From the NCBI GenBank assembly GCA_034716895.1, contig JAYEKW010000256.1, forward strand, positions 1 to 55,749: 55,749 bases of DNA. Direction: 5' to 3'. A program made the translations under genes and the position numbers. Shown piece after piece: positions 1 through 55,749 of the stretch. Positions within the stretch are counted from its first letter, which is position 1, and each line of letters starts with the position of its first letter. The notes beneath the pieces were generated by a model. It saw only the letters and a program-made list of their open reading frames with translations, was not told the DNA's origin and did no database searches. Source of the DNA: Candidatus Neomarinimicrobiota bacterium (GTDB lineage: Bacteria; Fidelibacterota; UBA8477; JABMPR01).

Positions 1-135
1 TCTGACTTCTGAATTCTGAATTCTGAATTCAGAAGTCAGAAGTCAGAAGTCAGAAGTCAGAAGTCAGAAGTCAGAAGTCAGAATTCAGAAGTCAGAAGTC
101 AGAAGTCAGAATTCAGAAGTCAAAGGTCAAAGGTC
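1..135. repeat. Inverted and tandem heptamer repeat array
   Basis: From position 31 to 135 there are fifteen back-to-back 7-bp units: eleven AGAAGTC, two AGAATTC (80-86 and 108-114) and two diverged AAAGGTC units at the end. Positions 1-30 carry the same repeat in reverse orientation (CTGACTT/CTGAATT units), so bases 1-30 and 25-54 form an imperfect dyad centred on the GAATTC at 25-30. The array lies downstream of the minus-strand yhbY gene and may continue beyond the window edge. It has no CRISPR-like spacers. Confidence 0.9.
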
Positions 136-244
136 AAAACCACATATTAAAACTATATCTACAGGCATAAATGTTTACGCTTTGCGATCTCTGCACTCTC
201 GTGGTTAGCATTTTTTTTTGGATACACCAAGCTCCAACAAAAAT

Positions 245-547
245 CTACTCGGGTAGCTTGTAATTCCTTTTTTCCTGCTCCTCATGTTCACGGTACAGGG
301 TGAGTACGTGTCCGATCAAGCTCACAAACTGCGCATTGGCACCCTCTATGATGGAATCCAAAAATTGCTCTTTTTCAGTTTTAAAGGCAATGAATTTTAC
401 TTTTATCAGCTCATGTTGACCCAAAGCTACATCAATGCTTTGAATGCTTTGCTGATTGACACCACCCTTGCCAATCTGAACCAACGGTTTCAGTGAATTC
501 GCCTGTGATTTTAAGTATTTTTTTTGCTTTGATGAAAGGGGTTCCAT
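245..547 (-). CDS. yhbY: YhbY-family ribosome-associated RNA-binding protein
   Basis: A 100-residue single-domain CRM (CRS1-YhbY) protein. Family members bind pre-50S ribosomal RNA and help large-subunit assembly in the cytoplasm. What shows it is the N-terminal SSKQKKYLKSQA helix, the LVQIGKGG loop at residues 22-29 (the family's GxxG RNA-binding loop), the HELIKVKF strand, and the final LTLYRE strand followed by a lysine-rich tail. Length matches the family. The ATG has a clean AAGGAG Shine-Dalgarno (SD) sequence 6 nt upstream. That site overlaps the stop codon of the small membrane gene before it (9-nt gap), so the two are probably translationally coupled. Confidence 0.93.
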   Translation of the reverse strand: MEPLSSKQKKYLKSQANSLKPLVQIGKGGVNQQSIQSIDVALGQHELIKVKFIAFKTEKEQFLDSIIEGANAQFVSLIGHVLTLYREHEEQEKRNYKLPE

Positions 548-556
548 TGTGTCTCC

Positions 557-721
557 TTAGCCCCGATCCACAGTACGCAATCGAACGTCCAGGAAAATTG
601 TCGGGTTGTTTGGTTCAGGCTCTCGCCGTAAGTAATCATTTATCAATAAGTGGTAGAAAATAATGCCCACTGCATATAAAACAGCTGTGATCAGAAATAT
701 CTTGAAGTATTCCAGTTCCAT
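557..721 (-). CDS. Small single-pass membrane protein, unknown
   Basis: A 54-residue protein that I do not recognise. It begins MELEYFKIF, has one hydrophobic segment (about residues 5-26) and a short polar C-terminal tail ending LRTVDRG. A longer reading of the same frame (to 871) runs into the 3' end of the upstream gene and has no support. The ATG at 721 is preceded by an AGGAAA site, so I chose the short form. It sits between a membrane zinc-ribbon gene and yhbY on the same strand with short gaps, suggesting one transcript. No function can be assigned. Confidence 0.55.
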   Translation of the reverse strand: MELEYFKIFLITAVLYAVGIIFYHLLINDYLRREPEPNNPTIFLDVRLRTVDRG

Positions 722-827
722 TTTCCTAAAAAGCTGAAATATTTTGGCGCCGATAAACCAGGAGGCACTCCAGATACTGGAGCTCAATGCCGAGAGCAAT
801 TTTGGATCGATCCAGGATATGGGTGAG

Positions 828-1325
828 CTATCTGGAATGTTTGGGGCGTATCCGAAGACCCTCAAAGTCACAACTTTTACATGTGTAGCGACGGATCTTC
901 AGGAAAAAGACCTTGGATGTGATCCGTTGTAACAAACTTCGATGGACGTGCAGTAGGTCACCCCCACAGTCCGGGCATTCTGATAAGTCGCTATAACGTA
1001 TAATGGCCTTTTGTCGGGCTCTGATTGATAAAAGAATAAAAGCAAAAAGAATGAAAAATCCACCCACAATATCTGAGCCCTCAATAGCATTTATAATCCC
1101 AATTATACTGTTGCTCATTCCACTGATGAGATTGCCAAAACCCTCACGCAAAGCCAGGATTCCCTGGAAAACTGAAGATTTTATTTCCATATCTTCGTAT
1201 AATAGAAAAACACCAAACAGGAAAAATATTCCAATGATGATCTCAACACCAAAATCCTGGATAAGCGTATTTTGATGACGTTTACTTTTTCTTTTTCGGC
1301 GGTATTTTTTTTCTGGTTCACTCAT
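828..1325 (-). CDS. Two-pass membrane protein with C-terminal zinc ribbon
   Basis: A 165-residue protein of unknown function. Residues 1-20 are strongly basic (RRKRKSKR), which predicts a cytoplasmic N-terminus. Hydrophobic segments lie at about 25-43 and 87-102, with an amphipathic stretch (LISGMSNSIIGIINAI) between them. The C-terminal quarter holds a zinc-ribbon pair, CPDC at 117-120 and CKSC at 149-152, separated by a basic segment, and should face the cytoplasm. The start has an AAGGA site 7-8 nt upstream. It heads the three-gene minus-strand cluster that ends in yhbY. The zinc ribbon could bind nucleic acid or protein; I cannot tell which. Confidence 0.7.
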   Translation of the reverse strand: MSEPEKKYRRKRKSKRHQNTLIQDFGVEIIIGIFFLFGVFLLYEDMEIKSSVFQGILALREGFGNLISGMSNSIIGIINAIEGSDIVGGFFILFAFILLSIRARQKAIIRYSDLSECPDCGGDLLHVHRSLLQRITSKVFFLKIRRYTCKSCDFEGLRIRPKHSR

Positions 1326-1495
1326 GCATCAATCCTTTATCGCCCCTTATCATGACCGGTGAAGCTAAAATAAACTGAGTTCAATTCACTATATCTTTTA
1401 TCACAGAAGTTTTCAGACCATACTTGCCTTAAATTACATTGAAATGGAGCACTTCTGTTGTATCTTGCTCTATGTTGGCTGAAAATCCTCACCAA

Positions 1496-2215
1496 ATGGC
1501 TTTCAAATACACATTCAGATTGCCAGAGTCTAAAACGCATGAATTCGTTATTCTGCTGAATCGTGAGAGACTTACTTACCAGACCTTCACCAAAGCTGAA
1601 CCAGCCAACTGGACCGCTTTATCCTATCATACCTGTGCAAATTGTCCCCTGGTAGAGCAGGGAGTTGAACACTGCCCGGTAGCCTTCAATCTGCAGGATA
1701 TCGTCGGCGCTTTTACTCATGCCATATCCTATGATAAGGTGGATGTTTCTATTGAAACCGAGGAACGCACTTATCGTAAAAATGGGGTCACTATGCAAAG
1801 CGGCTTAAGTTCGATCCTGGGAATCATTATGGTTACCAGCGGCTGCCCATCACTTGACTATCTGCGCCCCATGGTGATGACACATCTCCCTTTTGCCACC
1901 ATAAGTGAATCGATTTACCGATCCATCTCCATGTATCTCCTGGCCCAGTTTACCCGAGCAAAAAGTGGTTTAGAGCCTGACTGGACCTTAGAGGGCTTAA
2001 CGCAGATCTATGCCCGAATTGACAAGATCAACATCAGCATGGTGAAACGTTTACAAGCGGCAACCAAACAGGATGCCAGCCTTAATGCTGTGGTGATTCT
2101 GGATTCATTCGCCAAGATGATACCCATGACCATTGATGGTTCCCTGAAAGAATTGGAACAATTATTCTGGCCTTACCTGGAATCCTCTTTTCACATCCCT
2201 GATCAAGATTCTTGA
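1496..2215 (+). CDS. Conserved hypothetical protein with Cys motif (DUF6901-like)
   Basis: About 239 residues, cytoplasmic, function unknown. The frame opens at 1439, but the coherent domain begins at MAFKYTFRLPES (ATG 1496). Neither start has a good Shine-Dalgarno sequence, so the start is uncertain. The N-terminal third carries a cysteine cluster, HTCANCPL then EHCPVA, that looks able to bind metal. The middle has SGCPSLDYLRPM and HLPFAT followed by an SMYLLAQF helix. The layout recalls a family I believe is called DUF6901 in Geobacter-like genomes; that name is from memory. It converges on the histidine kinase gene with a 41-nt gap. Confidence 0.7.
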   Translation: MAFKYTFRLPESKTHEFVILLNRERLTYQTFTKAEPANWTALSYHTCANCPLVEQGVEHCPVAFNLQDIVGAFTHAISYDKVDVSIETEERTYRKNGVTMQSGLSSILGIIMVTSGCPSLDYLRPMVMTHLPFATISESIYRSISMYLLAQFTRAKSGLEPDWTLEGLTQIYARIDKINISMVKRLQAATKQDASLNAVVILDSFAKMIPMTIDGSLKELEQLFWPYLESSFHIPDQDS

Positions 2216-2256
2216 GCGAAAATAAGGATCTTCATTGATCAAACTGCGAGCGGTTT

Positions 2257-4866
2257 CTAATCCTCATTCTGCAGATTGAACCGCAATTTAAAACTGGTTC
2301 CATTGGTTCTATCAATTTCCATTTTGCCCTCGAGTTGTTCAGTAAGAATTCGAGTGATCCTTAGACCCATGGTTTGGGTTGTCTCAAAATCCAGAGATGG
2401 ATTCAAACCAACTCCATTATCCCGAACAATAATCTCCGCGGCAGAATGACCAATAGCTTTTACTGACACCCATATATCACCTTCCCCATTATCCGGGAAT
2501 GCGTATTTTAGCACATTTGTGATCAACTCATTCACGATCAACCCGCATGGGATGGCTTTATTAATATTCAGCTTTATCTGGTCGATATCCTGATGGAAAC
2601 GGATACGTTGTTGATCAATGGTGTAGAAATTGATCAATTCATAGATCAGAGATTCGATATACTGATCAAAGTCAACTGCATCCATGCTTTTTGATTTAAA
2701 GAGTCTTTCATGGATCAGAGCCATGGTGCGTATCCGGTTTTGAGTTTCACCAAAGATCTCAAATAGATGCTCATCCTGCGTATATTCAGCCTGAAGGTTT
2801 AGCAGGCTATTGATCACCTGCATATTATTTTTGACCCGATGATGTACTTCTCGCAACAGTAGATCCTTTTCTTGGAGCGATTTTTCCAATTTAGTCAAAA
2901 TCTCTTTCCGACCTGAGATATTACGGACATTTGCCAGCATTCTGTCCTTGCCATGAATAACCGCCGGCCGTAGCGTAACCTCCACCCAGAATTTCTTACC
3001 GGATTTATGTATAGCTTCCCATTCAAAGGTTTTATGTCCCTCAGAAATTGCCAACTTAAAGAGATCGCCAATTCCAGATGTCACAACAGAAGCAGCACTA
3101 AATTTCTGAACATCTGTACCGATGACCTCATCACGTTTATACCCATACATCCTTAGCATGGTTTCATTGACATCCAGTATCTCGGATGTATCAGGGTCAT
3201 GAATGAAGACTGCTTCAGATATGGCATTAAACAATTCCTGGTAGGTCTGCTCAGTCAGCTTGATCCGCTCTTCGGCCTGGATGATGTGACTGATATCGTA
3301 CACAACTCCTGAAATATTCTTGGGTTCACCATTTTCATCGCGGATGATCGTGGAATGATCGTTTACCCAAATATAATGCCCGTCTTTACAGCGAATCCGA
3401 TAAGCTGCAGTTTCAAATGATTCCAGCCCCTGATCCAGTGCCTGTTGGGCAGTTTTTCTGCATCGCTCGGCATCCTCAGGATGCATAATATCAACGAAAA
3501 GGACTGCTCCGCTAAGCATCTCGTCAACTGTATAGCCAAGGATATTCTCAACATTATCACTTATGTGATGGAGTGCTTTATCTGCAATCATATCCCATTT
3601 AATGATCATGATCGGACCAGCCAGAAAGATATTGCGTTCCTCCAACTGGGTTCGCTCAAGCGCACGGGTTGCCAATTCAGCTTGATAGGTACCGGAGATA
3701 TCCTCCATGTTGGCCTGGGCACCAATTATTTGTTGCTCAGCATTGTAGATCGGATGGATCACTACCTGAAAGTAGATCGTCTTTTCCCAGGCTGAAGTGT
3801 ACTCACTGGTGAATTTTACAGCCTTATTCTCCCGGATACATTCCTGAAATTTTTGAGCTATACCAGCATCCTGTAAGGGTTTGAAGGTAAAAATATTAAA
3901 AGCCATGGTTGCCTCTCTAGAGGGTGACCCCAGAGAATTGACCATGACTGTGTTTACTTCAAGAATATTCCCTTCCACATCGATCCGTATAATCCCAGTG
4001 GGAGAATTTTCCACCAGGCCACGATAGCGTAATTCACTTTCGGCAATTTTTCGATGAGATTCCTGGAGTTCCGTGACATCATAGATATATCCCATGATCA
4101 TCGTGGCTTTTCCAGATTCATCTTTTTGGATGTATCCATAGTCCTGAACCCATATATATCCACCGTTTTTATGCTTCAGACGATAAGGGGGCACAGATAT
4201 CACATCTGAACCTTCGTTGACTTGAGTACGAATTTTCTCCTGTAGCTCGGCCAGATCTTCTCGGTGTGTTATACTGGGGTAAAGAATCCTGCCATCAGTA
4301 AAATCGCTTACTTCATACCCCAAGATATCCTTAACATTTTCAGAAATGTAGATCAATGGTTCCGATTCATCCATTGGCCAATGGATCTGAATAACAGGTC
4401 CACTGAAAAAGATCCGGCGTTCTTCTATTAATTCCAGTTGACGCTGTTTTAATCCGACTTCAGCAACATGCAGAGCCTCAAACTGTTGTTTTTGCATAGT
4501 GATATCATCGACTACACCATCTATGTAAATTGCCTGTCCTGTATCATCTTTCACCAGTACGGAGGAGACCCTCCCCGGAAATATCTTTCCATTGCTGCGT
4601 TTGAATAAAAACTCCCGCTCCCGGAAATGCCCTTTTGACTTCAATTCCTTGCGGATACTGTCTCGATCTCCTGGTTCAACATAGAGATCAACAACCGAAA
4701 TTGCTGCTAATTGAGTTTTATCTTCATATCCAAATATCTTTAGAAAAGCCGGATTAACATCGATAAAACTTCCAGAGTTATCCGGACTTGTGCGAAATAC
4801 AGCCGTATTCAGATTATCCAGAATAAATAAAGTATCGCTTGCTTGGAATGTGTGTTTCTTTTTCAT
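2257..4866 (-). CDS. Soluble histidine kinase with five PAS domains (HisKA_2 type)
   Basis: A cytoplasmic sensor kinase with no membrane segment. Counting from the frame's first ATG (4905), five PAS/PAC units cover roughly residues 25-145, 165-290, 290-415, 425-545 and 550-670. Units 2 and 4 are close copies of each other, sharing F-x2-GP-x-I-x-I-x-W, ILGY and YIWV. The transmitter follows: a HisKA_2 box with phospho-acceptor His in REVHHRVKNNMQV, then an HATPase domain with NELITNVLKYAF, DNGVGL and TMGLRI. I place the start at ATG 4866 because GGCAGG lies 7-8 nt upstream; ATG 4905 would add 13 residues. No response regulator adjoins, so it is an orphan kinase, and its ligand cannot be read from sequence. 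Confidence 0.88.
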   Translation of the reverse strand: MKKKHTFQASDTLFILDNLNTAVFRTSPDNSGSFIDVNPAFLKIFGYEDKTQLAAISVVDLYVEPGDRDSIRKELKSKGHFREREFLFKRSNGKIFPGRVSSVLVKDDTGQAIYIDGVVDDITMQKQQFEALHVAEVGLKQRQLELIEERRIFFSGPVIQIHWPMDESEPLIYISENVKDILGYEVSDFTDGRILYPSITHREDLAELQEKIRTQVNEGSDVISVPPYRLKHKNGGYIWVQDYGYIQKDESGKATMIMGYIYDVTELQESHRKIAESELRYRGLVENSPTGIIRIDVEGNILEVNTVMVNSLGSPSREATMAFNIFTFKPLQDAGIAQKFQECIRENKAVKFTSEYTSAWEKTIYFQVVIHPIYNAEQQIIGAQANMEDISGTYQAELATRALERTQLEERNIFLAGPIMIIKWDMIADKALHHISDNVENILGYTVDEMLSGAVLFVDIMHPEDAERCRKTAQQALDQGLESFETAAYRIRCKDGHYIWVNDHSTIIRDENGEPKNISGVVYDISHIIQAEERIKLTEQTYQELFNAISEAVFIHDPDTSEILDVNETMLRMYGYKRDEVIGTDVQKFSAASVVTSGIGDLFKLAISEGHKTFEWEAIHKSGKKFWVEVTLRPAVIHGKDRMLANVRNISGRKEILTKLEKSLQEKDLLLREVHHRVKNNMQVINSLLNLQAEYTQDEHLFEIFGETQNRIRTMALIHERLFKSKSMDAVDFDQYIESLIYELINFYTIDQQRIRFHQDIDQIKLNINKAIPCGLIVNELITNVLKYAFPDNGEGDIWVSVKAIGHSAAEIIVRDNGVGLNPSLDFETTQTMGLRITRILTEQLEGKMEIDRTNGTSFKLRFNLQNED

Positions 4867-5039
4867 AAACCTGCCCGTTAGTGAAAGTGGACCATTTTTG
4901 GCCATTCAAATTCTTTGGCTGACAATTTATGCAAAAAATCTGGGCAAGCGACCCCGATTTGCATACAATAATAGAGTTCTTTCTGCCAGAAATTCGAATT
5001 GGTGTGATATTTTCTAAGATATTGACTTATGTTGAGAGC

Positions 5040-6485
5040 ATGAAGGCAGCAAATTTCATTAAATCCTGGCCTGCATTGTGGCTGTGGATGCACTACTGGG
5101 ATGAGCATCTAAAAGGCGCCCAATTGGATATTGCATATACTTTTCGAAAAGCGCGCCTGGATATCCACTTTTCCAACGCTCCTCAGGTCACCAAACTGGG
5201 TTGGGAAAAACAGGGCAATCAAGCCATCATCTCCGCATCGAATCAAGTCACTCTACCAAAACGGCGGGTTGAGGTCTTGAAGCGAATTCCTCAGGGGTCG
5301 GAAGTGGCCGGCGTAAAGATCCACGCACAGGATCGCTTGTTACGGTTTGACCTCACTAATGATTTCCAGTTGATACTGGGATGTTTTCCGGCGGTTCTAA
5401 ATGTTTATTTGTATCACAAACATTCCTGCGTGGACCGTTTTCTGAAACAAATAGAACCAGCGCACTTTTCCGATAACTGGTTAAGTGTCAATGACTCCTT
5501 ACCAGCTTCAATACCTGGTGGACATCTTAGCAGGCATGACCTGGAGATTGCCAGGCACGGGATTACCCTGGATCAGACAACCGGCGAACTTGCCTTTGAT
5601 TCGACTGCTGGCAGAAATGGTCTGCCAATAGACGAGTTGGTCCTGGCCGTATTTAGATCAGGTCAAAAACCAAAACAGGCACCTGTTGTCTCCATCAAGA
5701 AAACGGCTGGAACTGTTCTAAAACGCTGGCAGGTCAAGCTCACTAAAGTTCGAACAGAGCTACAGGAAGCTCTGTTGTGGCCGGATCTGGAAATTCGCTT
5801 ACAGGCGTTTCAAATCGGTCTTGGGATGGGTAAGCTCACCTCATCAAACGAATTGCATTTACCTGCTGAGCTCTCCCCCACCGGTTCTGCTTTAACCCTT
5901 TACCTGGAGGATCACTCAAGCCTGCAGCAGGCCATCGAATCTACTGCGAAAAAGATTCGTAAGTTCAAGCTAAAGATCGGACAATTGGAAGCGATCATTC
6001 CTCAAATCCAGACTGATATACACGATCTGGAACAACTTCTGGAACAGGATGACAACACGGCTCTACGCACCTACTTGTTAACCAAGGGTGAAGCACTGGA
6101 TCGATCGGGGCGACGGCAAACCGAACGTAAACCCTACAAAAAGTATCAATCCCCAGGGGGCTATGATATCCTGGTAGGTCGTGGTTCATCAGACAATGAT
6201 GTCCTGACCTTCAAGGTAGCCGGCAAAAATGACTGGTGGTTCCATGCCAGACAGATCAGAGGATCACATGTTATCCTGAGAACGGGAAATCAGCAACCCC
6301 AACAACCAGATATTGTTTCAGCTGCGAAACATGCTGCCCGGAATTCCAAAGCAAAGCATTCCGGGATCGTAGTGGTTCAATACTGTCAACGCAAACATCT
6401 GAGCAAGCCCAAAGGCTCACCACCAGGAACCGTGCTGGTTCATCATGAGAAATCGATTACCATAGATCTGGATCAAGTGAAGTAA
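5040..6485 (+). CDS. rqcH: RqcH/NFACT-family ribosome quality-control factor
   Basis: About 481 residues. RqcH-type proteins bind stalled 50S subunits with peptidyl-tRNA and recruit tRNA-Ala to add C-terminal alanine tails. The N-terminal half is a diverged NFACT-N domain that keeps the AQDRLLRFDL segment, whose Asp-Arg pair matches the pair required in Bacillus RqcH. A coiled-coil middle (around KKIRKFKLKIGQLEAI) and the C-terminal NFACT-R domain follow, with GGYDILVGRGSSDNDVLTFK, DWWFHAR and GSHVILR. The frame opens at 4929, but similarity begins around ATG 5040, which has a weak ribosome site. Convergent with hemW. Slightly shorter than the usual 560-580 residues. Confidence 0.85.
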   Translation: MKAANFIKSWPALWLWMHYWDEHLKGAQLDIAYTFRKARLDIHFSNAPQVTKLGWEKQGNQAIISASNQVTLPKRRVEVLKRIPQGSEVAGVKIHAQDRLLRFDLTNDFQLILGCFPAVLNVYLYHKHSCVDRFLKQIEPAHFSDNWLSVNDSLPASIPGGHLSRHDLEIARHGITLDQTTGELAFDSTAGRNGLPIDELVLAVFRSGQKPKQAPVVSIKKTAGTVLKRWQVKLTKVRTELQEALLWPDLEIRLQAFQIGLGMGKLTSSNELHLPAELSPTGSALTLYLEDHSSLQQAIESTAKKIRKFKLKIGQLEAIIPQIQTDIHDLEQLLEQDDNTALRTYLLTKGEALDRSGRRQTERKPYKKYQSPGGYDILVGRGSSDNDVLTFKVAGKNDWWFHARQIRGSHVILRTGNQQPQQPDIVSAAKHAARNSKAKHSGIVVVQYCQRKHLSKPKGSPPGTVLVHHEKSITIDLDQVK

Positions 6486-6538
6486 TACCACGGACTTCAC
6501 TCTGCACGTTCCAGATGCTTTTTAAATATCGTTATTGT

Positions 6539-6660
6539 CTGTCTTTGCGAACCCAGCAGGGGTGTGGCAATCCATCTGCGCATCTGCTACGATGGATAAA
6601 TCTCCAAGTCTAGTGACAATTTTGAGATCGCCACGCTCTGCTCGCGAAGACGCAAGGCGT
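6539..6660. repeat. Imperfect dispersed-repeat dyad between convergent genes
   Basis: The spacer between rqcH and hemW holds an imperfect inverted pair: TGTCTTTGCGAAC...TGTGGCAATC on the left and GAGATCGCCACGC...CTCGCGAAGACGC on the right. This resembles the widespread intergenic palindrome of the form 'GTCATTGCGAGCG...GCAATCTC' seen in many Gram-negative genomes. It probably serves as a dispersed non-coding element or bidirectional transcript end. No gene is seen in this spacer. Confidence 0.5.
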
Positions 6661-6687
6661 GTATTCTGAAGTTAATATGGTATACGA

Positions 6688-7851
6688 TCACTTCGTACCA
6701 TTTATAAACATAAGATCTGAACTGATCTCATCGATCATGGACCAACCGGAACGAGTGACACTCAGATGACCATGGTGCAGATCTATTTGTTCGTTCCATT
6801 TTGCCAGAATTTCACGTTTCTGATCGAGCAGGTCTGCTCCAAATCGCCGGGTATATTCTGAAAGATTCAAGCCCTGTGTCAACCTGAGACGAGTCAGGAT
6901 CATTTCATTCCGGGCTGTATCATCATTGATGATCTCAGAAGCTTCTTCCGCAATTCCAGACTCAGCCACCATACTCAGGTATTGATCAAGGTTGCGCACA
7001 TTCCAATGCCGACGATCTTTGAAAAATGAATGGGCGGCTGGCCCAAATCCTAGATATTCAACGCCAGTCCAATAATTCAGGTTATGCCGACATTCAAAAC
7101 CAGGCCTGGCATGATTTGAGATCTCATAATTTGGATATCCCTGTGAATTGAGGTAATCCCGTCCCATGGCGTACATGCCAGTATCCAGGGTCTCTTCCAG
7201 CATGTGAACATGACCGGCAACCACCCAACGGTGCAACGCAGTGCCTTCCTCCACAGTAAGTGAATAGGTCGAGATATGTTCAGGTGCCAGTTCCACCAGA
7301 CGACTCAGATCAGCTTCCCAAAGCTGGTTGGTCTGGCCGGGTATGGCAAAGATCAGATCGGCACTTACATTATTAAAGCCAGCTCGGCGGACATCTTCAT
7401 AAGTGGAAATACTCTTCTGGGCTGAATGAATCCGGCTCATGAATTTTAACAATTGAGGCTGGAAACTTTGCATACCGATACTGATTCGATTGATACCCAG
7501 GCTGTTATAGGCCTGAAAGTCTTCAAGAGCAGCTTCTCCGGGATTGATCTCCATACCAACCTCCATATCTGGCCTGGGACTGGCTAATTCCAAAAGAGCA
7601 TTTATGATCTGCTCCAGGTGCGGTGGTGCCAACAGATTTGGTGTCCCTCCTCCAAAAAAGATAGTATCGATAGAGTAGTTGGACAGATCCAGGGTGGCTT
7701 TCTTGTGTTCGATTTCACTCAGGATCACTTTTAAAAAGTCAGGAATAGCGTTTTCACGCCCCACCACAGAATAGAAGTCACAATAGGTGCACTTTGATTT
7801 GCAGAAGGGTACGTGGATGTACAGGGCCAGTGGTTTGAGAGCTGAACTCAT
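6688..7851 (-). CDS. hemW: HemW-type radical SAM heme chaperone
   Basis: 387 residues. HemW proteins resemble oxygen-independent coproporphyrinogen oxidase but act mainly as heme-binding chaperones. The radical SAM cysteines are C17, C21 and C24 in FCKSKCTYCDF, and FFGGGTPN follows at about 68. SIGMQSFQ, DLIFAIPGQT and YSLTVEEGT match the family core. A HemW C-terminal domain with YLGFGPAAHSF and NEMILTRLRL follows. HemN proper has an extra N-terminal region and a CxxxCxxCxC arrangement, not seen here, so HemW is the better name. It stands alone on the minus strand, convergent with rqcH. Confidence 0.93.
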   Translation of the reverse strand: MSSALKPLALYIHVPFCKSKCTYCDFYSVVGRENAIPDFLKVILSEIEHKKATLDLSNYSIDTIFFGGGTPNLLAPPHLEQIINALLELASPRPDMEVGMEINPGEAALEDFQAYNSLGINRISIGMQSFQPQLLKFMSRIHSAQKSISTYEDVRRAGFNNVSADLIFAIPGQTNQLWEADLSRLVELAPEHISTYSLTVEEGTALHRWVVAGHVHMLEETLDTGMYAMGRDYLNSQGYPNYEISNHARPGFECRHNLNYWTGVEYLGFGPAAHSFFKDRRHWNVRNLDQYLSMVAESGIAEEASEIINDDTARNEMILTRLRLTQGLNLSEYTRRFGADLLDQKREILAKWNEQIDLHHGHLSVTRSGWSMIDEISSDLMFINGTK

Positions 7852-9716
<1,865 letters not shown>

Positions 9717-9762
9717 TACAAATTATTTTTAATCTCAACCGTTTGATTCTACAGGAGAAGTG

Positions 9763-11040
9763 ATGAAAAACACCATCGTTGTGGGTGCTCAGTGGGGTGA
9801 TGAAGGTAAAGGAAAACTGGTCGATGTTCTGGCAGAGAAAAGTGATCTCGTGGTACGTTTCAATGGTGGTGGCAATGCCGGCCATACGGTAATGCACGCT
9901 GGTGAGACCTATAAATTCCATTATATGCCTTCTGGTATGCTCCACAATAAGTTGTGTATTTTGGGTACAGGTGTGGTCATCAATCCCAAAGATCTTCTTG
10001 AAGAAATTGAGTCTTTTACGCAAAGTGGACACACTCCACGTCTTAAGATCAGCGCTCGAGCCCATGTGATCTTCCCGCATCACCAACTGATCGATGCCAA
10101 AGAAGGCGGCAAAATCGGAACAACGGGTCGCGGTATTGGTCCCGCCTATTCACAGAAAGCCTCCCGCATCAATCTCAGGATCCTTGATATCATTGCCGAT
10201 GATGCTCAGGTGCGAATCAAAGATGCCCTGAAGGACGTAAAGGATGTTCTTATTTACGAGGATATCTTCAGCGAAAGGGAGTACCAGGAATACTGTAATT
10301 CTGTAGCGGTGGACTATGCTACCTACGGTACCAAATTTAAACCTTTTGTCACGGATACTGAAGCATTGGTACGCGTGGCTAATCAAGACGAACTCACCGT
10401 TCTTTTTGAGGGAGCTCAAGGCACTTTACTGGATCTGAATTACGGAACCTACCCCTTTGTAACCTCCAGTTCAACCCTGGCTGCAGCTGCTTTTATTGGT
10501 GGTGGAGCAATTCCTGGAGTACCCGTTCGGATATTGGGAATTACCAAAGCTTATACAACCCGGGTTGGTGAAGGTCCCTTCCCCACTGAGTTGGCGGGTG
10601 AAGCGGCTACAAACCTGAGAGAAGCCGGACACGAATACGGAGCCACAACAGGTCGTCCCCGGCGAGTTGGCCATTTAGATCTCTATGCCTTACGCTATGC
10701 TATTCGGATCTCCGGGATTCAGGAACTGGCCATGACCAAAATCGATACCTTAGCTCTGGTAAAGGGGATCAAAGTATGTACGGGCTATAAAATTGACGGC
10801 CAGGAAATCGATTACTTCCCTGCTGATGCCCCCACGCTGGAACAGGTCGAACCAATTTATGCAGATATCCTGCCTATTGCTGACCTGACCAAAGCAGAAT
10901 GGGTCGAACTAAATCATGGATCGAAAGCGGATCTCCCTGAGAGTATCCGTAATTATATTCAATTTATCGAGGATTTTGTGGAAATCCCCATCACCATCCT
11001 CTCCCACGGTCCGGAAAGGAAAGAAACCATTGTCTTCTGA
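9763..11040 (+). CDS. purA: Adenylosuccinate synthetase
   Basis: 425 residues. Couples IMP to aspartate using GTP to give adenylosuccinate. The N-terminal GAQWGDEGKGK motif (about 8-18) carries the catalytic Asp and phosphate loop. FNGGGNAGHT, GTTGRGIGPAY, EGAQGTLLD and the C-terminal GPERKETI tail are also present. The frame begins with GTG-ATG at 9760/9763. AGGAGA at 9753-9758 is properly spaced only for the ATG, so I start at 9763. Its last 11 bases overlap the start of purB, the gene for the next step. Confidence 0.97.
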   Translation: MKNTIVVGAQWGDEGKGKLVDVLAEKSDLVVRFNGGGNAGHTVMHAGETYKFHYMPSGMLHNKLCILGTGVVINPKDLLEEIESFTQSGHTPRLKISARAHVIFPHHQLIDAKEGGKIGTTGRGIGPAYSQKASRINLRILDIIADDAQVRIKDALKDVKDVLIYEDIFSEREYQEYCNSVAVDYATYGTKFKPFVTDTEALVRVANQDELTVLFEGAQGTLLDLNYGTYPFVTSSSTLAAAAFIGGGAIPGVPVRILGITKAYTTRVGEGPFPTELAGEAATNLREAGHEYGATTGRPRRVGHLDLYALRYAIRISGIQELAMTKIDTLALVKGIKVCTGYKIDGQEIDYFPADAPTLEQVEPIYADILPIADLTKAEWVELNHGSKADLPESIRNYIQFIEDFVEIPITILSHGPERKETIVF

Positions 11041-12367
11041 TACCCTATTCAATTTGTCCCCTCTGGATGGTCGCTATGCCGGCGATCTACTCGATATGCA
11101 GGAGATGTTTTCTGAAAGTCGCCTGATCCGGGAACGTATTCATGTGGAAATGATCTACCTCAAGGCATTCCTGAAAGCGACTGATCGCAAGGACTGGTGG
11201 CAGGATGAATTCATGGCCATTTATTCTGATCTTAGCAAAAAGGATCTGGTTTATGTGAAGGAGATCGAGAGTCATACCAAACATGATGTGGCCGCCGTAA
11301 TTGAATTCATCAAGGTTCAGTTACCGGAGAAGATTCGTCCCTGCGTGCATTTTGGATTGACTTCAGAAGATGTCAATAATCTGGCTCACGGTCTCATGAT
11401 CAAAGGATCCAGGGATATCCTAATCGGTCGCTTAAAAATTCTGATCGATGAATTAACTGTCTTGGCGAAAGAAAATCGTGATCGCCGCATGATCGGCCGA
11501 ACTCATGGCGAGGTAGCCACGCCTACCACCATGGGCAAAGAATTCGCTCTCTACGCCTTACGCTTCGCTAGAATGTATGCTGAGTTAAAAGCCATGAATA
11601 TCCAGGGCAAGATATTGGGTGCTACTGGTAACCTGAATGCCTGGATGGGAATCTATCCTGATGTTGACTGGTTTCAGATCACTGGGGATGTTGTTGAAGA
11701 GCTGGGCTTGGAACACACCCTGTTCAGCTTACAGATCATGCCTGGGGACACCTATGCCATCATGCTGGATGCTGTGAAACGGCTCAGTGGTCTTCTCATC
11801 GATTATGATCAGAATATCTGGACCTATTTCATGTTGGGCTATTTGTATCAGAAAGCGGATGCTTCATCCATCGGGTCTTCCACCATGCCTCACAAGATCA
11901 ATCCCATAAAATTTGAGAATTCTGAAGGGAATGCTCAGATCGCTGAGAGTTCATTGACCTTCTTCAGCCAGAAGTTCATGAAAACCCGACTCCAAAGAGA
12001 CCTGACGGATTCCACTGTCAAGCGGAACATTGGGACAGCCTTTGGGCATATGATCCTTTCACTGATCTACGCTACCCGTGGAACCAGGGACATCCTGATC
12101 CATGATGCAAAAATGGATGAAGACATGGCCAATAACGGACAATTCTTCTCTGAGCTGGTTCAACTAGTGGAGCGGGACAGAGGTGCCTCTGATGGGTATG
12201 ATCACTTGAAGAAGCAAACCAGGGGCAAACGTCTGTCTTATGCAGAAATGGTTGATATGATGACCGAAGCCGGGATCGAAGCAGCGACGATTGAAACGTA
12301 CGTCAAAGGCCTGACAGGCGAGATTTGTGATAAAGCCGTGGAAGAAGTAGTGAAACTAACTTCCTAA
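11030..12367 (+). CDS. purB: Adenylosuccinate lyase (TTG start)
   Basis: 445 residues. Cleaves fumarate from SAICAR in the IMP pathway and from adenylosuccinate to give AMP. It opens LFNLSPLDGRYAGDL as in E. coli-type PurB. The catalytic His segment GRTHGE lies at about 155-160, and the superfamily signature SSTMPHKINP at about 282. The open frame extends to an ATG at 10916, but that part lies inside purA. A TTG at 11030, with AAAGGA 9 nt upstream, starts exactly before the conserved sequence. The start overlaps the purA stop by 11 nt, so translation is probably coupled. Confidence 0.95.
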   Translation: MSSDTLFNLSPLDGRYAGDLLDMQEMFSESRLIRERIHVEMIYLKAFLKATDRKDWWQDEFMAIYSDLSKKDLVYVKEIESHTKHDVAAVIEFIKVQLPEKIRPCVHFGLTSEDVNNLAHGLMIKGSRDILIGRLKILIDELTVLAKENRDRRMIGRTHGEVATPTTMGKEFALYALRFARMYAELKAMNIQGKILGATGNLNAWMGIYPDVDWFQITGDVVEELGLEHTLFSLQIMPGDTYAIMLDAVKRLSGLLIDYDQNIWTYFMLGYLYQKADASSIGSSTMPHKINPIKFENSEGNAQIAESSLTFFSQKFMKTRLQRDLTDSTVKRNIGTAFGHMILSLIYATRGTRDILIHDAKMDEDMANNGQFFSELVQLVERDRGASDGYDHLKKQTRGKRLSYAEMVDMMTEAGIEAATIETYVKGLTGEICDKAVEEVVKLTS

Positions 12368-12373
12368 TCATGC

Positions 12374-12402
12374 CTGGACATTGCGTGCATCAAAATGTCC
12401 AG
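12374..12402. other. Hairpin after purB
   Basis: A perfect 9-bp stem, CTGGACATT paired with AATGTCCAG, with an 11-nt loop begins 7 bases after the purB stop. No T-run follows on either strand, so it is not a classical intrinsic terminator. It may protect the mRNA 3' end or assist termination between the convergent purB and DUF302 genes. The rest of this spacer (to 12534) holds REP-like fragments such as CTGAGTTTATCGAAG. Confidence 0.45.
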
Positions 12403-12534
12403 ACCCAATCAATAATTCCGATCACGGTTTCGGTGAGTTCAATGTCCCTTTCTCCAAGAACGCTGAGTTTATCGAAGCCCCTGTCCCGCAATCAAGAACA
12501 GGTCATTTCGACAAACTCAATGTCCGGAGTATTA

Positions 12535-13011
12535 CTACAAAATTGATTTTAGGATTTCTTCGCTGTCGGCTGAGGCATCAGCCATAACTTCTGGTACGAT
12601 TCCGTCCATCATTTTACCCAATAAGCCTGAATTCATCCGGCTGGCATACACCGTACCATCGGAATGCTCATAAATGGCTACACGGCAAGGCATGAGTGAA
12701 GTAACAATTCGCTCATCATCTTTCGCTAATATTTTGCCTGCGTGTTCTGGATGACAAAGTTCAAATACTTTAACTGATTTAACATCCTTGTCAAATTTTT
12801 TCATGGTTTTCTGCAAATCGTGAACGGCGGGCATCTTCCAACCCTGATCTTTAACAGCCTGAGTAAACCGATCAACAGATTCTTCAAAACCATACCTGGT
12901 CTCATCTTCCATCATCATCATTCCAGGTGCTGCATTCCAGGCAAATACGCCTGTCAAAAGTATTCCCAGAATAAAGCCGACCAAACCACTACCAATTATT
13001 TTCGTGTCCAT
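12535..13011 (-). CDS. DUF302-domain protein with N-terminal membrane anchor
   Basis: 158 residues. An N-terminal hydrophobic segment (about 7-29, SGLVGFILGILLTGVFAW) acts as an uncleaved anchor or signal, followed by MMMM and acidic residues. The DUF302 domain starts at YGFEESVDRFTQAVKDQGWKM and includes VHDLQKTMKKFD, VFELCHPEHAGKIL and MPCRVAIYEHSDGTVYAS. The two cysteines sit in positions often conserved in the family. DUF302 function is not established; redox or metal links have been suggested. It lies last in the purine strand block, 192 nt after purD, and may be independent of it. Confidence 0.85.
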   Translation of the reverse strand: MDTKIIGSGLVGFILGILLTGVFAWNAAPGMMMMEDETRYGFEESVDRFTQAVKDQGWKMPAVHDLQKTMKKFDKDVKSVKVFELCHPEHAGKILAKDDERIVTSLMPCRVAIYEHSDGTVYASRMNSGLLGKMMDGIVPEVMADASADSEEILKSIL

Positions 13012-13203
13012 TTCTCTTCCTTTTTCAATAAATTTGTTTGATAACCCTAACTGTTTATTCTGAGCTATCCATCAATTCAATATAGTTGCAATTTGGCAAT
13101 ATACATCATTTAACGAGCTACTGCTTTTTGCATGTATTTGTAAATACTGAAATGGTGGAATGGCTTCTGTATTTAAGTGCCCTCTTGAACTAAAATTTAT
13201 CAG

Positions 13204-14454
13204 TTAACTTCCAATATCAGTCCTAAGGGTTTTACCCTCAAACTCAATCTTACGGGCATTGTCGTAAGATAGTGTTAGTGCTTCAGCAACAGTTCGAGCT
13301 ATTGAGGTTATGGTTAACACCCGACCTCCACTGGTGATGACTACATCGCCATCATTTTTGGTACCGGCATGAAAAGTCGTTGAGCCGGTTACCTGTTCCA
13401 ATCCTGTGATTGTGAGCCCCTTGGGATATGATTCCGGATAACCTCCCGATGCCAGAACAACCGTGGCAGCAGTTTGATCATCCCAAATGACATCAACTTC
13501 ATTTAGCCGATCATCAATGATGGCTTCAAAGATATGGACAAGATCCGTTTTAAGACGTGGTAGAATAACCTGGGTCTCTGGATCACCAAAACGGACATTA
13601 TACTCCAACACCTTGGGTCCCGACTCTGTCAGCATGATGCCACAGTACAAAATCCCTTTAAAAGGACGACCTTCCGCTCGCATTCCAGCAAGACTGGGTT
13701 CAATAATATTGGTGAGACAATAGTCTTCCAACTCCTGGTCATACAGCGGATTTGGAGAGATCGCGCCCATCCCACCGGTATTCAAGCCAGTATCACCTTC
13801 ACCAATTCTTTTATAATCTTTGGCAGAACCCATGGGAACCACTGTCTTGTTATCAACAAAACACAACATGGAGAGTTCCGGACCTGTGAGAAATTCCTCA
13901 ATGATGATCTCATTTCCAGCATCCCCAAAAACCCGGTCTTCCATGATCTCTTCAATCCCTTTTTCAGCTTCTTCCAAGCTGTGGATAATGAGTACACCCT
14001 TACCAGCAGCTAATCCATCAGCCTTGATGACAATGGGGAAAACCGTATTGGATCTTAGAAATGCTTTTGCTGTGTCAGCTTCAGTAAACCGATGGAATTC
14101 AGCGGTGGGAATCTTGTATTTGACCAATAACTCCTTAGTGAAAACCTTACTGCCTTCCAGAATGGATGCTCTCGCATTTGGACCAAAAATTCGCAGGCCA
14201 ACTCCTTCAAACACATCCACAATTCCATTGACCAGGGGAACCTCAGGTCCTACAACAGTCAATCCAACCGAATTGTCCAGGGCAAACTCCAGAAGTCCGG
14301 GAATATCATTGTCTGATAAGGGGATATTAGCAGCTATCTGAGCTGTCCCGGCGTTTCCGGGTGCGCAATAGATTTGATCAACTCCAGGGCTCTGTGACAA
14401 TTTCCATACCAGCGCGTGTTCACGACCACCCCCACCTACGACCAAAACTTTCAT
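13204..14454 (-). CDS. purD: Phosphoribosylamine-glycine ligase (GAR synthetase)
   Basis: 416 residues. ATP-dependent joining of phosphoribosylamine and glycine, step 2 of IMP synthesis. The N-terminal domain starts MKVLVVGGGGREHAL, and VVGPEVPLVNGIVD is the usual substrate-domain motif. The ATP-grasp part has VIKADGLAAGKGV, EEFLTGPELS, NTGGMGAISPNP and EYNVRFGDPETQ. Monofunctional and of standard length. The ATG is preceded by a strong GGAGGGGG site. It is the last recognisable purine gene of the minus-strand block and is separated from purH by the lipoprotein gene and a degenerate small gene, so it may have its own promoter. Confidence 0.97.
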   Translation of the reverse strand: MKVLVVGGGGREHALVWKLSQSPGVDQIYCAPGNAGTAQIAANIPLSDNDIPGLLEFALDNSVGLTVVGPEVPLVNGIVDVFEGVGLRIFGPNARASILEGSKVFTKELLVKYKIPTAEFHRFTEADTAKAFLRSNTVFPIVIKADGLAAGKGVLIIHSLEEAEKGIEEIMEDRVFGDAGNEIIIEEFLTGPELSMLCFVDNKTVVPMGSAKDYKRIGEGDTGLNTGGMGAISPNPLYDQELEDYCLTNIIEPSLAGMRAEGRPFKGILYCGIMLTESGPKVLEYNVRFGDPETQVILPRLKTDLVHIFEAIIDDRLNEVDVIWDDQTAATVVLASGGYPESYPKGLTITGLEQVTGSTTFHAGTKNDGDVVITSGGRVLTITSIARTVAEALTLSYDNARKIEFEGKTLRTDIGS

Positions 14455-14474
14455 ATTTCCCCCTCCTGTATTAT

Positions 14475-14626
14475 TTATCCAATTGTTTTATACCTGAATG
14501 TTCGGGTAAATCCGCTGTAATATATTCCATTCTGTTCCAGATGTGGATACACAAAATAGTTTAGCAGCCCACTCTGATGGCCGGCCCCCAGGTTAAGATC
14601 GCGACCCAAAGTATTAATCTTTTCAT
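14475..14626 (-). pseudogene. Broken small secreted-protein gene (possible frameshift)
   Basis: An ATG at 14626 sits 7-8 nt after an excellent AAAGGAGA site and starts MKRLILWVAILTWG, a good signal peptide. That frame stops at 14561 after 21 residues (...AIRVGC). The neighbouring frame continues without a stop to 14475, encoding AGHQSGLLNYFVYPHLEQNG and then IYYSGFTRTFRYKTIG, which has a beta-strand, outer-membrane-like flavour. The two join at a GGGGG run near 14586, so one base gained or lost would explain the break. Alternatives are a remnant of a larger deleted secreted gene, or a real 21-residue peptide. The family is not recognised. Confidence 0.35.
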
Positions 14627-14711
14627 CATCTGTCTCCTTTAGGTAAACTATTACCCCAGCGGATGTTCGTCGCAATATTCTGTTTTTGAATATTTTCCTC
14701 CAGAGGCTTAT

Positions 14712-14760
14712 GTCCCTCGACTTAGTTTATCCTGAGCATAGTCGAGGGACTCGGGATGAC
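14712..14760. repeat. REP-like dispersed palindrome
   Basis: An 11-bp perfect stem, GTCCCTCGACT (14712-14722) with AGTCGAGGGAC (14740-14750), is followed by TCGGGATGAC. The loop contains CTGAGCAT. This matches the common 'GTCGAGGGACTCGGGATGAC' class of intergenic palindromes found in many copies in FCB-type genomes. Together with the degenerate small gene at 14475-14626 it fills the 375-nt gap between purD and the Cys/His lipoprotein. No other gene is seen there. Confidence 0.7.
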
Positions 14761-14829
14761 GGACGTTGGCTTCATACGACTATCTGCTTCCAGTTTAATA
14801 TCTATAAGAATGCCTGATCGTTTTCATAT

Positions 14830-15240
14830 TTAACTCTTACAAGCATCAGTACAGGGTCCCTCATGATCGCAAGTTGCTTTATCTGCACATACATCTGCAG
14901 TTTTACAGGCATCAGTATAAGATTCTGCATGATCACAAGCCGTATTATCTGTTGTTGCATTTTGCACTGTACCATGTGTTTTACATGCGTCAGTACATGG
15001 ACCTTCATGATCACAGGTTGCCTTATCTACACTTACATCTGCAGTTTTACAGGCATCAGTACTAGATTCTGCATGATCACAGGTTGCCCCCAGAGCTTTT
15101 GAATCGTGTATCTTACCTACGTCAGGTGCCGCACCATCAACGGCGCAAGCTGTATGTTCCGCTTTAAATCCAGGTGCTTTGCAAGCACATCCCATTAATC
15201 CCAGACTGGCTACTATCACTACTACTAATGTTACTTTCAA
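14830..15240 (-). CDS. Lipoprotein built from duplicated Cys/His modules
   Basis: 136 residues from a TTG at 15240 with GGAGA 7 nt upstream. An upstream TTG at 15294 with AAGGTG is also possible (154 residues, used for the numbering here). Either way, a hydrophobic stretch ends in a lipobox, LGLMGC, so the protein should be a lipidated envelope protein. The mature part carries two copies of a 34-residue module at residues 72-105 and 120-153. Each module is CDHAES[S/Y]TDACK, then TADV...DKAT, then CDHEGPCTDACK, so there are four CDH-x4-TDACK units and 14 cysteines in all. The copies are offset by 144 bp in the DNA. Regular Cys and His suggest metal binding, but this is inference. I know no named family. 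It lies between purH and purD. Confidence 0.8.
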   Translation of the reverse strand: MKVTLVVVIVASLGLMGCACKAPGFKAEHTACAVDGAAPDVGKIHDSKALGATCDHAESSTDACKTADVSVDKATCDHEGPCTDACKTHGTVQNATTDNTACDHAESYTDACKTADVCADKATCDHEGPCTDACKS

Positions 15241-15368
15241 TTTGGTTTCTCCAATTTCTACAAGGTTATGTTTCAATATTTTGCTTCGTGACAATATTAG
15301 TCACCTTATAGTCGAGTCCAAAACAAAAGTTCCGGAGAAGTGTCGCCTGGCATACATTTCAGTTGAAA

Positions 15369-16907
15369 TCAATGTTTGAAGTGGCGTACTCCCGTGAATA
15401 CCATGGAAATCCCAAATTGATTACAGGCATCAATTGAATCCTGATCTCTTACCGACCCACCTGGTTGTATGATAGCCTTCACACCAGCGACATGAGCCTT
15501 TTCAACTGAATCAGAAAAGGGGAAAAAAGCATCCGAAGCCAGAACTGATCCTTCCGTAGATGTGGTGCTGCGGTCCAGTGCATTGTCCACAGCCCAGATC
15601 CGGCTGGTCTGCCCGGCTCCCACTCCCTGGGTGGCACCATCTTTTACAACCACAATGGCATTCGATTTGGCATGTTTTACAACAGTCCAGGCTAATTTTA
15701 GATCCGTCCATTCCTTTTCTGACGGTTGATTATCTGTTACCACTTTGAATTGCTCATCATCCAGACGATGCAGGTCAGCCTCCTGGATCAACAGTCCGCC
15801 ATCCACTTTTTTGTGGAAGTAACGCTCAGTCGAGAGCGGCTGCATGATATCAGCCAGTTGCAGTAGGCGGAGATTCTTTTTCTTCTTGAGTATGGTCAGA
15901 GCCTCTTCACTATAGGATGGAGCAATAACGATCTCAAGGAAGATCTTGCGCATTTCTTCGGCTGTGACAAGATCCACTGGCCTGTTAAGAACCACAATAC
16001 CACCGAAAATGGAGACGGGATCTGCTTTATAAGCTCGTTCATAGGCATTAAATATAGTGTCTGCAGTACCGACACCACACGGATTGGCATGCTTTAGCGC
16101 CACGACACTGGGGGCAGAAAATTCACGGATCATTTCGATGGCAGCTGAGGCATCACCGATATTGTTGTATGACAATTCCTTCCCATGCAATTGTTCAGCT
16201 CCGCTGAGATGACCATCCAGCACGGATATCTCGCGATAAAAGGCAGCCTTCTGGTGAGGATTTTCGCCATATCTCAGGCTCTGTTGCTTTTCATATGTGA
16301 ATGATAACTGTTCTGGTAACTCAGTGTCACCCAACTCTTTAGCAAGATAAGTACTAATTAATGTATCATATTGGGCTGTATGCCGAAAGCCTTTGAGAGC
16401 CATTTTTTTTCTGAAACTATCATCAAGTTTACTTCCATTCAATAATTCAATGAATTCAACATAATCTTCTGGATCTGTTAGCAGCGTCACAGAATCGGAA
16501 TTTTTACCTGCTGCCCGGATGAGGGTCACCCCACCAATATCAATATTTTCGATTGCATCCGACATGGTCACACCCGGTTTAAGAATAGTTGCTTTGAATG
16601 GATAGAGATTCACCACCACCAGATCGATCATAGGAATACCCAGTTCCGCAGCCTCCACCAAATGTCCTGGAATCTGTCTATTAGCTAAGATACCACCGTG
16701 GATCTTGGGTTGGAGGGTCTTGACCCGTCCCCCCAAACATTCGGGAAAACCGGTGATGTCGCTGATTCCAATAACTGGAACACCATTGTCAGCCAGCAGC
16801 TTGGCAGTGCCCCCTGTAGAAATGATCTCAACTCCCTTTTCGTGGAGGGTTCTAGCCAGATCAAGGACCCCACTTTTATCCGACACGCTGATCAATGCTC
16901 TTTTCAT
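15369..16907 (-). CDS. purH: Bifunctional AICAR transformylase/IMP cyclohydrolase
   Basis: 512 residues. Performs the last two steps to IMP: formyl transfer from 10-formyl-THF to AICAR, then ring closure. The N-terminal cyclohydrolase domain begins MKRALISVSDKSGVLDLAR and has STGGTAKLL, FPECLGGRVKTLQP and IDIGGVTLIRAAGKN. The C-terminal transformylase has LRYGENPHQ, the catalytic ALKHANPCGVG segment, and QPGGSVRD and FTGVRHF near the end. Length is standard. The ATG follows an AGGGAGC site. The 249 nt between purN and purH hold a REP-like element, so an internal promoter or processing site is possible. Confidence 0.97.
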   Translation of the reverse strand: MKRALISVSDKSGVLDLARTLHEKGVEIISTGGTAKLLADNGVPVIGISDITGFPECLGGRVKTLQPKIHGGILANRQIPGHLVEAAELGIPMIDLVVVNLYPFKATILKPGVTMSDAIENIDIGGVTLIRAAGKNSDSVTLLTDPEDYVEFIELLNGSKLDDSFRKKMALKGFRHTAQYDTLISTYLAKELGDTELPEQLSFTYEKQQSLRYGENPHQKAAFYREISVLDGHLSGAEQLHGKELSYNNIGDASAAIEMIREFSAPSVVALKHANPCGVGTADTIFNAYERAYKADPVSIFGGIVVLNRPVDLVTAEEMRKIFLEIVIAPSYSEEALTILKKKKNLRLLQLADIMQPLSTERYFHKKVDGGLLIQEADLHRLDDEQFKVVTDNQPSEKEWTDLKLAWTVVKHAKSNAIVVVKDGATQGVGAGQTSRIWAVDNALDRSTTSTEGSVLASDAFFPFSDSVEKAHVAGVKAIIQPGGSVRDQDSIDACNQFGISMVFTGVRHFKH

Positions 16908-16998
16908 TCCCTGCTCCCTTAATTGTTAATTCAAATATTTTTCTTTTTGCCACCAAGACTCAAAGACTCTAAGCCCCACGAAGGATTTGTTTAGGAAA

Positions 16999-17085
16999 CC
17001 CACGACTTATATTTCGATTTCACTCAATAACCGAGTTGTGGGCTATTGATACGTTTTTGAGACTGTCAACCACTTCAACGGTTTT
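16999..17085. repeat. REP-like element, purN-purH spacer
   Basis: CCCACGACT (16999-17007) pairs with AGTTGTGGG (17034-17042) with one G-U pair, and an ACTTCAACGGTTTT segment follows before TATTGT. The order (CCCACGACTTA stem, then AACCGTT-type stem, then TTTATTGT) is the same as in the element at 23655-23714, so these are two diverged copies of one dispersed element. The spacer also has a pair of GCCACCAAGACTCAAAGACT-like fragments flanking it in opposite orientation. Confidence 0.6.
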
Positions 17086-17156
17086 ATTGTTTGGGCACAC
17101 ACAATCTAGAGGTGCTTTGTGTCTTTGTGACTTTGTGGCGCTAGTTGTCAAGTTTG

Positions 17157-17792
17157 CTATCCCCTAGATCCAACTATACTCACGTGCCTATCAACAATAT
17201 GCAGTCGCCCCTGAGCGAAGAGACGTATTGCTTCTGGATATATCTGCCACTCCGCCTCTTCCATGATCCGTTTTTGGAGAATTTCTGGAGTATCACCTGG
17301 TTTAACAGCAACTGCTTTTTGGATAATGAGGGGACCGGCATCCACCTCTGGTGTGACAAAGTGCACGGAGGCACCGGAAAGCTTGCAACCATAATCCAGC
17401 ACAGCCTGATGAACCCGGAGACCATAGTAGCCGGAACCAGAAAAAGCCGGGATCAAGGCTGGATGGATATTCATTACCTTGTTTTCAAAATGAGTGAAGA
17501 ATTTCGATCCCAAAATCGCCATAAACCCGGCCAGCAGCACCAGATCGATCTTGTGATCCAGTAATTCATTGGCAAGACCTTCATCAAACGCCTGGGCAGA
17601 GTCAAAGCCCTTCCGACTGATTATTGCAGTGGCGACCCCAGCTTTATTTGCACGTTCCAGTGCAAAAGCACCCTTTTTATTGGAGATCACAAGTTCCATT
17701 TTTGCATTGGGGATGAATCCACTTTTGATGGCATCCATAATGGCTTGAAGATTAGTGCCCCCACCTGAAACAAGAGCCCCTATTCGAAGCAT
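17157..17792 (-). CDS. purN: Phosphoribosylglycinamide formyltransferase
   Basis: 211 residues. Transfers formyl from 10-formyl-THF to GAR, step 3 of IMP synthesis. It begins LRIGALVSGGGTNLQAI with the phosphate-binding glycines. The catalytic trio appears as NIHPALIPAF (Asn, His) and TPEVDAGPLI (Asp), and SGASVHFVTPEVD is the folate-site segment. Length matches PurN, and no purT is seen. The start overlaps the end of purM by 13 nt, so purM-purN translation is coupled. Confidence 0.96.
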   Translation of the reverse strand: MLRIGALVSGGGTNLQAIMDAIKSGFIPNAKMELVISNKKGAFALERANKAGVATAIISRKGFDSAQAFDEGLANELLDHKIDLVLLAGFMAILGSKFFTHFENKVMNIHPALIPAFSGSGYYGLRVHQAVLDYGCKLSGASVHFVTPEVDAGPLIIQKAVAVKPGDTPEILQKRIMEEAEWQIYPEAIRLFAQGRLHIVDRHVSIVGSRG

Positions 17793-18802
17793 AGACTATG
17801 GTCCCCGTCCTGATGTGCTTCGATTTGACCAATCTGATGAGCATCCTCGCCCAGCTCTTTTAATGCGGCCAATGCGCCATTCACCTGATCTGCGGCAACA
17901 ATTAGCACCATTCCGATGCCCATATTAAAGGTATTGAACATGGCGTTATCATCAAGACCAGCCGTGGATTGGATCAGAGAGAAGATCTCCTGACCGGGCC
18001 AGCTGCCTTTTTTAATGACTGCTTTATAATTGTCTGGAAAAGCCCGAGGTATGTTTTCGATGAATCCACCACCAGTGATATGGGCAATCCCATTTATCTT
18101 ATAATTCTTAAGGATGTCCAGAACAGGCTTTACATAAATTCTAGTCGGTGTCAGTAAAGTTTCTCCCAGGGTGGAAGTGCCAAATGAATCTCCCCATTGG
18201 TTCTCAGGAAAGAGCTTTCTGATCAGGGAAAATCCATTGGAATGGACACCACTGGACGCCAAGCCAATGATGGCATCCCCGACACCAACAGCCTTGCCAT
18301 CAATCATTTCAGGACGATCGACCAAGCCCACTGTAAAACCGGCAATGTCGTATTCTCCCCTGGCGTAGAATCCAGGCATCTCAGCAGTTTCACCACCCAC
18401 CAAGGCAGTACCACTCTGGCGACAGCCCTCTGCAATTCCGGCAACTACGCCTTCAACCTGTTGGGGCTCCAAAGCACCGGTCGCGATATAGTCCAGGAAA
18501 AATAAGGGACGGGCACCAACACAAATAACATCATTCACACACATCGCCACACAATCAATGCCGATGGAGTCGTGTTTGTTCAGGGCAAAAGCCAATTTCA
18601 GCTTGGTACCTACGCCATCAGTTCCGGAAACCAGAACCGGCTGGGTCATCCCGGAAAGATCAGGAACGAAAAGACCTCCAAATCCACCTATACCCCCTAA
18701 AACCTCCGATCCATGGGTGGATTCCACATCCTTTTTAATACGTTGGACGGTTTCATAGCCTTTTTCAATATTTACACCAGCATCTTTGTAATCAATGCTC
18801 AT
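17780..18802 (-). CDS. purM: Phosphoribosylformylglycinamidine cyclo-ligase (AIR synthetase)
   Basis: 340 residues. ATP-dependent ring closure of FGAM to AIR, step 5. It begins with SIDYKDAGVNIEKGYE, and the nucleotide-binding core has GGFGGLF, LVSGTDGVGTKL and DCVAMCVNDVICVGARPLFFLDY. GGETAEMPGFY, SSGVHSNGFSL and ITGGGFIENIPR complete the set. It overlaps purF by 4 nt (ATGA) and purN by 13 nt, so the three are one tightly coupled unit. Confidence 0.97.
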   Translation of the reverse strand: MSIDYKDAGVNIEKGYETVQRIKKDVESTHGSEVLGGIGGFGGLFVPDLSGMTQPVLVSGTDGVGTKLKLAFALNKHDSIGIDCVAMCVNDVICVGARPLFFLDYIATGALEPQQVEGVVAGIAEGCRQSGTALVGGETAEMPGFYARGEYDIAGFTVGLVDRPEMIDGKAVGVGDAIIGLASSGVHSNGFSLIRKLFPENQWGDSFGTSTLGETLLTPTRIYVKPVLDILKNYKINGIAHITGGGFIENIPRAFPDNYKAVIKKGSWPGQEIFSLIQSTAGLDDNAMFNTFNMGIGMVLIVAADQVNGALAALKELGEDAHQIGQIEAHQDGDHSLCFE

Positions 18803-20178
18803 TTGCCCTCCTCAACCGGTACTGGATATTTTCCATCAAAACAGGCCATGCAGGTTCCCAGTCCAGCCTTTGAAAGACTGCTGCTCAATCCGGCGTGTGT
18901 GAGATAGGAAAGGCTATCAGCACCAATTTCAATGGCAATATCACCAACTGGCTTATTGGAGGCGATGAGTTGTTTGCTGTCAGGTGTGTCAATACCGTAA
19001 TAACAGCTGTACTTAACCGGAGGACTGGTGATCATCACGTGAACTTCCCTGGCTCCGGCTCGTCTTAGCGACTTGACAATACGGGTAATAGTGGTTCCAC
19101 GCACGATGGAGTCATCGATCATGATCACACTTTTACCTTCCACATTACGGCGAATGGGCGATAATTTGAAATTTACACCGATCTCACGCATATCCTGCTT
19201 GGGACTGATGAAGGTCCTGCCGATATAGGCATTGCGGTAAAAACCTTTACTGAAGGGCACACCGGAAGCCTGTGAATAACCCAGGGCTGCAGAAGTCCCG
19301 GAATCGGGAATATCGATGACAATATCCGCCAGGCGTCCTGTTTCCTTGAACAGGCGATGCCCCATATTTACCCGGGCTTCATAGACATTCAGGCCATCAA
19401 TTACTGAGTCGGTACGGGCGAAATAGACATATTCAAAAGAGCAAATATGGGTCGAACCAATCTCCACCTGCTCAGAGTGAATGCCATTTTCATCAACTGA
19501 GATGATCTCACCGGGACGGACATCCCTGATGATATCTCCCTTAATGGAATCAATGGCACAACTCTCTGAAGCGAAAACGTAAGCGTCATCTCGCTTACCC
19601 ATGATCAGCGGTCGCAAACCCATTGGATCACGAAATGCATATAGTTTATCAGGAGTCAGCAGAAGAATGGAGTAACCACCCCGAATGACGGACATGGTCT
19701 GCTTGATAGCGGCAGCAACATCACTTGTTTCGATTGTATTCTTGGCAATGAGCTTCAGAATTGTTTCTGAATCTGTACCGGATTGAAAAGTGGCTCCCTG
19801 ACTCTCTAGACCGGTCATCAATTCTTTGGTGTTGACCAGGTTGCCATTATGAGCCAGAGCCATCTGTCCCTTGGAACTAACGATGACCACAGGCTGGGCA
19901 TTCTCGTAGGTGGTGCCACCTGTAGTACTGTAACGAACATGGCCAATACCGTGGATACCGCTCAGGAAATTCAACAGTTTTGGATCGAAAACCTCCTGAA
20001 CCAGACCTTCATCCTTGTAGTAGTTGACCTGATGGCCATCACTAACTGCGATTCCGGCACTTTCCTGTCCCCGGTGCTGGAGGGCAAAAAGTCCATAATA
20101 GATCAGTTGGGATGTTTCTTCTGTTTTGGTGTTAAAAATACCAAAAACACCACATTCTTCGTTGAGTTTATCAGACAT
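18799..20178 (-). CDS. purF: Amidophosphoribosyltransferase, Fe-S type with propeptide
   Basis: 459 residues. First committed purine step: PRPP plus glutamine to phosphoribosylamine. The catalytic Cys is C9 in NEECGVFGIF, so an 8-residue propeptide must be removed, as in the Bacillus-type enzyme. Cysteines in STHICSFEYVYF, VKYSCYYGID and GTCMACFDG match the four ligands of the structural [4Fe-4S] cluster of that class. This implies oxygen sensitivity, from family knowledge. The PRPP loop is VIMIDDSIVRGTT. It overlaps purM by 4 nt. The 156-nt spacer from purL has a GCCCGC/GCGGGC stem (20210-20237). Confidence 0.97.
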   Translation of the reverse strand: MSDKLNEECGVFGIFNTKTEETSQLIYYGLFALQHRGQESAGIAVSDGHQVNYYKDEGLVQEVFDPKLLNFLSGIHGIGHVRYSTTGGTTYENAQPVVIVSSKGQMALAHNGNLVNTKELMTGLESQGATFQSGTDSETILKLIAKNTIETSDVAAAIKQTMSVIRGGYSILLLTPDKLYAFRDPMGLRPLIMGKRDDAYVFASESCAIDSIKGDIIRDVRPGEIISVDENGIHSEQVEIGSTHICSFEYVYFARTDSVIDGLNVYEARVNMGHRLFKETGRLADIVIDIPDSGTSAALGYSQASGVPFSKGFYRNAYIGRTFISPKQDMREIGVNFKLSPIRRNVEGKSVIMIDDSIVRGTTITRIVKSLRRAGAREVHVMITSPPVKYSCYYGIDTPDSKQLIASNKPVGDIAIEIGADSLSYLTHAGLSSSLSKAGLGTCMACFDGKYPVPVEEGK

Positions 20179-20209
20179 AAAGAAGATTTACTTTCTTAAA
20201 GGCCCTCTC

Positions 20210-20237
20210 GCCCGCCTGCGTATAACTTCGTGCGGGC
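20210..20237. repeat. Palindromic element in purL-purF spacer
   Basis: GCCCGC (20210-20215) pairs with GCGGGC (20232-20237). The flanks contain CTAAGACGCAGAG and GATGCAGAG fragments, related to the CGCAAAGACGCAGAG type of intergenic filler also seen near 29720. The region has no supported gene. It may influence the relative expression of purL and purF, but nothing specific can be read. Confidence 0.4.
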
Positions 20238-20334
20238 AGGCAGAGTTCGCTAAGACGCAGAGTTTTCTTATTCATGTGGCTCTTTTCCTCTCGCAAGATG
20301 CAGAGTTTTGAAAAACCGAGGCAATATTTTTGCA

Positions 20335-22587
20335 TCATACATCAGTTTTCATCATTTTGTCAAAACCGGTTTTGAAGGCATGGGAGCAGTCGCTAACACT
20401 AACATCAACTAAATTTTTATCCATATTGTTGATGACCAACTGGTTACCGGAATTTACCCTGCCAATATTGGCTGCTTCAAGACCCTGATCAGCAGCCAGA
20501 TCAATGATCTTCTCTGCTGCTTCAGCGCTGGCAGACAACATGAAGCGGGTTTGACTTTCTCCAAAAAGGAGGGAGTCCGAACGCAGGTCAAGATCAAAGG
20601 ATACTTCGGCCCCCAGCTCACCCATGATACAAGACTCGGCCAGGGCAACAGCAAAACCGCCATCACCTAGATCATGGGCGCTTTGCACCAGACCCTGACG
20701 AATAATATCCAGGATAAAATTCTGAGTCCTGCGTTCCAACTCCAGATCCAGTTCAGGTACATCACCTGTGATCAATCCATGGATTTGATCCAGATACTCT
20801 GAGGCACCCAATTCTTCTCTGGTTTCACCGATGAGAAGAATAAAATCACCCTCATTCTTAAATTCCATGGTGGTAACATGACTCAAGGATTTCACCAGAC
20901 CGACCATACCAATGATAGGTGTGGGATAAATTGCTCCGAATTCAGGCGTTTGATTATAGAGACTGGCATTGCCACCAATCACAGGGGTATCCAATGCCCG
21001 ACATGCTTCACTGAGACCAATGATGGACTGTTCCAACTGATAATAGACTTCAGGGTGTTCCGGATTACCAAAGTTCAGACCATCTGTGATGGCAATCGGT
21101 TCAGCCCCTGAAGCAATCTGATTCCGAGCTGATTCTGCCACGATACTTTGTGCTCCTCTCCGAGGATTCAGATAGCAGTAGCGTCCATTCGAATCCATGG
21201 TCATTCCAACCGCTTTATCACGGCCTTTGATCCGGATAATGGCAGCATCTGACCCCGGTTTTATGACCGTATTCATCTGAACCCGATGATCATACTGGCG
21301 ATAAACCCATTCTTTGGAGCAAATATCAGGAGCAGCCAAAAGAGTTGTCAAGGTCTCATTCAGATTTTGAGGAATGGCAACATCTTCATTTTTGAAACTT
21401 TTGGTCTGTTTCAGATGAGCTGGTTCTTGCCCCTCAAGAATATAGGTTGGCGCATCCATGAGTGACCAAACTGGAACCTCCCCCACTGTTTTGCCATCTT
21501 CCAGTACACGATACAAGCCGTCATCAGTAACATGACCAATAACAACTGCGTGCAGATCCCATTTATGGAAGATCTTGTTAACCTTGTCTTCCTTGCCTTT
21601 TTTCACGATAAGCAGCATGCGTTCCTGTGATTCAGAGATCATGACCTCTTCCGGGCGCATGGCTTCTTCGCGTTTGGGAACCAGGGCTACATCGATCTCT
21701 ACTCCATTACCAGCCTTACTGGCAGTTTCAACCGATGAAGACAGGATGCCTGCAGCGCCCATATCCTGCACACCGACAACGTAATCTTCTTCAAAAACTT
21801 CCAGACAGGCCTCGATGAGCAATTTTTCCATAAAGGGGTCACCCACCTGAATGGCTCCGCGATCTTCTTCGTTCTCTTCGTCCAGATCCTTGGAGGCAAA
21901 GCTGGCACCGCCCATACCATCACGACCCGTCAGGTTACCGACAATCATCAGGCTGTTGCCCACACCGGTGGCAATGGCTTTTTTGATCTGAGATTTCTTC
22001 ATGTAACCCACGCACATGGCATTGACCAGGGGATTACCCTTGTAAGCATTAGCAAAACGCAACTCCCCACCCACAGTGGGCACACCCAGACAATTGCCAT
22101 ATTCACCGATACCCCGGACGACTTCCGATATCAAGTAGCGAGTGTGACCGGCATCGCCGGGATGTCCAAAATGGAGCGAATTCAATGAGGCAATGGGATA
22201 GGCACCCATGGCTAAGATGTCGCGCACAATTCCGCCTACACCGGTAGCTGCCCCCTGGAAGGGTGCAATAGCTGAGGGATGATTGTGACTTTCCAGCTTA
22301 AAGGTAAGCACCTCGTCATCATCGATATCTACAATTCCAGCGTTCTCTCCCGGTCCCTGAACAATGCGGGGACCCGTGGTAAGGAAGTGTTTGAATAGAG
22401 GTCGTGTATGCGTGTAGCCACAGTGTTCTGACCACATCTGAGCATACAGGGCCAGCTCAACCGTATTGGGCTCACGCTTCATGTGGCTGGTTAACAATTC
22501 ATATTCCGAGTCAGTCAACCCGGCTTTGATCCATAATTTTTCTGTCATGCCAGTCTTCTTCTCAGTCATCTTAATGATCCAATCCAT
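20335..22587 (-). CDS. purL: FGAM synthase large subunit (small-PurL type)
   Basis: 750 residues, the size of the PurL that works as a PurS-PurQ-PurL complex rather than the 1,300-residue fused form. It aminates FGAR to FGAM using ammonia from PurQ. Motifs: MWSEHCGYTHTRPL near residue 50, KLESHNHPSAIAPFQGAATG, GDPFMEKLLIE, the second-half GGNASLYNQT, and HDLGDGGFAVALAE near 640. Candidate starts are ATG 22587 (overlaps purQ by 17 nt) and ATG 22548 (MTEKLWIKAGLT); I keep the first. Genes for all three subunits are adjacent in the order purS, purQ, purL. Confidence 0.97.
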   Translation of the reverse strand: MDWIIKMTEKKTGMTEKLWIKAGLTDSEYELLTSHMKREPNTVELALYAQMWSEHCGYTHTRPLFKHFLTTGPRIVQGPGENAGIVDIDDDEVLTFKLESHNHPSAIAPFQGAATGVGGIVRDILAMGAYPIASLNSLHFGHPGDAGHTRYLISEVVRGIGEYGNCLGVPTVGGELRFANAYKGNPLVNAMCVGYMKKSQIKKAIATGVGNSLMIVGNLTGRDGMGGASFASKDLDEENEEDRGAIQVGDPFMEKLLIEACLEVFEEDYVVGVQDMGAAGILSSSVETASKAGNGVEIDVALVPKREEAMRPEEVMISESQERMLLIVKKGKEDKVNKIFHKWDLHAVVIGHVTDDGLYRVLEDGKTVGEVPVWSLMDAPTYILEGQEPAHLKQTKSFKNEDVAIPQNLNETLTTLLAAPDICSKEWVYRQYDHRVQMNTVIKPGSDAAIIRIKGRDKAVGMTMDSNGRYCYLNPRRGAQSIVAESARNQIASGAEPIAITDGLNFGNPEHPEVYYQLEQSIIGLSEACRALDTPVIGGNASLYNQTPEFGAIYPTPIIGMVGLVKSLSHVTTMEFKNEGDFILLIGETREELGASEYLDQIHGLITGDVPELDLELERRTQNFILDIIRQGLVQSAHDLGDGGFAVALAESCIMGELGAEVSFDLDLRSDSLLFGESQTRFMLSASAEAAEKIIDLAADQGLEAANIGRVNSGNQLVINNMDKNLVDVSVSDCSHAFKTGFDKMMKTDV

Positions 22588-23281
22588 GTTTTTCTTCCAG
22601 GTATTTCAACATGGAAATAAAGACACCCTTGCCATCGCTCAATCCTAATACAGCATCAGAACTACGTTCGGGATGAGGCATCATGCCAACCACATTGCCC
22701 GTGCGATTGATGATTCCTGCAATACTATTGATGGAACCATTGGGGTTGGTGGCATCGCTGACTTCACCTTCAGCATTGCAATAGCGGAACAGGATCTGAC
22801 CATTCTTTTCCATTTCAGCAATGGTCTTGGGCTTGGCGTAGTAATTACCCTCATTATGGGCAATTGGGAAACCAACTACAGCCCCCGTTTCATATTCACT
22901 GGTAAAGGCTGTTTCAGCATTCTCTACTCTCAAAGTTTGGTCCTGGCAGAGAAATTTTATACCTTTATTCTGTAAAAGACTTCCTGGCAGCATCCGAGCT
23001 TCGGTCAGAATCTGAAATCCATTGCAGATACCAATAACCAGGCCACCCTTGTCAGCAAATTCTTTAACCGCAGTCATGGCGGGTGAAAGATGGGCAATAG
23101 CCCCTGGTCTCAAGTGGTCTCCATAGGAAAATCCACCAGGAATAATAATGGCATTTACATCACCCAGATCGGTGTCTTTGTGCCACAGATAAGTGACTGG
23201 TTTTCCCAAAACCTTATCGATGACATGAAAACAATCCTCGGCACAGTTAGAACCGGGGAATAGAAGTACACCCCAATTCAT
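22571..23281 (-). CDS. purQ: FGAM synthase glutaminase subunit
   Basis: 236 residues. A class I glutamine amidotransferase that supplies ammonia to PurL. The N-terminus has VLLFPGSNCAED, the oxyanion region IIPGGFSYGDHLRPGA, and the nucleophile C86 in VIGICNGFQ. The His-Glu pair is in MMPHPERSSD near residue 207. Length is slightly above the usual 227. Its ATG shares one base with the purS stop (TGATG), and its end overlaps purL by 17 nt, so the three complex subunits are made in a coupled way. Confidence 0.97.
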   Translation of the reverse strand: MNWGVLLFPGSNCAEDCFHVIDKVLGKPVTYLWHKDTDLGDVNAIIIPGGFSYGDHLRPGAIAHLSPAMTAVKEFADKGGLVIGICNGFQILTEARMLPGSLLQNKGIKFLCQDQTLRVENAETAFTSEYETGAVVGFPIAHNEGNYYAKPKTIAEMEKNGQILFRYCNAEGEVSDATNPNGSINSIAGIINRTGNVVGMMPHPERSSDAVLGLSDGKGVFISMLKYLEEKHGLDH

Positions 23282-23529
23282 CAGGCCTCCACAATCTCAA
23301 AGCTATATGATTCCACCACAGGATTGGCTAACATTTTATCACACATTTTATGGACAGAAGCTTCAGCATTGGCTTGATCCTGGGTATCCAGAACGATCTC
23401 GATCTGTTTACCAACGCGAACACTTCCAATACCTTCAAATCCGATTGACTCCAAGCCATTCTGAACCGCTCTCCCCTGAGGATCAAAGATTCCTTTTTTC
23501 AACATGACGGTTACGATTGCTTTCAGCAT
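23281..23529 (-). CDS. purS: FGAM synthase PurS subunit
   Basis: 82 residues. A small dimeric bridging protein that holds PurQ and PurL together. It starts MLKAIVTVMLKKGIFDPQG, the standard PurS opening, and has GFEGIGSVRVGKQIEI and CDKMLANPVVESYSFEI. The frame also offers a GTG at 23541, but that overlaps the AAGGTGG ribosome site at 23538-23544, which lies 8 nt before ATG 23529, so the ATG is clearly the start. First gene of purSQL; the 211-nt leader contains a REP-like element. Confidence 0.95.
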   Translation of the reverse strand: MLKAIVTVMLKKGIFDPQGRAVQNGLESIGFEGIGSVRVGKQIEIVLDTQDQANAEASVHKMCDKMLANPVVESYSFEIVEA

Positions 23530-23654
23530 ATTATTTACCACCTTTTATTTATTTTCAAATTTACGACACATGTAATACCTGGAATAATCGAGTTGCATAT
23601 TTCCTGATCTAGTTAGTGTTTGTCTTTAAAATACCTGTTTCACAAAAATGGTAG

Positions 23655-23714
23655 CCCACGACTTAAGTCGTGGGTTGCTCATTTTCATCGTTACGAAGAA
23701 CCGTTTTAACGGTT
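23655..23714. repeat. REP-like element upstream of purS
   Basis: A perfect 20-bp palindrome, CCCACGACTTAAGTCGTGGG (23655-23674), is followed by a second stem, AACCGTT-TT-AACGGTT (23699-23714), and TTATTGT. Same architecture as the diverged copy at 16999-17085. The element separates purC from purSQL on the same strand and could form a strong mRNA hairpin in the purS leader. Confidence 0.75.
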
Positions 23715-23752
23715 TATTGTCAGACATTAGACAAAGACATTAGACACAGACA

Positions 23753-25054
23753 TTATTTAACTGCATTTAACTTTTTGTACAATTCTCTATTTTTTGTTTT
23801 CAGGAAGTATTTTACCTCACGCCTGGCAATGTCAGTTACTTCCTTCTCATATCCCTCACCACTCCCTTTTTCCATGATGAATTTTTTGATCATGAGATAT
23901 TTTTCTTCCTGAATCTGCATAAACTCAGGATCGACAACAGGAGTATCAGGATAATACCCCTGTTCCTGTCCCTTTTTAAGGATATCTGTAAATATCTCAC
24001 CAGATACAGCTGCTTCCTTCTTGGTTTTATTGACTGCTGCATACCAGTCATCATGCACAATGATATAATAGTCTCTCATTGCCTGTTTATTGAAGTTCAC
24101 GATATAATCATGACCCTCCACATTGCAGGTAAGCGTAGCTCTTACGGAATCTGTATCAAGTGTATCCACAAAGACAAGATCATTCCCGTCCTTTGCAAGC
24201 TCCCACTTCAAGTCCCAAAGATTCAGCCCCATTCTATTGAATATCCGATGAACCATAAATGCAGCCAGGATGGCACGTGTCAAAGACTCAGTGAACATTT
24301 TTCCACCGATACCTGACACCAGAAGAGCCTCCTGCTTAGGCATGGCTCTATCTTCTGGCTCGTACTTTGTAGTCAGGTCAGTAAGCGGGATCTCAAAGGT
24401 CTGCCAGGGAGCCAACTCATTGCGAAGACCTAACTCATTCAGATAAGCTTTTTTACCTGAGTCACCCATCGCATTGTACTTTCTAAGGATGGAAGAACCA
24501 CTTGTAACACCAAAACGAACAATCATTTCCAAGGGGATAACAAATTTATCATTCCCATAGTACTTCTCATAGTCATAGAGATGTGCATTCATGAATGTGA
24601 CAGGGTCTGGTTTGTGAATCGCATATTTTTTAATCAATGTCAAATTACTGAGTTCAGGTGGAAAGGAATCCGTATATAGCACATTGTCTTCTCGACCAAC
24701 CATTCCTTGATGATGGGTCTTAAGACCGGTAACTTTTACTTCTTCGAGGATTTCCCGCATGATCGGCCAGCTATGAAAATAGTTCTCTCCCCAGCTCCTC
24801 TTGATGTATGATTCCATATCCTGCCACCCCTGAGCATCCATCAATGAGGTGTACACAAGATGCCGAAAACCTGCTCTGGCAGTATCGCTACCTTTAATAT
24901 CAAAGATAGTTCCCACATCAAATACCGAACCGCCCAGGCTGGTTTCACTGACCAGTAAATTGGGATCATCCACTACAGAGTAAAGTGTCTGGACAGAGCC
25001 GTTGTAGTATGGATTTTTTTGATCATACTTTATTGAAATATTACCGTTAGACAT
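23753..25054 (-). CDS. purC: Long, diverged SAICAR synthetase-like enzyme
   Basis: 433 residues, much longer than ordinary PurC (about 240-300). SAICAR synthetase couples CAIR to aspartate with ATP, step 8 of the pathway. The early segment YNGSVQTLYSVVDDPNLLVS stands where normal PurC has the GKTK-x-Y loop. SVFDVGTIFDIKGSD, VIPLEMIVRFGVTSGSS and DLKWELAKDGNDLVFVDTLD correspond to the family's substrate, PLE and D-x-K-x-E motifs. About 120 extra C-terminal residues are rich in Lys and Glu. It lies 44 nt after purE, the preceding pathway step, and no other purC is seen, which supports the call. Confidence 0.82.
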   Translation of the reverse strand: MSNGNISIKYDQKNPYYNGSVQTLYSVVDDPNLLVSETSLGGSVFDVGTIFDIKGSDTARAGFRHLVYTSLMDAQGWQDMESYIKRSWGENYFHSWPIMREILEEVKVTGLKTHHQGMVGREDNVLYTDSFPPELSNLTLIKKYAIHKPDPVTFMNAHLYDYEKYYGNDKFVIPLEMIVRFGVTSGSSILRKYNAMGDSGKKAYLNELGLRNELAPWQTFEIPLTDLTTKYEPEDRAMPKQEALLVSGIGGKMFTESLTRAILAAFMVHRIFNRMGLNLWDLKWELAKDGNDLVFVDTLDTDSVRATLTCNVEGHDYIVNFNKQAMRDYYIIVHDDWYAAVNKTKKEAAVSGEIFTDILKKGQEQGYYPDTPVVDPEFMQIQEEKYLMIKKFIMEKGSGEGYEKEVTDIARREVKYFLKTKNRELYKKLNAVK

Positions 25055-25098
25055 GTTCTTTCCTTTTCCAGAATTCTACGATTCGTCTAATATTTAAA

Positions 25099-25590
25099 TC
25101 ACTTATTATACTTTTCCTGGATCTTCCGATCCTTCTCCAGAACAACATCTCGCATTTCTATCCGGTGATCGGCCAGCTTTTGGGCAATCTCAGGAAACTT
25201 CAGAGCCAAAATCTGCGCAGCTAGCAGCACTGCATTGTCACTGGCATTGATGCCTACTGTTGCCACCGGAATCCCACCTGGCATCTGGACGATAGAATAC
25301 AAAGCATCGATTCCATCCAGACTGGCTCGAATAGGTAATCCAATTACCGGCTTGATTGTCTGAGCTGCAATAACACCTGGTAGATGAGCTGCTTTACCGG
25401 CACCGGCAATGATCACATCGATCCCTTTTATATCCAGACTCTCGATATATTCTGTGACCGCTTCATGGGTGCGGTGGGCTGAGAGGATTCTCAACTCAAA
25501 TTCCAGACCCAACTGTTCAATGATCTTGAATCCTTTATCCAGAACAGGAAGGTCACTGTCGCTGCCTAGAATAATTGCAATTTTAGCCAT
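25099..25590 (-). CDS. purE: N5-carboxyaminoimidazole ribonucleotide mutase
   Basis: 163 residues. Converts N5-CAIR to CAIR (or carboxylates AIR, depending on class). GSDSDLPVLDKG at residues 9-20, LSAHRTHEAVTEYIE near 38, GAGKAAHLPGVIA and YSIVQMPGGIPVATVGI form the active site. The pattern is closer to class I, which normally needs PurK, yet no purK is in the window. The gene follows a 134-nt spacer holding a heptamer repeat array, and a start site or promoter may lie in or beyond it. purC follows at 44 nt. Confidence 0.95.
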   Translation of the reverse strand: MAKIAIILGSDSDLPVLDKGFKIIEQLGLEFELRILSAHRTHEAVTEYIESLDIKGIDVIIAGAGKAAHLPGVIAAQTIKPVIGLPIRASLDGIDALYSIVQMPGGIPVATVGINASDNAVLLAAQILALKFPEIAQKLADHRIEMRDVVLEKDRKIQEKYNK

Positions 25591-25632
25591 TTATTTCTCC
25601 ATATTTTTTTTCTCGCAAAAGCGGGTGTTCAT

Positions 25633-25716
25633 CATTCACCATTCATCATTCACCATTCACCATTCATCATTCACCATTCACCATTCACCATTCACCATTC
25701 ACCATTCATCATTCAC
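25633..25716. repeat. CATTCAC heptamer tandem array between pyrI and purE
   Basis: Twelve perfect head-to-tail 7-bp units: nine CATTCAC and three CATTCAT (units 2, 5 and 11), with a partial unit upstream. The array lies in the 134-nt spacer between the last pyrimidine gene and purE, both on the minus strand, so it would be in the purE leader if they are co-transcribed. No spacers, so not CRISPR. Variation in unit number could alter leader length. Confidence 0.93.
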
Positions 25717-25724
25717 AATTCGTT

Positions 25725-26171
25725 CTATATATGATCCATCTCATCCGCGGTATACACCCGCTCGCAGTATTGACATGACAATTGCGGACCTGCTGCATCC
25801 AATAGCCTGAAGCGAGTTACCATGGGTTCAGCATTGGTAATGCATTTAGGATTCGGACAGGCAACAAGCCCTTCGATTACTTCAGGCACTTCAACCTGAA
25901 ACTTCCGGATCACATTGAAATCTCTGATAATACTCACTTTTGCAGCAGGAGCTATCAAGGCAATACTGTTCACCTCGTGCTGATTCAATTCCCGTCCCTC
26001 GATCTTGATGATGTCTTTTTTTTGCATAGCTTTACTGGAAAAGTTCATCCCCATCATAACCACATCGCTTCCCCGGGGCTTCAGAATACCAAGAACTCGT
26101 TGACCTCGCCCAGCCGGAATATGATCGATCACAGTACCATTTCGGATGGCATCTACCTTCATGACTTTCAT
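25725..26171 (-). CDS. pyrI: Aspartate carbamoyltransferase regulatory subunit
   Basis: 148 residues. Zinc-binding regulatory chain that, with PyrB, forms the allosteric holoenzyme that senses CTP and ATP in known cases. The N-terminal nucleotide domain has VDAIRNGTVIDHIPAGRG and MNFSSKAMQKKDIIKIEGR. The C-terminal zinc domain has its four cysteines in CPNPKC and CQYC. I start at ATG 26171, which shares one base with the pyrB stop (TGATG) and has GGAGG 7 nt upstream; a GTG at 26174 and an ATG at 26162 are alternatives. The pair predicts feedback control of pyrimidine synthesis at the enzyme level. Confidence 0.96.
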   Translation of the reverse strand: MKVMKVDAIRNGTVIDHIPAGRGQRVLGILKPRGSDVVMMGMNFSSKAMQKKDIIKIEGRELNQHEVNSIALIAPAAKVSIIRDFNVIRKFQVEVPEVIEGLVACPNPKCITNAEPMVTRFRLLDAAGPQLSCQYCERVYTADEMDHI

Positions 26172-27076
26172 CACTTCACCTCCCCTAGCAGAGTTGCCAG
26201 AATAGCCTGACGCATATAAACTCCGTTTTCAGCTTGATCGAAATAGTAAGCATATTTTGTTGAATCAACATCTGTGGTGATCTCATTGACTCGGGGTAAG
26301 GGATGCATGACCTTCAGATTATCCTTGGCGTTCTTCAAAAGATCCGCCGTAATGATATAGGCGTTCTTGACCTTCTCGTATTCTTCGCGATCTGGAAACC
26401 TTTCGCGTTGGATCCGGGTCACATACAAGATATCAATATTATCTACTATCTTATTGATCTTGGTTTTTTCTATAAATTTGACACCCATCCTGGTGAGGTC
26501 ATTCAGAATATGATTCGGCATACCCAATGATTTTGGGGAAATGAAATAAAACTCCGGATTGAAGGGAGCCAAAGCGTAGGCCAATGAATGTACGGTGCGA
26601 CCGTATTTCAGGTCACCTACGAGAGCCAGCTTTAAACCCTCAAGGGTTCCCTGGGCTTTCTTAATAGTATACAAATCCAGAAGTGATTGAGTTGGATGTT
26701 GGTTGGCGCCATCACCTGCATTGATCACAGGAATATCAACTTGTTCAGAGACATAGCGGGCAGCCCCTTCCATGGGATGCCTGATAACAATGATGTCAGC
26801 ATAACGAGCGATAACTTTGGTTGTATCGGCCAGGGTCTCACCTTTTTCCACTGAAGTGCCGCTGGTTCCCACCATGGCTATTACTTCACCACCCAACCGT
26901 TTCATGGCAGATTCAAACGACATTCTGGTACGGGTTGATGCTTCATAGAACACTGCTGCCATAACCCGTCGCGATAGATCGAGCTGGCCGGGATCTTTTT
27001 CCAGACTTTCAGCCAAAGCCAGGAGCTGGAGAATCTTATCCGCGTTCAGGTCGCGCATGGAAATCAGATGTTTCAT
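26171..27076 (-). CDS. pyrB: Aspartate carbamoyltransferase catalytic subunit
   Basis: 301 residues. Condenses carbamoyl phosphate and aspartate. The carbamoyl-phosphate loop is ASTRTRMSFE (about 46-55), the second-subunit loop is SVEKGETLADT, then NAGDGANQHPTQSLLD and the aspartate loop RIQRERFPDREEYE. HPLPRVNEI near the end is also diagnostic. Length and order are those of enterobacterial-type PyrB that partners PyrI, which follows immediately with a one-base overlap. carAB and pyrC are not in the window. Confidence 0.97.
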   Translation of the reverse strand: MKHLISMRDLNADKILQLLALAESLEKDPGQLDLSRRVMAAVFYEASTRTRMSFESAMKRLGGEVIAMVGTSGTSVEKGETLADTTKVIARYADIIVIRHPMEGAARYVSEQVDIPVINAGDGANQHPTQSLLDLYTIKKAQGTLEGLKLALVGDLKYGRTVHSLAYALAPFNPEFYFISPKSLGMPNHILNDLTRMGVKFIEKTKINKIVDNIDILYVTRIQRERFPDREEYEKVKNAYIITADLLKNAKDNLKVMHPLPRVNEITTDVDSTKYAYYFDQAENGVYMRQAILATLLGEVK

Positions 27077-27225
27077 TCAGTCGTCCTTTTTACTTATTAT
27101 GATGATGAATTCCTTAAAGAACTTTATTCAAACCGCAAAGAACGCGTTGTGCGCAAAGGTTTTGTTGAGCTTATGACTCCAACAGCTTTACCCTCTCTTT
27201 GCATGAAATTCTTCCTTCTTCCTTC

Positions 27226-28623
27226 TTACTTATTTCTTGCTTCAAAAGCTTTCCAGGCGGCAGAGCGGTAGCGTTTTGCCTCGGCACCGGGATCCTTGCT
27301 GGCAACGATCCCTCGACCCACAATGATGGCATCGGCACCACCCATAATTGCATCTTCAACCATAAGATACTGTTGCCCCAAGCCATCCCCCCTGCTGTCC
27401 AGGTTCACTCCGGGCATAAGGAACAACTGATCCTGGGGGATCTTATTACGAAAGCGCTTAATATCCTCTACATCAGCCCCGTGACCGATGTAACCACTCA
27501 CACATTCTTTACGTCGTTTCCCAATATCCAGGACCTGACGGGTGTAGGTCTCTGAAATAAGATTTCCCTTGGCACTCATACGAGCCAATAAAAAGCTGGA
27601 ACGAGGTGTTTCCAAATCTCCAAAGAGACCATCCAGAATGGCTTCGCCGGCGATCATGTGAACCGTGACATATTCTGCCCAGTCGGCGATCTTATACACA
27701 CCTGAGCGAAACTGTTTGCGTACCGTACTGCCGATATCCGCAAATTTGCGATCTTCAAAGATGATGAAATCATGCTTTTCAGCCAAACCACGGAGGCGTG
27801 GAATAAAATCACCTCTGAAATCTTTGATAATGTCTATATGGGTCTTCACCATAAAAATCTCGGGACCTACCTGATCCAGGATCTGAAAAAAGCTGGCACT
27901 ATCTTCCACATCCAGTGAAAGGATCAGGTTCGATTCCTTGCGCAGGATGGCCTCCATGAGCTTGCGGGTCATGGGAGTTGTGGTGGCAGCCAGACGGTCT
28001 GTAAATTTCAGCTGTGGTTTCTCCACTGGCTGGTTCACAAAATCACGGACTTTCTGCGCCAGTGTCTCATCCATCAGTTTTTCTGCTGTCAAAACGGCAA
28101 GCATATCCTCAACCGTGATAATGGATGATAACTTATAGCCCTTAGCGGCCAATATCTCGGTTCCATTGTAGCTGCGATCAATAAGACAGATAAAATCCTC
28201 CACCTTGAGTCCGGCATGCTCCATGCCTTCTGCAGCTTCGAATTTGCTTTCCCCTGTGGTGATCAGATCATCAATAATAAGACAGGTCTGCCCTTCTTCG
28301 AAGTGACCCTCGATCAATTTTCCCGTCCCATAGGCTTTGACTTCTTTCCGTTGATAGACCAGGGGGGTATCTAACTCAATTGATAATTGAGCTGCCAGTG
28401 GCAGAGCTGTATAGGGTATCCCGGTAATAACATCGAACTTTTTATCGGTCATGGCAGCTTTCAGCAACTGTACAATATTCTTGATGATCTCCGGATACGA
28501 GATGATGCTTCTCAGATCAATATAAAAGGGGGATATGGCGCCTGATTTGAGTTTGAATTCGCCAAATTTCAAGGCACCGATGCGGTGCAGGTCCAGGATC
28601 AGGGTTCGTTTACCATTTTCCAC
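27226..28623 (-). CDS. pyrEF: Fused orotate phosphoribosyltransferase-OMP decarboxylase (UMP synthase)
   Basis: 465 residues; makes UMP from orotate in two steps. Residues 1-195 are OPRT (FGEFKLKSGAISPFYIDLR at 20-38, GIPYTALPLA, and PRPP loop IIDDLITTGES at 116-126). Residues 215-462 are OMP decarboxylase with VKTHIDI (K260) and FEDRKFADIG (D291, K293, D296), giving the catalytic Lys-Asp-Lys-Asp set, plus PGVNLDSRGDGLGQQY and IIVGRGI. Domain order and motifs match animal and plant UMPS more than ordinary bacterial PyrE or PyrF. It lies between pyrK and pyrB. The first ATG follows a repeat-rich 273-nt spacer. Confidence 0.95.
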   Translation of the reverse strand: MENGKRTLILDLHRIGALKFGEFKLKSGAISPFYIDLRSIISYPEIIKNIVQLLKAAMTDKKFDVITGIPYTALPLAAQLSIELDTPLVYQRKEVKAYGTGKLIEGHFEEGQTCLIIDDLITTGESKFEAAEGMEHAGLKVEDFICLIDRSYNGTEILAAKGYKLSSIITVEDMLAVLTAEKLMDETLAQKVRDFVNQPVEKPQLKFTDRLAATTTPMTRKLMEAILRKESNLILSLDVEDSASFFQILDQVGPEIFMVKTHIDIIKDFRGDFIPRLRGLAEKHDFIIFEDRKFADIGSTVRKQFRSGVYKIADWAEYVTVHMIAGEAILDGLFGDLETPRSSFLLARMSAKGNLISETYTRQVLDIGKRRKECVSGYIGHGADVEDIKRFRNKIPQDQLFLMPGVNLDSRGDGLGQQYLMVEDAIMGGADAIIVGRGIVASKDPGAEAKRYRSAAWKAFEARNK

Positions 28624-28824
28624 TATTTCTTATCTCCATTTTTTTTGGCCACCAAGACACCAGGAATCACAAAATAATATTTTTGTAACCTCCCATATTT
28701 TTTGTATTCCTGTTGCTCCATTTTCAAATAGATAATTCTCATTTATCAAAAGCTCACTGCGAATTGAGCGAAAAAGACGAACTGAACAACAGGTTGCTTC
28801 CCCATTTCATGAACCATACCATCG

Positions 28825-28847
28825 TCTCTGTGTCCTCTGTGCTCTCT
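28825..28847. repeat. CACAGAG-type dispersed repeat fragment
   Basis: On the minus strand this reads as imperfect 9-bp units, CAGAGAG-CACAGAGGA-CACAGAGAC. It is followed on the plus strand by GCGCGGCGTAGCTAATAAAGCG and a GTGTGGTTAA end. The same unit recurs at 53886-53912. It lies in the 273-nt spacer between pyrK and pyrEF, which also contains a TTTGGCCACCAAGACACC fragment like the one near 16950. No gene is seen in this spacer. Confidence 0.55.
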
Positions 28848-28896
28848 GCCTGCGCGGCGTAGCTAATAAAGCGTAGCCGTGTGGTTAAACCTTTTC

Positions 28897-29724
28897 TCAA
28901 AGTGCTGTGATCCGGCCGGTTTTATCCCGATGTGAAACGCCAAATTCTTCCAGTTTATCCAAAGTTTTGTGATCCACAACTGGACCTTCCATACACAGGA
29001 TGAAGCCGTGAGGATCCATGACACAGGAGCCACAAACACCAACACCGCATTTCATATAACGCTCCAGATTGACCTCAAAGGGAACACCAAACTGTCTGGC
29101 TACGGTTGTGGCAGCTTTCATCATCTTTTCCGGTCCGGAGATGTAAATCCGATCAAAGGATTCTTCGCCCAGGACATCCTGCATAACAGCGACACTGGTT
29201 CCTCTGTATCCCTGAGAACCATCATCGGTGGCAATCAAAGAACGATCACAATAATCCATGAAATCGGGGACATATAGCAAGTCTGTTTCGCTACGAGCTC
29301 CATTGACGTTCACCAGGTAGCGAACTCCAGCCTCCCTTAGTACCTTGGCTTGAAAGCGCAGAGGTGGTGTGGCATAGCCCCCTCCCACCATGAGGATCCG
29401 ACCAGTTTCCTGTGAAAAAGGTTGACCATAAGGTCCCCTGATCGAGATGATATCTCCCACATCCATTTGGAATAAGCGCTCAGTGAATGGTCCAATATTC
29501 TTAATGGTCATGGAGAATGAAGATTCGGTCACGTCCAGAATTGAAAATGGTTTTTCGCCCTGGCTGAATACTGTTAACATGATGAACTGTCCGGGCAGAG
29601 CCTGCAGGGAGGTTTCAAAGGTAAAGGTACGTAAGGAGACGTTCTCTTCGCGGATGGCGACAATGGGGAGGGTTTGGCGATCACGTTTCAAAACTAAACA
29701 TTCCTTAATACTTGCCTCTCGCAA
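28897..29724 (-). CDS. pyrK: Dihydroorotate dehydrogenase electron-transfer subunit
   Basis: 275 residues as drawn. PyrK carries FAD and [2Fe-2S] and passes electrons from PyrD to NAD+. FAD-binding segments are PGQFIML and GEKPFSI, and NAD-domain segments are LMVGGGYATPPLRF and YISGPEKMM. The iron-sulfur cysteines are C226, C231, C234 and C244 in KCGVGVCGSC and ILCMEG. The first TTG (29724) lies in CGCAAAGACCGCAGAGCC repeat-like sequence; a TTG at 29691 after AAGGA may be the true start. Placed 103 nt after pyrD, its partner, so the enzyme is the NAD-linked type 1B. Confidence 0.94.
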   Translation of the reverse strand: MREASIKECLVLKRDRQTLPIVAIREENVSLRTFTFETSLQALPGQFIMLTVFSQGEKPFSILDVTESSFSMTIKNIGPFTERLFQMDVGDIISIRGPYGQPFSQETGRILMVGGGYATPPLRFQAKVLREAGVRYLVNVNGARSETDLLYVPDFMDYCDRSLIATDDGSQGYRGTSVAVMQDVLGEESFDRIYISGPEKMMKAATTVARQFGVPFEVNLERYMKCGVGVCGSCVMDPHGFILCMEGPVVDHKTLDKLEEFGVSHRDKTGRITAL

Positions 29725-29827
29725 AGACCGCAGAGCCGCTGAGAGCAGTTTGTTTCGTTGTACCTCGTTGTTTTTCCGGATTCAATAATCATCTGTGTAA
29801 TCCGTGCAATCCGTGGTTCCAGCATGT

Positions 29828-30733
29828 CTAATTTTCCTCGAGTAACCCGATCAGGTCTGAATAGTCAGCATAGTCATGGGTTTCCATGAAGGCTTCCATC
29901 TCAAGCCTGGTTGATCTAAAGACATCCAGACCACGTTCATAGACAGCTGAGCCAATGGCTACTGCAGAAGCACCTGCCATCATCATTTCCACGGCATCCA
30001 AGCCATTGCTTACACCCCCGGTTCCCAGTATTGGAATGTCCACTTTTTGATACACATCATGGATGAGTTTCAGAGCCAATGGCTTGATGCAGGGGCCGGA
30101 GATACCTCCAAAATTATTGCGCAGGACAGGTCGTCGGGCAATGGCATCGATCACCATCCCATGTCCCAGGGTATTGATCATGGTGATACCATCAGCACCT
30201 GCTGCTTCAGCCAGCGTGGCCATTTCGGCTACATCGTAGGCATTGGGTGATAATTTTGCCAGAACTGGAATTTGGCTCACCGCCCCGACTGCAGATACGA
30301 TCTCGGTGATCTTTTCCGGCATCAAGGCAAAGGGGCGTTTGAATTCATCTTCCACATTAGGGCAGGATAGATTTAGCTCCAACAGGTCTGCGCTTGAGCT
30401 ATTCACCGCTTTCGCGAGACGAACAAATTCAGCTGCATTGCCTCCAAAGACACTAACAATGGAGACACCTTCAAATTCTTTATGGAATTTTTCTACTTCC
30501 AGCAGTCCATCCTGAATACCGGGGTTGGTCAAGCCCACCGAGTTGATCAAACCGCCATCAAATTCAGCGATAATGGGACCCTCGTGACCAATACGGGGCT
30601 CCAGACTAAGAGATTTTGTAGTGACCATACCAGCGCCATCACGAATGATGCGTTGGAGCGAAGAAAATGAGATGCCGAGTATGCCGGAGGCGAGGGTAAG
30701 GGGAGACGGAATTTCCTTACCCAGAAATTGCAA
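29828..30733 (-). CDS. pyrD: Dihydroorotate dehydrogenase catalytic subunit (type 1B)
   Basis: 301 residues. FMN enzyme oxidising dihydroorotate to orotate. GIPSPL-like opening KEIPSPLTLASGILG, INSVGLTNPGI, then the active-site loop LNLSCPNVED with catalytic C124. VLAKLSPNAYDV, NTLGHGMVIDA, GGISGPCIKP and ILGTGGVSNGLDAVEMMMAGASAV complete the barrel. A catalytic Cys plus adjacent pyrK defines type 1B. The apparent start is TTG 30733 with no visible ribosome site, so the start is uncertain. It is the first gene of the long minus-strand nucleotide block; its promoter should lie in 30734-31090. Confidence 0.95.
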   Translation of the reverse strand: MQFLGKEIPSPLTLASGILGISFSSLQRIIRDGAGMVTTKSLSLEPRIGHEGPIIAEFDGGLINSVGLTNPGIQDGLLEVEKFHKEFEGVSIVSVFGGNAAEFVRLAKAVNSSSADLLELNLSCPNVEDEFKRPFALMPEKITEIVSAVGAVSQIPVLAKLSPNAYDVAEMATLAEAAGADGITMINTLGHGMVIDAIARRPVLRNNFGGISGPCIKPLALKLIHDVYQKVDIPILGTGGVSNGLDAVEMMMAGASAVAIGSAVYERGLDVFRSTRLEMEAFMETHDYADYSDLIGLLEEN

Positions 30734-31093
30734 AAGTAGTTATCCAGTCGATGAATTGAGACGCAAAATCTTGCAGGGGTTTTTGGAGGGGTGGTGATTG
30801 GTTATTGGCCGTTATCACGATATTAAAATAAAAATAAATCGAGCGGGTCAAAGGTCGATTTTCAGCTAATTCAATTTCATTTTTCTTGTTTTTCCTTAAA
30901 GACTCGATCGTAGCTAATACTCACACTTCCTTCATACTCTTTGATGTATTCCAGTTTAGCATGCTGCATAGACATATTTTCTTAATTAAACAGAGTTGCG
31001 CATTGGCTGACATTACTATTTTTGGCAGTATACTATCTCTGGACAACCATCGTGAAAATCATCTTCCAATACTCAATCCTTTGAAATAGAAAT
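30734..31093. other. Non-coding leader upstream of pyrD
   Basis: About 360 bases between pyrD and the tRNA-Ala terminator, AT-rich in the middle (AATAAAAATAAATCGAG). It should contain the promoter for the pyrimidine-purine block. I do not recognise a pyrimidine attenuator or riboswitch. A 67-codon plus-strand frame at 30886-31089 has no ribosome site and runs into the tRNA terminator, so I do not call it. Confidence 0.4.
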
Positions 31094-31122
31094 AGCCCCA
31101 GCAAACGAAGTCTGCCAGGGCT
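31094..31122 (-). terminator. Intrinsic terminator after tRNA-Ala
   Basis: On the minus strand AGCCCTGGCAGAC pairs with GTTTGCTGGGGCT over 13 bp (three G-U pairs) with a TTC loop, followed by TATTTCTATTTC. It begins 7 bases after the tRNA 3' end. The short loop and U-rich tail make termination likely, separating the tRNA from the pyr block. Confidence 0.75.
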
Positions 31123-31129
31123 TGGGGGG

Positions 31130-31202
31130 TGGAGCCTAACGGGATCGAACCGATGACCTCTTGACTGCCAGTCAAGCGCTCTCCCAACTGAGCTAAGGCC
31201 CC
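31130..31202 (-). tRNA. tRNA-Ala(GGC)
   Basis: 73 nt without the CCA tail (the genome reads CCC after A73). Acceptor GGGGCCT pairs with AGGCTCC (one G-U pair), the D arm is GCTC-AGTTGGGA-GAGC, and the anticodon arm CTTGA-CTGGCAG-TCAAG has anticodon GGC at 31167-31169. The T arm is ATCGG-TTCGATC-CCGTT, with a U-U mismatch at the second T-stem pair, which is a little unusual. Single tRNA gene followed at once by its own terminator. Confidence 0.96.
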
Positions 31203-31346
31203 ATTTGAGCAGCAATATAATCGGAGGGTAAGGTGTGTCAACTTATTTTGGCGCTTAAATAATTAATCTGACCTAAGCTATGAATCATTTGCCTGCACGA
31301 GCAGTAGCCTTGGGTGTGAACCCGGGGATTGTCGATTTGCCAAAGC

Positions 31347-31366
31347 CCACCAACTGAAGTTGGTGG
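31347..31366. repeat. REP-like palindrome
   Basis: CCACCAAC-TGAA-GTTGGTGG, a perfect 8-bp stem, preceded by AAAGC and followed by TTAACGAGAC. It resembles the CCCACGACTTAAGTCGTGGG elements at 23655 and 16999 in form. It lies in the spacer between tRNA-Ala and the sensor kinase. Confidence 0.55.
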
Positions 31367-31390
31367 TTAACGAGACATTCCTACAACTAG

Positions 31391-31432
31391 CACCTAACTT
31401 CTAACGCCTAACATCCAACCCCCAACACCATA
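31391..31432. repeat. Degenerate heptamer array (CNNCYAA)
   Basis: Six consecutive 7-bp units, CACCTAA, CTTCTAA, CGCCTAA, CATCCAA, CCCCCAA and CACCATA, share the pattern C-N-N-C-[T/C]-A-A in five of six. It is the third 7-bp periodic array in the window but with a different sequence from the other two. It lies 40 bases upstream of the histidine kinase start. Confidence 0.65.
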
Positions 31433-31471
31433 AACCTAGTTTTCCCAATTTTGAGAATTACCTTCACCGCG

Positions 31472-32782
31472 ATGCATAAATATTGGCATAAATTTATCGA
31501 GACTGCTCACACCTTTCACCTGGGCTGGCTACTATTGGCCAGCTTTAGTGTTATTCTATTTGTCCTGGGAATCTGGGAAATTCTTGAGATCCAGATCTTT
31601 CCCCAGAGTGGCAGCCCTTCAGACTTCACAAAACTGGTGGTCAAGGGTCTGATGGTCTTCGCCCTACTAGTAGGCTGGACCATCTGGATCATCTATCATT
31701 TTCGGGCTCAACTCATAGAGCAACTTTCAACAACCGAGAACCGCTACCGCAACATTGTTGAAAATTCAGCAGATGCTATCATTACTATTGGTCCTGACAA
31801 TCGCATTCAAAGCTGGAACAAGGGTGCTGAACGCCTTTTTGGCTGGAATGCATCAGAAGCAATTGGACAAGCGGCCGGCATCATGATTCCGCATAAACTG
31901 CTTCAGGCTGGTGAATTGTTCTGCCTGGCTTATGGTCTTACAGAAGCCAATGAGGTTAAAAATTATCAAACTGAACGCCTGGACAAACAAGGACGGCACA
32001 TTCCTGTTAATTTGACCGAGACAGCACTCCTGTCCAATGGCAAGGTTGTTGGACGCTCCCAGATCATCCGGGACATCTCAGAGCTCCAAACTATTGAACA
32101 TCAAATGCGTCAATCTGATCGCCTGGCTACAGTGGGGCAGTTGGCTGCCGGTGTGGCTCATGAAATTGGGAATCCATTGACCTCAATCTCTTCCCTGGTT
32201 CAGCTGTTGGAACGTAGGATGAAGCATCCTGATCATATTTCAAAACTGGCTCGGATTCGTGCAAACATTGAACGTATCACAAAAATTGTCCACGAACTGG
32301 TCGATTTTACACGACCTCAGGCTACCGATCTTCAGTATGTGCAAATCAATGATGTGATCCAAAATGCAGTAGGTCTCATGACCTATGATAATCGTAGTCA
32401 GAAGATCAATATTGAACTTGATCTAGCACCACAACTTGCCAGAGTCAAAGCATCGCCGGATAGATTGCATCAAGTGGTGGTAAACCTGTTGGTTAATGCC
32501 TTTGATGCCATGAAGGAACGAGGGGATACGATCTGGATCACAACATTAGAGGGTCAAACATCTGTTTATATCCGGGTGGTGGATAATGGTGGTGGGATGG
32601 ATCCCGAAGTCATGGATAAGATCTTCGAACCTTTTTTCACCACCAAAGATGTGGGAAAAGGAACCGGCCTGGGGTTGTCAGTCAGCCATGGAATCATTAA
32701 TAGTATGCAGGGACAATTGCGGGTCGATAGCAAGCCTGGTGAAGGGGCAACCTTCTCCATTGAGATACCAAAGGAAAAATAA
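31472..32782 (+). CDS. Membrane PAS histidine kinase (NtrB-like)
   Basis: 436 residues. Two membrane segments (about 23-41 and 64-82 when counted from the upstream TTG at 31451) flank a short periplasmic loop. A PAS domain (about 95-215, SADAIITIGPDNRIQSWN) comes next, then HisKA with the phospho-acceptor H237 in GVAHEIGNPLTSISSLVQLLE. HATPase motifs are VVNLLVNAFDAM, VVDNGGGMD, FFTTKDVGKGTGLGLS and GEGATFSIEI. The TTG frame start has no ribosome site and ATG 31472 only a weak one. The gene ends 2 nt before an NtrC-type regulator, so they form a pair. The signal is unknown. Confidence 0.9.
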   Translation: MHKYWHKFIETAHTFHLGWLLLASFSVILFVLGIWEILEIQIFPQSGSPSDFTKLVVKGLMVFALLVGWTIWIIYHFRAQLIEQLSTTENRYRNIVENSADAIITIGPDNRIQSWNKGAERLFGWNASEAIGQAAGIMIPHKLLQAGELFCLAYGLTEANEVKNYQTERLDKQGRHIPVNLTETALLSNGKVVGRSQIIRDISELQTIEHQMRQSDRLATVGQLAAGVAHEIGNPLTSISSLVQLLERRMKHPDHISKLARIRANIERITKIVHELVDFTRPQATDLQYVQINDVIQNAVGLMTYDNRSQKINIELDLAPQLARVKASPDRLHQVVVNLLVNAFDAMKERGDTIWITTLEGQTSVYIRVVDNGGGMDPEVMDKIFEPFFTTKDVGKGTGLGLSVSHGIINSMQGQLRVDSKPGEGATFSIEIPKEK

Positions 32783-32784
32783 GC

Positions 32785-34140
32785 ATGAACAATACATCAA
32801 TATTAATTGTAGATGATGAACAGGAAATTCGAGATTCTCTCTCTGAAGTTTTAACAGAGGAAGGTTATCTGACCTACACTGCTGAAAATGGAAAAGTGGC
32901 TCTGGAAATGCTGGAAGATCTACACTATGACATCATTATCTCTGACATCAAAATGCCAGAGTTGGACGGTGTAACTTTACTGCAAAAGGTTAAAGAGCAA
33001 GCTCCTGATACATTTTTTATATTGATCACGTCCTATGGTTCAACGGAGACCGCTATTGATGCCATGCGTCACGGTGCCATCGATTACATTTTGAAACCCA
33101 TCGATTTTGATGAACTGATTCTGCGCATCAAGAATGTTGATCTGCACAAGGAATTGCTCCGGGAAGTTCGTTTTTTGAGACAGGAGATCTCTGCTCAATA
33201 CAACTATGAGCATATCATCGGAGAAAGCGTGGCCATGAAGAAGATGTACCGGCTAATCGATAAGGTGGCTCCCTCTACATCTACCGTATTGGTTGCTGGC
33301 AGAAGTGGTACAGGTAAAGAACTGGTGGCTCGCGCTATTCATGCTCGTTCTGAGCGCTCTCACCGCCCCTTTGTGGCCATCAACTGCGGTGCCATTCCGG
33401 AAACACTCTTTGAATCAGAACTATTCGGCTATAAGAAAGGAGCTTTTACCGGTGCTTCCAAAGACAAGGACGGGGTTTTTAAAGCCGCTGTCGGTGGCAC
33501 TCTTTTTCTGGATGAGGTCGGTGAAATCCCACTCCAGGTTCAAGTCAAATTACTACGTGTCATCGAAATGCGTGAGATCAAGCCCCTGGGCAGCAACACC
33601 GTTATTCCGATCAATGTTCGCCTGATCGCTGCCACCAATCGTGATCTGGTCAAGGAGGTTGAGAGAGGTACTTTCAGAGAGGATCTATACTATCGTTTGA
33701 ATATCATCGAGATCTATCTACCGGCTCTTTCCGATCGCAAGGATGATATTCCCCTGCTGGTTAAACACTTTGTTAACAAATACAATAATGAGCTAAAAAG
33801 ACGCATCATCGGGGTAAATAATGTCGCCATGAAACATTTGATCGACTACCACTGGAAGGGTGAAGTGCGTGAGTTGGAAAATATTGTTGAACGAGCCGTT
33901 CTGCTAAGTGATGGGGATATGATCACAACTGAAGACCTCCCGGAAAGAGCTCGGGAATCTGTGGATTCGACCTTTCCGGATAACCTCAAAGAAGCATCTC
34001 GCGAATTTGAACAATCACATATTTTGAATATCCTGGAACGTCATGACCATGATAAAGCCAAAGTAGCAGAAGTTCTCGGAATTGGGTTGAGCAGTCTCTA
34101 TCGTAAGATCGATGATCTGGGGATAGAATCGGAAAGTTAG
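32785..34140 (+). CDS. Sigma-54-dependent response regulator (NtrC family)
   Basis: 451 residues, three domains. Receiver 1-120 with phospho-acceptor D54 in SDIKMPELDG. AAA+ sigma-54 activation domain about 140-375, with Walker A GRSGTGKE at 172-179, ESELFGYKKGAFTGA (GAFTGA at 219-224, the sigma-54 contact), Walker B GGTLFLDEVGE, and RLNIIEIYLP. A Fis-type helix-turn-helix at about 425-447 (AKVAEVLGIGLSSLYRKI) ends the protein. The usual WPGNVREL reads WKGEVRELEN here, two changes in a conserved loop. Two bases after its partner kinase. Sigma-54 itself is not in the window, and target promoters are unknown. Confidence 0.95.
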   Translation: MNNTSILIVDDEQEIRDSLSEVLTEEGYLTYTAENGKVALEMLEDLHYDIIISDIKMPELDGVTLLQKVKEQAPDTFFILITSYGSTETAIDAMRHGAIDYILKPIDFDELILRIKNVDLHKELLREVRFLRQEISAQYNYEHIIGESVAMKKMYRLIDKVAPSTSTVLVAGRSGTGKELVARAIHARSERSHRPFVAINCGAIPETLFESELFGYKKGAFTGASKDKDGVFKAAVGGTLFLDEVGEIPLQVQVKLLRVIEMREIKPLGSNTVIPINVRLIAATNRDLVKEVERGTFREDLYYRLNIIEIYLPALSDRKDDIPLLVKHFVNKYNNELKRRIIGVNNVAMKHLIDYHWKGEVRELENIVERAVLLSDGDMITTEDLPERARESVDSTFPDNLKEASREFEQSHILNILERHDHDKAKVAEVLGIGLSSLYRKIDDLGIESES

Positions 34141-34255
34141 CGATTTTGTAACATTGCTGACATCTCGTGCTCAAACAATCTGCTAGTTTGAAGTGCAATC
34201 ATACTTCTGGGATCATGCTATCACCAGTCGTACAATAAATAATTTGGAGTTAAAT

Positions 34256-35200
34256 ATGTCTGAACAGATTCACAAAGAAGTCATTATCATCGGTTCCGGT
34301 CCTGCTGGATTGACCGCTGCCATCTATGCCGCACGCGCAAACCTGGCCCCTGTAATATTTGAAGGTGATCAGCCAGGTGGACAACTTACAACCACCAATG
34401 ATGTGGAGAATTATCCTGGTTTTGTAGACGGAATAACCGGTCCGGACCTTATGGATGTTATGCGGAAACAGGCCGTACGTTTTGGGGCTGAATCAAAGTT
34501 CGAATATGTGACAAAAGTAGACTTCTCTGAGCAGCTACACCATGTCTGGGTTGGTGAAAAAGAATATACAGCTGACACCGTGATCATCGCCACCGGAGCT
34601 ACAGCCAAATATTTAGGATTAGCTTCTGAAGAAAAGCTCAAAGGCTTTGGCGTGTCTGCCTGTGCCACGTGCGATGGATTTTTCTACCGTGATAAAGAGG
34701 TTTTTGTTGTTGGGGGTGGTGATTCAGCGTTGGAGGAAGCCGGTTTTCTAACCAAGTTTGCCTCTAAAGTATATCTGATCCATCGTCGCGATGAATTCCG
34801 AGGTTCCAAGATCATGCGCAAACGCGTACTCGATAATCCCAAAGTTGAAGTTCTCTGGAACACAACCATTGACGAAGTTTTAGGCGAACCAGACCAGGGA
34901 GGCGTGGTTGGTGCGATCTTGAAGGATACAGTGACTGGTGAAACCCGGGAACAGTCAATTGACGGTATATTTATGGCTATTGGACACAAGCCCAATACTG
35001 ATCTTTTCAAAAACATCCTGAAAACTGATGACACGGGATATCTGATTACCAAATCAGACTCAACAGCAACTGATATCCCAGGCATTTTTGCTGCCGGAGA
35101 TGTCCGGGATCATGTTTATCGTCAAGCGATCACAGCTGCCGGAAATGGATGCATGGCAGCTCTGGAAGCTGAGCGATATATCACTGAACGAGAAGGCTAA
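34256..35200 (+). CDS. trxB: Thioredoxin reductase
   Basis: 314 residues. NADPH-dependent flavoprotein that reduces thioredoxin. FAD motif GSGPAGLTAAIYAAR, GGQLTTTNDVENYPG, the redox pair CATC at about 136-139 (SACATCDGFFY), NADPH motif VGGGDSALEEA, and the C-terminal GIFAAGDVRDHVYRQ. The frame opens at 34193, but ATG 34256 has GGAG 7 nt upstream and begins just before the conserved sequence. The active site has two ordinary cysteines, so this is not a selenoprotein. It follows the response regulator after 115 nt and converges on the propeller gene. Confidence 0.96.
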   Translation: MSEQIHKEVIIIGSGPAGLTAAIYAARANLAPVIFEGDQPGGQLTTTNDVENYPGFVDGITGPDLMDVMRKQAVRFGAESKFEYVTKVDFSEQLHHVWVGEKEYTADTVIIATGATAKYLGLASEEKLKGFGVSACATCDGFFYRDKEVFVVGGGDSALEEAGFLTKFASKVYLIHRRDEFRGSKIMRKRVLDNPKVEVLWNTTIDEVLGEPDQGGVVGAILKDTVTGETREQSIDGIFMAIGHKPNTDLFKNILKTDDTGYLITKSDSTATDIPGIFAAGDVRDHVYRQAITAAGNGCMAALEAERYITEREG

Positions 35201-35286
35201 AGCCAACCATATAGTTCTTTCAGCAGAATTTCATAAAAAAAGCGAGGCTCGTTTGCGATACCGTGAGGAACAGGGTTGACTTGACA

Positions 35287-37638
35287 CTAGCGCAAAACTG
35301 CCAGTTTCTGGCTGGATGCTGCTCCATCCTCATTAAAGAGATAAAGTAGATAAACACCACTGCCAACCAGGTCTCCTCCTGTATCACGACCATCCCAGTG
35401 AGCCTCGAACCCTTGAACCTCATAAGCTTGAGAGGTTAACTCCCTCACCATGGTTCCAGAGATCGTTAGAATTTTCACAGACGAATGGTCCATCAAACCT
35501 TGAATAATAACCTGCTCATGAATAGTGGGGTTAAAAGGTTGCGGATATATGTGAATGCTGGAGTAATTCTCTTTAGGATCAGCAAAAGGTGTATTAAGTA
35601 TAGAGATACCCTTGGGAGTGGAAAAATAGGTTTGACCTGAAATTGGATCAAACGCGATGGAATAGATCTCATTATCCAACAGATCAGAATTACCAGTATT
35701 GTAACCATAGCCCCCATTGATCCAACGCCCGTTGTCTTGTAATACGTGGACTCCGGCGTTTGAAGACAGAAACCAGTGATTACCACGTTGATCAATTTCA
35801 ATACCGGTCACATTATAATCAGTCAATTGCCAGTAATAGTAAAACTCGGGATCTTTGGTGGTCATGTGAATACTGGCCCAATTTTTAAGTTCTGTTGAAT
35901 TCCTCCAGGTATCTGGCAGCAACATGCTCTGAACACCTGAGGGTGTCAGGATCCAAAGTGTGTTACGGGCATCGACTTCAAGCTGGAGGATCTCATTTGA
36001 GGCCAGGGGGGCGCTCTTCAGACTGGAGATGCTATATTCACCTGTAGATCCTACATTACCATGAAAATCAATAAAATGAATACCACCCGATGCCTGCAAT
36101 TCTGTCCGAACTTGAGAGCCGATCCAGACCAGGTCATTGTTATCAATAGCAATAGATTTTACGGTGCGACTGTCAATACCAGTTTGACCCTGAGCGACAT
36201 GATGAACGGCTCCATCTGACCCCAGGATTGTTAGAGCATTCCCGCCTTGTCGAATGAATTTTGTTGTAAGCCATACATTGTTGTGGCTATCAACTGCCAT
36301 TTGCGTGGGTAGGATATATGCATCACTATCAAAAGTCGGCTCCAGAACAGCATTAGTCGCATCATAGAAAACTGAACCACTTCCCAGCTTTAGTACGCCG
36401 CGTCCTTGAAGAGCAAAATACAGGTTATCATCATGATCAATTATCAGATCTTCCACAACTGCATTACCCCTGTATTCCAAGGTATCTACGATCATCTCAT
36501 CCCAATTATACAGACCTTCATCGAAACTACTATTGCTTCCACCTGGTCGGATAGTACGCCAACCCAAACTGGTCTGAATGCTGATCCCACCATGGGCTGC
36601 TCCAACGAGATCTCCGTTGGGAACTATCAGCATCCGATTGAAAAAATGATCTCTGGGACGATTTGCAGAATAAACCGCATAGGTCTGTGGTGTCCAAAGT
36701 GATAAAAAATCTACAGTACTGGCCAACCATACCTCGTTATTGTAAGCTCCTGCACTGAGAATACCAGCTTTGCTCTGTAACTGTTCATAATCGCCTGATA
36801 CCAGATTGTATTCATAGATACCCCAGGCAGTTGCCATGGTGATCCAGCCATCTGAGGTCTGGTTCTCTGGTATATCAATAATTTTTGCTCCAGCCACAAC
36901 CAACTCATTCAGTTCCTGAAAGTCATATTCATATAAGATGTTGTCACATCCCGCTAAAATGATATCACCGTAGGAGATCATGCTGGAAATCTTCAAATCG
37001 TTGCTGGGGATGGTCACAATGTTCCAGTTAATCGGATCTTTCAAATTGCTGCCATCCAATTCTACCCAAAGAATGTTTTTGGTGGTTCTAAATATAAGTT
37101 TACCGTCAAGGTATTGAATATCCCCAACTGAGGTAAGATCCAGAGAACCAAGATCCGGAAAATTGCTAAACTGATCCAGGTATTCTATTTTGCCATTTGT
37201 TTTTCGATAGAGAAGTATTCCACCTTCCAGATCATTTTGATAGGTTGCGTAGACAGAATCACCGATTTGTACAAAACTGTTGACCTGATCAAGATCTACA
37301 AATTCCACGGGGTAACGTAGATTGGTCACCAGATCAATAACTTCCACTATGGGTCCGGGACTCCTGGATCCAACCCATAATAAACTATCAGAATCTATAA
37401 ATATTGAATTCACATCCAAGTTGTCGGTCTGTTCCCCATGGATCCCAAAAGTGAAGGTGCCCTGAGACTTGGTATAGACTAGAACTCCACCATTGCTGGC
37501 TAATATCACTTTATCTTCCAGCGGGAGCAGCGTGCGAATCTCAGTCAAGGTCGGCAAATTGTTCCAATTACCAACCTGAGCCTGAACGGTTAGTGAAACG
37601 ATCAATAGATAACCAAATATCTTTTTTATGTTTACCAT
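35287..37638 (-). CDS. Secreted beta-propeller protein with T9SS-type sorting domain
   Basis: 783 residues. Signal peptide at about 1-20 (IFGYLLIVSLTVQAQ). The body is made of WD-like/regulator-propeller repeats with recurring motifs (DSLLWVGSR, NVWLTTKF, NDLVWIGSQ, NTLWILTPSG, GNHWFLSSNAGVHVL). The C-terminal 80 residues form a FlgD-like/Por-type sorting domain: IHIYPQPFNP, VKILTISGTMVREL, WDGRDTGGDLVGSGVYLLYL. This predicts export and surface attachment through a type IX-like route. The cargo role is unknown. Downstream of the beta-helix gene on the same strand with a 90-nt gap, so the two may be co-expressed. Confidence 0.85.
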   Translation of the reverse strand: MVNIKKIFGYLLIVSLTVQAQVGNWNNLPTLTEIRTLLPLEDKVILASNGGVLVYTKSQGTFTFGIHGEQTDNLDVNSIFIDSDSLLWVGSRSPGPIVEVIDLVTNLRYPVEFVDLDQVNSFVQIGDSVYATYQNDLEGGILLYRKTNGKIEYLDQFSNFPDLGSLDLTSVGDIQYLDGKLIFRTTKNILWVELDGSNLKDPINWNIVTIPSNDLKISSMISYGDIILAGCDNILYEYDFQELNELVVAGAKIIDIPENQTSDGWITMATAWGIYEYNLVSGDYEQLQSKAGILSAGAYNNEVWLASTVDFLSLWTPQTYAVYSANRPRDHFFNRMLIVPNGDLVGAAHGGISIQTSLGWRTIRPGGSNSSFDEGLYNWDEMIVDTLEYRGNAVVEDLIIDHDDNLYFALQGRGVLKLGSGSVFYDATNAVLEPTFDSDAYILPTQMAVDSHNNVWLTTKFIRQGGNALTILGSDGAVHHVAQGQTGIDSRTVKSIAIDNNDLVWIGSQVRTELQASGGIHFIDFHGNVGSTGEYSISSLKSAPLASNEILQLEVDARNTLWILTPSGVQSMLLPDTWRNSTELKNWASIHMTTKDPEFYYYWQLTDYNVTGIEIDQRGNHWFLSSNAGVHVLQDNGRWINGGYGYNTGNSDLLDNEIYSIAFDPISGQTYFSTPKGISILNTPFADPKENYSSIHIYPQPFNPTIHEQVIIQGLMDHSSVKILTISGTMVRELTSQAYEVQGFEAHWDGRDTGGDLVGSGVYLLYLFNEDGAASSQKLAVLR

Positions 37639-37728
37639 CTTAATTGTTTAACCCTTTAAATCATTTTCAATCAATTGATCTGATCATGGCTTATTGTACC
37701 TCAGTCTCCCGGTTGCGTTCCCTGATTT

Positions 37729-40017
37729 TTACGGTTTTAAGATCGGACGTTTTTCCGGTATGGTCCCCAGTGCACCGATCAGCAATCCATTTTTTCCATC
37801 CTGTAGACAGGGGGATCGAGGTGTCAGGTAATACTTATCATCAAATTGTGGATCAAGATAATGATTGGATTCTTCCAGTACAGCGGGGTGTTCCTGCTTA
37901 CTTTGAGGATAGAAGCAATTTGATTTGATCTGGTTGAGATCCTTCATCATTTCTGGATCTAGCAGATAGGTTTGGAAAAATATATTGTGATCCAAACGAT
38001 CTATGCTTCTCTTCTGTACCTGAAATCCGCTGCCATTGTGAGCAAAAGTGTTGCTGATCACATCAACAGTCCCAGAACTACTAAGAGACTTGATAATACC
38101 ACCGGTTCGACTGATCACATTTTGTCTCAAGTACAAACGTTGCAGATGCGGACCAGTTATACGAATGGAATAGTCATCGATCTCATCAAAATGGTTCGAA
38201 AGGATCTCCGCTTCCACATAGTTGCCTAGAGTCAATCCTGCCCGAGCTCTATGGATCTCACAAAATGACATTGAGAGCGAAACGGAGGCTCGGGCATTAA
38301 TAGCAAGTTCGTTTTGAACAAATTGGCTTTGTACTATTTGAGCACGACTGCCTTCGTTCAGGTCTATGCCAACTTTATTGGACTCAAAGCGCGAGTCATG
38401 CACAACCAGGGAGCCATTCATCACTTTCAAAGCATACCCACTACTTGAATCAAAAACACAACCCTCTAATTTGGCAGACACCTGATTCAACAAACCTGCA
38501 TTACGGTTGCCCTTTATTACTGAATTTGACAGGATCAATTTTTCAGCAGCTAAAATTTCAAACGCGTGCTCATGGTTTGATATCCATTGATCATGATTGC
38601 TTACTATTGAGCCCATTTGTGAGAAATAACCTGATGTGCCATTGTTCTTCCATATGTTTTGGGTCATTGTCAAGCGAGCTACCGAACGAAAATCACCTCC
38701 CAGCTCATTCGACTCCACTCGGTTAGAGTCGAGTTGAACATTCAGGATATCTTCCCCGAAATAACCCAGCTGATTCTCTTTCAGTAGATTCATTGTCAGT
38801 ACCAGCATTGTTCCATGCTTGAAGGATGCGGCGCTGGCTTTATTTGACACCAGAAGATTGTTGTTTAACTCGACATCTGCGAAGTGGTTCACACGTAGTC
38901 CGGTTCCATTATTCATTATACTGGTGTGTTTGATCTGCACTGATGCCAAAGAGTCCACTCCCAGAGCTAAAGTCGGATTGGCCTGAAATGAAGAATGATG
39001 AATGAGCAATTCCTGCCCACCGGTGATCTGAAACCCGCTACTACCGTTGTGCTCAACCCTCACTCCAGCCATTCTATTTCTGTCTGCAGAATGGATCAAG
39101 GCTCCATTTTCACCATTACCGACAAATTCAGAATTGACAACTCTCAGGGTGTCAACATTTTCGATCACCATTCCGTGGACTAAATTGCCAATGGCGGAGT
39201 AATTCAAGAGACCACTAATAGTGGCATTTCGGAGTCGCAGCCCATGTCGACCATTTCCCCGTGATTCGACTTGACTGATCAGTACGAAATCACAATTCTG
39301 CAGACTGATTCCATCTTGAAAAGAATCTATGACCTTAACAGAATCCAGCCACACTTCTGATACACTATTTAATTCAAATGCTGTCCCCATGGTGTTGGTC
39401 AGGATCACTTCATGTGCTTCCAGAAGACTGCCACTGGCAGCATAAATAGCGGTTTCGCCTGCCTGATCAAATTCACTATTATAGATCTTGACCTGCCCCC
39501 CATCGAGTTTGATAGCCCCTGATCCATTATCTGTAAAACGGACATTCCTCAATTCGAGATCACCGGCTAAACCAACCTGTATGGACCAGGCATCACCACC
39601 GCTCACATCACAATTCTCCAGGATAACGCGACCTGAGTCAATTCTGATCAAGACTGTATCGCCAGAGCTTCCTTTGAAATTAAAATCCTGGATATGGACA
39701 TTTGCACCATTCCCCACCGCAAAGCAGCCCTGGAGTTCACTTTGCCAGACCGGACGAGCAACTTGCCGTCCCTGAATACGCAGATCTGTTTCTATTCGTC
39801 GAAAGGTAGTTTCTTCATTACCCAAATATTTAACAACATCCGGAGGGATCTTAAGTGTATCAAGAGCACTTAATGAGAATAGTGTTACCGGATAATTAAC
39901 CAAATTCTTAAGACGTAGTCCCTGGCTGCATGAGATCACCAGCAAACTAAAAGTAGCAAGAACAATGAATCTGAACCTACTTATCCACTGATCGGTTAAT
40001 TTGATATTTTTGTTCAT
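37729..40017 (-). CDS. Right-handed beta-helix repeat lipoprotein
   Basis: 762 residues from ATG 40017 (an ATG at 40029 adds 4). The N-terminus has a basic region, a hydrophobic stretch and a lipobox-like LLVISC, so it is probably lipidated. The rest is dozens of about 22-residue parallel beta-helix turns with patterns such as LRNVRFTDNGSGAI, VVNSEFVGNGENGALI and LSNSVIKGNRNAGLL, like NosD- and pectate-lyase-type helices. No catalytic residues can be picked out; family members are adhesins, carbohydrate-active enzymes or scaffolds. It starts 53 bases after the selC 3' end with no terminator between. Confidence 0.82.
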   Translation of the reverse strand: MNKNIKLTDQWISRFRFIVLATFSLLVISCSQGLRLKNLVNYPVTLFSLSALDTLKIPPDVVKYLGNEETTFRRIETDLRIQGRQVARPVWQSELQGCFAVGNGANVHIQDFNFKGSSGDTVLIRIDSGRVILENCDVSGGDAWSIQVGLAGDLELRNVRFTDNGSGAIKLDGGQVKIYNSEFDQAGETAIYAASGSLLEAHEVILTNTMGTAFELNSVSEVWLDSVKVIDSFQDGISLQNCDFVLISQVESRGNGRHGLRLRNATISGLLNYSAIGNLVHGMVIENVDTLRVVNSEFVGNGENGALIHSADRNRMAGVRVEHNGSSGFQITGGQELLIHHSSFQANPTLALGVDSLASVQIKHTSIMNNGTGLRVNHFADVELNNNLLVSNKASAASFKHGTMLVLTMNLLKENQLGYFGEDILNVQLDSNRVESNELGGDFRSVARLTMTQNIWKNNGTSGYFSQMGSIVSNHDQWISNHEHAFEILAAEKLILSNSVIKGNRNAGLLNQVSAKLEGCVFDSSSGYALKVMNGSLVVHDSRFESNKVGIDLNEGSRAQIVQSQFVQNELAINARASVSLSMSFCEIHRARAGLTLGNYVEAEILSNHFDEIDDYSIRITGPHLQRLYLRQNVISRTGGIIKSLSSSGTVDVISNTFAHNGSGFQVQKRSIDRLDHNIFFQTYLLDPEMMKDLNQIKSNCFYPQSKQEHPAVLEESNHYLDPQFDDKYYLTPRSPCLQDGKNGLLIGALGTIPEKRPILKP

Positions 40018-40069
40018 ACTGTCATGCAATTCCAGGAAACATCATGTGTCGATATCTTGAATTGGTTAG

Positions 40070-40161
40070 CGGGAATGTATAGGAGTCGAACCTATCCGCC
40101 GGCTCTCCACCGGCATAACAGCTTTGAAGGCTGCAGTGGCCACCGGACCACATACATTCCC
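40070..40161 (-). tRNA. selC: Selenocysteine tRNA, tRNA-Sec(UCA)
   Basis: 92 nt without CCA. The acceptor is 8 bp (GGGAATGT with ACATTCCC) and stacks on a 5-bp T stem (ATAGG-TTCGACT-CCTAT), giving the 13-bp arm of bacterial tRNA-Sec. The D stem is 6 bp with a 4-nt loop (GTGGTC-CGGT-GGCCAC). The anticodon loop is CTTCAAA with anticodon TCA, which reads UGA. The long variable arm is GCCGG-TGGAGAG-CCGGC. The discriminator is G. All these features separate it from tRNA-Ser and tRNA-Leu. It implies that selA, selB and selD exist elsewhere in the genome; none is in the window. Confidence 0.95.
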
Positions 40162-40265
40162 ATGTTATACAAATTTCATCCCAAAATACATGATGAATTT
40201 TTCATTTTTCCATTTTTACTACACCTGGAAGCGTTACCACAGCGCATTCAGAAGTGCAATTGGTA

Positions 40266-41141
40266 TTAATTGATCGCAACCGGGAAAGAAGGAATACCCA
40301 GCGCAGCTTCCAGCATATCTGAAACACTCATGGCCGCAGTCCTGTCCGAAAAGTCACCAACCATGATCAGATAGAGGGTCTTGCCATTGCTTATTCGTTC
40401 TTTTATGGTTGTCGTATAACCGATGGACTCGATTTGGTCAGCCAGACGTCTTGCATTATTGTAATCGCCAAATGCTCCAGCCTGCAAGGTGTATTCCCCT
40501 TTCGGTTGGTTTGTACTTGTAACTACCCCTTCCCCCAATCCTCGCAGTGGAGCGGTGATCAGTGGTTGTGTTCGATCCGACTCAACCGGGAGTTTTGCTC
40601 GAGCAGGAATCCTGGTAATATCCAATTCCTCGGGTATATCGAATGATGTGTTGGGAAACCGCTCGGTAATGTCTGCCAGATCTATATATACGCTATCCAT
40701 TTGCCGGGAAGCGATCCCGGCTCTTAGACTAAGATTAACCGCATTGACAATATCACTGTAATCAGGGTGAAAGCGAATAAGTCGCAGAAAGAATTGACGA
40801 CTCTGCACATACAAACCCTGAGCATAATAGTATTCGCCCAGATGCATGAGAGCTCCGGCCATATATTGGCTCCGGGAATGGTTGCGAACAATATCCTTGT
40901 AAAGACCAGCCGCCAGTAGCGCATCAGTTTGCATCAAAGCACGGGCATAGCGCAGGCCAGGGTGTCCAGGGTGCTTAAAGCTTAATTCTGATAATACTGT
41001 TTCAGCACTATCCAGCTTTCCCTGATGAACAAGCGTTAAGAGACCGTCCACATCCTGACAAAGGCTGCTGACAGGAATCCCGATGATGAGAGCCATCAGG
41101 AGGATCATAGTATTGATCAGGCGCGTTTTACCCATCCGCAT
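40266..41141 (-). CDS. Secreted TPR-like protein with C-terminal SPOR domain
   Basis: 291 residues. Signal peptide at about 1-28 (MILLMALIIGIPVSSLCQ). Residues 30-150 have helical TPR-like repeats (LVHQGKLDSAETVL, HLGEYYYAQGLYVQSRQFFLRLIR). The C-terminal 75 residues are a SPOR domain (GEYTLQAGAFGDYNNARRLA, then TLYLIMVGDFSDRTAA), which in known proteins binds denuded septal peptidoglycan. The start overlaps the end of lapB by 25 nt, so it belongs to the miaB-lapA-lapB operon. It is probably a periplasmic envelope or division factor; the precise role is unknown. Confidence 0.85.
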   Translation of the reverse strand: MRMGKTRLINTMILLMALIIGIPVSSLCQDVDGLLTLVHQGKLDSAETVLSELSFKHPGHPGLRYARALMQTDALLAAGLYKDIVRNHSRSQYMAGALMHLGEYYYAQGLYVQSRQFFLRLIRFHPDYSDIVNAVNLSLRAGIASRQMDSVYIDLADITERFPNTSFDIPEELDITRIPARAKLPVESDRTQPLITAPLRGLGEGVVTSTNQPKGEYTLQAGAFGDYNNARRLADQIESIGYTTTIKERISNGKTLYLIMVGDFSDRTAAMSVSDMLEAALGIPSFPVAIN

Positions 41142-42247
41142 TTATCACAAATATAGCTGGGTTCAGCATTAATATGATCACAGTTGGGACAACTAAGGAT
41201 TCGATTCTGACGGTCAGCAGCGATAAAATCATCAATTGCTGATTTGAGTGTATCCTTATGCCCCAGTTTATCCAGCATATGCAAGTGTCCCAGGATCACA
41301 CTCAGATTGTTATAATCCGGATTTTTAACCTCTTCCAAGAGATTCAGAGCATCCCGGTATTCACCTTTGCGCTCAAAATAGTTGGCCAGGCCAATAACCA
41401 CTTCCAGATTTTCAGGCTGTCTTTTATGCAATCTCTGGTAGAACTGTTCGACTTGTTCAAATTGTCCGAGTTCAAAATACATCTTTTCGATATCAGAAAA
41501 TATGATACTTCCAGCAGTTGGGTCAAGTTCAGCGAAGGTGGAATAGAAATCAATGGCATGCTTATAATTTCCCTCTTCCTGTCGAATCCGACCGAGGTGA
41601 TAGTAAGGAGTTGCGCATTGGCTATTCAATTTGATCGCCTGCTTGAGCAATGAGATCGCCTCAGACTGTTTTCCTGCAGTCTTGGCCTGCAGAGCTTCCT
41701 GAGTTTTGTAAATAGCGGGAAGCAGCTGATTTGATACCCCTCCGGCAACATTCTCTTTTTGGAAAGCCTTTATGGCGGTTTTCCACTTGCCTTGTTTGAC
41801 AGCATACCGATGTAGAGCGCTAAGCGCCCACAAATTCTTTTTACTCAGCTTTAAAATGGATTCAGCATGCTGGGCAGCGTGACCGTATTGGTTCAAAGCT
41901 TCGTAGTCCAAAGCAAGTCGTTCATGAGCCATAAGCTCGATATCCAGACTGATGCCGTGACGTTCCAAAACATCCAGATGGACTTTCAGAGCTGTCTCAG
42001 GATTTCCCAATTGCCGATACAGATCACCAACTTGAAGGAAAACTCCCAGATTGGATGTATTTTTCCTCCCGATCTCTTTCAACAGTTTCAGGGCTGTTTC
42101 TTTTTCGCCAGCCAGGATATAATTCAATGCTTTGATCTCAGCGTCATGGGCATTGATCTTCTGCGGACCGCTAAAGACAAGGAAACGTATCGTGAGCCCA
42201 ACGACTACGATAACCAGTAGTATTATAATTAATGTTATAAGGTCCAT
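41117..42247 (-). CDS. lapB: LapB-like TPR protein with C-terminal zinc ribbon
   Basis: 376 residues. One N-terminal membrane anchor (LITLIIILLVIVVVGLTIRFLVF, about 3-26), then TPR units across 40-340 (ALNYILAGEKETALKLL, VGDLYRQLGNPETALKVH, PYYHLGRIRQEEGNYKHAI), and a C-terminal rubredoxin-like ribbon with SCPNC and ICDKCGW. This matches E. coli LapB (YciM), which faces the cytoplasm and controls LpxC stability and LPS assembly. It is 7 nt after lapA, its usual partner, which strengthens the call. It implies an LPS-bearing outer membrane. Confidence 0.9.
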   Translation of the reverse strand: MDLITLIIILLVIVVVGLTIRFLVFSGPQKINAHDAEIKALNYILAGEKETALKLLKEIGRKNTSNLGVFLQVGDLYRQLGNPETALKVHLDVLERHGISLDIELMAHERLALDYEALNQYGHAAQHAESILKLSKKNLWALSALHRYAVKQGKWKTAIKAFQKENVAGGVSNQLLPAIYKTQEALQAKTAGKQSEAISLLKQAIKLNSQCATPYYHLGRIRQEEGNYKHAIDFYSTFAELDPTAGSIIFSDIEKMYFELGQFEQVEQFYQRLHKRQPENLEVVIGLANYFERKGEYRDALNLLEEVKNPDYNNLSVILGHLHMLDKLGHKDTLKSAIDDFIAADRQNRILSCPNCDHINAEPSYICDKCGWVKRA

Positions 42248-42254
42248 GATCTTT

Positions 42255-42575
42255 CTAGATCCCTAATGTATTATTGGATTCCAACTCATCTTCTTCAAGG
42301 ACAGCCTGGCGCCGTTTATCAACTTCGCCCTGCAATTTTTCTCGTTCTCTGTCGATCAACTTCAAGCCCTTGCGAAGTTTAATATTTTGTCCGATTGTGA
42401 TGGAAAAGCCGAAGAGGATTCCCAGAATCACACTCCCCAGAATCACAATGTATAGCGGTATACCAGAATATACAGCACCCATGAGTTTTAATTCGACCGG
42501 AGTCGCGTTTTGGGTAAACACCCAGACAATGGTCAGGATTATGGCCATTGTCAAAAAGACTTTTAATTCTTTCAT
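42255..42575 (-). CDS. lapA: LapA-family (DUF1049) membrane protein
   Basis: 106 residues. Two membrane segments (about 7-22 and 38-62) with the family's NATPVELKLMGA between them and IPLYIVILGSVILGILFGF in the second. The cytoplasmic tail is a charged coiled coil (LRKGLKLIDREREKLQGEV). LapA works with LapB at the inner membrane in E. coli. The ATG has a GGGAG site, 8 nt after the miaB stop and 7 nt before lapB, so miaB-lapA-lapB-SPOR form one operon. Confidence 0.88.
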   Translation of the reverse strand: MKELKVFLTMAIILTIVWVFTQNATPVELKLMGAVYSGIPLYIVILGSVILGILFGFSITIGQNIKLRKGLKLIDREREKLQGEVDKRRQAVLEEDELESNNTLGI

Positions 42576-42583
42576 CTACTCCC

Positions 42584-43903
42584 TCAATCCACTATTCGGC
42601 CAAACAAGGTGATCCCCTGAGCATCAGTTATCTCTACTCTGACCAGTTCACCCGGTTGTTCGCCGGTTTTATTGAATATAACAATTTTATTGGAACGTGT
42701 TCTACCTTGATGTTGTTTTTTAGATTTTTTTGAATCCTTTTCCACCAGGACCTCTTCAGTTGTACCGATCAACATTTTATTGCGTAGCAGGGTGTGTTCT
42801 TTTTGCAAAATGATCATACGCTCCAGGCGATCCTGCTTATCAGTTTCCGAAACAGTATCCTCATATTCAGCCGCCTTGGTACCAGGTCTGGGCGAATACT
42901 TAAAAGTGAATGCTGTATCAAATTTAATCTGATTCATCACGTCAATAGTCTCCTGGAAATCGTCCTCGGTCTCACCGGGAAAACCAACGATCATGTCAGT
43001 ACTTATTGATAGTCCCAGAATCTGTTCCCGCATTTTTCGGGCAAGATCCAGAAAGTGCTGTTTTGTGTACGTGCGATTCATTCGCTCCAGAATGGGATCG
43101 CTGCCTGCCTGAAGTGGGAGGTGTATGTGGTTGCAAACCTTGGGGTTCTCAGTATGTACCTTGAGCAGGTCATCATCAAAGTCCTGAGGATGCGGCGAAG
43201 TGTAGCGAATACGTTCAATGCCCTTGATCAGAGCAACTTCATTGAGCAGCTTGGGAAATCGATGACCTTCGTGGAGGTAAGAATTTACATTTTGTCCCAG
43301 CAGAGTTACTTCCTTAAACCCAGCATCGCGTATCTGTATAACCTCTTCGATAATGCTTTCAATTGAACGGCTGCGTTCCCTTCCCCGGGTAAACGGAACA
43401 ATGCAAAAAGTGCAGAATTTATTGCAGCCACGCATAATGGAGATCCAGGCGTTGATACCTTCCCGTCGAGCTGGAAAAAGATCATCATAAACCTCCATAC
43501 GGCTTAGCTTTGTATCTACGACATGATCTATCATTTCAATTGGTTCTGACAGGAGAGCAGGAAGTTTCCGGTATGAATCCGGCCCCAGAATCAGATCAAC
43601 GTAAGGTTTGCTCTTTAAAAGATCTTCTTTGAGGTTCTGAGCCATACAACCGAGAACCCCGATCTTTACTTCTGGGTTACGGTCTTTCATAACCTTCAGA
43701 TTACTTAGACGGGCGTGTACTTTTACTTCGGCATTCTCCCGAACTGAACACGTATTAACCAAAATCAATTGGGCTTCATCGGCCGATTCTGTTCGCAAAT
43801 AATTTTGTTTCTCAAGTAACCCGGCTACCAATTCTGAATCATACTCATTCATCTGGCAGCCATAGGTTTCGATGTAATATTTTTTCTGTTTACTAATGAT
43901 CAA
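42584..43903 (-). CDS. miaB: tRNA-2-methylthio-N6-dimethylallyladenosine synthase
   Basis: 439 residues. Adds the methylthio group to i6A37 of tRNAs. The N-terminal UPF0004 domain supplies C16 (YGCQMN), C52 (NTCSVREN) and C86 (GCMAQ) for the auxiliary [4Fe-4S]. The radical SAM cluster is C160, C164 and C167 in GCNKFCTFC. ISTDMIVGFPGETEDDF and FKYSPRPGTKAA are typical. The C-terminus is a TRAM domain (RVEITDAQGITLFG). The start appears to be TTG 43903 with a GAGAG site close by; no better start exists before the first catalytic Cys. Confidence 0.96.
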   Translation of the reverse strand: MIISKQKKYYIETYGCQMNEYDSELVAGLLEKQNYLRTESADEAQLILVNTCSVRENAEVKVHARLSNLKVMKDRNPEVKIGVLGCMAQNLKEDLLKSKPYVDLILGPDSYRKLPALLSEPIEMIDHVVDTKLSRMEVYDDLFPARREGINAWISIMRGCNKFCTFCIVPFTRGRERSRSIESIIEEVIQIRDAGFKEVTLLGQNVNSYLHEGHRFPKLLNEVALIKGIERIRYTSPHPQDFDDDLLKVHTENPKVCNHIHLPLQAGSDPILERMNRTYTKQHFLDLARKMREQILGLSISTDMIVGFPGETEDDFQETIDVMNQIKFDTAFTFKYSPRPGTKAAEYEDTVSETDKQDRLERMIILQKEHTLLRNKMLIGTTEEVLVEKDSKKSKKQHQGRTRSNKIVIFNKTGEQPGELVRVEITDAQGITLFGRIVD

Positions 43904-44005
43904 ATCTCTCTTTCAACAACAATAAACCCCCAGCATCACAACGGCGAATATATTTTTTGTGCCCACGTCCTACAAGGCTATAACGAAGGCGATCAATTCC
44001 TCTCA

Positions 44006-45043
44006 CTATTCAAGCATCAAGTAGCCCTGAGAGTTGATCCGCACGCCTGTCTCCGGTAAATCAATACGCGAAAGTGAATCAACAAGGTGAGCAAAGCGAT
44101 GTTCCCGATCCCAAAGCGGTACTCCCCAATATTTTTGTTCGATCGAGATGATCCGACCTGATATTAATACTCCTGTCTTACTAAGCTCTACTTCCAATAT
44201 CCCGCCAAATCGTCGTTCTTCTTGCAGGTTGAAGCGTCCATAAGTAGCAAAATTAGCTAGTGAATAGGCAATCAATTTACCATGATAGACCTCCATGGCC
44301 CTCGCCACATGGGGTCCGTGACCGAAAACAAGGTCAGCTCCAGCATCCACCATTTGGTGGGTGAACTCCTTTAAATGTCCACGCTCCTCACCCATATATA
44401 ATTCCATACTATCTGGTAGCGACATGGCGACCAATCCTTCAGCTCCACCGTGGATCGAAACAATAACCAGCTCATGTTCGCTTTTTAATTGAGCGATCAT
44501 TTCAACAGCCGCAGGAATATCCAGGGAACTATTGCAATATCCCCCACTATGGAACGCAATAAATGCCACATTAAAACCGTTCACAATCTTGGTAGCAGAA
44601 CTCCCAGGGCGACCTGACCATCCGATACTGAGTGAATCCAGTATTCTTTCAGTTCTGGTAACACAATCATAACCGAAGTCACCCACGTGATTGTTCGCCA
44701 GTGATAGAAAATCAAAACCGGCTGTTTTAAGATCTCCCCCATACATCTCAGGCATCCGAAACACGTAACAATCCAATGAATCCGGCTCACATTTATAGGT
44801 CGTCCCACTATCACAAAGCGTGCCTTCCAGGTTGCCTACCGTAAGATCTGCATCGCAAAGTACCGGGTTGATATATTTCAGGATATTACCTTTTGCTTCA
44901 GGTCTCAGGAATCCGGCTGGAGTAGCTGTCCCCAGCATGATATCCCCAACGGCCCGGATGCGAATTCCAGGTTCAGGATCAGCACCCGAGACAGCAGCCA
45001 AAGATACAAGTAGTAAGAGACATCGCAGGAATATTTTATTCAT
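44006..45043 (-). CDS. Secreted CapA-family (PGA synthesis) metallophosphatase-like protein
   Basis: 345 residues with a signal peptide (FLRCLLLLVSLAAVSG, about 5-20). The CapA fold motifs are in order: VGDIMLGTATP, TVGNLEGTL, DFLSLANNHVGDFG, IVSIHGGAEG, and DLVFGHGPHVARAMEVY with KLIAYSLANFATYGRF. Relatives include CapA of Bacillus poly-glutamate capsule synthesis and calcineurin-like enzymes. The substrate here is unknown, and no capBC genes are nearby, so a capsule role should not be assumed. It lies 102 nt upstream of miaB on the same strand. Confidence 0.88.
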   Translation of the reverse strand: MNKIFLRCLLLLVSLAAVSGADPEPGIRIRAVGDIMLGTATPAGFLRPEAKGNILKYINPVLCDADLTVGNLEGTLCDSGTTYKCEPDSLDCYVFRMPEMYGGDLKTAGFDFLSLANNHVGDFGYDCVTRTERILDSLSIGWSGRPGSSATKIVNGFNVAFIAFHSGGYCNSSLDIPAAVEMIAQLKSEHELVIVSIHGGAEGLVAMSLPDSMELYMGEERGHLKEFTHQMVDAGADLVFGHGPHVARAMEVYHGKLIAYSLANFATYGRFNLQEERRFGGILEVELSKTGVLISGRIISIEQKYWGVPLWDREHRFAHLVDSLSRIDLPETGVRINSQGYLMLE

Positions 45044-45285
45044 CAGATCCTATGTAATACCAAATTCAGCTCCAAATGGCCTGTAATTTCTTCATCTTTT
45101 ACCGTTATACTTCACTTAATATTTTATCCATAGCTATGGCTATGCAAAAAACATGAAGATCGTATAACACTAAAATATTTTGAAATTAATAGACCCTTTA
45201 GAACTGAAATTGGTATAATTCCTTATTCTTGAGATTTGCTCAGCTTTGCCCCTGGATCTTCAGTGCTGCGGGACTTTGCCCTCAC

Positions 45286-45420
45286 GCGTCGCTCTGGGGA
45301 GCTTTGCCGTGGTTAATCTAATAAATGCTTGCTTGCAGTTGCTCACCGGAATTCAACCTGTTTACCCGGCGTCGCTCTGGGGAGCTTTGCCGTGGTTAAT
45401 CTAATAAATGCTTGCTTGCA
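45286..45420. repeat. Pair of identical 52-bp direct repeats
   Basis: Positions 45286-45337 and 45369-45420 are identical (start GCGTCGCTCTGGGGAGCTTT, end AATGCTTGCTTGCA) and 83 bp apart. The second copy runs into GCATTTATTAGATT, which pairs with its own AATCTAATAAATGC to make a 14-bp stem with a TTGCTT loop. Earlier CTTTGCCC fragments (45245-45280) look like degenerate parts of the same unit. A recent duplication of a small dispersed element is likely. Confidence 0.9.
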
Positions 45421-45431
45421 TTTATTAGATT

Positions 45432-45461
45432 AAAAAAAAACGTCCGGTATAACCGGACGTT
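45432..45461 (-). terminator. Intrinsic terminator of the M23 peptidase gene
   Basis: On the minus strand AACGTCCGG pairs with CCGGACGTT (9 bp, loop TTATA), followed by a run of T residues (the A-run at 45432-45440). It lies 22 nt after the stop of the M23 gene. Textbook Rho-independent terminator. Confidence 0.95.
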
Positions 45462-45483
45462 GAATTGCATAATATTTTTGATC

Positions 45484-46440
45484 TTATAATTCGATCTTAT
45501 CGAGCAAGAAATAGTGACGGGGATTCACTGGAACATTATTGACCCTTACCTCATAGTGAAGATGTGGACCGGTGCTCCGACCTGTATTCCCGGAGTATGC
45601 GATTAACTCTCCACGCTTCACGGTATCCCCAGGATTTACTGCATAGCGACTCAGATGGGCATATACCGTTTTTATTCCATATCCATGATTTAAAACAACA
45701 GTATTGCCATAGCCAGTGTTGCCTTTCCTGGATTTCACAATACCGTCAGCTGTTGCATAGACGGGTGTACCAGTTAAAACACCAAAATCCTGTCCATGAT
45801 GCATCCGCCGTTTGCGGGTAAATGGATCTGTGCGAACCCCAAAACTGGATGTGAGATAGCCCCGATTAACTGGAGGAATAGAAGGCGTCTGCCGCAGGCG
45901 ATCTATATCCTGGCTCAGCTTGGAATAGATTTGTTCATAACTATTGAGTTGTAGAGTGATCTCACGACCAAGACTGGCCATGTTACTTTCCAGCGAATTA
46001 ACATCAAGATCAGTAACAGGTATAAGCTTGTCATAGCTCTGAATATAGTCATTTACTGCTCCACCAGTACCGCCAGCCCGAACATCGGCATCCACAGAGG
46101 GCAGGTTAGCATAAACTCTTAGTGCCTCATCCTGTACAACCAATTCAGTTAGCTGGATTTCAGCATCGTCAAGGCGAATCTTCAAGTCTTCCATGACCCG
46201 AACCAACTCTTTATTCTGACTTTTCAGACCCTGAACTTTTAAATTGTACTGTGCACTTGAAAGGCTTGAGAAGAAAAAAGCTCCCAGACCCATGATGGTG
46301 AATAAACCCACGAAACTCAAACCCAATACCCAAGTTTTCGGAAAGAAAAACTCGTTTACCAGATTCTTCTTGTCATTAATCAAGAAAAAGCGAAAGCCAT
46401 CATCCCGTTTTGTGCTGATATTTCTCTTGTTTTGAGTCAT
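45484..46440 (-). CDS. Membrane-anchored M23 (LytM) peptidase with coiled coil
   Basis: 318 residues. Cytoplasmic N-terminus, one membrane segment (about 37-57, VLGLSFVGLFTIMGLGAFFF), a periplasmic coiled coil (about 60-110, LKSQNKELVRVMEDLKIRL), and a C-terminal LytM domain. The zinc and catalytic motifs are RMHHGQDFG, VYAHLSRYAV and GPHLHYEV, all with intact His and Asp, so it is probably an active peptidoglycan endopeptidase. I start at ATG 46440 rather than the TTG at 46449; a weak GGGA site precedes it. Ends with a strong terminator. It follows the coiled-coil gene by 131 nt. Confidence 0.92.
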   Translation of the reverse strand: MTQNKRNISTKRDDGFRFFLINDKKNLVNEFFFPKTWVLGLSFVGLFTIMGLGAFFFSSLSSAQYNLKVQGLKSQNKELVRVMEDLKIRLDDAEIQLTELVVQDEALRVYANLPSVDADVRAGGTGGAVNDYIQSYDKLIPVTDLDVNSLESNMASLGREITLQLNSYEQIYSKLSQDIDRLRQTPSIPPVNRGYLTSSFGVRTDPFTRKRRMHHGQDFGVLTGTPVYATADGIVKSRKGNTGYGNTVVLNHGYGIKTVYAHLSRYAVNPGDTVKRGELIAYSGNTGRSTGPHLHYEVRVNNVPVNPRHYFLLDKIEL

Positions 46441-46571
46441 TATTCCCAAGTTTATTCCTACATCCAGTTTTGACTGCGAAGTATACTCAGCAGCCTAATT
46501 GATAACAAGACTTTTTGAGCTGAAAATATGGCATCTCAATCTTAGTCAATGATCTACCCACAATCGGAAGC

Positions 46572-46979
46572 CTATTCTTTGATCTCAGCCTTTCCCTCTT
46601 CGTTTGCCACTTCATCGGCTTGAGCCACTTTTTCCTGCATCTCAGCATCTAATTCCTTGATAGATTTTACCAGGACCAGAAAATTTTCATGCTTTGCCAA
46701 TTTGGCCAGACTGCTTTCTTCACTTAGATTAAATACCAACTCGCCAAGTTCTGAAAACACTTTGGTCCGACTTTTGTTCAATTGATGAATATCCAGTTTT
46801 ATCTTGCCCAGTTTGGTTAATTCTTCAGCTTTTTCAGTGGCAATCTTACCATATTCTTCGGCTTTCTCCATTGCGGTAGACCCGAATTCACGCAGACCTT
46901 TGATCATGTCATCCATCAATTTTGACACCCGCTCCGATTTTACTTCTTCTTGTTCCGCTTGTTTTTTTTCTTCTGTCAT
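46572..46979 (-). CDS. Highly charged helical protein, unknown
   Basis: 135 residues, rich in Glu, Lys and Ala, predicted almost wholly helical with no signal or membrane segment. Residues 25-75 have heptad-like runs (MDDMIKGLREFGSTAMEKAEEY, KIATEKAEELTKL), then LDIHQLNKSRTKVFSELGELVF and an acidic tail. The middle resembles small YtxH/apolipoprotein-like helical proteins without matching a family I can name. GAGGTGAT gives a good ribosome site. It lies between serA and the M23 gene on the same strand. Confidence 0.72.
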   Translation of the reverse strand: MTEEKKQAEQEEVKSERVSKLMDDMIKGLREFGSTAMEKAEEYGKIATEKAEELTKLGKIKLDIHQLNKSRTKVFSELGELVFNLSEESSLAKLAKHENFLVLVKSIKELDAEMQEKVAQADEVANEEGKAEIKE

Positions 46980-47056
46980 TTTATCACCTCACGTTTTGAT
47001 CATCGACTAAAGAATCCTACTCTGCAACCTGATTGATAATGATTTCCGCTAAATGG

Positions 47057-48625
47057 TCACGCGAGAAAATAACACTCTCTCACCGAATTAATACTTTTTA
47101 ATTTTTCTATTAGCGTTGGATCCGGTACAGAATCACATTTGATCAACGATAGCGCATCCCCTGTCTGGCGACTGAGTGAATACTCAGCGATATTGATGTT
47201 TAAGCTTCCCAATAGAGTTCCAACTTCACCCACCACGCCTGGAACATCAGCATTAATAACCAGGATAAGAGGTCCATCCAACAGTACATCAACATGAAAT
47301 TTGTTCACTTTAGTTAAACGCTGGCCGCCTTGAATGTCTGTATAGCCGGTCAATTCCCAGGCTTCTCCAGTAGCTGATTCAACCCGCACAGAGACTAGGT
47401 TTTTGACGTGACTCAGATCAGGATCATGTACAGTACTGAGTGAAATCCCCTTAGAATGGGCAATAGCCTGAGCATTGATCAGGTTAACAATGCCATCATA
47501 GCGATGCTCCATGATTCCCTCAAACGCTGAATAGACCAGGGGTTGGATATGCTCCGGGGACCCATTGTAACTAAGTCTCAAGGATCTGATAGCAGATGCA
47601 TGCAGTGGATGTTGAAAACAACCGATGGCTCGGGCAAGCCCCAGAGTATCACCAATTGTTTTAAGAATACTCATATCTTTGATCGGCAAATTTATCGTAT
47701 TGCTCAACTGCTCATGAAGTAAATAGTCCTTCATCTGAGTTGCTATCTGCTCAGCGACATTTTCACCAGCTTCATGTGTACTTGCACCAAGGTGAGGAGT
47801 CAGCACTATATTTTTGGCCTGGAGTAAAGGATTATCGATCGGGGGTTCCTCAGTATACACATCAATGGCTGCTCCAGCAATGCTCCCCTCGGCCAATGCT
47901 TCAGCTAAGTCAGATTCATTGACCAGACCTCCGCGAGCGCAGTTGACCAACATTGAGGAGGATTTCATTTTAGCCAGTTCCGCAGAGCTGATCAGATCAA
48001 GCGTATGCTTATTCCGTGGTAGATGCAGAGTTAGGATATCAGCTTGCTCAATAACTTCGTCGAGCTTTGCCACTGAAATATCCTTGACCATAAGTTGATC
48101 TTCCGACACGTAGGGATCATAGCCAATGACCTTCATTTGTAGCCCCAGAGCCCGTCTGGCAACTTCCTGTCCAATGCGTCCCAACCCCAGTACGCCAAGA
48201 GTCTTGCCGTTAAGTTCGGTGCCAACCAGAATTTTTCGATCCCAATGACCTGCTTTCAGAGAACTGTCACCGGCTGGAATGTTCCGCGCCAGGGACATCA
48301 TCAAGGCTATGGTATGCTCAGCGGCGGAAATCGTATTACCACCTGGAGTATTCATCACCAGCACGCCGTGCGATGTGGCAGCCTCTATATCAATATTATC
48401 AATGCCGACACCAGCCCGTCCAATTGCTTTTAACTTGGTGGCCTGTTGGATCTTTTCAGCAGTAATAGTGGTTCCACTTCTAATGATCCAACCTTCAATA
48501 TTCGGCAAAATAGCATTTAGCTTCTCGGCATCACCATCCAGGATCTCAATTACCTCCAACCCGGCATCGCTGAGGACAGCCTTACCTTTTGGAGACAAAG
48601 CATCAGTGATCAGAATCTTTTTCAT
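47057..48625 (-). CDS. serA: D-3-phosphoglycerate dehydrogenase, long form
   Basis: 522 residues. First step of serine synthesis, 3-phosphoglycerate to phosphohydroxypyruvate with NAD+. NAD motif GLGRIG at 147-152, catalytic Arg in NCARGGLVNE, Glu in DVYTEEPP and His in TPHLGAST. After the catalytic part come an allosteric substrate-binding domain (about 320-445) and a C-terminal ACT domain (VINADVPGVVGEVGTLLGS), as in the Bacillus/Mycobacterium form, so serine feedback is plausible. The start overlaps the aminotransferase stop by 4 nt. Confidence 0.96.
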   Translation of the reverse strand: MKKILITDALSPKGKAVLSDAGLEVIEILDGDAEKLNAILPNIEGWIIRSGTTITAEKIQQATKLKAIGRAGVGIDNIDIEAATSHGVLVMNTPGGNTISAAEHTIALMMSLARNIPAGDSSLKAGHWDRKILVGTELNGKTLGVLGLGRIGQEVARRALGLQMKVIGYDPYVSEDQLMVKDISVAKLDEVIEQADILTLHLPRNKHTLDLISSAELAKMKSSSMLVNCARGGLVNESDLAEALAEGSIAGAAIDVYTEEPPIDNPLLQAKNIVLTPHLGASTHEAGENVAEQIATQMKDYLLHEQLSNTINLPIKDMSILKTIGDTLGLARAIGCFQHPLHASAIRSLRLSYNGSPEHIQPLVYSAFEGIMEHRYDGIVNLINAQAIAHSKGISLSTVHDPDLSHVKNLVSVRVESATGEAWELTGYTDIQGGQRLTKVNKFHVDVLLDGPLILVINADVPGVVGEVGTLLGSLNINIAEYSLSRQTGDALSLIKCDSVPDPTLIEKLKSINSVRECYFLA

Positions 48626-49698
48626 CGTTTTTTGATAACCTCATCCAAGACACTGAGGACATCCTCAATATCTGTTATTTGCAGATCACCCATGTGGGCT
48701 AATCTGAATGTTTTTCCCTTCAGATCACCATAACCACCTGAGATCAGATAATTTCTTGCTCTCATCTCCTGTGCCAATGTGATCAGATCCAGATCGGATC
48801 TATTGCTGAAACATGTTAACGTTTGAGATTCGAATCCAGGTTGAGCAAAAAGACCAAATTGTTCCCGTCCCCATTCGCGCACTCTGGATGCCATTTTTCT
48901 ATGGCGTTCAAATCGATTTTCCAATCCTTCGGCCTGGATACGGTCCAATTGAACCGCAAGTGCGAATAAATGCGGAATACTGGGAGTGATGGTGGTTTGC
49001 GATTTTTCACCTGCTTTATGCATCCGCGCAAAATCAAAATAATACCCCTTTTGGGAATCCGGAATGCTACGACACCGCTCCAATGCGCGATCAGATAATG
49101 ACATAAGAGAAAAACCCGGTGGCAAACCCCAGGCTTTTTGAACACTGGCCAATGCCATATCAATGCCCCACTCATCAACTTTGATAGGTGCTCCCATCAT
49201 GCCACTCACGGCATCTACCATGAGCAGAACCTTAGGGAATTTTTTAACAACCTCGCCGATCTCCGCCAAGGGATTCATGACACCAGTGGACGTTTCATTA
49301 AACACAACTGTTGCCAAGTCATAATCACCATTGGATAAGACTGATTCGACCTGTTGCGCAGTAGTGGCTTGCCCCCATTCAACTTTGAAAACATCCTGAT
49401 TCAAACCACAAATTCGAGTGATGTCAGCTTGCCGTTGAGAAAACGCGCCACAAACAAAATTGGCTACCCGTTGACTGCTGAGATTGCGAACCCCCGCCTC
49501 CATCAAACCCGTGGCTGAGCTGGTTGATATCAACACTGTTTGTTTGGTGTAAAGGAAATCCTTAACACCATTGATAACCTTTGCCTGCAATTCCCGGTAA
49601 TCAGCAGTGCGGTGCCCGATGGGGTATTGTGCCATTGCATCCAGAATCTCCTGGTCCACATGAGTGGGTCCGGGTATAAAAAGCTTTGGCTTATTCAC
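48622..49698 (-). CDS. Class V aminotransferase, probable phosphoserine aminotransferase
   Basis: 358 residues, PLP fold type I. It opens LFIPGPTHVDQEIL and has GHRTADYRELQ, FNETSTGVMNPL and VDAVSGMMGAP, with the PLP lysine K188 in SVQKAWGLPPGF and SGGYGDLKGKTFRLAHMG at the end. By sequence it is of the alanine-glyoxylate/serine-pyruvate type. Its position between DUF1015 (3-nt gap) and serA (4-nt overlap) points to phosphoserine transamination, as in genomes where this type replaces SerC. The start is GTG 49698. Substrate is inferred from context. Confidence 0.88.
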   Translation of the reverse strand: MNKPKLFIPGPTHVDQEILDAMAQYPIGHRTADYRELQAKVINGVKDFLYTKQTVLISTSSATGLMEAGVRNLSSQRVANFVCGAFSQRQADITRICGLNQDVFKVEWGQATTAQQVESVLSNGDYDLATVVFNETSTGVMNPLAEIGEVVKKFPKVLLMVDAVSGMMGAPIKVDEWGIDMALASVQKAWGLPPGFSLMSLSDRALERCRSIPDSQKGYYFDFARMHKAGEKSQTTITPSIPHLFALAVQLDRIQAEGLENRFERHRKMASRVREWGREQFGLFAQPGFESQTLTCFSNRSDLDLITLAQEMRARNYLISGGYGDLKGKTFRLAHMGDLQITDIEDVLSVLDEVIKKR

Positions 49699-49701
49699 TG
49701 T

Positions 49702-50985
49702 TTAGTCCTCCAATTCTCTAAAAACCAGACCCGTGGGTAATTTCGGAAAAAAATAGGTGCTTTTTTGAGGTAAGCGCAATCCCCGACCACCTATCTCAAA
49801 CAAAATGTTGTTATCAGGATAATTCATGATCCAGCCAACCTGACAACCCGTTCGCAAAGATGTCCAAAAATCATCAATATCCCGATGGTATTCAATATAG
49901 CGATGTTGTCGAATATCCTCATCTGTGAGCTTTAGAATGGCTTTTAATATGATCTCCTCCAGAATAACAGTATCCATTTCAGCCAGAATTGGATCTTCCA
50001 GACGATGACGCAGGTCATTGAAAGCCGAGTCCTTCAAGTGCAGCGCAATTGGCTCACCGGCTTCATTGGCCATAATCAGGATTCGATGGTCATGATCTAG
50101 CTTTACATCTTCCGGATCCATTTGAAGAATATCAAAGTACTTGACTAATTCGTCCATCAGGATTTGATATGAGAAATTCGGCAGGTTCCGCAGACAACGA
50201 TGCGTTGGATAGACTTTTAACCCGGTATCCTGAGCTGAGGCAAAATAGCCCATGACGTAATTGGCTTCGATCTCCGAAAAACCAGTTTCATTTAAACGTT
50301 GTCCCTGGTAAAGACTCAATGTCTCATAGCGATGGTGACCATCCGCAATAAACACAGGCTTCTCCTCCATCAGTTCCTCGACCTCTGCAATAACCTCTTC
50401 ATTCTCAATGAGGTAACAGATATTCTCAACTCCGGTATCCTCATTTTTTCCAGTGAGCCTCAGGACAGCTTTGGAAACCGCTTCATCCAGCAATTTGATA
50501 ATAGTATTCTCAGCATCTTGATAGGTGAAAAATATTTGAGAGAAGTTGGTTTTTGTTGTCGCAGTCAGACGGAGTCTATCCTTAATCGGTCCTTTGTGGG
50601 TCTTTTCATGCGCCCGAACTGTATCAGGACCGCAAGGTGCCAATGGCATCAACGCGATGAATCCCTTTCTTATATGCTGCTCCCCATCTGGACCGATGAA
50701 GAATTGATGGAGAAAGAATATCCCGGGTTGCTCTCTTTTTGTCAAGACACCCTCTTCGCGCCACTTTTTAAAAAGATCTCTGCTACCTCCATAGAAATCA
50801 TCCTCATAATAATCTCCCTGCTTCTCCTCACCCAAGATAAGACGGGCGCTGTTATAGCGGGATCTGGAGAGAAAAAATCTTCTTTCTTCAGGTGAGATCA
50901 CATCATACGGGGGCGAGATTAGATCAGATAGATTCGGGAAATTTTCGGGGTTATAAATAGTTCCGCAGAAGGAAAGGATGGACAT
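49702..50985 (-). CDS. DUF1015 protein of the serine operon
   Basis: 427 residues, cytoplasmic. SPPYDVISPEERR at 24-36, RYNSARLILG, RAHEKTHKGPIKDRL near 125-138 and PVFIADGHHRYETL at 211-224 are the DUF1015 signature. The GHHR motif resembles that of ParB-like proteins, including the archaeal free-serine kinase SerK, and some genomes label this family 'ParB-like'. First gene of DUF1015-aminotransferase-serA with 3-nt and overlapping junctions, so a serine-related role is likely. A kinase or phosphatase activity is inference only. AGAGGTGA precedes the ATG. Confidence 0.92.
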   Translation of the reverse strand: MSILSFCGTIYNPENFPNLSDLISPPYDVISPEERRFFLSRSRYNSARLILGEEKQGDYYEDDFYGGSRDLFKKWREEGVLTKREQPGIFFLHQFFIGPDGEQHIRKGFIALMPLAPCGPDTVRAHEKTHKGPIKDRLRLTATTKTNFSQIFFTYQDAENTIIKLLDEAVSKAVLRLTGKNEDTGVENICYLIENEEVIAEVEELMEEKPVFIADGHHRYETLSLYQGQRLNETGFSEIEANYVMGYFASAQDTGLKVYPTHRCLRNLPNFSYQILMDELVKYFDILQMDPEDVKLDHDHRILIMANEAGEPIALHLKDSAFNDLRHRLEDPILAEMDTVILEEIILKAILKLTDEDIRQHRYIEYHRDIDDFWTSLRTGCQVGWIMNYPDNNILFEIGGRGLRLPQKSTYFFPKLPTGLVFRELED

Positions 50986-51141
50986 AAGGTCACCTCTATT
51001 AAATTTTTACCCATAACATGGCTGAAAATTTAGACCTGCAAAACAGGAAGACAATTGGATAAATCATTAATTTGTGTCCGTTATTACCTTCATAAACATC
51101 AAATCGTTTCATCAGCGCAGCCTCCTGAATATATTCGCGCC

Positions 51142-52425
51142 ATGAATATTGTGGCTATAACTCCCAGAACCCCGGCAGCAGCCATGGGTATTCAAGTCGG
51201 TGATGAACTTCTATCGATCAATGGTAGAAATATTGCAGATGTGATCGATTATGAGTTTTATGCAGCTGATGAAGAATTAGTGATTCTGATCAGAAGAGCC
51301 GGTATTGATCGTGAGATATCCATATCAAAGAGCCTGGATGAGGAACTTGGGATCATCATTGAACCCATGAAGATCCGCTCTTGTGCTAACAACTGTGTCT
51401 TCTGTTTTGCGCATCAGAATCCTCCTGGTGTCAGGGAATCCCTGAATTTCAAAGATGGTGATTTTCGCTTTAGTTTTCTCCATGGTCACTATATCACCAT
51501 GACCAATATGGGTTCCAAACAATTGGAGCGAGTGGTCAAACAGCACTTGAGTCCCTTGTATATCAGTGTTCATGTCACCGATTCGGTATTACGTCAAAAG
51601 ATGCTGTTATATGGCAAAGATGATACGCTTATGGATAAGCTGAAGTATCTTACCGATCACAACATTATGCTGCACACGCAAATCGTACTCTGTCCGGGTT
51701 GGAATGATGGTGAGGTTCTGCTTCGGACCATTGCGGATCTCAAGCAATTTACTCCTCAGATCCAATCCATATCCATTGTACCAGTTGGCATAACCAAATA
51801 CCGTGATAACCTGCCTCATCTGGACTCCTACGACCAACCCAGTGCCAATGCGTTCATCAGTTGGTTTAAAACTCACGAAACTGAATTTAACGTAGTGGGA
51901 ATTGAACGCTTTGTTTATCTCAGTGATGAATTCTTCATTCTGGCCGAAGTGCCCATCCCGGCTGACGATTATTATGGTGAGTTCTCCATGATTGAAAATG
52001 GTGTGGGACAATGCCGCGATTTCGCGAATCGTTTTGAAGCCAGCCGGTCTATGTTACCTCCGAAGTTAAAGCGACCAACGCACCTGGTTTTCCCCACTGG
52101 TACTCTCGGATATCCATTTCTAAAAAAGACCATCAGCAGTACTCTCGATAGAATTGGAAATCTGGAATTCGAGATCATTCCTATTCGAAATGAGTGGCTG
52201 GGTGCAGACCTGGTGACCGTGACCGGATTGTTGCCAGCTCGTGATATTGTTACTCAACTTCGATCAGTAGTCAAAGCAGACGCGATCTATCTTTCCTATC
52301 GCATGTTCAGCGAAGATGGTGTTACACTGGATGATCACACTCGCGAAGAGATGGAGCAAAAGCTGGGCATCCCCGTGTATATTCACCATGAAGATATGTT
52401 GGAGATCCTGAAACCATGGATGTAG
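51142..52425 (+). CDS. DUF512 protein: PDZ domain plus radical-SAM-like core
   Basis: 427 residues from ATG 51142, or 456 from a TTG at 51055 with AGGAAG upstream; the domain begins at MNIVAITPRTPAAAMGI. The N-terminal PDZ-like domain (GDELLSINGRNIADVIDYEFYA) is followed by a three-cysteine loop, SCANNCVFCFAHQ (CxxxCxxC, as in radical SAM enzymes), and the DUF512 region (GVGQCRDFANRFE, VFPTGTLGYPFL, ITVTGLL-like VTVTGLLPARDI). The reaction is unknown. It lies 72 nt before der, the same pairing as in many Clostridia, hinting at a ribosome or translation link. Confidence 0.9.
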   Translation: MNIVAITPRTPAAAMGIQVGDELLSINGRNIADVIDYEFYAADEELVILIRRAGIDREISISKSLDEELGIIIEPMKIRSCANNCVFCFAHQNPPGVRESLNFKDGDFRFSFLHGHYITMTNMGSKQLERVVKQHLSPLYISVHVTDSVLRQKMLLYGKDDTLMDKLKYLTDHNIMLHTQIVLCPGWNDGEVLLRTIADLKQFTPQIQSISIVPVGITKYRDNLPHLDSYDQPSANAFISWFKTHETEFNVVGIERFVYLSDEFFILAEVPIPADDYYGEFSMIENGVGQCRDFANRFEASRSMLPPKLKRPTHLVFPTGTLGYPFLKKTISSTLDRIGNLEFEIIPIRNEWLGADLVTVTGLLPARDIVTQLRSVVKADAIYLSYRMFSEDGVTLDDHTREEMEQKLGIPVYIHHEDMLEILKPWM

Positions 52426-52497
52426 GCATAAATTGCGGATTGTGTGCACATTTTTTTTCAAGTTGTCCTGTAAATATTTATAAGTAAACGGATCATT

Positions 52498-53847
52498 ATG
52501 ACCAATTCTACACTTCCTCAAACAACTACCAAAATGAGATTGCCAGTTGTTGCTATCGTGGGACGACCCAATGTTGGAAAATCCACTCTTTTCAATCGAA
52601 TTGTTGGTAAACGACTATCCATCGTTCATGAACGTGAAGGTGTCACCCGTGACCGCATGGCCATTGAAACTGACTGGGCCGGGTATTCATTTTTTCTGGT
52701 TGATACGGGTGGCTATATTCCCAAGAGTGAGGACATCATTGATAGGGAGGTTCGGAAGCAGGCTATTATCGCAATCGATGAAGCTGACGTAATCATGTTA
52801 ATGGTTGATTCCATGGTCGGCATTACCTGGGAAGATGAAGAAATTGTCAAACGCGCCAGACGCTCGAAAAAACCTCTGGTGCTCCTGGCTAACAAAGCCG
52901 ACAATAACGAACTTGAGAACCAAACTCATGTATTCTATCAATTGGGTTTGGGAGAAGTTTTTCCTGTCAGTGCTCTAAATGGTCGTAGCATTGGGGATGC
53001 TCTGGATAAGGTTGTCTCCACTTTCGAGGAAATTCAGATCGAAGAGAAAGTGGATGAGAATGTGATCCGCTTTGCAATTGTCGGCATGCCCAATGCTGGT
53101 AAATCCAGTCTTACCAATGCGCTCCTGGGTGAAGAGCGCCAAATTGTTACTGATATTCCAGGGACAACCAGGGATTCCATCAATACAAGTTTCAAATATT
53201 ATGATCAAACTTATGAAATGATCGACACAGCTGGTTTGCGACGCAAGGCCAAAGTGAGTGACTCCCTTGAGTACTATAGCTCAATTCGTACTCAGCAAGC
53301 TATTAAGAGTGCTGATGTGGTCATCGTATTGATTGATGCCGAAAAGGGTTTTGTTTCCCATGATGCCAGAGTGATGGAAGAGGTGATCAGTGCGGGAAAA
53401 GGCTTGATCGTTGGTGTAAATAAGTGGGATTTGATCAAAAAATCGACCAACACCATGCGGGATATGAAACAGGCCATGGTCGATGACATGTATGCGTTAA
53501 GACATTATCCCATTCAATTCATTTCCATTCTGGAGCGACGCAGGATGTTCAAATTGGTGGATCTTGTTAAACAGATCCATGAAGAACAACAGAAACGCAT
53601 CCAGACCCGCCAGCTCAATCTCTTTCTGGAGGATGTGGTTGCCCGGTTGCAGCCGGCGGCACCCCGCGGTAAAGAAATAAAGTTGAACTATTGCTCCCAG
53701 GTAGCCGTTGAACCACCTGTGATCGTTATTTTTACAAATCATCCTGACCTGATCAAAACTGCCTATAAACGCTATATTGAGAACCGTTTCAGGGAGTTGT
53801 TTGGCTTTGAAGGGGTTCCTGTCCGAATTGCTTTCAGGAAAAAATAG
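52498..53847 (+). CDS. der: Ribosome-assembly GTPase Der (EngA)
   Basis: 449 residues. Tandem GTPase needed for 50S subunit maturation. First G domain: GRPNVGKST at 22-30, DTGGYI and NKAD. Second: GMPNAGKSS near 197, DIPGTTRDSINT, DTAGLRRKAKV and NKWDLI. The C-terminal KH-like domain includes LKLNYCSQVA-like EIKLNYCSQVAVEPP, FTNHPDLI and YKRYIENRFRELFGFEG. An ATG at 52534 (MRLPVVAIVGRPN) would give the more usual N-terminus; neither start has a good ribosome site, and I keep the first. Confidence 0.97.
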   Translation: MTNSTLPQTTTKMRLPVVAIVGRPNVGKSTLFNRIVGKRLSIVHEREGVTRDRMAIETDWAGYSFFLVDTGGYIPKSEDIIDREVRKQAIIAIDEADVIMLMVDSMVGITWEDEEIVKRARRSKKPLVLLANKADNNELENQTHVFYQLGLGEVFPVSALNGRSIGDALDKVVSTFEEIQIEEKVDENVIRFAIVGMPNAGKSSLTNALLGEERQIVTDIPGTTRDSINTSFKYYDQTYEMIDTAGLRRKAKVSDSLEYYSSIRTQQAIKSADVVIVLIDAEKGFVSHDARVMEEVISAGKGLIVGVNKWDLIKKSTNTMRDMKQAMVDDMYALRHYPIQFISILERRRMFKLVDLVKQIHEEQQKRIQTRQLNLFLEDVVARLQPAAPRGKEIKLNYCSQVAVEPPVIVIFTNHPDLIKTAYKRYIENRFRELFGFEGVPVRIAFRKK

Positions 53848-53885
53848 CCGATCATCAAACTGGTCCTGTAAAGGTTTTATCTAAC

Positions 53886-53912
53886 CACAGAGAGCACAGA
53901 GGGCACAGAGAA
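53886..53912. repeat. CACAGAG dispersed repeat
   Basis: Three 9-bp units, CACAGAGAG, CACAGAGGG and CACAGAGAA, preceded by CTAAC. Same family as the fragment at 28825-28847 in opposite orientation. It lies between der and the secreted metalloprotease. Confidence 0.7.
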
Positions 53913-54055
53913 TTATATTGGAAACACAGCTAATAAAAACCATACCCTGTTCTTTGCCACTGCAAAGTTGTACTCTTTTCAGGTTCTTGAAAAAAAGATG
54001 GACCTCTGATGAACCCACTGGCAATTATTCTCAGGGAATAGTAAGTTTTCAACCG

Positions 54056-55612
54056 ATGAAAGCATTTTGTATTTTGCTTATTCTGATCATTCTTGTTCCA
54101 AACCTGTGGAGTCAGGAAATCCGGGCTCATAAATGTGGGTTTGGTGATCCAGAACTGAGGCTGAGTAAGCGAGCTTCACCTCAGTTAAGAAACCTGGACT
54201 TTCTAGATGAGTCTATTCTCAGTCCCAGTGGTGAATTCAGAATTCATTTCACTCGAACTGGTAGTCATGCTGTTCTCGGAGGAGAAAGCAGTGGGACACC
54301 TGAATTTGTCACTGAAGCGGCCATAGCAGCCGACTCGGCTTATTCAATACTGGTAGGTGAATTGGGGTTTCTGCCCCCGCTACCGGACGGAAACATAGAT
54401 GGATCCGAACTGGATATCTATATTAAAAACTGGGGTGGTTCCTATTATGGAATGACCTATTTCGGTAATTCAGCACCTTCGCCAGCTTACCTGGTGATAG
54501 ATAACGACTACACCGAAGCCTCCTATACTACTTCCGGTCTTCAGGCACTGCGTGTAACTATTGCTCATGAATTTTTTCATATGGTACAGGTGCGCTATGC
54601 TTATCCAGGTGAATTGAACTGGGATAATGTCTACTGGTATGAGATATCCAGCGTCTGGTTTGAGGAATACTGTTACCCCGAAGTGAACGATTATCTGGCT
54701 TATGTTGAGACCAATTTTAACGCTTCCCAGTTCCCGGCTTTGGATAGTTACAATTATATGTACGGTCATGGCATTTATGGACAAGTTCTGGACAAAGAGT
54801 ACGGAACCCGGGAGAATAAGCATATCATGCTTGACCTCTGGGAAAACTTATCCAATAAAAATGCCATGGACAACCTGGAACAGATCTTAAGCTCCTCTCC
54901 TTGGAATTCGAGTCTTACAGATGCTTTAAGCAAATATGCCTTGTACAATGTTTTTACAGGTTCTCGGACAATAGCCGGACTCTATTATGATGATGCGATC
55001 GAACTTATTGAAGTGCATACTCAGCAGTATGATATTCCTCTGGATTACACTGCATCCTTCGACTTTGCCCTGGGTGAATTGGAGATATCTTATCGAACGT
55101 TCACTATCCCCGGTTCCAACGATTTTTACACCAGGGGGATCGATCTGGATCCTGATCAACGCGCATTTCTAACCTATCATGATCCAACAGCTGGATCATC
55201 TCTAAAAGGTGCCCTGGAAGCGTTTTGGGTTCCCTGTTCAAATGTGAGTGACCAGGACTACCTTCTCTTTCCTTTGATCAATGGGAACAGGGAAGATGGT
55301 GCTGAGTTCACTCTGTCATTTGAAGCAAATACGCTGGGCTTGGAGGATACTATCCAGACTTTATGGCCTAATCCGAGTATGTTGAAAAATGGTCCGATCC
55401 ACTTGAACGTTATCCTCTCATCATCGGGTACTTTAAAATTCAATGTCTATAATATCCTGGGGCAACCTGTATATCAGGAGGAATTCGATAGACCAAAAGG
55501 GATCCATATTCTGGACCTGAAGCTTCCAGCAGATACGCCATCTGGGATCTATTTTCTCAAGTTGATTTCCGATAAACAGGTAATGAGTCGAAAATTTACG
55601 GTGCTCAAATGA
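54056..55612 (+). CDS. Secreted putative metalloprotease (MXAN_6640 type) with T9SS sorting domain
   Basis: 518 residues. Signal peptide MKAFCILLILIILVPNLWSQ at 1-20, then an N-terminal region and a zinc-protease-like core with HEFFHMVQ at 171-178 (HExxH) and a possible third ligand in SVWFEEYCYPE near 202. This matches the MXAN_6640 family of putative metalloproteases. The C-terminal 75 residues are a Por/T9SS-type domain (LWPNPSML, LKFNVYNILGQPVY, SGIYFLKL, SRKFTVLK). The frame is open from 53918, but the signal peptide fixes the start at ATG 54056. Its stop overlaps the next gene's ATG by 4 nt. Substrate unknown. Confidence 0.85.
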   Translation: MKAFCILLILIILVPNLWSQEIRAHKCGFGDPELRLSKRASPQLRNLDFLDESILSPSGEFRIHFTRTGSHAVLGGESSGTPEFVTEAAIAADSAYSILVGELGFLPPLPDGNIDGSELDIYIKNWGGSYYGMTYFGNSAPSPAYLVIDNDYTEASYTTSGLQALRVTIAHEFFHMVQVRYAYPGELNWDNVYWYEISSVWFEEYCYPEVNDYLAYVETNFNASQFPALDSYNYMYGHGIYGQVLDKEYGTRENKHIMLDLWENLSNKNAMDNLEQILSSSPWNSSLTDALSKYALYNVFTGSRTIAGLYYDDAIELIEVHTQQYDIPLDYTASFDFALGELEISYRTFTIPGSNDFYTRGIDLDPDQRAFLTYHDPTAGSSLKGALEAFWVPCSNVSDQDYLLFPLINGNREDGAEFTLSFEANTLGLEDTIQTLWPNPSMLKNGPIHLNVILSSSGTLKFNVYNILGQPVYQEEFDRPKGIHILDLKLPADTPSGIYFLKLISDKQVMSRKFTVLK

Positions 55613-55749
55613 GTGATACTTCCTGGTTTCAACCAACTGAGATTTGTGAACACCAAACCAGGATCAAGGCTTCCCGCTTTATCGCAGAACTTTTCCCTGT
55701 CAAGAATGAGGATGAAATTCAGAATCATCTGAATGAAGTAAAAAAGCGA
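55609..55749 (+). CDS. YigZ/IMPACT-family protein, N-terminal part only
   Basis: 47 codons reach the window edge, so the 3' end is missing. It starts MSDTSWFQPTEIC and then has IKASRFIAELFPVKNEDEIQ, which fits the UPF0029/IMPACT opening (E-x-K-x-S-x-F-I-A ... PV ... E-E). The family is thought to bind ribosomes or nucleic acid; some members process dehydro-amino acids or regulate translation. The ATG overlaps the protease stop (ATGA), suggesting coupled translation. The call rests on a short segment. Confidence 0.65.
   Translation, partial: MSDTSWFQPTEICEHQTRIKASRFIAELFPVKNEDEIQNHLNEVKKR

Follow-up and report, generated by a model that had tools for sequence, protein, structure and literature searches.

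Between purH and purD in a genome of Candidatus Neomarinimicrobiota lies a short gene, here denoted lipoA, that encodes a Cys- and His-rich repeat lipoprotein. On balance, we think that its product is probably an exported, lipid-anchored and disordered metal sponge facing the periplasm, similar to SilE in its mode of action and not homologous to it. The window, that is, the whole stretch of DNA analyzed, comprises the 55,749 nucleotides of contig JAYEKW010000256.1. We infer both the metal binding and the physiological role of lipoA. The function belongs to a known kind, the periplasmic metal buffer; the repeat unit and the family are absent from the libraries searched.

The lipoA gene and its product

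The open frame of lipoA (Table 1) comprises 136 codons with no internal stops and opens with TTG at position 15240; comparison of the leaders of related genes shows GGAG or GGGAG at the place corresponding to its ribosome-binding site. The protein reads MKVTLVVVIVASLGLMG-C18-ACKAPGFKAEHTACAVDGAAPDVGKIHDSKALGAT, followed by units that begin with CDHAESSTDAC, CDHEGPCTDAC, CDHAESYTDAC and CDHEGPCTDAC. Inspection by eye finds the charged n-region, hydrophobic stretch and lipobox Cys of a lipoprotein (M-K-VTLVVVIVASLGLMG-C18), with the lipobox LMG-C18 after the hydrophobic stretch and an uncommon Met at position -2. The lipobox points to lipidation of C18 and to a location in the envelope, facing the periplasm.

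The mature protein contains 14 Cys among 119 residues (13 without the lipid Cys), and Asp is abundant as well. Cys makes up 10.3% of the whole of lipoA, compared with 0.85% over the 38 other proteins of the window, and 200,000 shuffles of the mature sequence never reached four C-x-H-x7-C units; the pattern is therefore not due to chance. Short repeated cores containing Cys and Thr behind a variable leader would also befit the precursor of a RiPP-like modified peptide. This leader, however, is a lipoprotein signal, and reading of the neighboring open reading frames recognized neither a modification enzyme nor an exporter; we consider such a precursor extremely improbable.

Table 1. Positions of lipoA, its repeat units and associated features (window coordinates unless a locus is named).
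Feature	Position	Strand	Remarks
lipoA, Cys/His-repeat lipoprotein gene	14830..15240	(-)	open frame, lipobox, ribosome-binding site; G016 homologue at same site
GGAG ribosome-binding site of lipoA	15249..15252	(-)	from sequence; 9-12 nt upstream of TTG
Candidate promoter TTGGAC-N16-TAATAT, then TGTCA	15294..15321	(-)	motif kept upstream of lipoA and most EHGG and lipoB genes
Unit 1, CDHAESSTDAC, middle Cys lost	15049..15081	(-)	
Unit 2, CDHEGPCTDAC	14983..15015	(-)	protein identical to unit 4, 6 silent changes
Unit 3, CDHAESYTDAC, middle Cys lost	14905..14937	(-)	
Unit 4, CDHEGPCTDAC	14839..14871	(-)	
Internal duplication, first copy, 101 nt	14981..15081	(-)	
Internal duplication, second copy, 101 nt	14837..14937	(-)	offset 144 bp
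Relic, C-terminus of transglutaminase-core lipoprotein gene	14478..14612	(-)	80% identity over 45 aa to intact G001 gene
Dispersed spacer repeat, ~52 bp	14750..14801	.	3 genome copies at E<=1e-5
HVCTDAC...YAHGEKGH protein, Bacteroidota mer operon	L080:5001-5324		
HVCTDAC...YAHGEKGH protein, Bacteroidota mer operon	L096:1297-1626		
HVCTDAC...YAHGEKGH protein, Bacteroidota mer operon	L105:4835-5104	(-)	
HVCTDAC...YAHGEKGH protein, Bacteroidota mer operon	L106:4601-4870		

Repeat units and their duplication

A sequence-only reading of this DNA had described the gene as a lipobox followed by two near-identical 34-residue modules with an exact 144-bp offset. Both its placement and its description of the gene are accurate: the modules (aa 54-87 and 102-135) are identical in 31 of 34 residues, and the two 101-nt DNA copies share 88% identity at exactly that offset. 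The paired units that it reported are present as well, two C-x-H-x7-C units per module, but the natural period is 22 residues, not 34. The elementary 22-residue units of lipoA start at aa 54, 76, 102 and 124, with a decayed unit at aa 32, and those of the homologue in genome G016 at aa 32, 54, 76 and 98. The 34-residue module is a duplication of two 22-residue units and is a mosaic in age.

The same reading had taken the duplication to be recent, which fits the first units only. Among the 12 nucleotide differences between the 101-nt copies, 8 are silent, and all of these fall within codons 73-87, the second unit of the pair, where there is no replacement; the first units (codons 54-72) differ in 3 replacement codons and in no silent change. 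Because the differences are spread so unevenly, the copies are not of one simple recent origin, and partial re-homogenization, or duplication of only part of the region, appears to explain them better. The middle Cys is missing from alternate units (CDHAES[S/Y]TDAC versus CDHEGPCTDAC), so that units 1 and 3 have three potential ligands.

Selection on the repeat unit

Whole-genome searches identified a sole close homologue of lipoA, in G016, a genome of the same genus, where it likewise lies between purH and purD. No third homologue was detected among 245 genomes of the phylum with a two-sequence profile (lipoA is thus present in 2 of 245), none in 295 genomes of the class of one Bacteroidota relative in a search run without a positive control, and none in a scan of GTDB contigs with a probe set that did not include CDHEGPCTDAC. 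The G016 protein, MQKLWILVIVISLGMIG-C18-ACKAP..., likewise displays the lipoprotein features by eye and contains four full C-x-H-x3-C-x3-C units. Its sub-threshold matches to Fer4 and Ezh2-CXC reflect Cys spacing and were rejected.

Between the two species, the identical CDHEGPCTDAC units show pN of 0 and pS of 0.63-1.26, with silent sites near saturation, the signal region shows pN of 0.30, and the linkers vary too; for purH and purD of the same species pair, pN is 0.05 and 0.11, respectively. Units that remain identical and differ only silently indicate selection on the unit at the protein level, ligand residues included. A His is found in every unit and is kept in both species, and the conservation of Cys and His positions anticipated by the sequence-only reading holds in this only close homologue.

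These observations bear on the alternative that lipoA is a disulfide-rich structural repeat protein of the envelope, with a binding or cell-wall role to which metal is irrelevant. Cys-rich repeats, fast evolution and the envelope location suggested by the lipobox would all suit such a protein, but conservation of His and of the C-x-H spacing, the odd number of Cys (13 apart from the lipid Cys) and the alternate units that lack the middle Cys would not. We regard this as an unlikely explanation.

The purH-purD interval

Across the genus, the purH-purD interval serves as a stable slot in which envelope lipoproteins with abundant metal-ligand residues are encoded under a promoter of their own. 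A Cys/His lipoprotein lies between purH and purD, or directly behind purH, in 15 of the 19 genus genomes, which contradicts the earlier suggestion that the place of lipoA is accidental; the repeats noted in the flanking spacer at the same time do exist, as a dispersed element of about 52 bp (Table 1). Genome G001 has two copies of this element, and one of these again lies between purH and purD.

A different Cys/His lipoprotein, lipoB (VKKLLGV...VSCAHK..., with DHxC[TS]xxC repeats), was found in 13 of the 19 genomes. In 11 of these, its distance upstream of purD is about 150 bp; in one, it is located behind purH with about 1 kb left to purD; and in another, it comes after purH, with purD on a different contig. 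The number of exact H-x-C-x3-C repeats ranges from 2 to 7 in the ten proteins counted, so that copy number varies among these related site-mates of lipoA. A lipoprotein with EHGG repeats is encoded in 8 of the 19 genomes. In all six intervals read (G001, G003, G004, G010, G012 and G013), its gene comes immediately after purH, and the gene of a transglutaminase-core lipoprotein comes next, with lipoB behind that in four of the six. The EHGG lipoproteins at loci L036, L038, L039, L041, L043 and L044 combine EHGGQEHGG repeats with a conserved domain of about 120 aa (IKGAMNAYI...KIHDPVRKIEGKGFFACTDF) for which neither Pfam nor NCBIfam gives a match above cut-off. The transglutaminase-core gene, the intact form of which carries PF01841, is complete between purH and purD at L036, L039, L041, L043 and L044; in the interval of the window, lipoA is retained, and no more than the C-terminal end of the transglutaminase-core gene remains. 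Elsewhere in the window, a gene between purB and purD (12535-13011, minus strand) encodes a DUF302 (PF03625) protein that has a hydrophobic segment at its N-terminus.

Turnover of this kind, with a transglutaminase relic, a dispersed repeat and one genome (G014) in which the gap from purH to purD is only 45 bp, could be expected if lipoA were a decaying or selfish repeat frame that does little and that a variable spacer tolerates, and its restriction to two genomes of the phylum would agree with that. Against this explanation stand the intact frame with its ribosome-binding site and conserved promoter motif, the purely silent divergence of the identical units between species, and the retention of some Cys/His lipoprotein at the site in most of the genus; we consider it improbable.

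Promoter motif, leaders and the relationship to lipoB

In a comparison of 18 leaders, a promoter-like sequence, TTGxxx-N15/16-T[AG]ATATTGTCA, precedes lipoA and most of the EHGG and lipoB genes; within the window, none of the other genes tested has the T[AG]ATATTGTCA motif upstream. The lipoA transcript would be expected to start behind TAATATTG. Given this candidate promoter of its own behind purH, no purine role is implied for lipoA. About 40-80 bp upstream of lipoB, TTGATATTGT is invariant across loci L068-L078, and behind it, where the 5' end of the mRNA is expected, comes an inverted repeat (TGTCAAGGATGC...GCATCCAGATGACA). By eye, this forms a hairpin; its consensus energy is weak (-1.9 kcal/mol, two pairs with double changes), and the putative lipoB leader hairpin is no more than suggestive. 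No such hairpin was seen before lipoA.

The two lipoproteins share the lipoprotein signal, the purH-purD site, the promoter motif and Cys/His-rich repeats that end in CTDxC. They differ in the repeats themselves, which are spaced H-x-C-x3-C in lipoB and C-x-H-x3-C-x3-C in lipoA, and in the Met/Lys-rich linkers (HMEKMG) of lipoB. A lipoB profile matched nothing in the window genome (G000) or in G016 at E<=1e-4, and hhalign aligned only the 23-residue signal, not the mature part, for which neither method detects homology. Common ancestry of lipoA and lipoB is plausible from the shared site, promoter motif and CTDxC core.

Bacteroidota proteins with HVCTDAC repeats

The lipoB profile also retrieved more distant proteins of Bacteroidota with HVCTDAC...YAHGEKGH repeats, which have the H-x-C-[TS]-x2-C form seen in lipoB, and querying with one of these matches yielded more. 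They resemble lipoA in being exported and in their repeated H-x-C-T-x2-C units (L079, L080 and L095-L106). Unlike lipoA, they mostly have ordinary signal peptides, other linkers and a mer context, and the likeness is confined to the motif. No Pfam or NCBIfam family matches them above cut-off.

At L105, MerA (TIGR02053, 503 bits versus a cut-off of 454), MerT and ArsR surround the repeat lipoprotein; at L101/L096, MerA (489 bits), MerT-HMA and a metal-sensitive repressor are encoded near the HVCTDAC protein, and MerT is near it at L080 and L106. Among these mer operons (L080, L096/L101, L105 and L106), regulators of the CsoR type or ArsR occur, and a DUF6789-like membrane protein is often found nearby. 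At L079, L095, L098 and L099, no metal genes were seen by eye in the vicinity, and some of these loci encode ECF-type sigma factors. An RND pump encoded at L102, no more than a few kilobases away, scored best as a multidrug type, below every cut-off, and was left out of the metal context.

This mer context supports a predicted binding of metal by the HVCTDAC proteins and, by likeness of motif only, by lipoA. Because likeness of lipoA to lipoB and the Bacteroidota proteins was detected only in the signal peptide and the CTDAC motif, the metal-operon context is indirect evidence for lipoA. MerT is absent from 18 of the 19 genus genomes, including G000, and the only one, in G016, is on another contig; with MerT missing from the window genome and 17 other members of the genus, a mercury role is not supported for lipoA.

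Comparison with known metal-binding proteins

The claim of the sequence-only reading that lipoA belongs to no named family was confirmed: there was no match above curated cut-offs in Pfam or NCBIfam, the best ones being sub-threshold and due to Cys spacing, and no relative in the PDB; lipoB is likewise absent from these libraries. Heme binding was rejected, as lipoA has no CxxCH. AlphaFold2 run on the single lipoA sequence gave no confident fold, only short helices (pLDDT 43, pTM 0.22), and lipoB, modeled with ten sequences, yielded a few helices (pLDDT 54, pTM 0.25). The low-confidence lipoA model is compatible with disorder of the metal-free protein and proves nothing.

Bacterial metallothioneins (SmtA/BmtA) are cytosolic, lack a lipoprotein signal and have a motif unlike that of lipoA; the likeness, a small Cys/His-rich metal buffer, would be one of function, and lipoA has no Pfam match. 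Copper storage proteins (Csp) are pre-folded four-helix bundles that store Cu(I), and the exported Csp1 has a Tat signal (PMC7558416). Like lipoA, they are Cys-rich and include an exported form, but assignment of lipoA to this family was rejected, with no Pfam match and no confident helical bundle (at this pLDDT, a weak test of fold).

The analogy that we propose is with SilE, a periplasmic "molecular sponge" for Ag+ that is disordered when empty and folds upon binding several Ag+ ions (PMC5008109). The proposed likeness would lie in disorder of the empty protein, short repeated metal-ligand motifs and periplasmic buffering. The ligands differ, His and Met in SilE versus thiol and His in lipoA, and no sequence relation was found. 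Our literature search, the coverage of which excluded most subscription journals, found nothing on cysteine-rich metal-binding lipoproteins of Marinimicrobia or on cysteine-rich lipoproteins of Bacteroidetes mer operons.

Proposed function and implications

Under the sponge model, transcription of lipoA would start at a promoter of its own behind purH, its signal peptide would be cut before C18, and the lipidated Cys would anchor it in an envelope membrane toward the periplasm, with a tail that stays mostly unfolded as long as no metal is bound. The 22-residue units would each offer C-x-H-x3-C-x3-C; the G016 units and window units 2 and 4 would provide four ligands, and window units 1 and 3 would provide three. 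Soft or borderline metals, for which Cu(I), Zn(II), Cd(II) and Hg(II) are candidates, might be bound and thereby buffered or detoxified outside the cytoplasm; gain, loss and replacement of units would shift the capacity in evolution. The sequence-only reading had proposed a metal-buffering or redox protein at the cell surface. The metal-binding Cys/His lipoprotein agrees with our inference; surface exposure found no support, and no acidic signal of the kind that directs surface export in Bacteroidota follows the lipid Cys.

Some observations stand against a sponge: the neighbors of lipoA are purine genes, not metal genes, and lipoA contains a decayed unit at aa 32 and has lost the middle Cys twice. 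Periplasmic Cys may form disulfides instead. Along this line, lipoA could be a periplasmic thiol buffer or scavenger of sulfane sulfur, with reversible disulfides or persulfides, in low-oxygen and possibly sulfidic water. The numerous Cys and high Asp of the mature protein would fit, and several relatives are metagenome-assembled genomes with isolate names that suggest stratified waters as their habitat. The His kept in each unit of both species, the lack of a CxxC redox motif in lipoA and of an adjoining redox gene, and the occurrence of the Bacteroidota motif relatives in mer operons all speak against a redox or sulfur role, which we deem rather unlikely even if it is, along with the structural disulfide protein, one of the main alternatives; the metal sponge remains our preferred reading.

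On a broader scale, we raise, as a possibility that we hold with considerable doubt, that the exported H-x(1,3)-C-T-x2-C repeat proteins of Neomarinimicrobiota and Bacteroidota form an undescribed class of metal sponges with fast-evolving unit number and spacing, which in Neomarinimicrobiota would occupy a fixed slot behind purH, with their own promoter and a possible leader hairpin in lipoB. To our knowledge, the phylum Neomarinimicrobiota has few or no cultured members. If metal binding is borne out, C-x-H-x3-C-x3-C would be a compact unit of 22 residues, the copy number of which could tune binding capacity, and the mer operons of Bacteroidota would include an overlooked accessory protein, unnamed in the family libraries searched.
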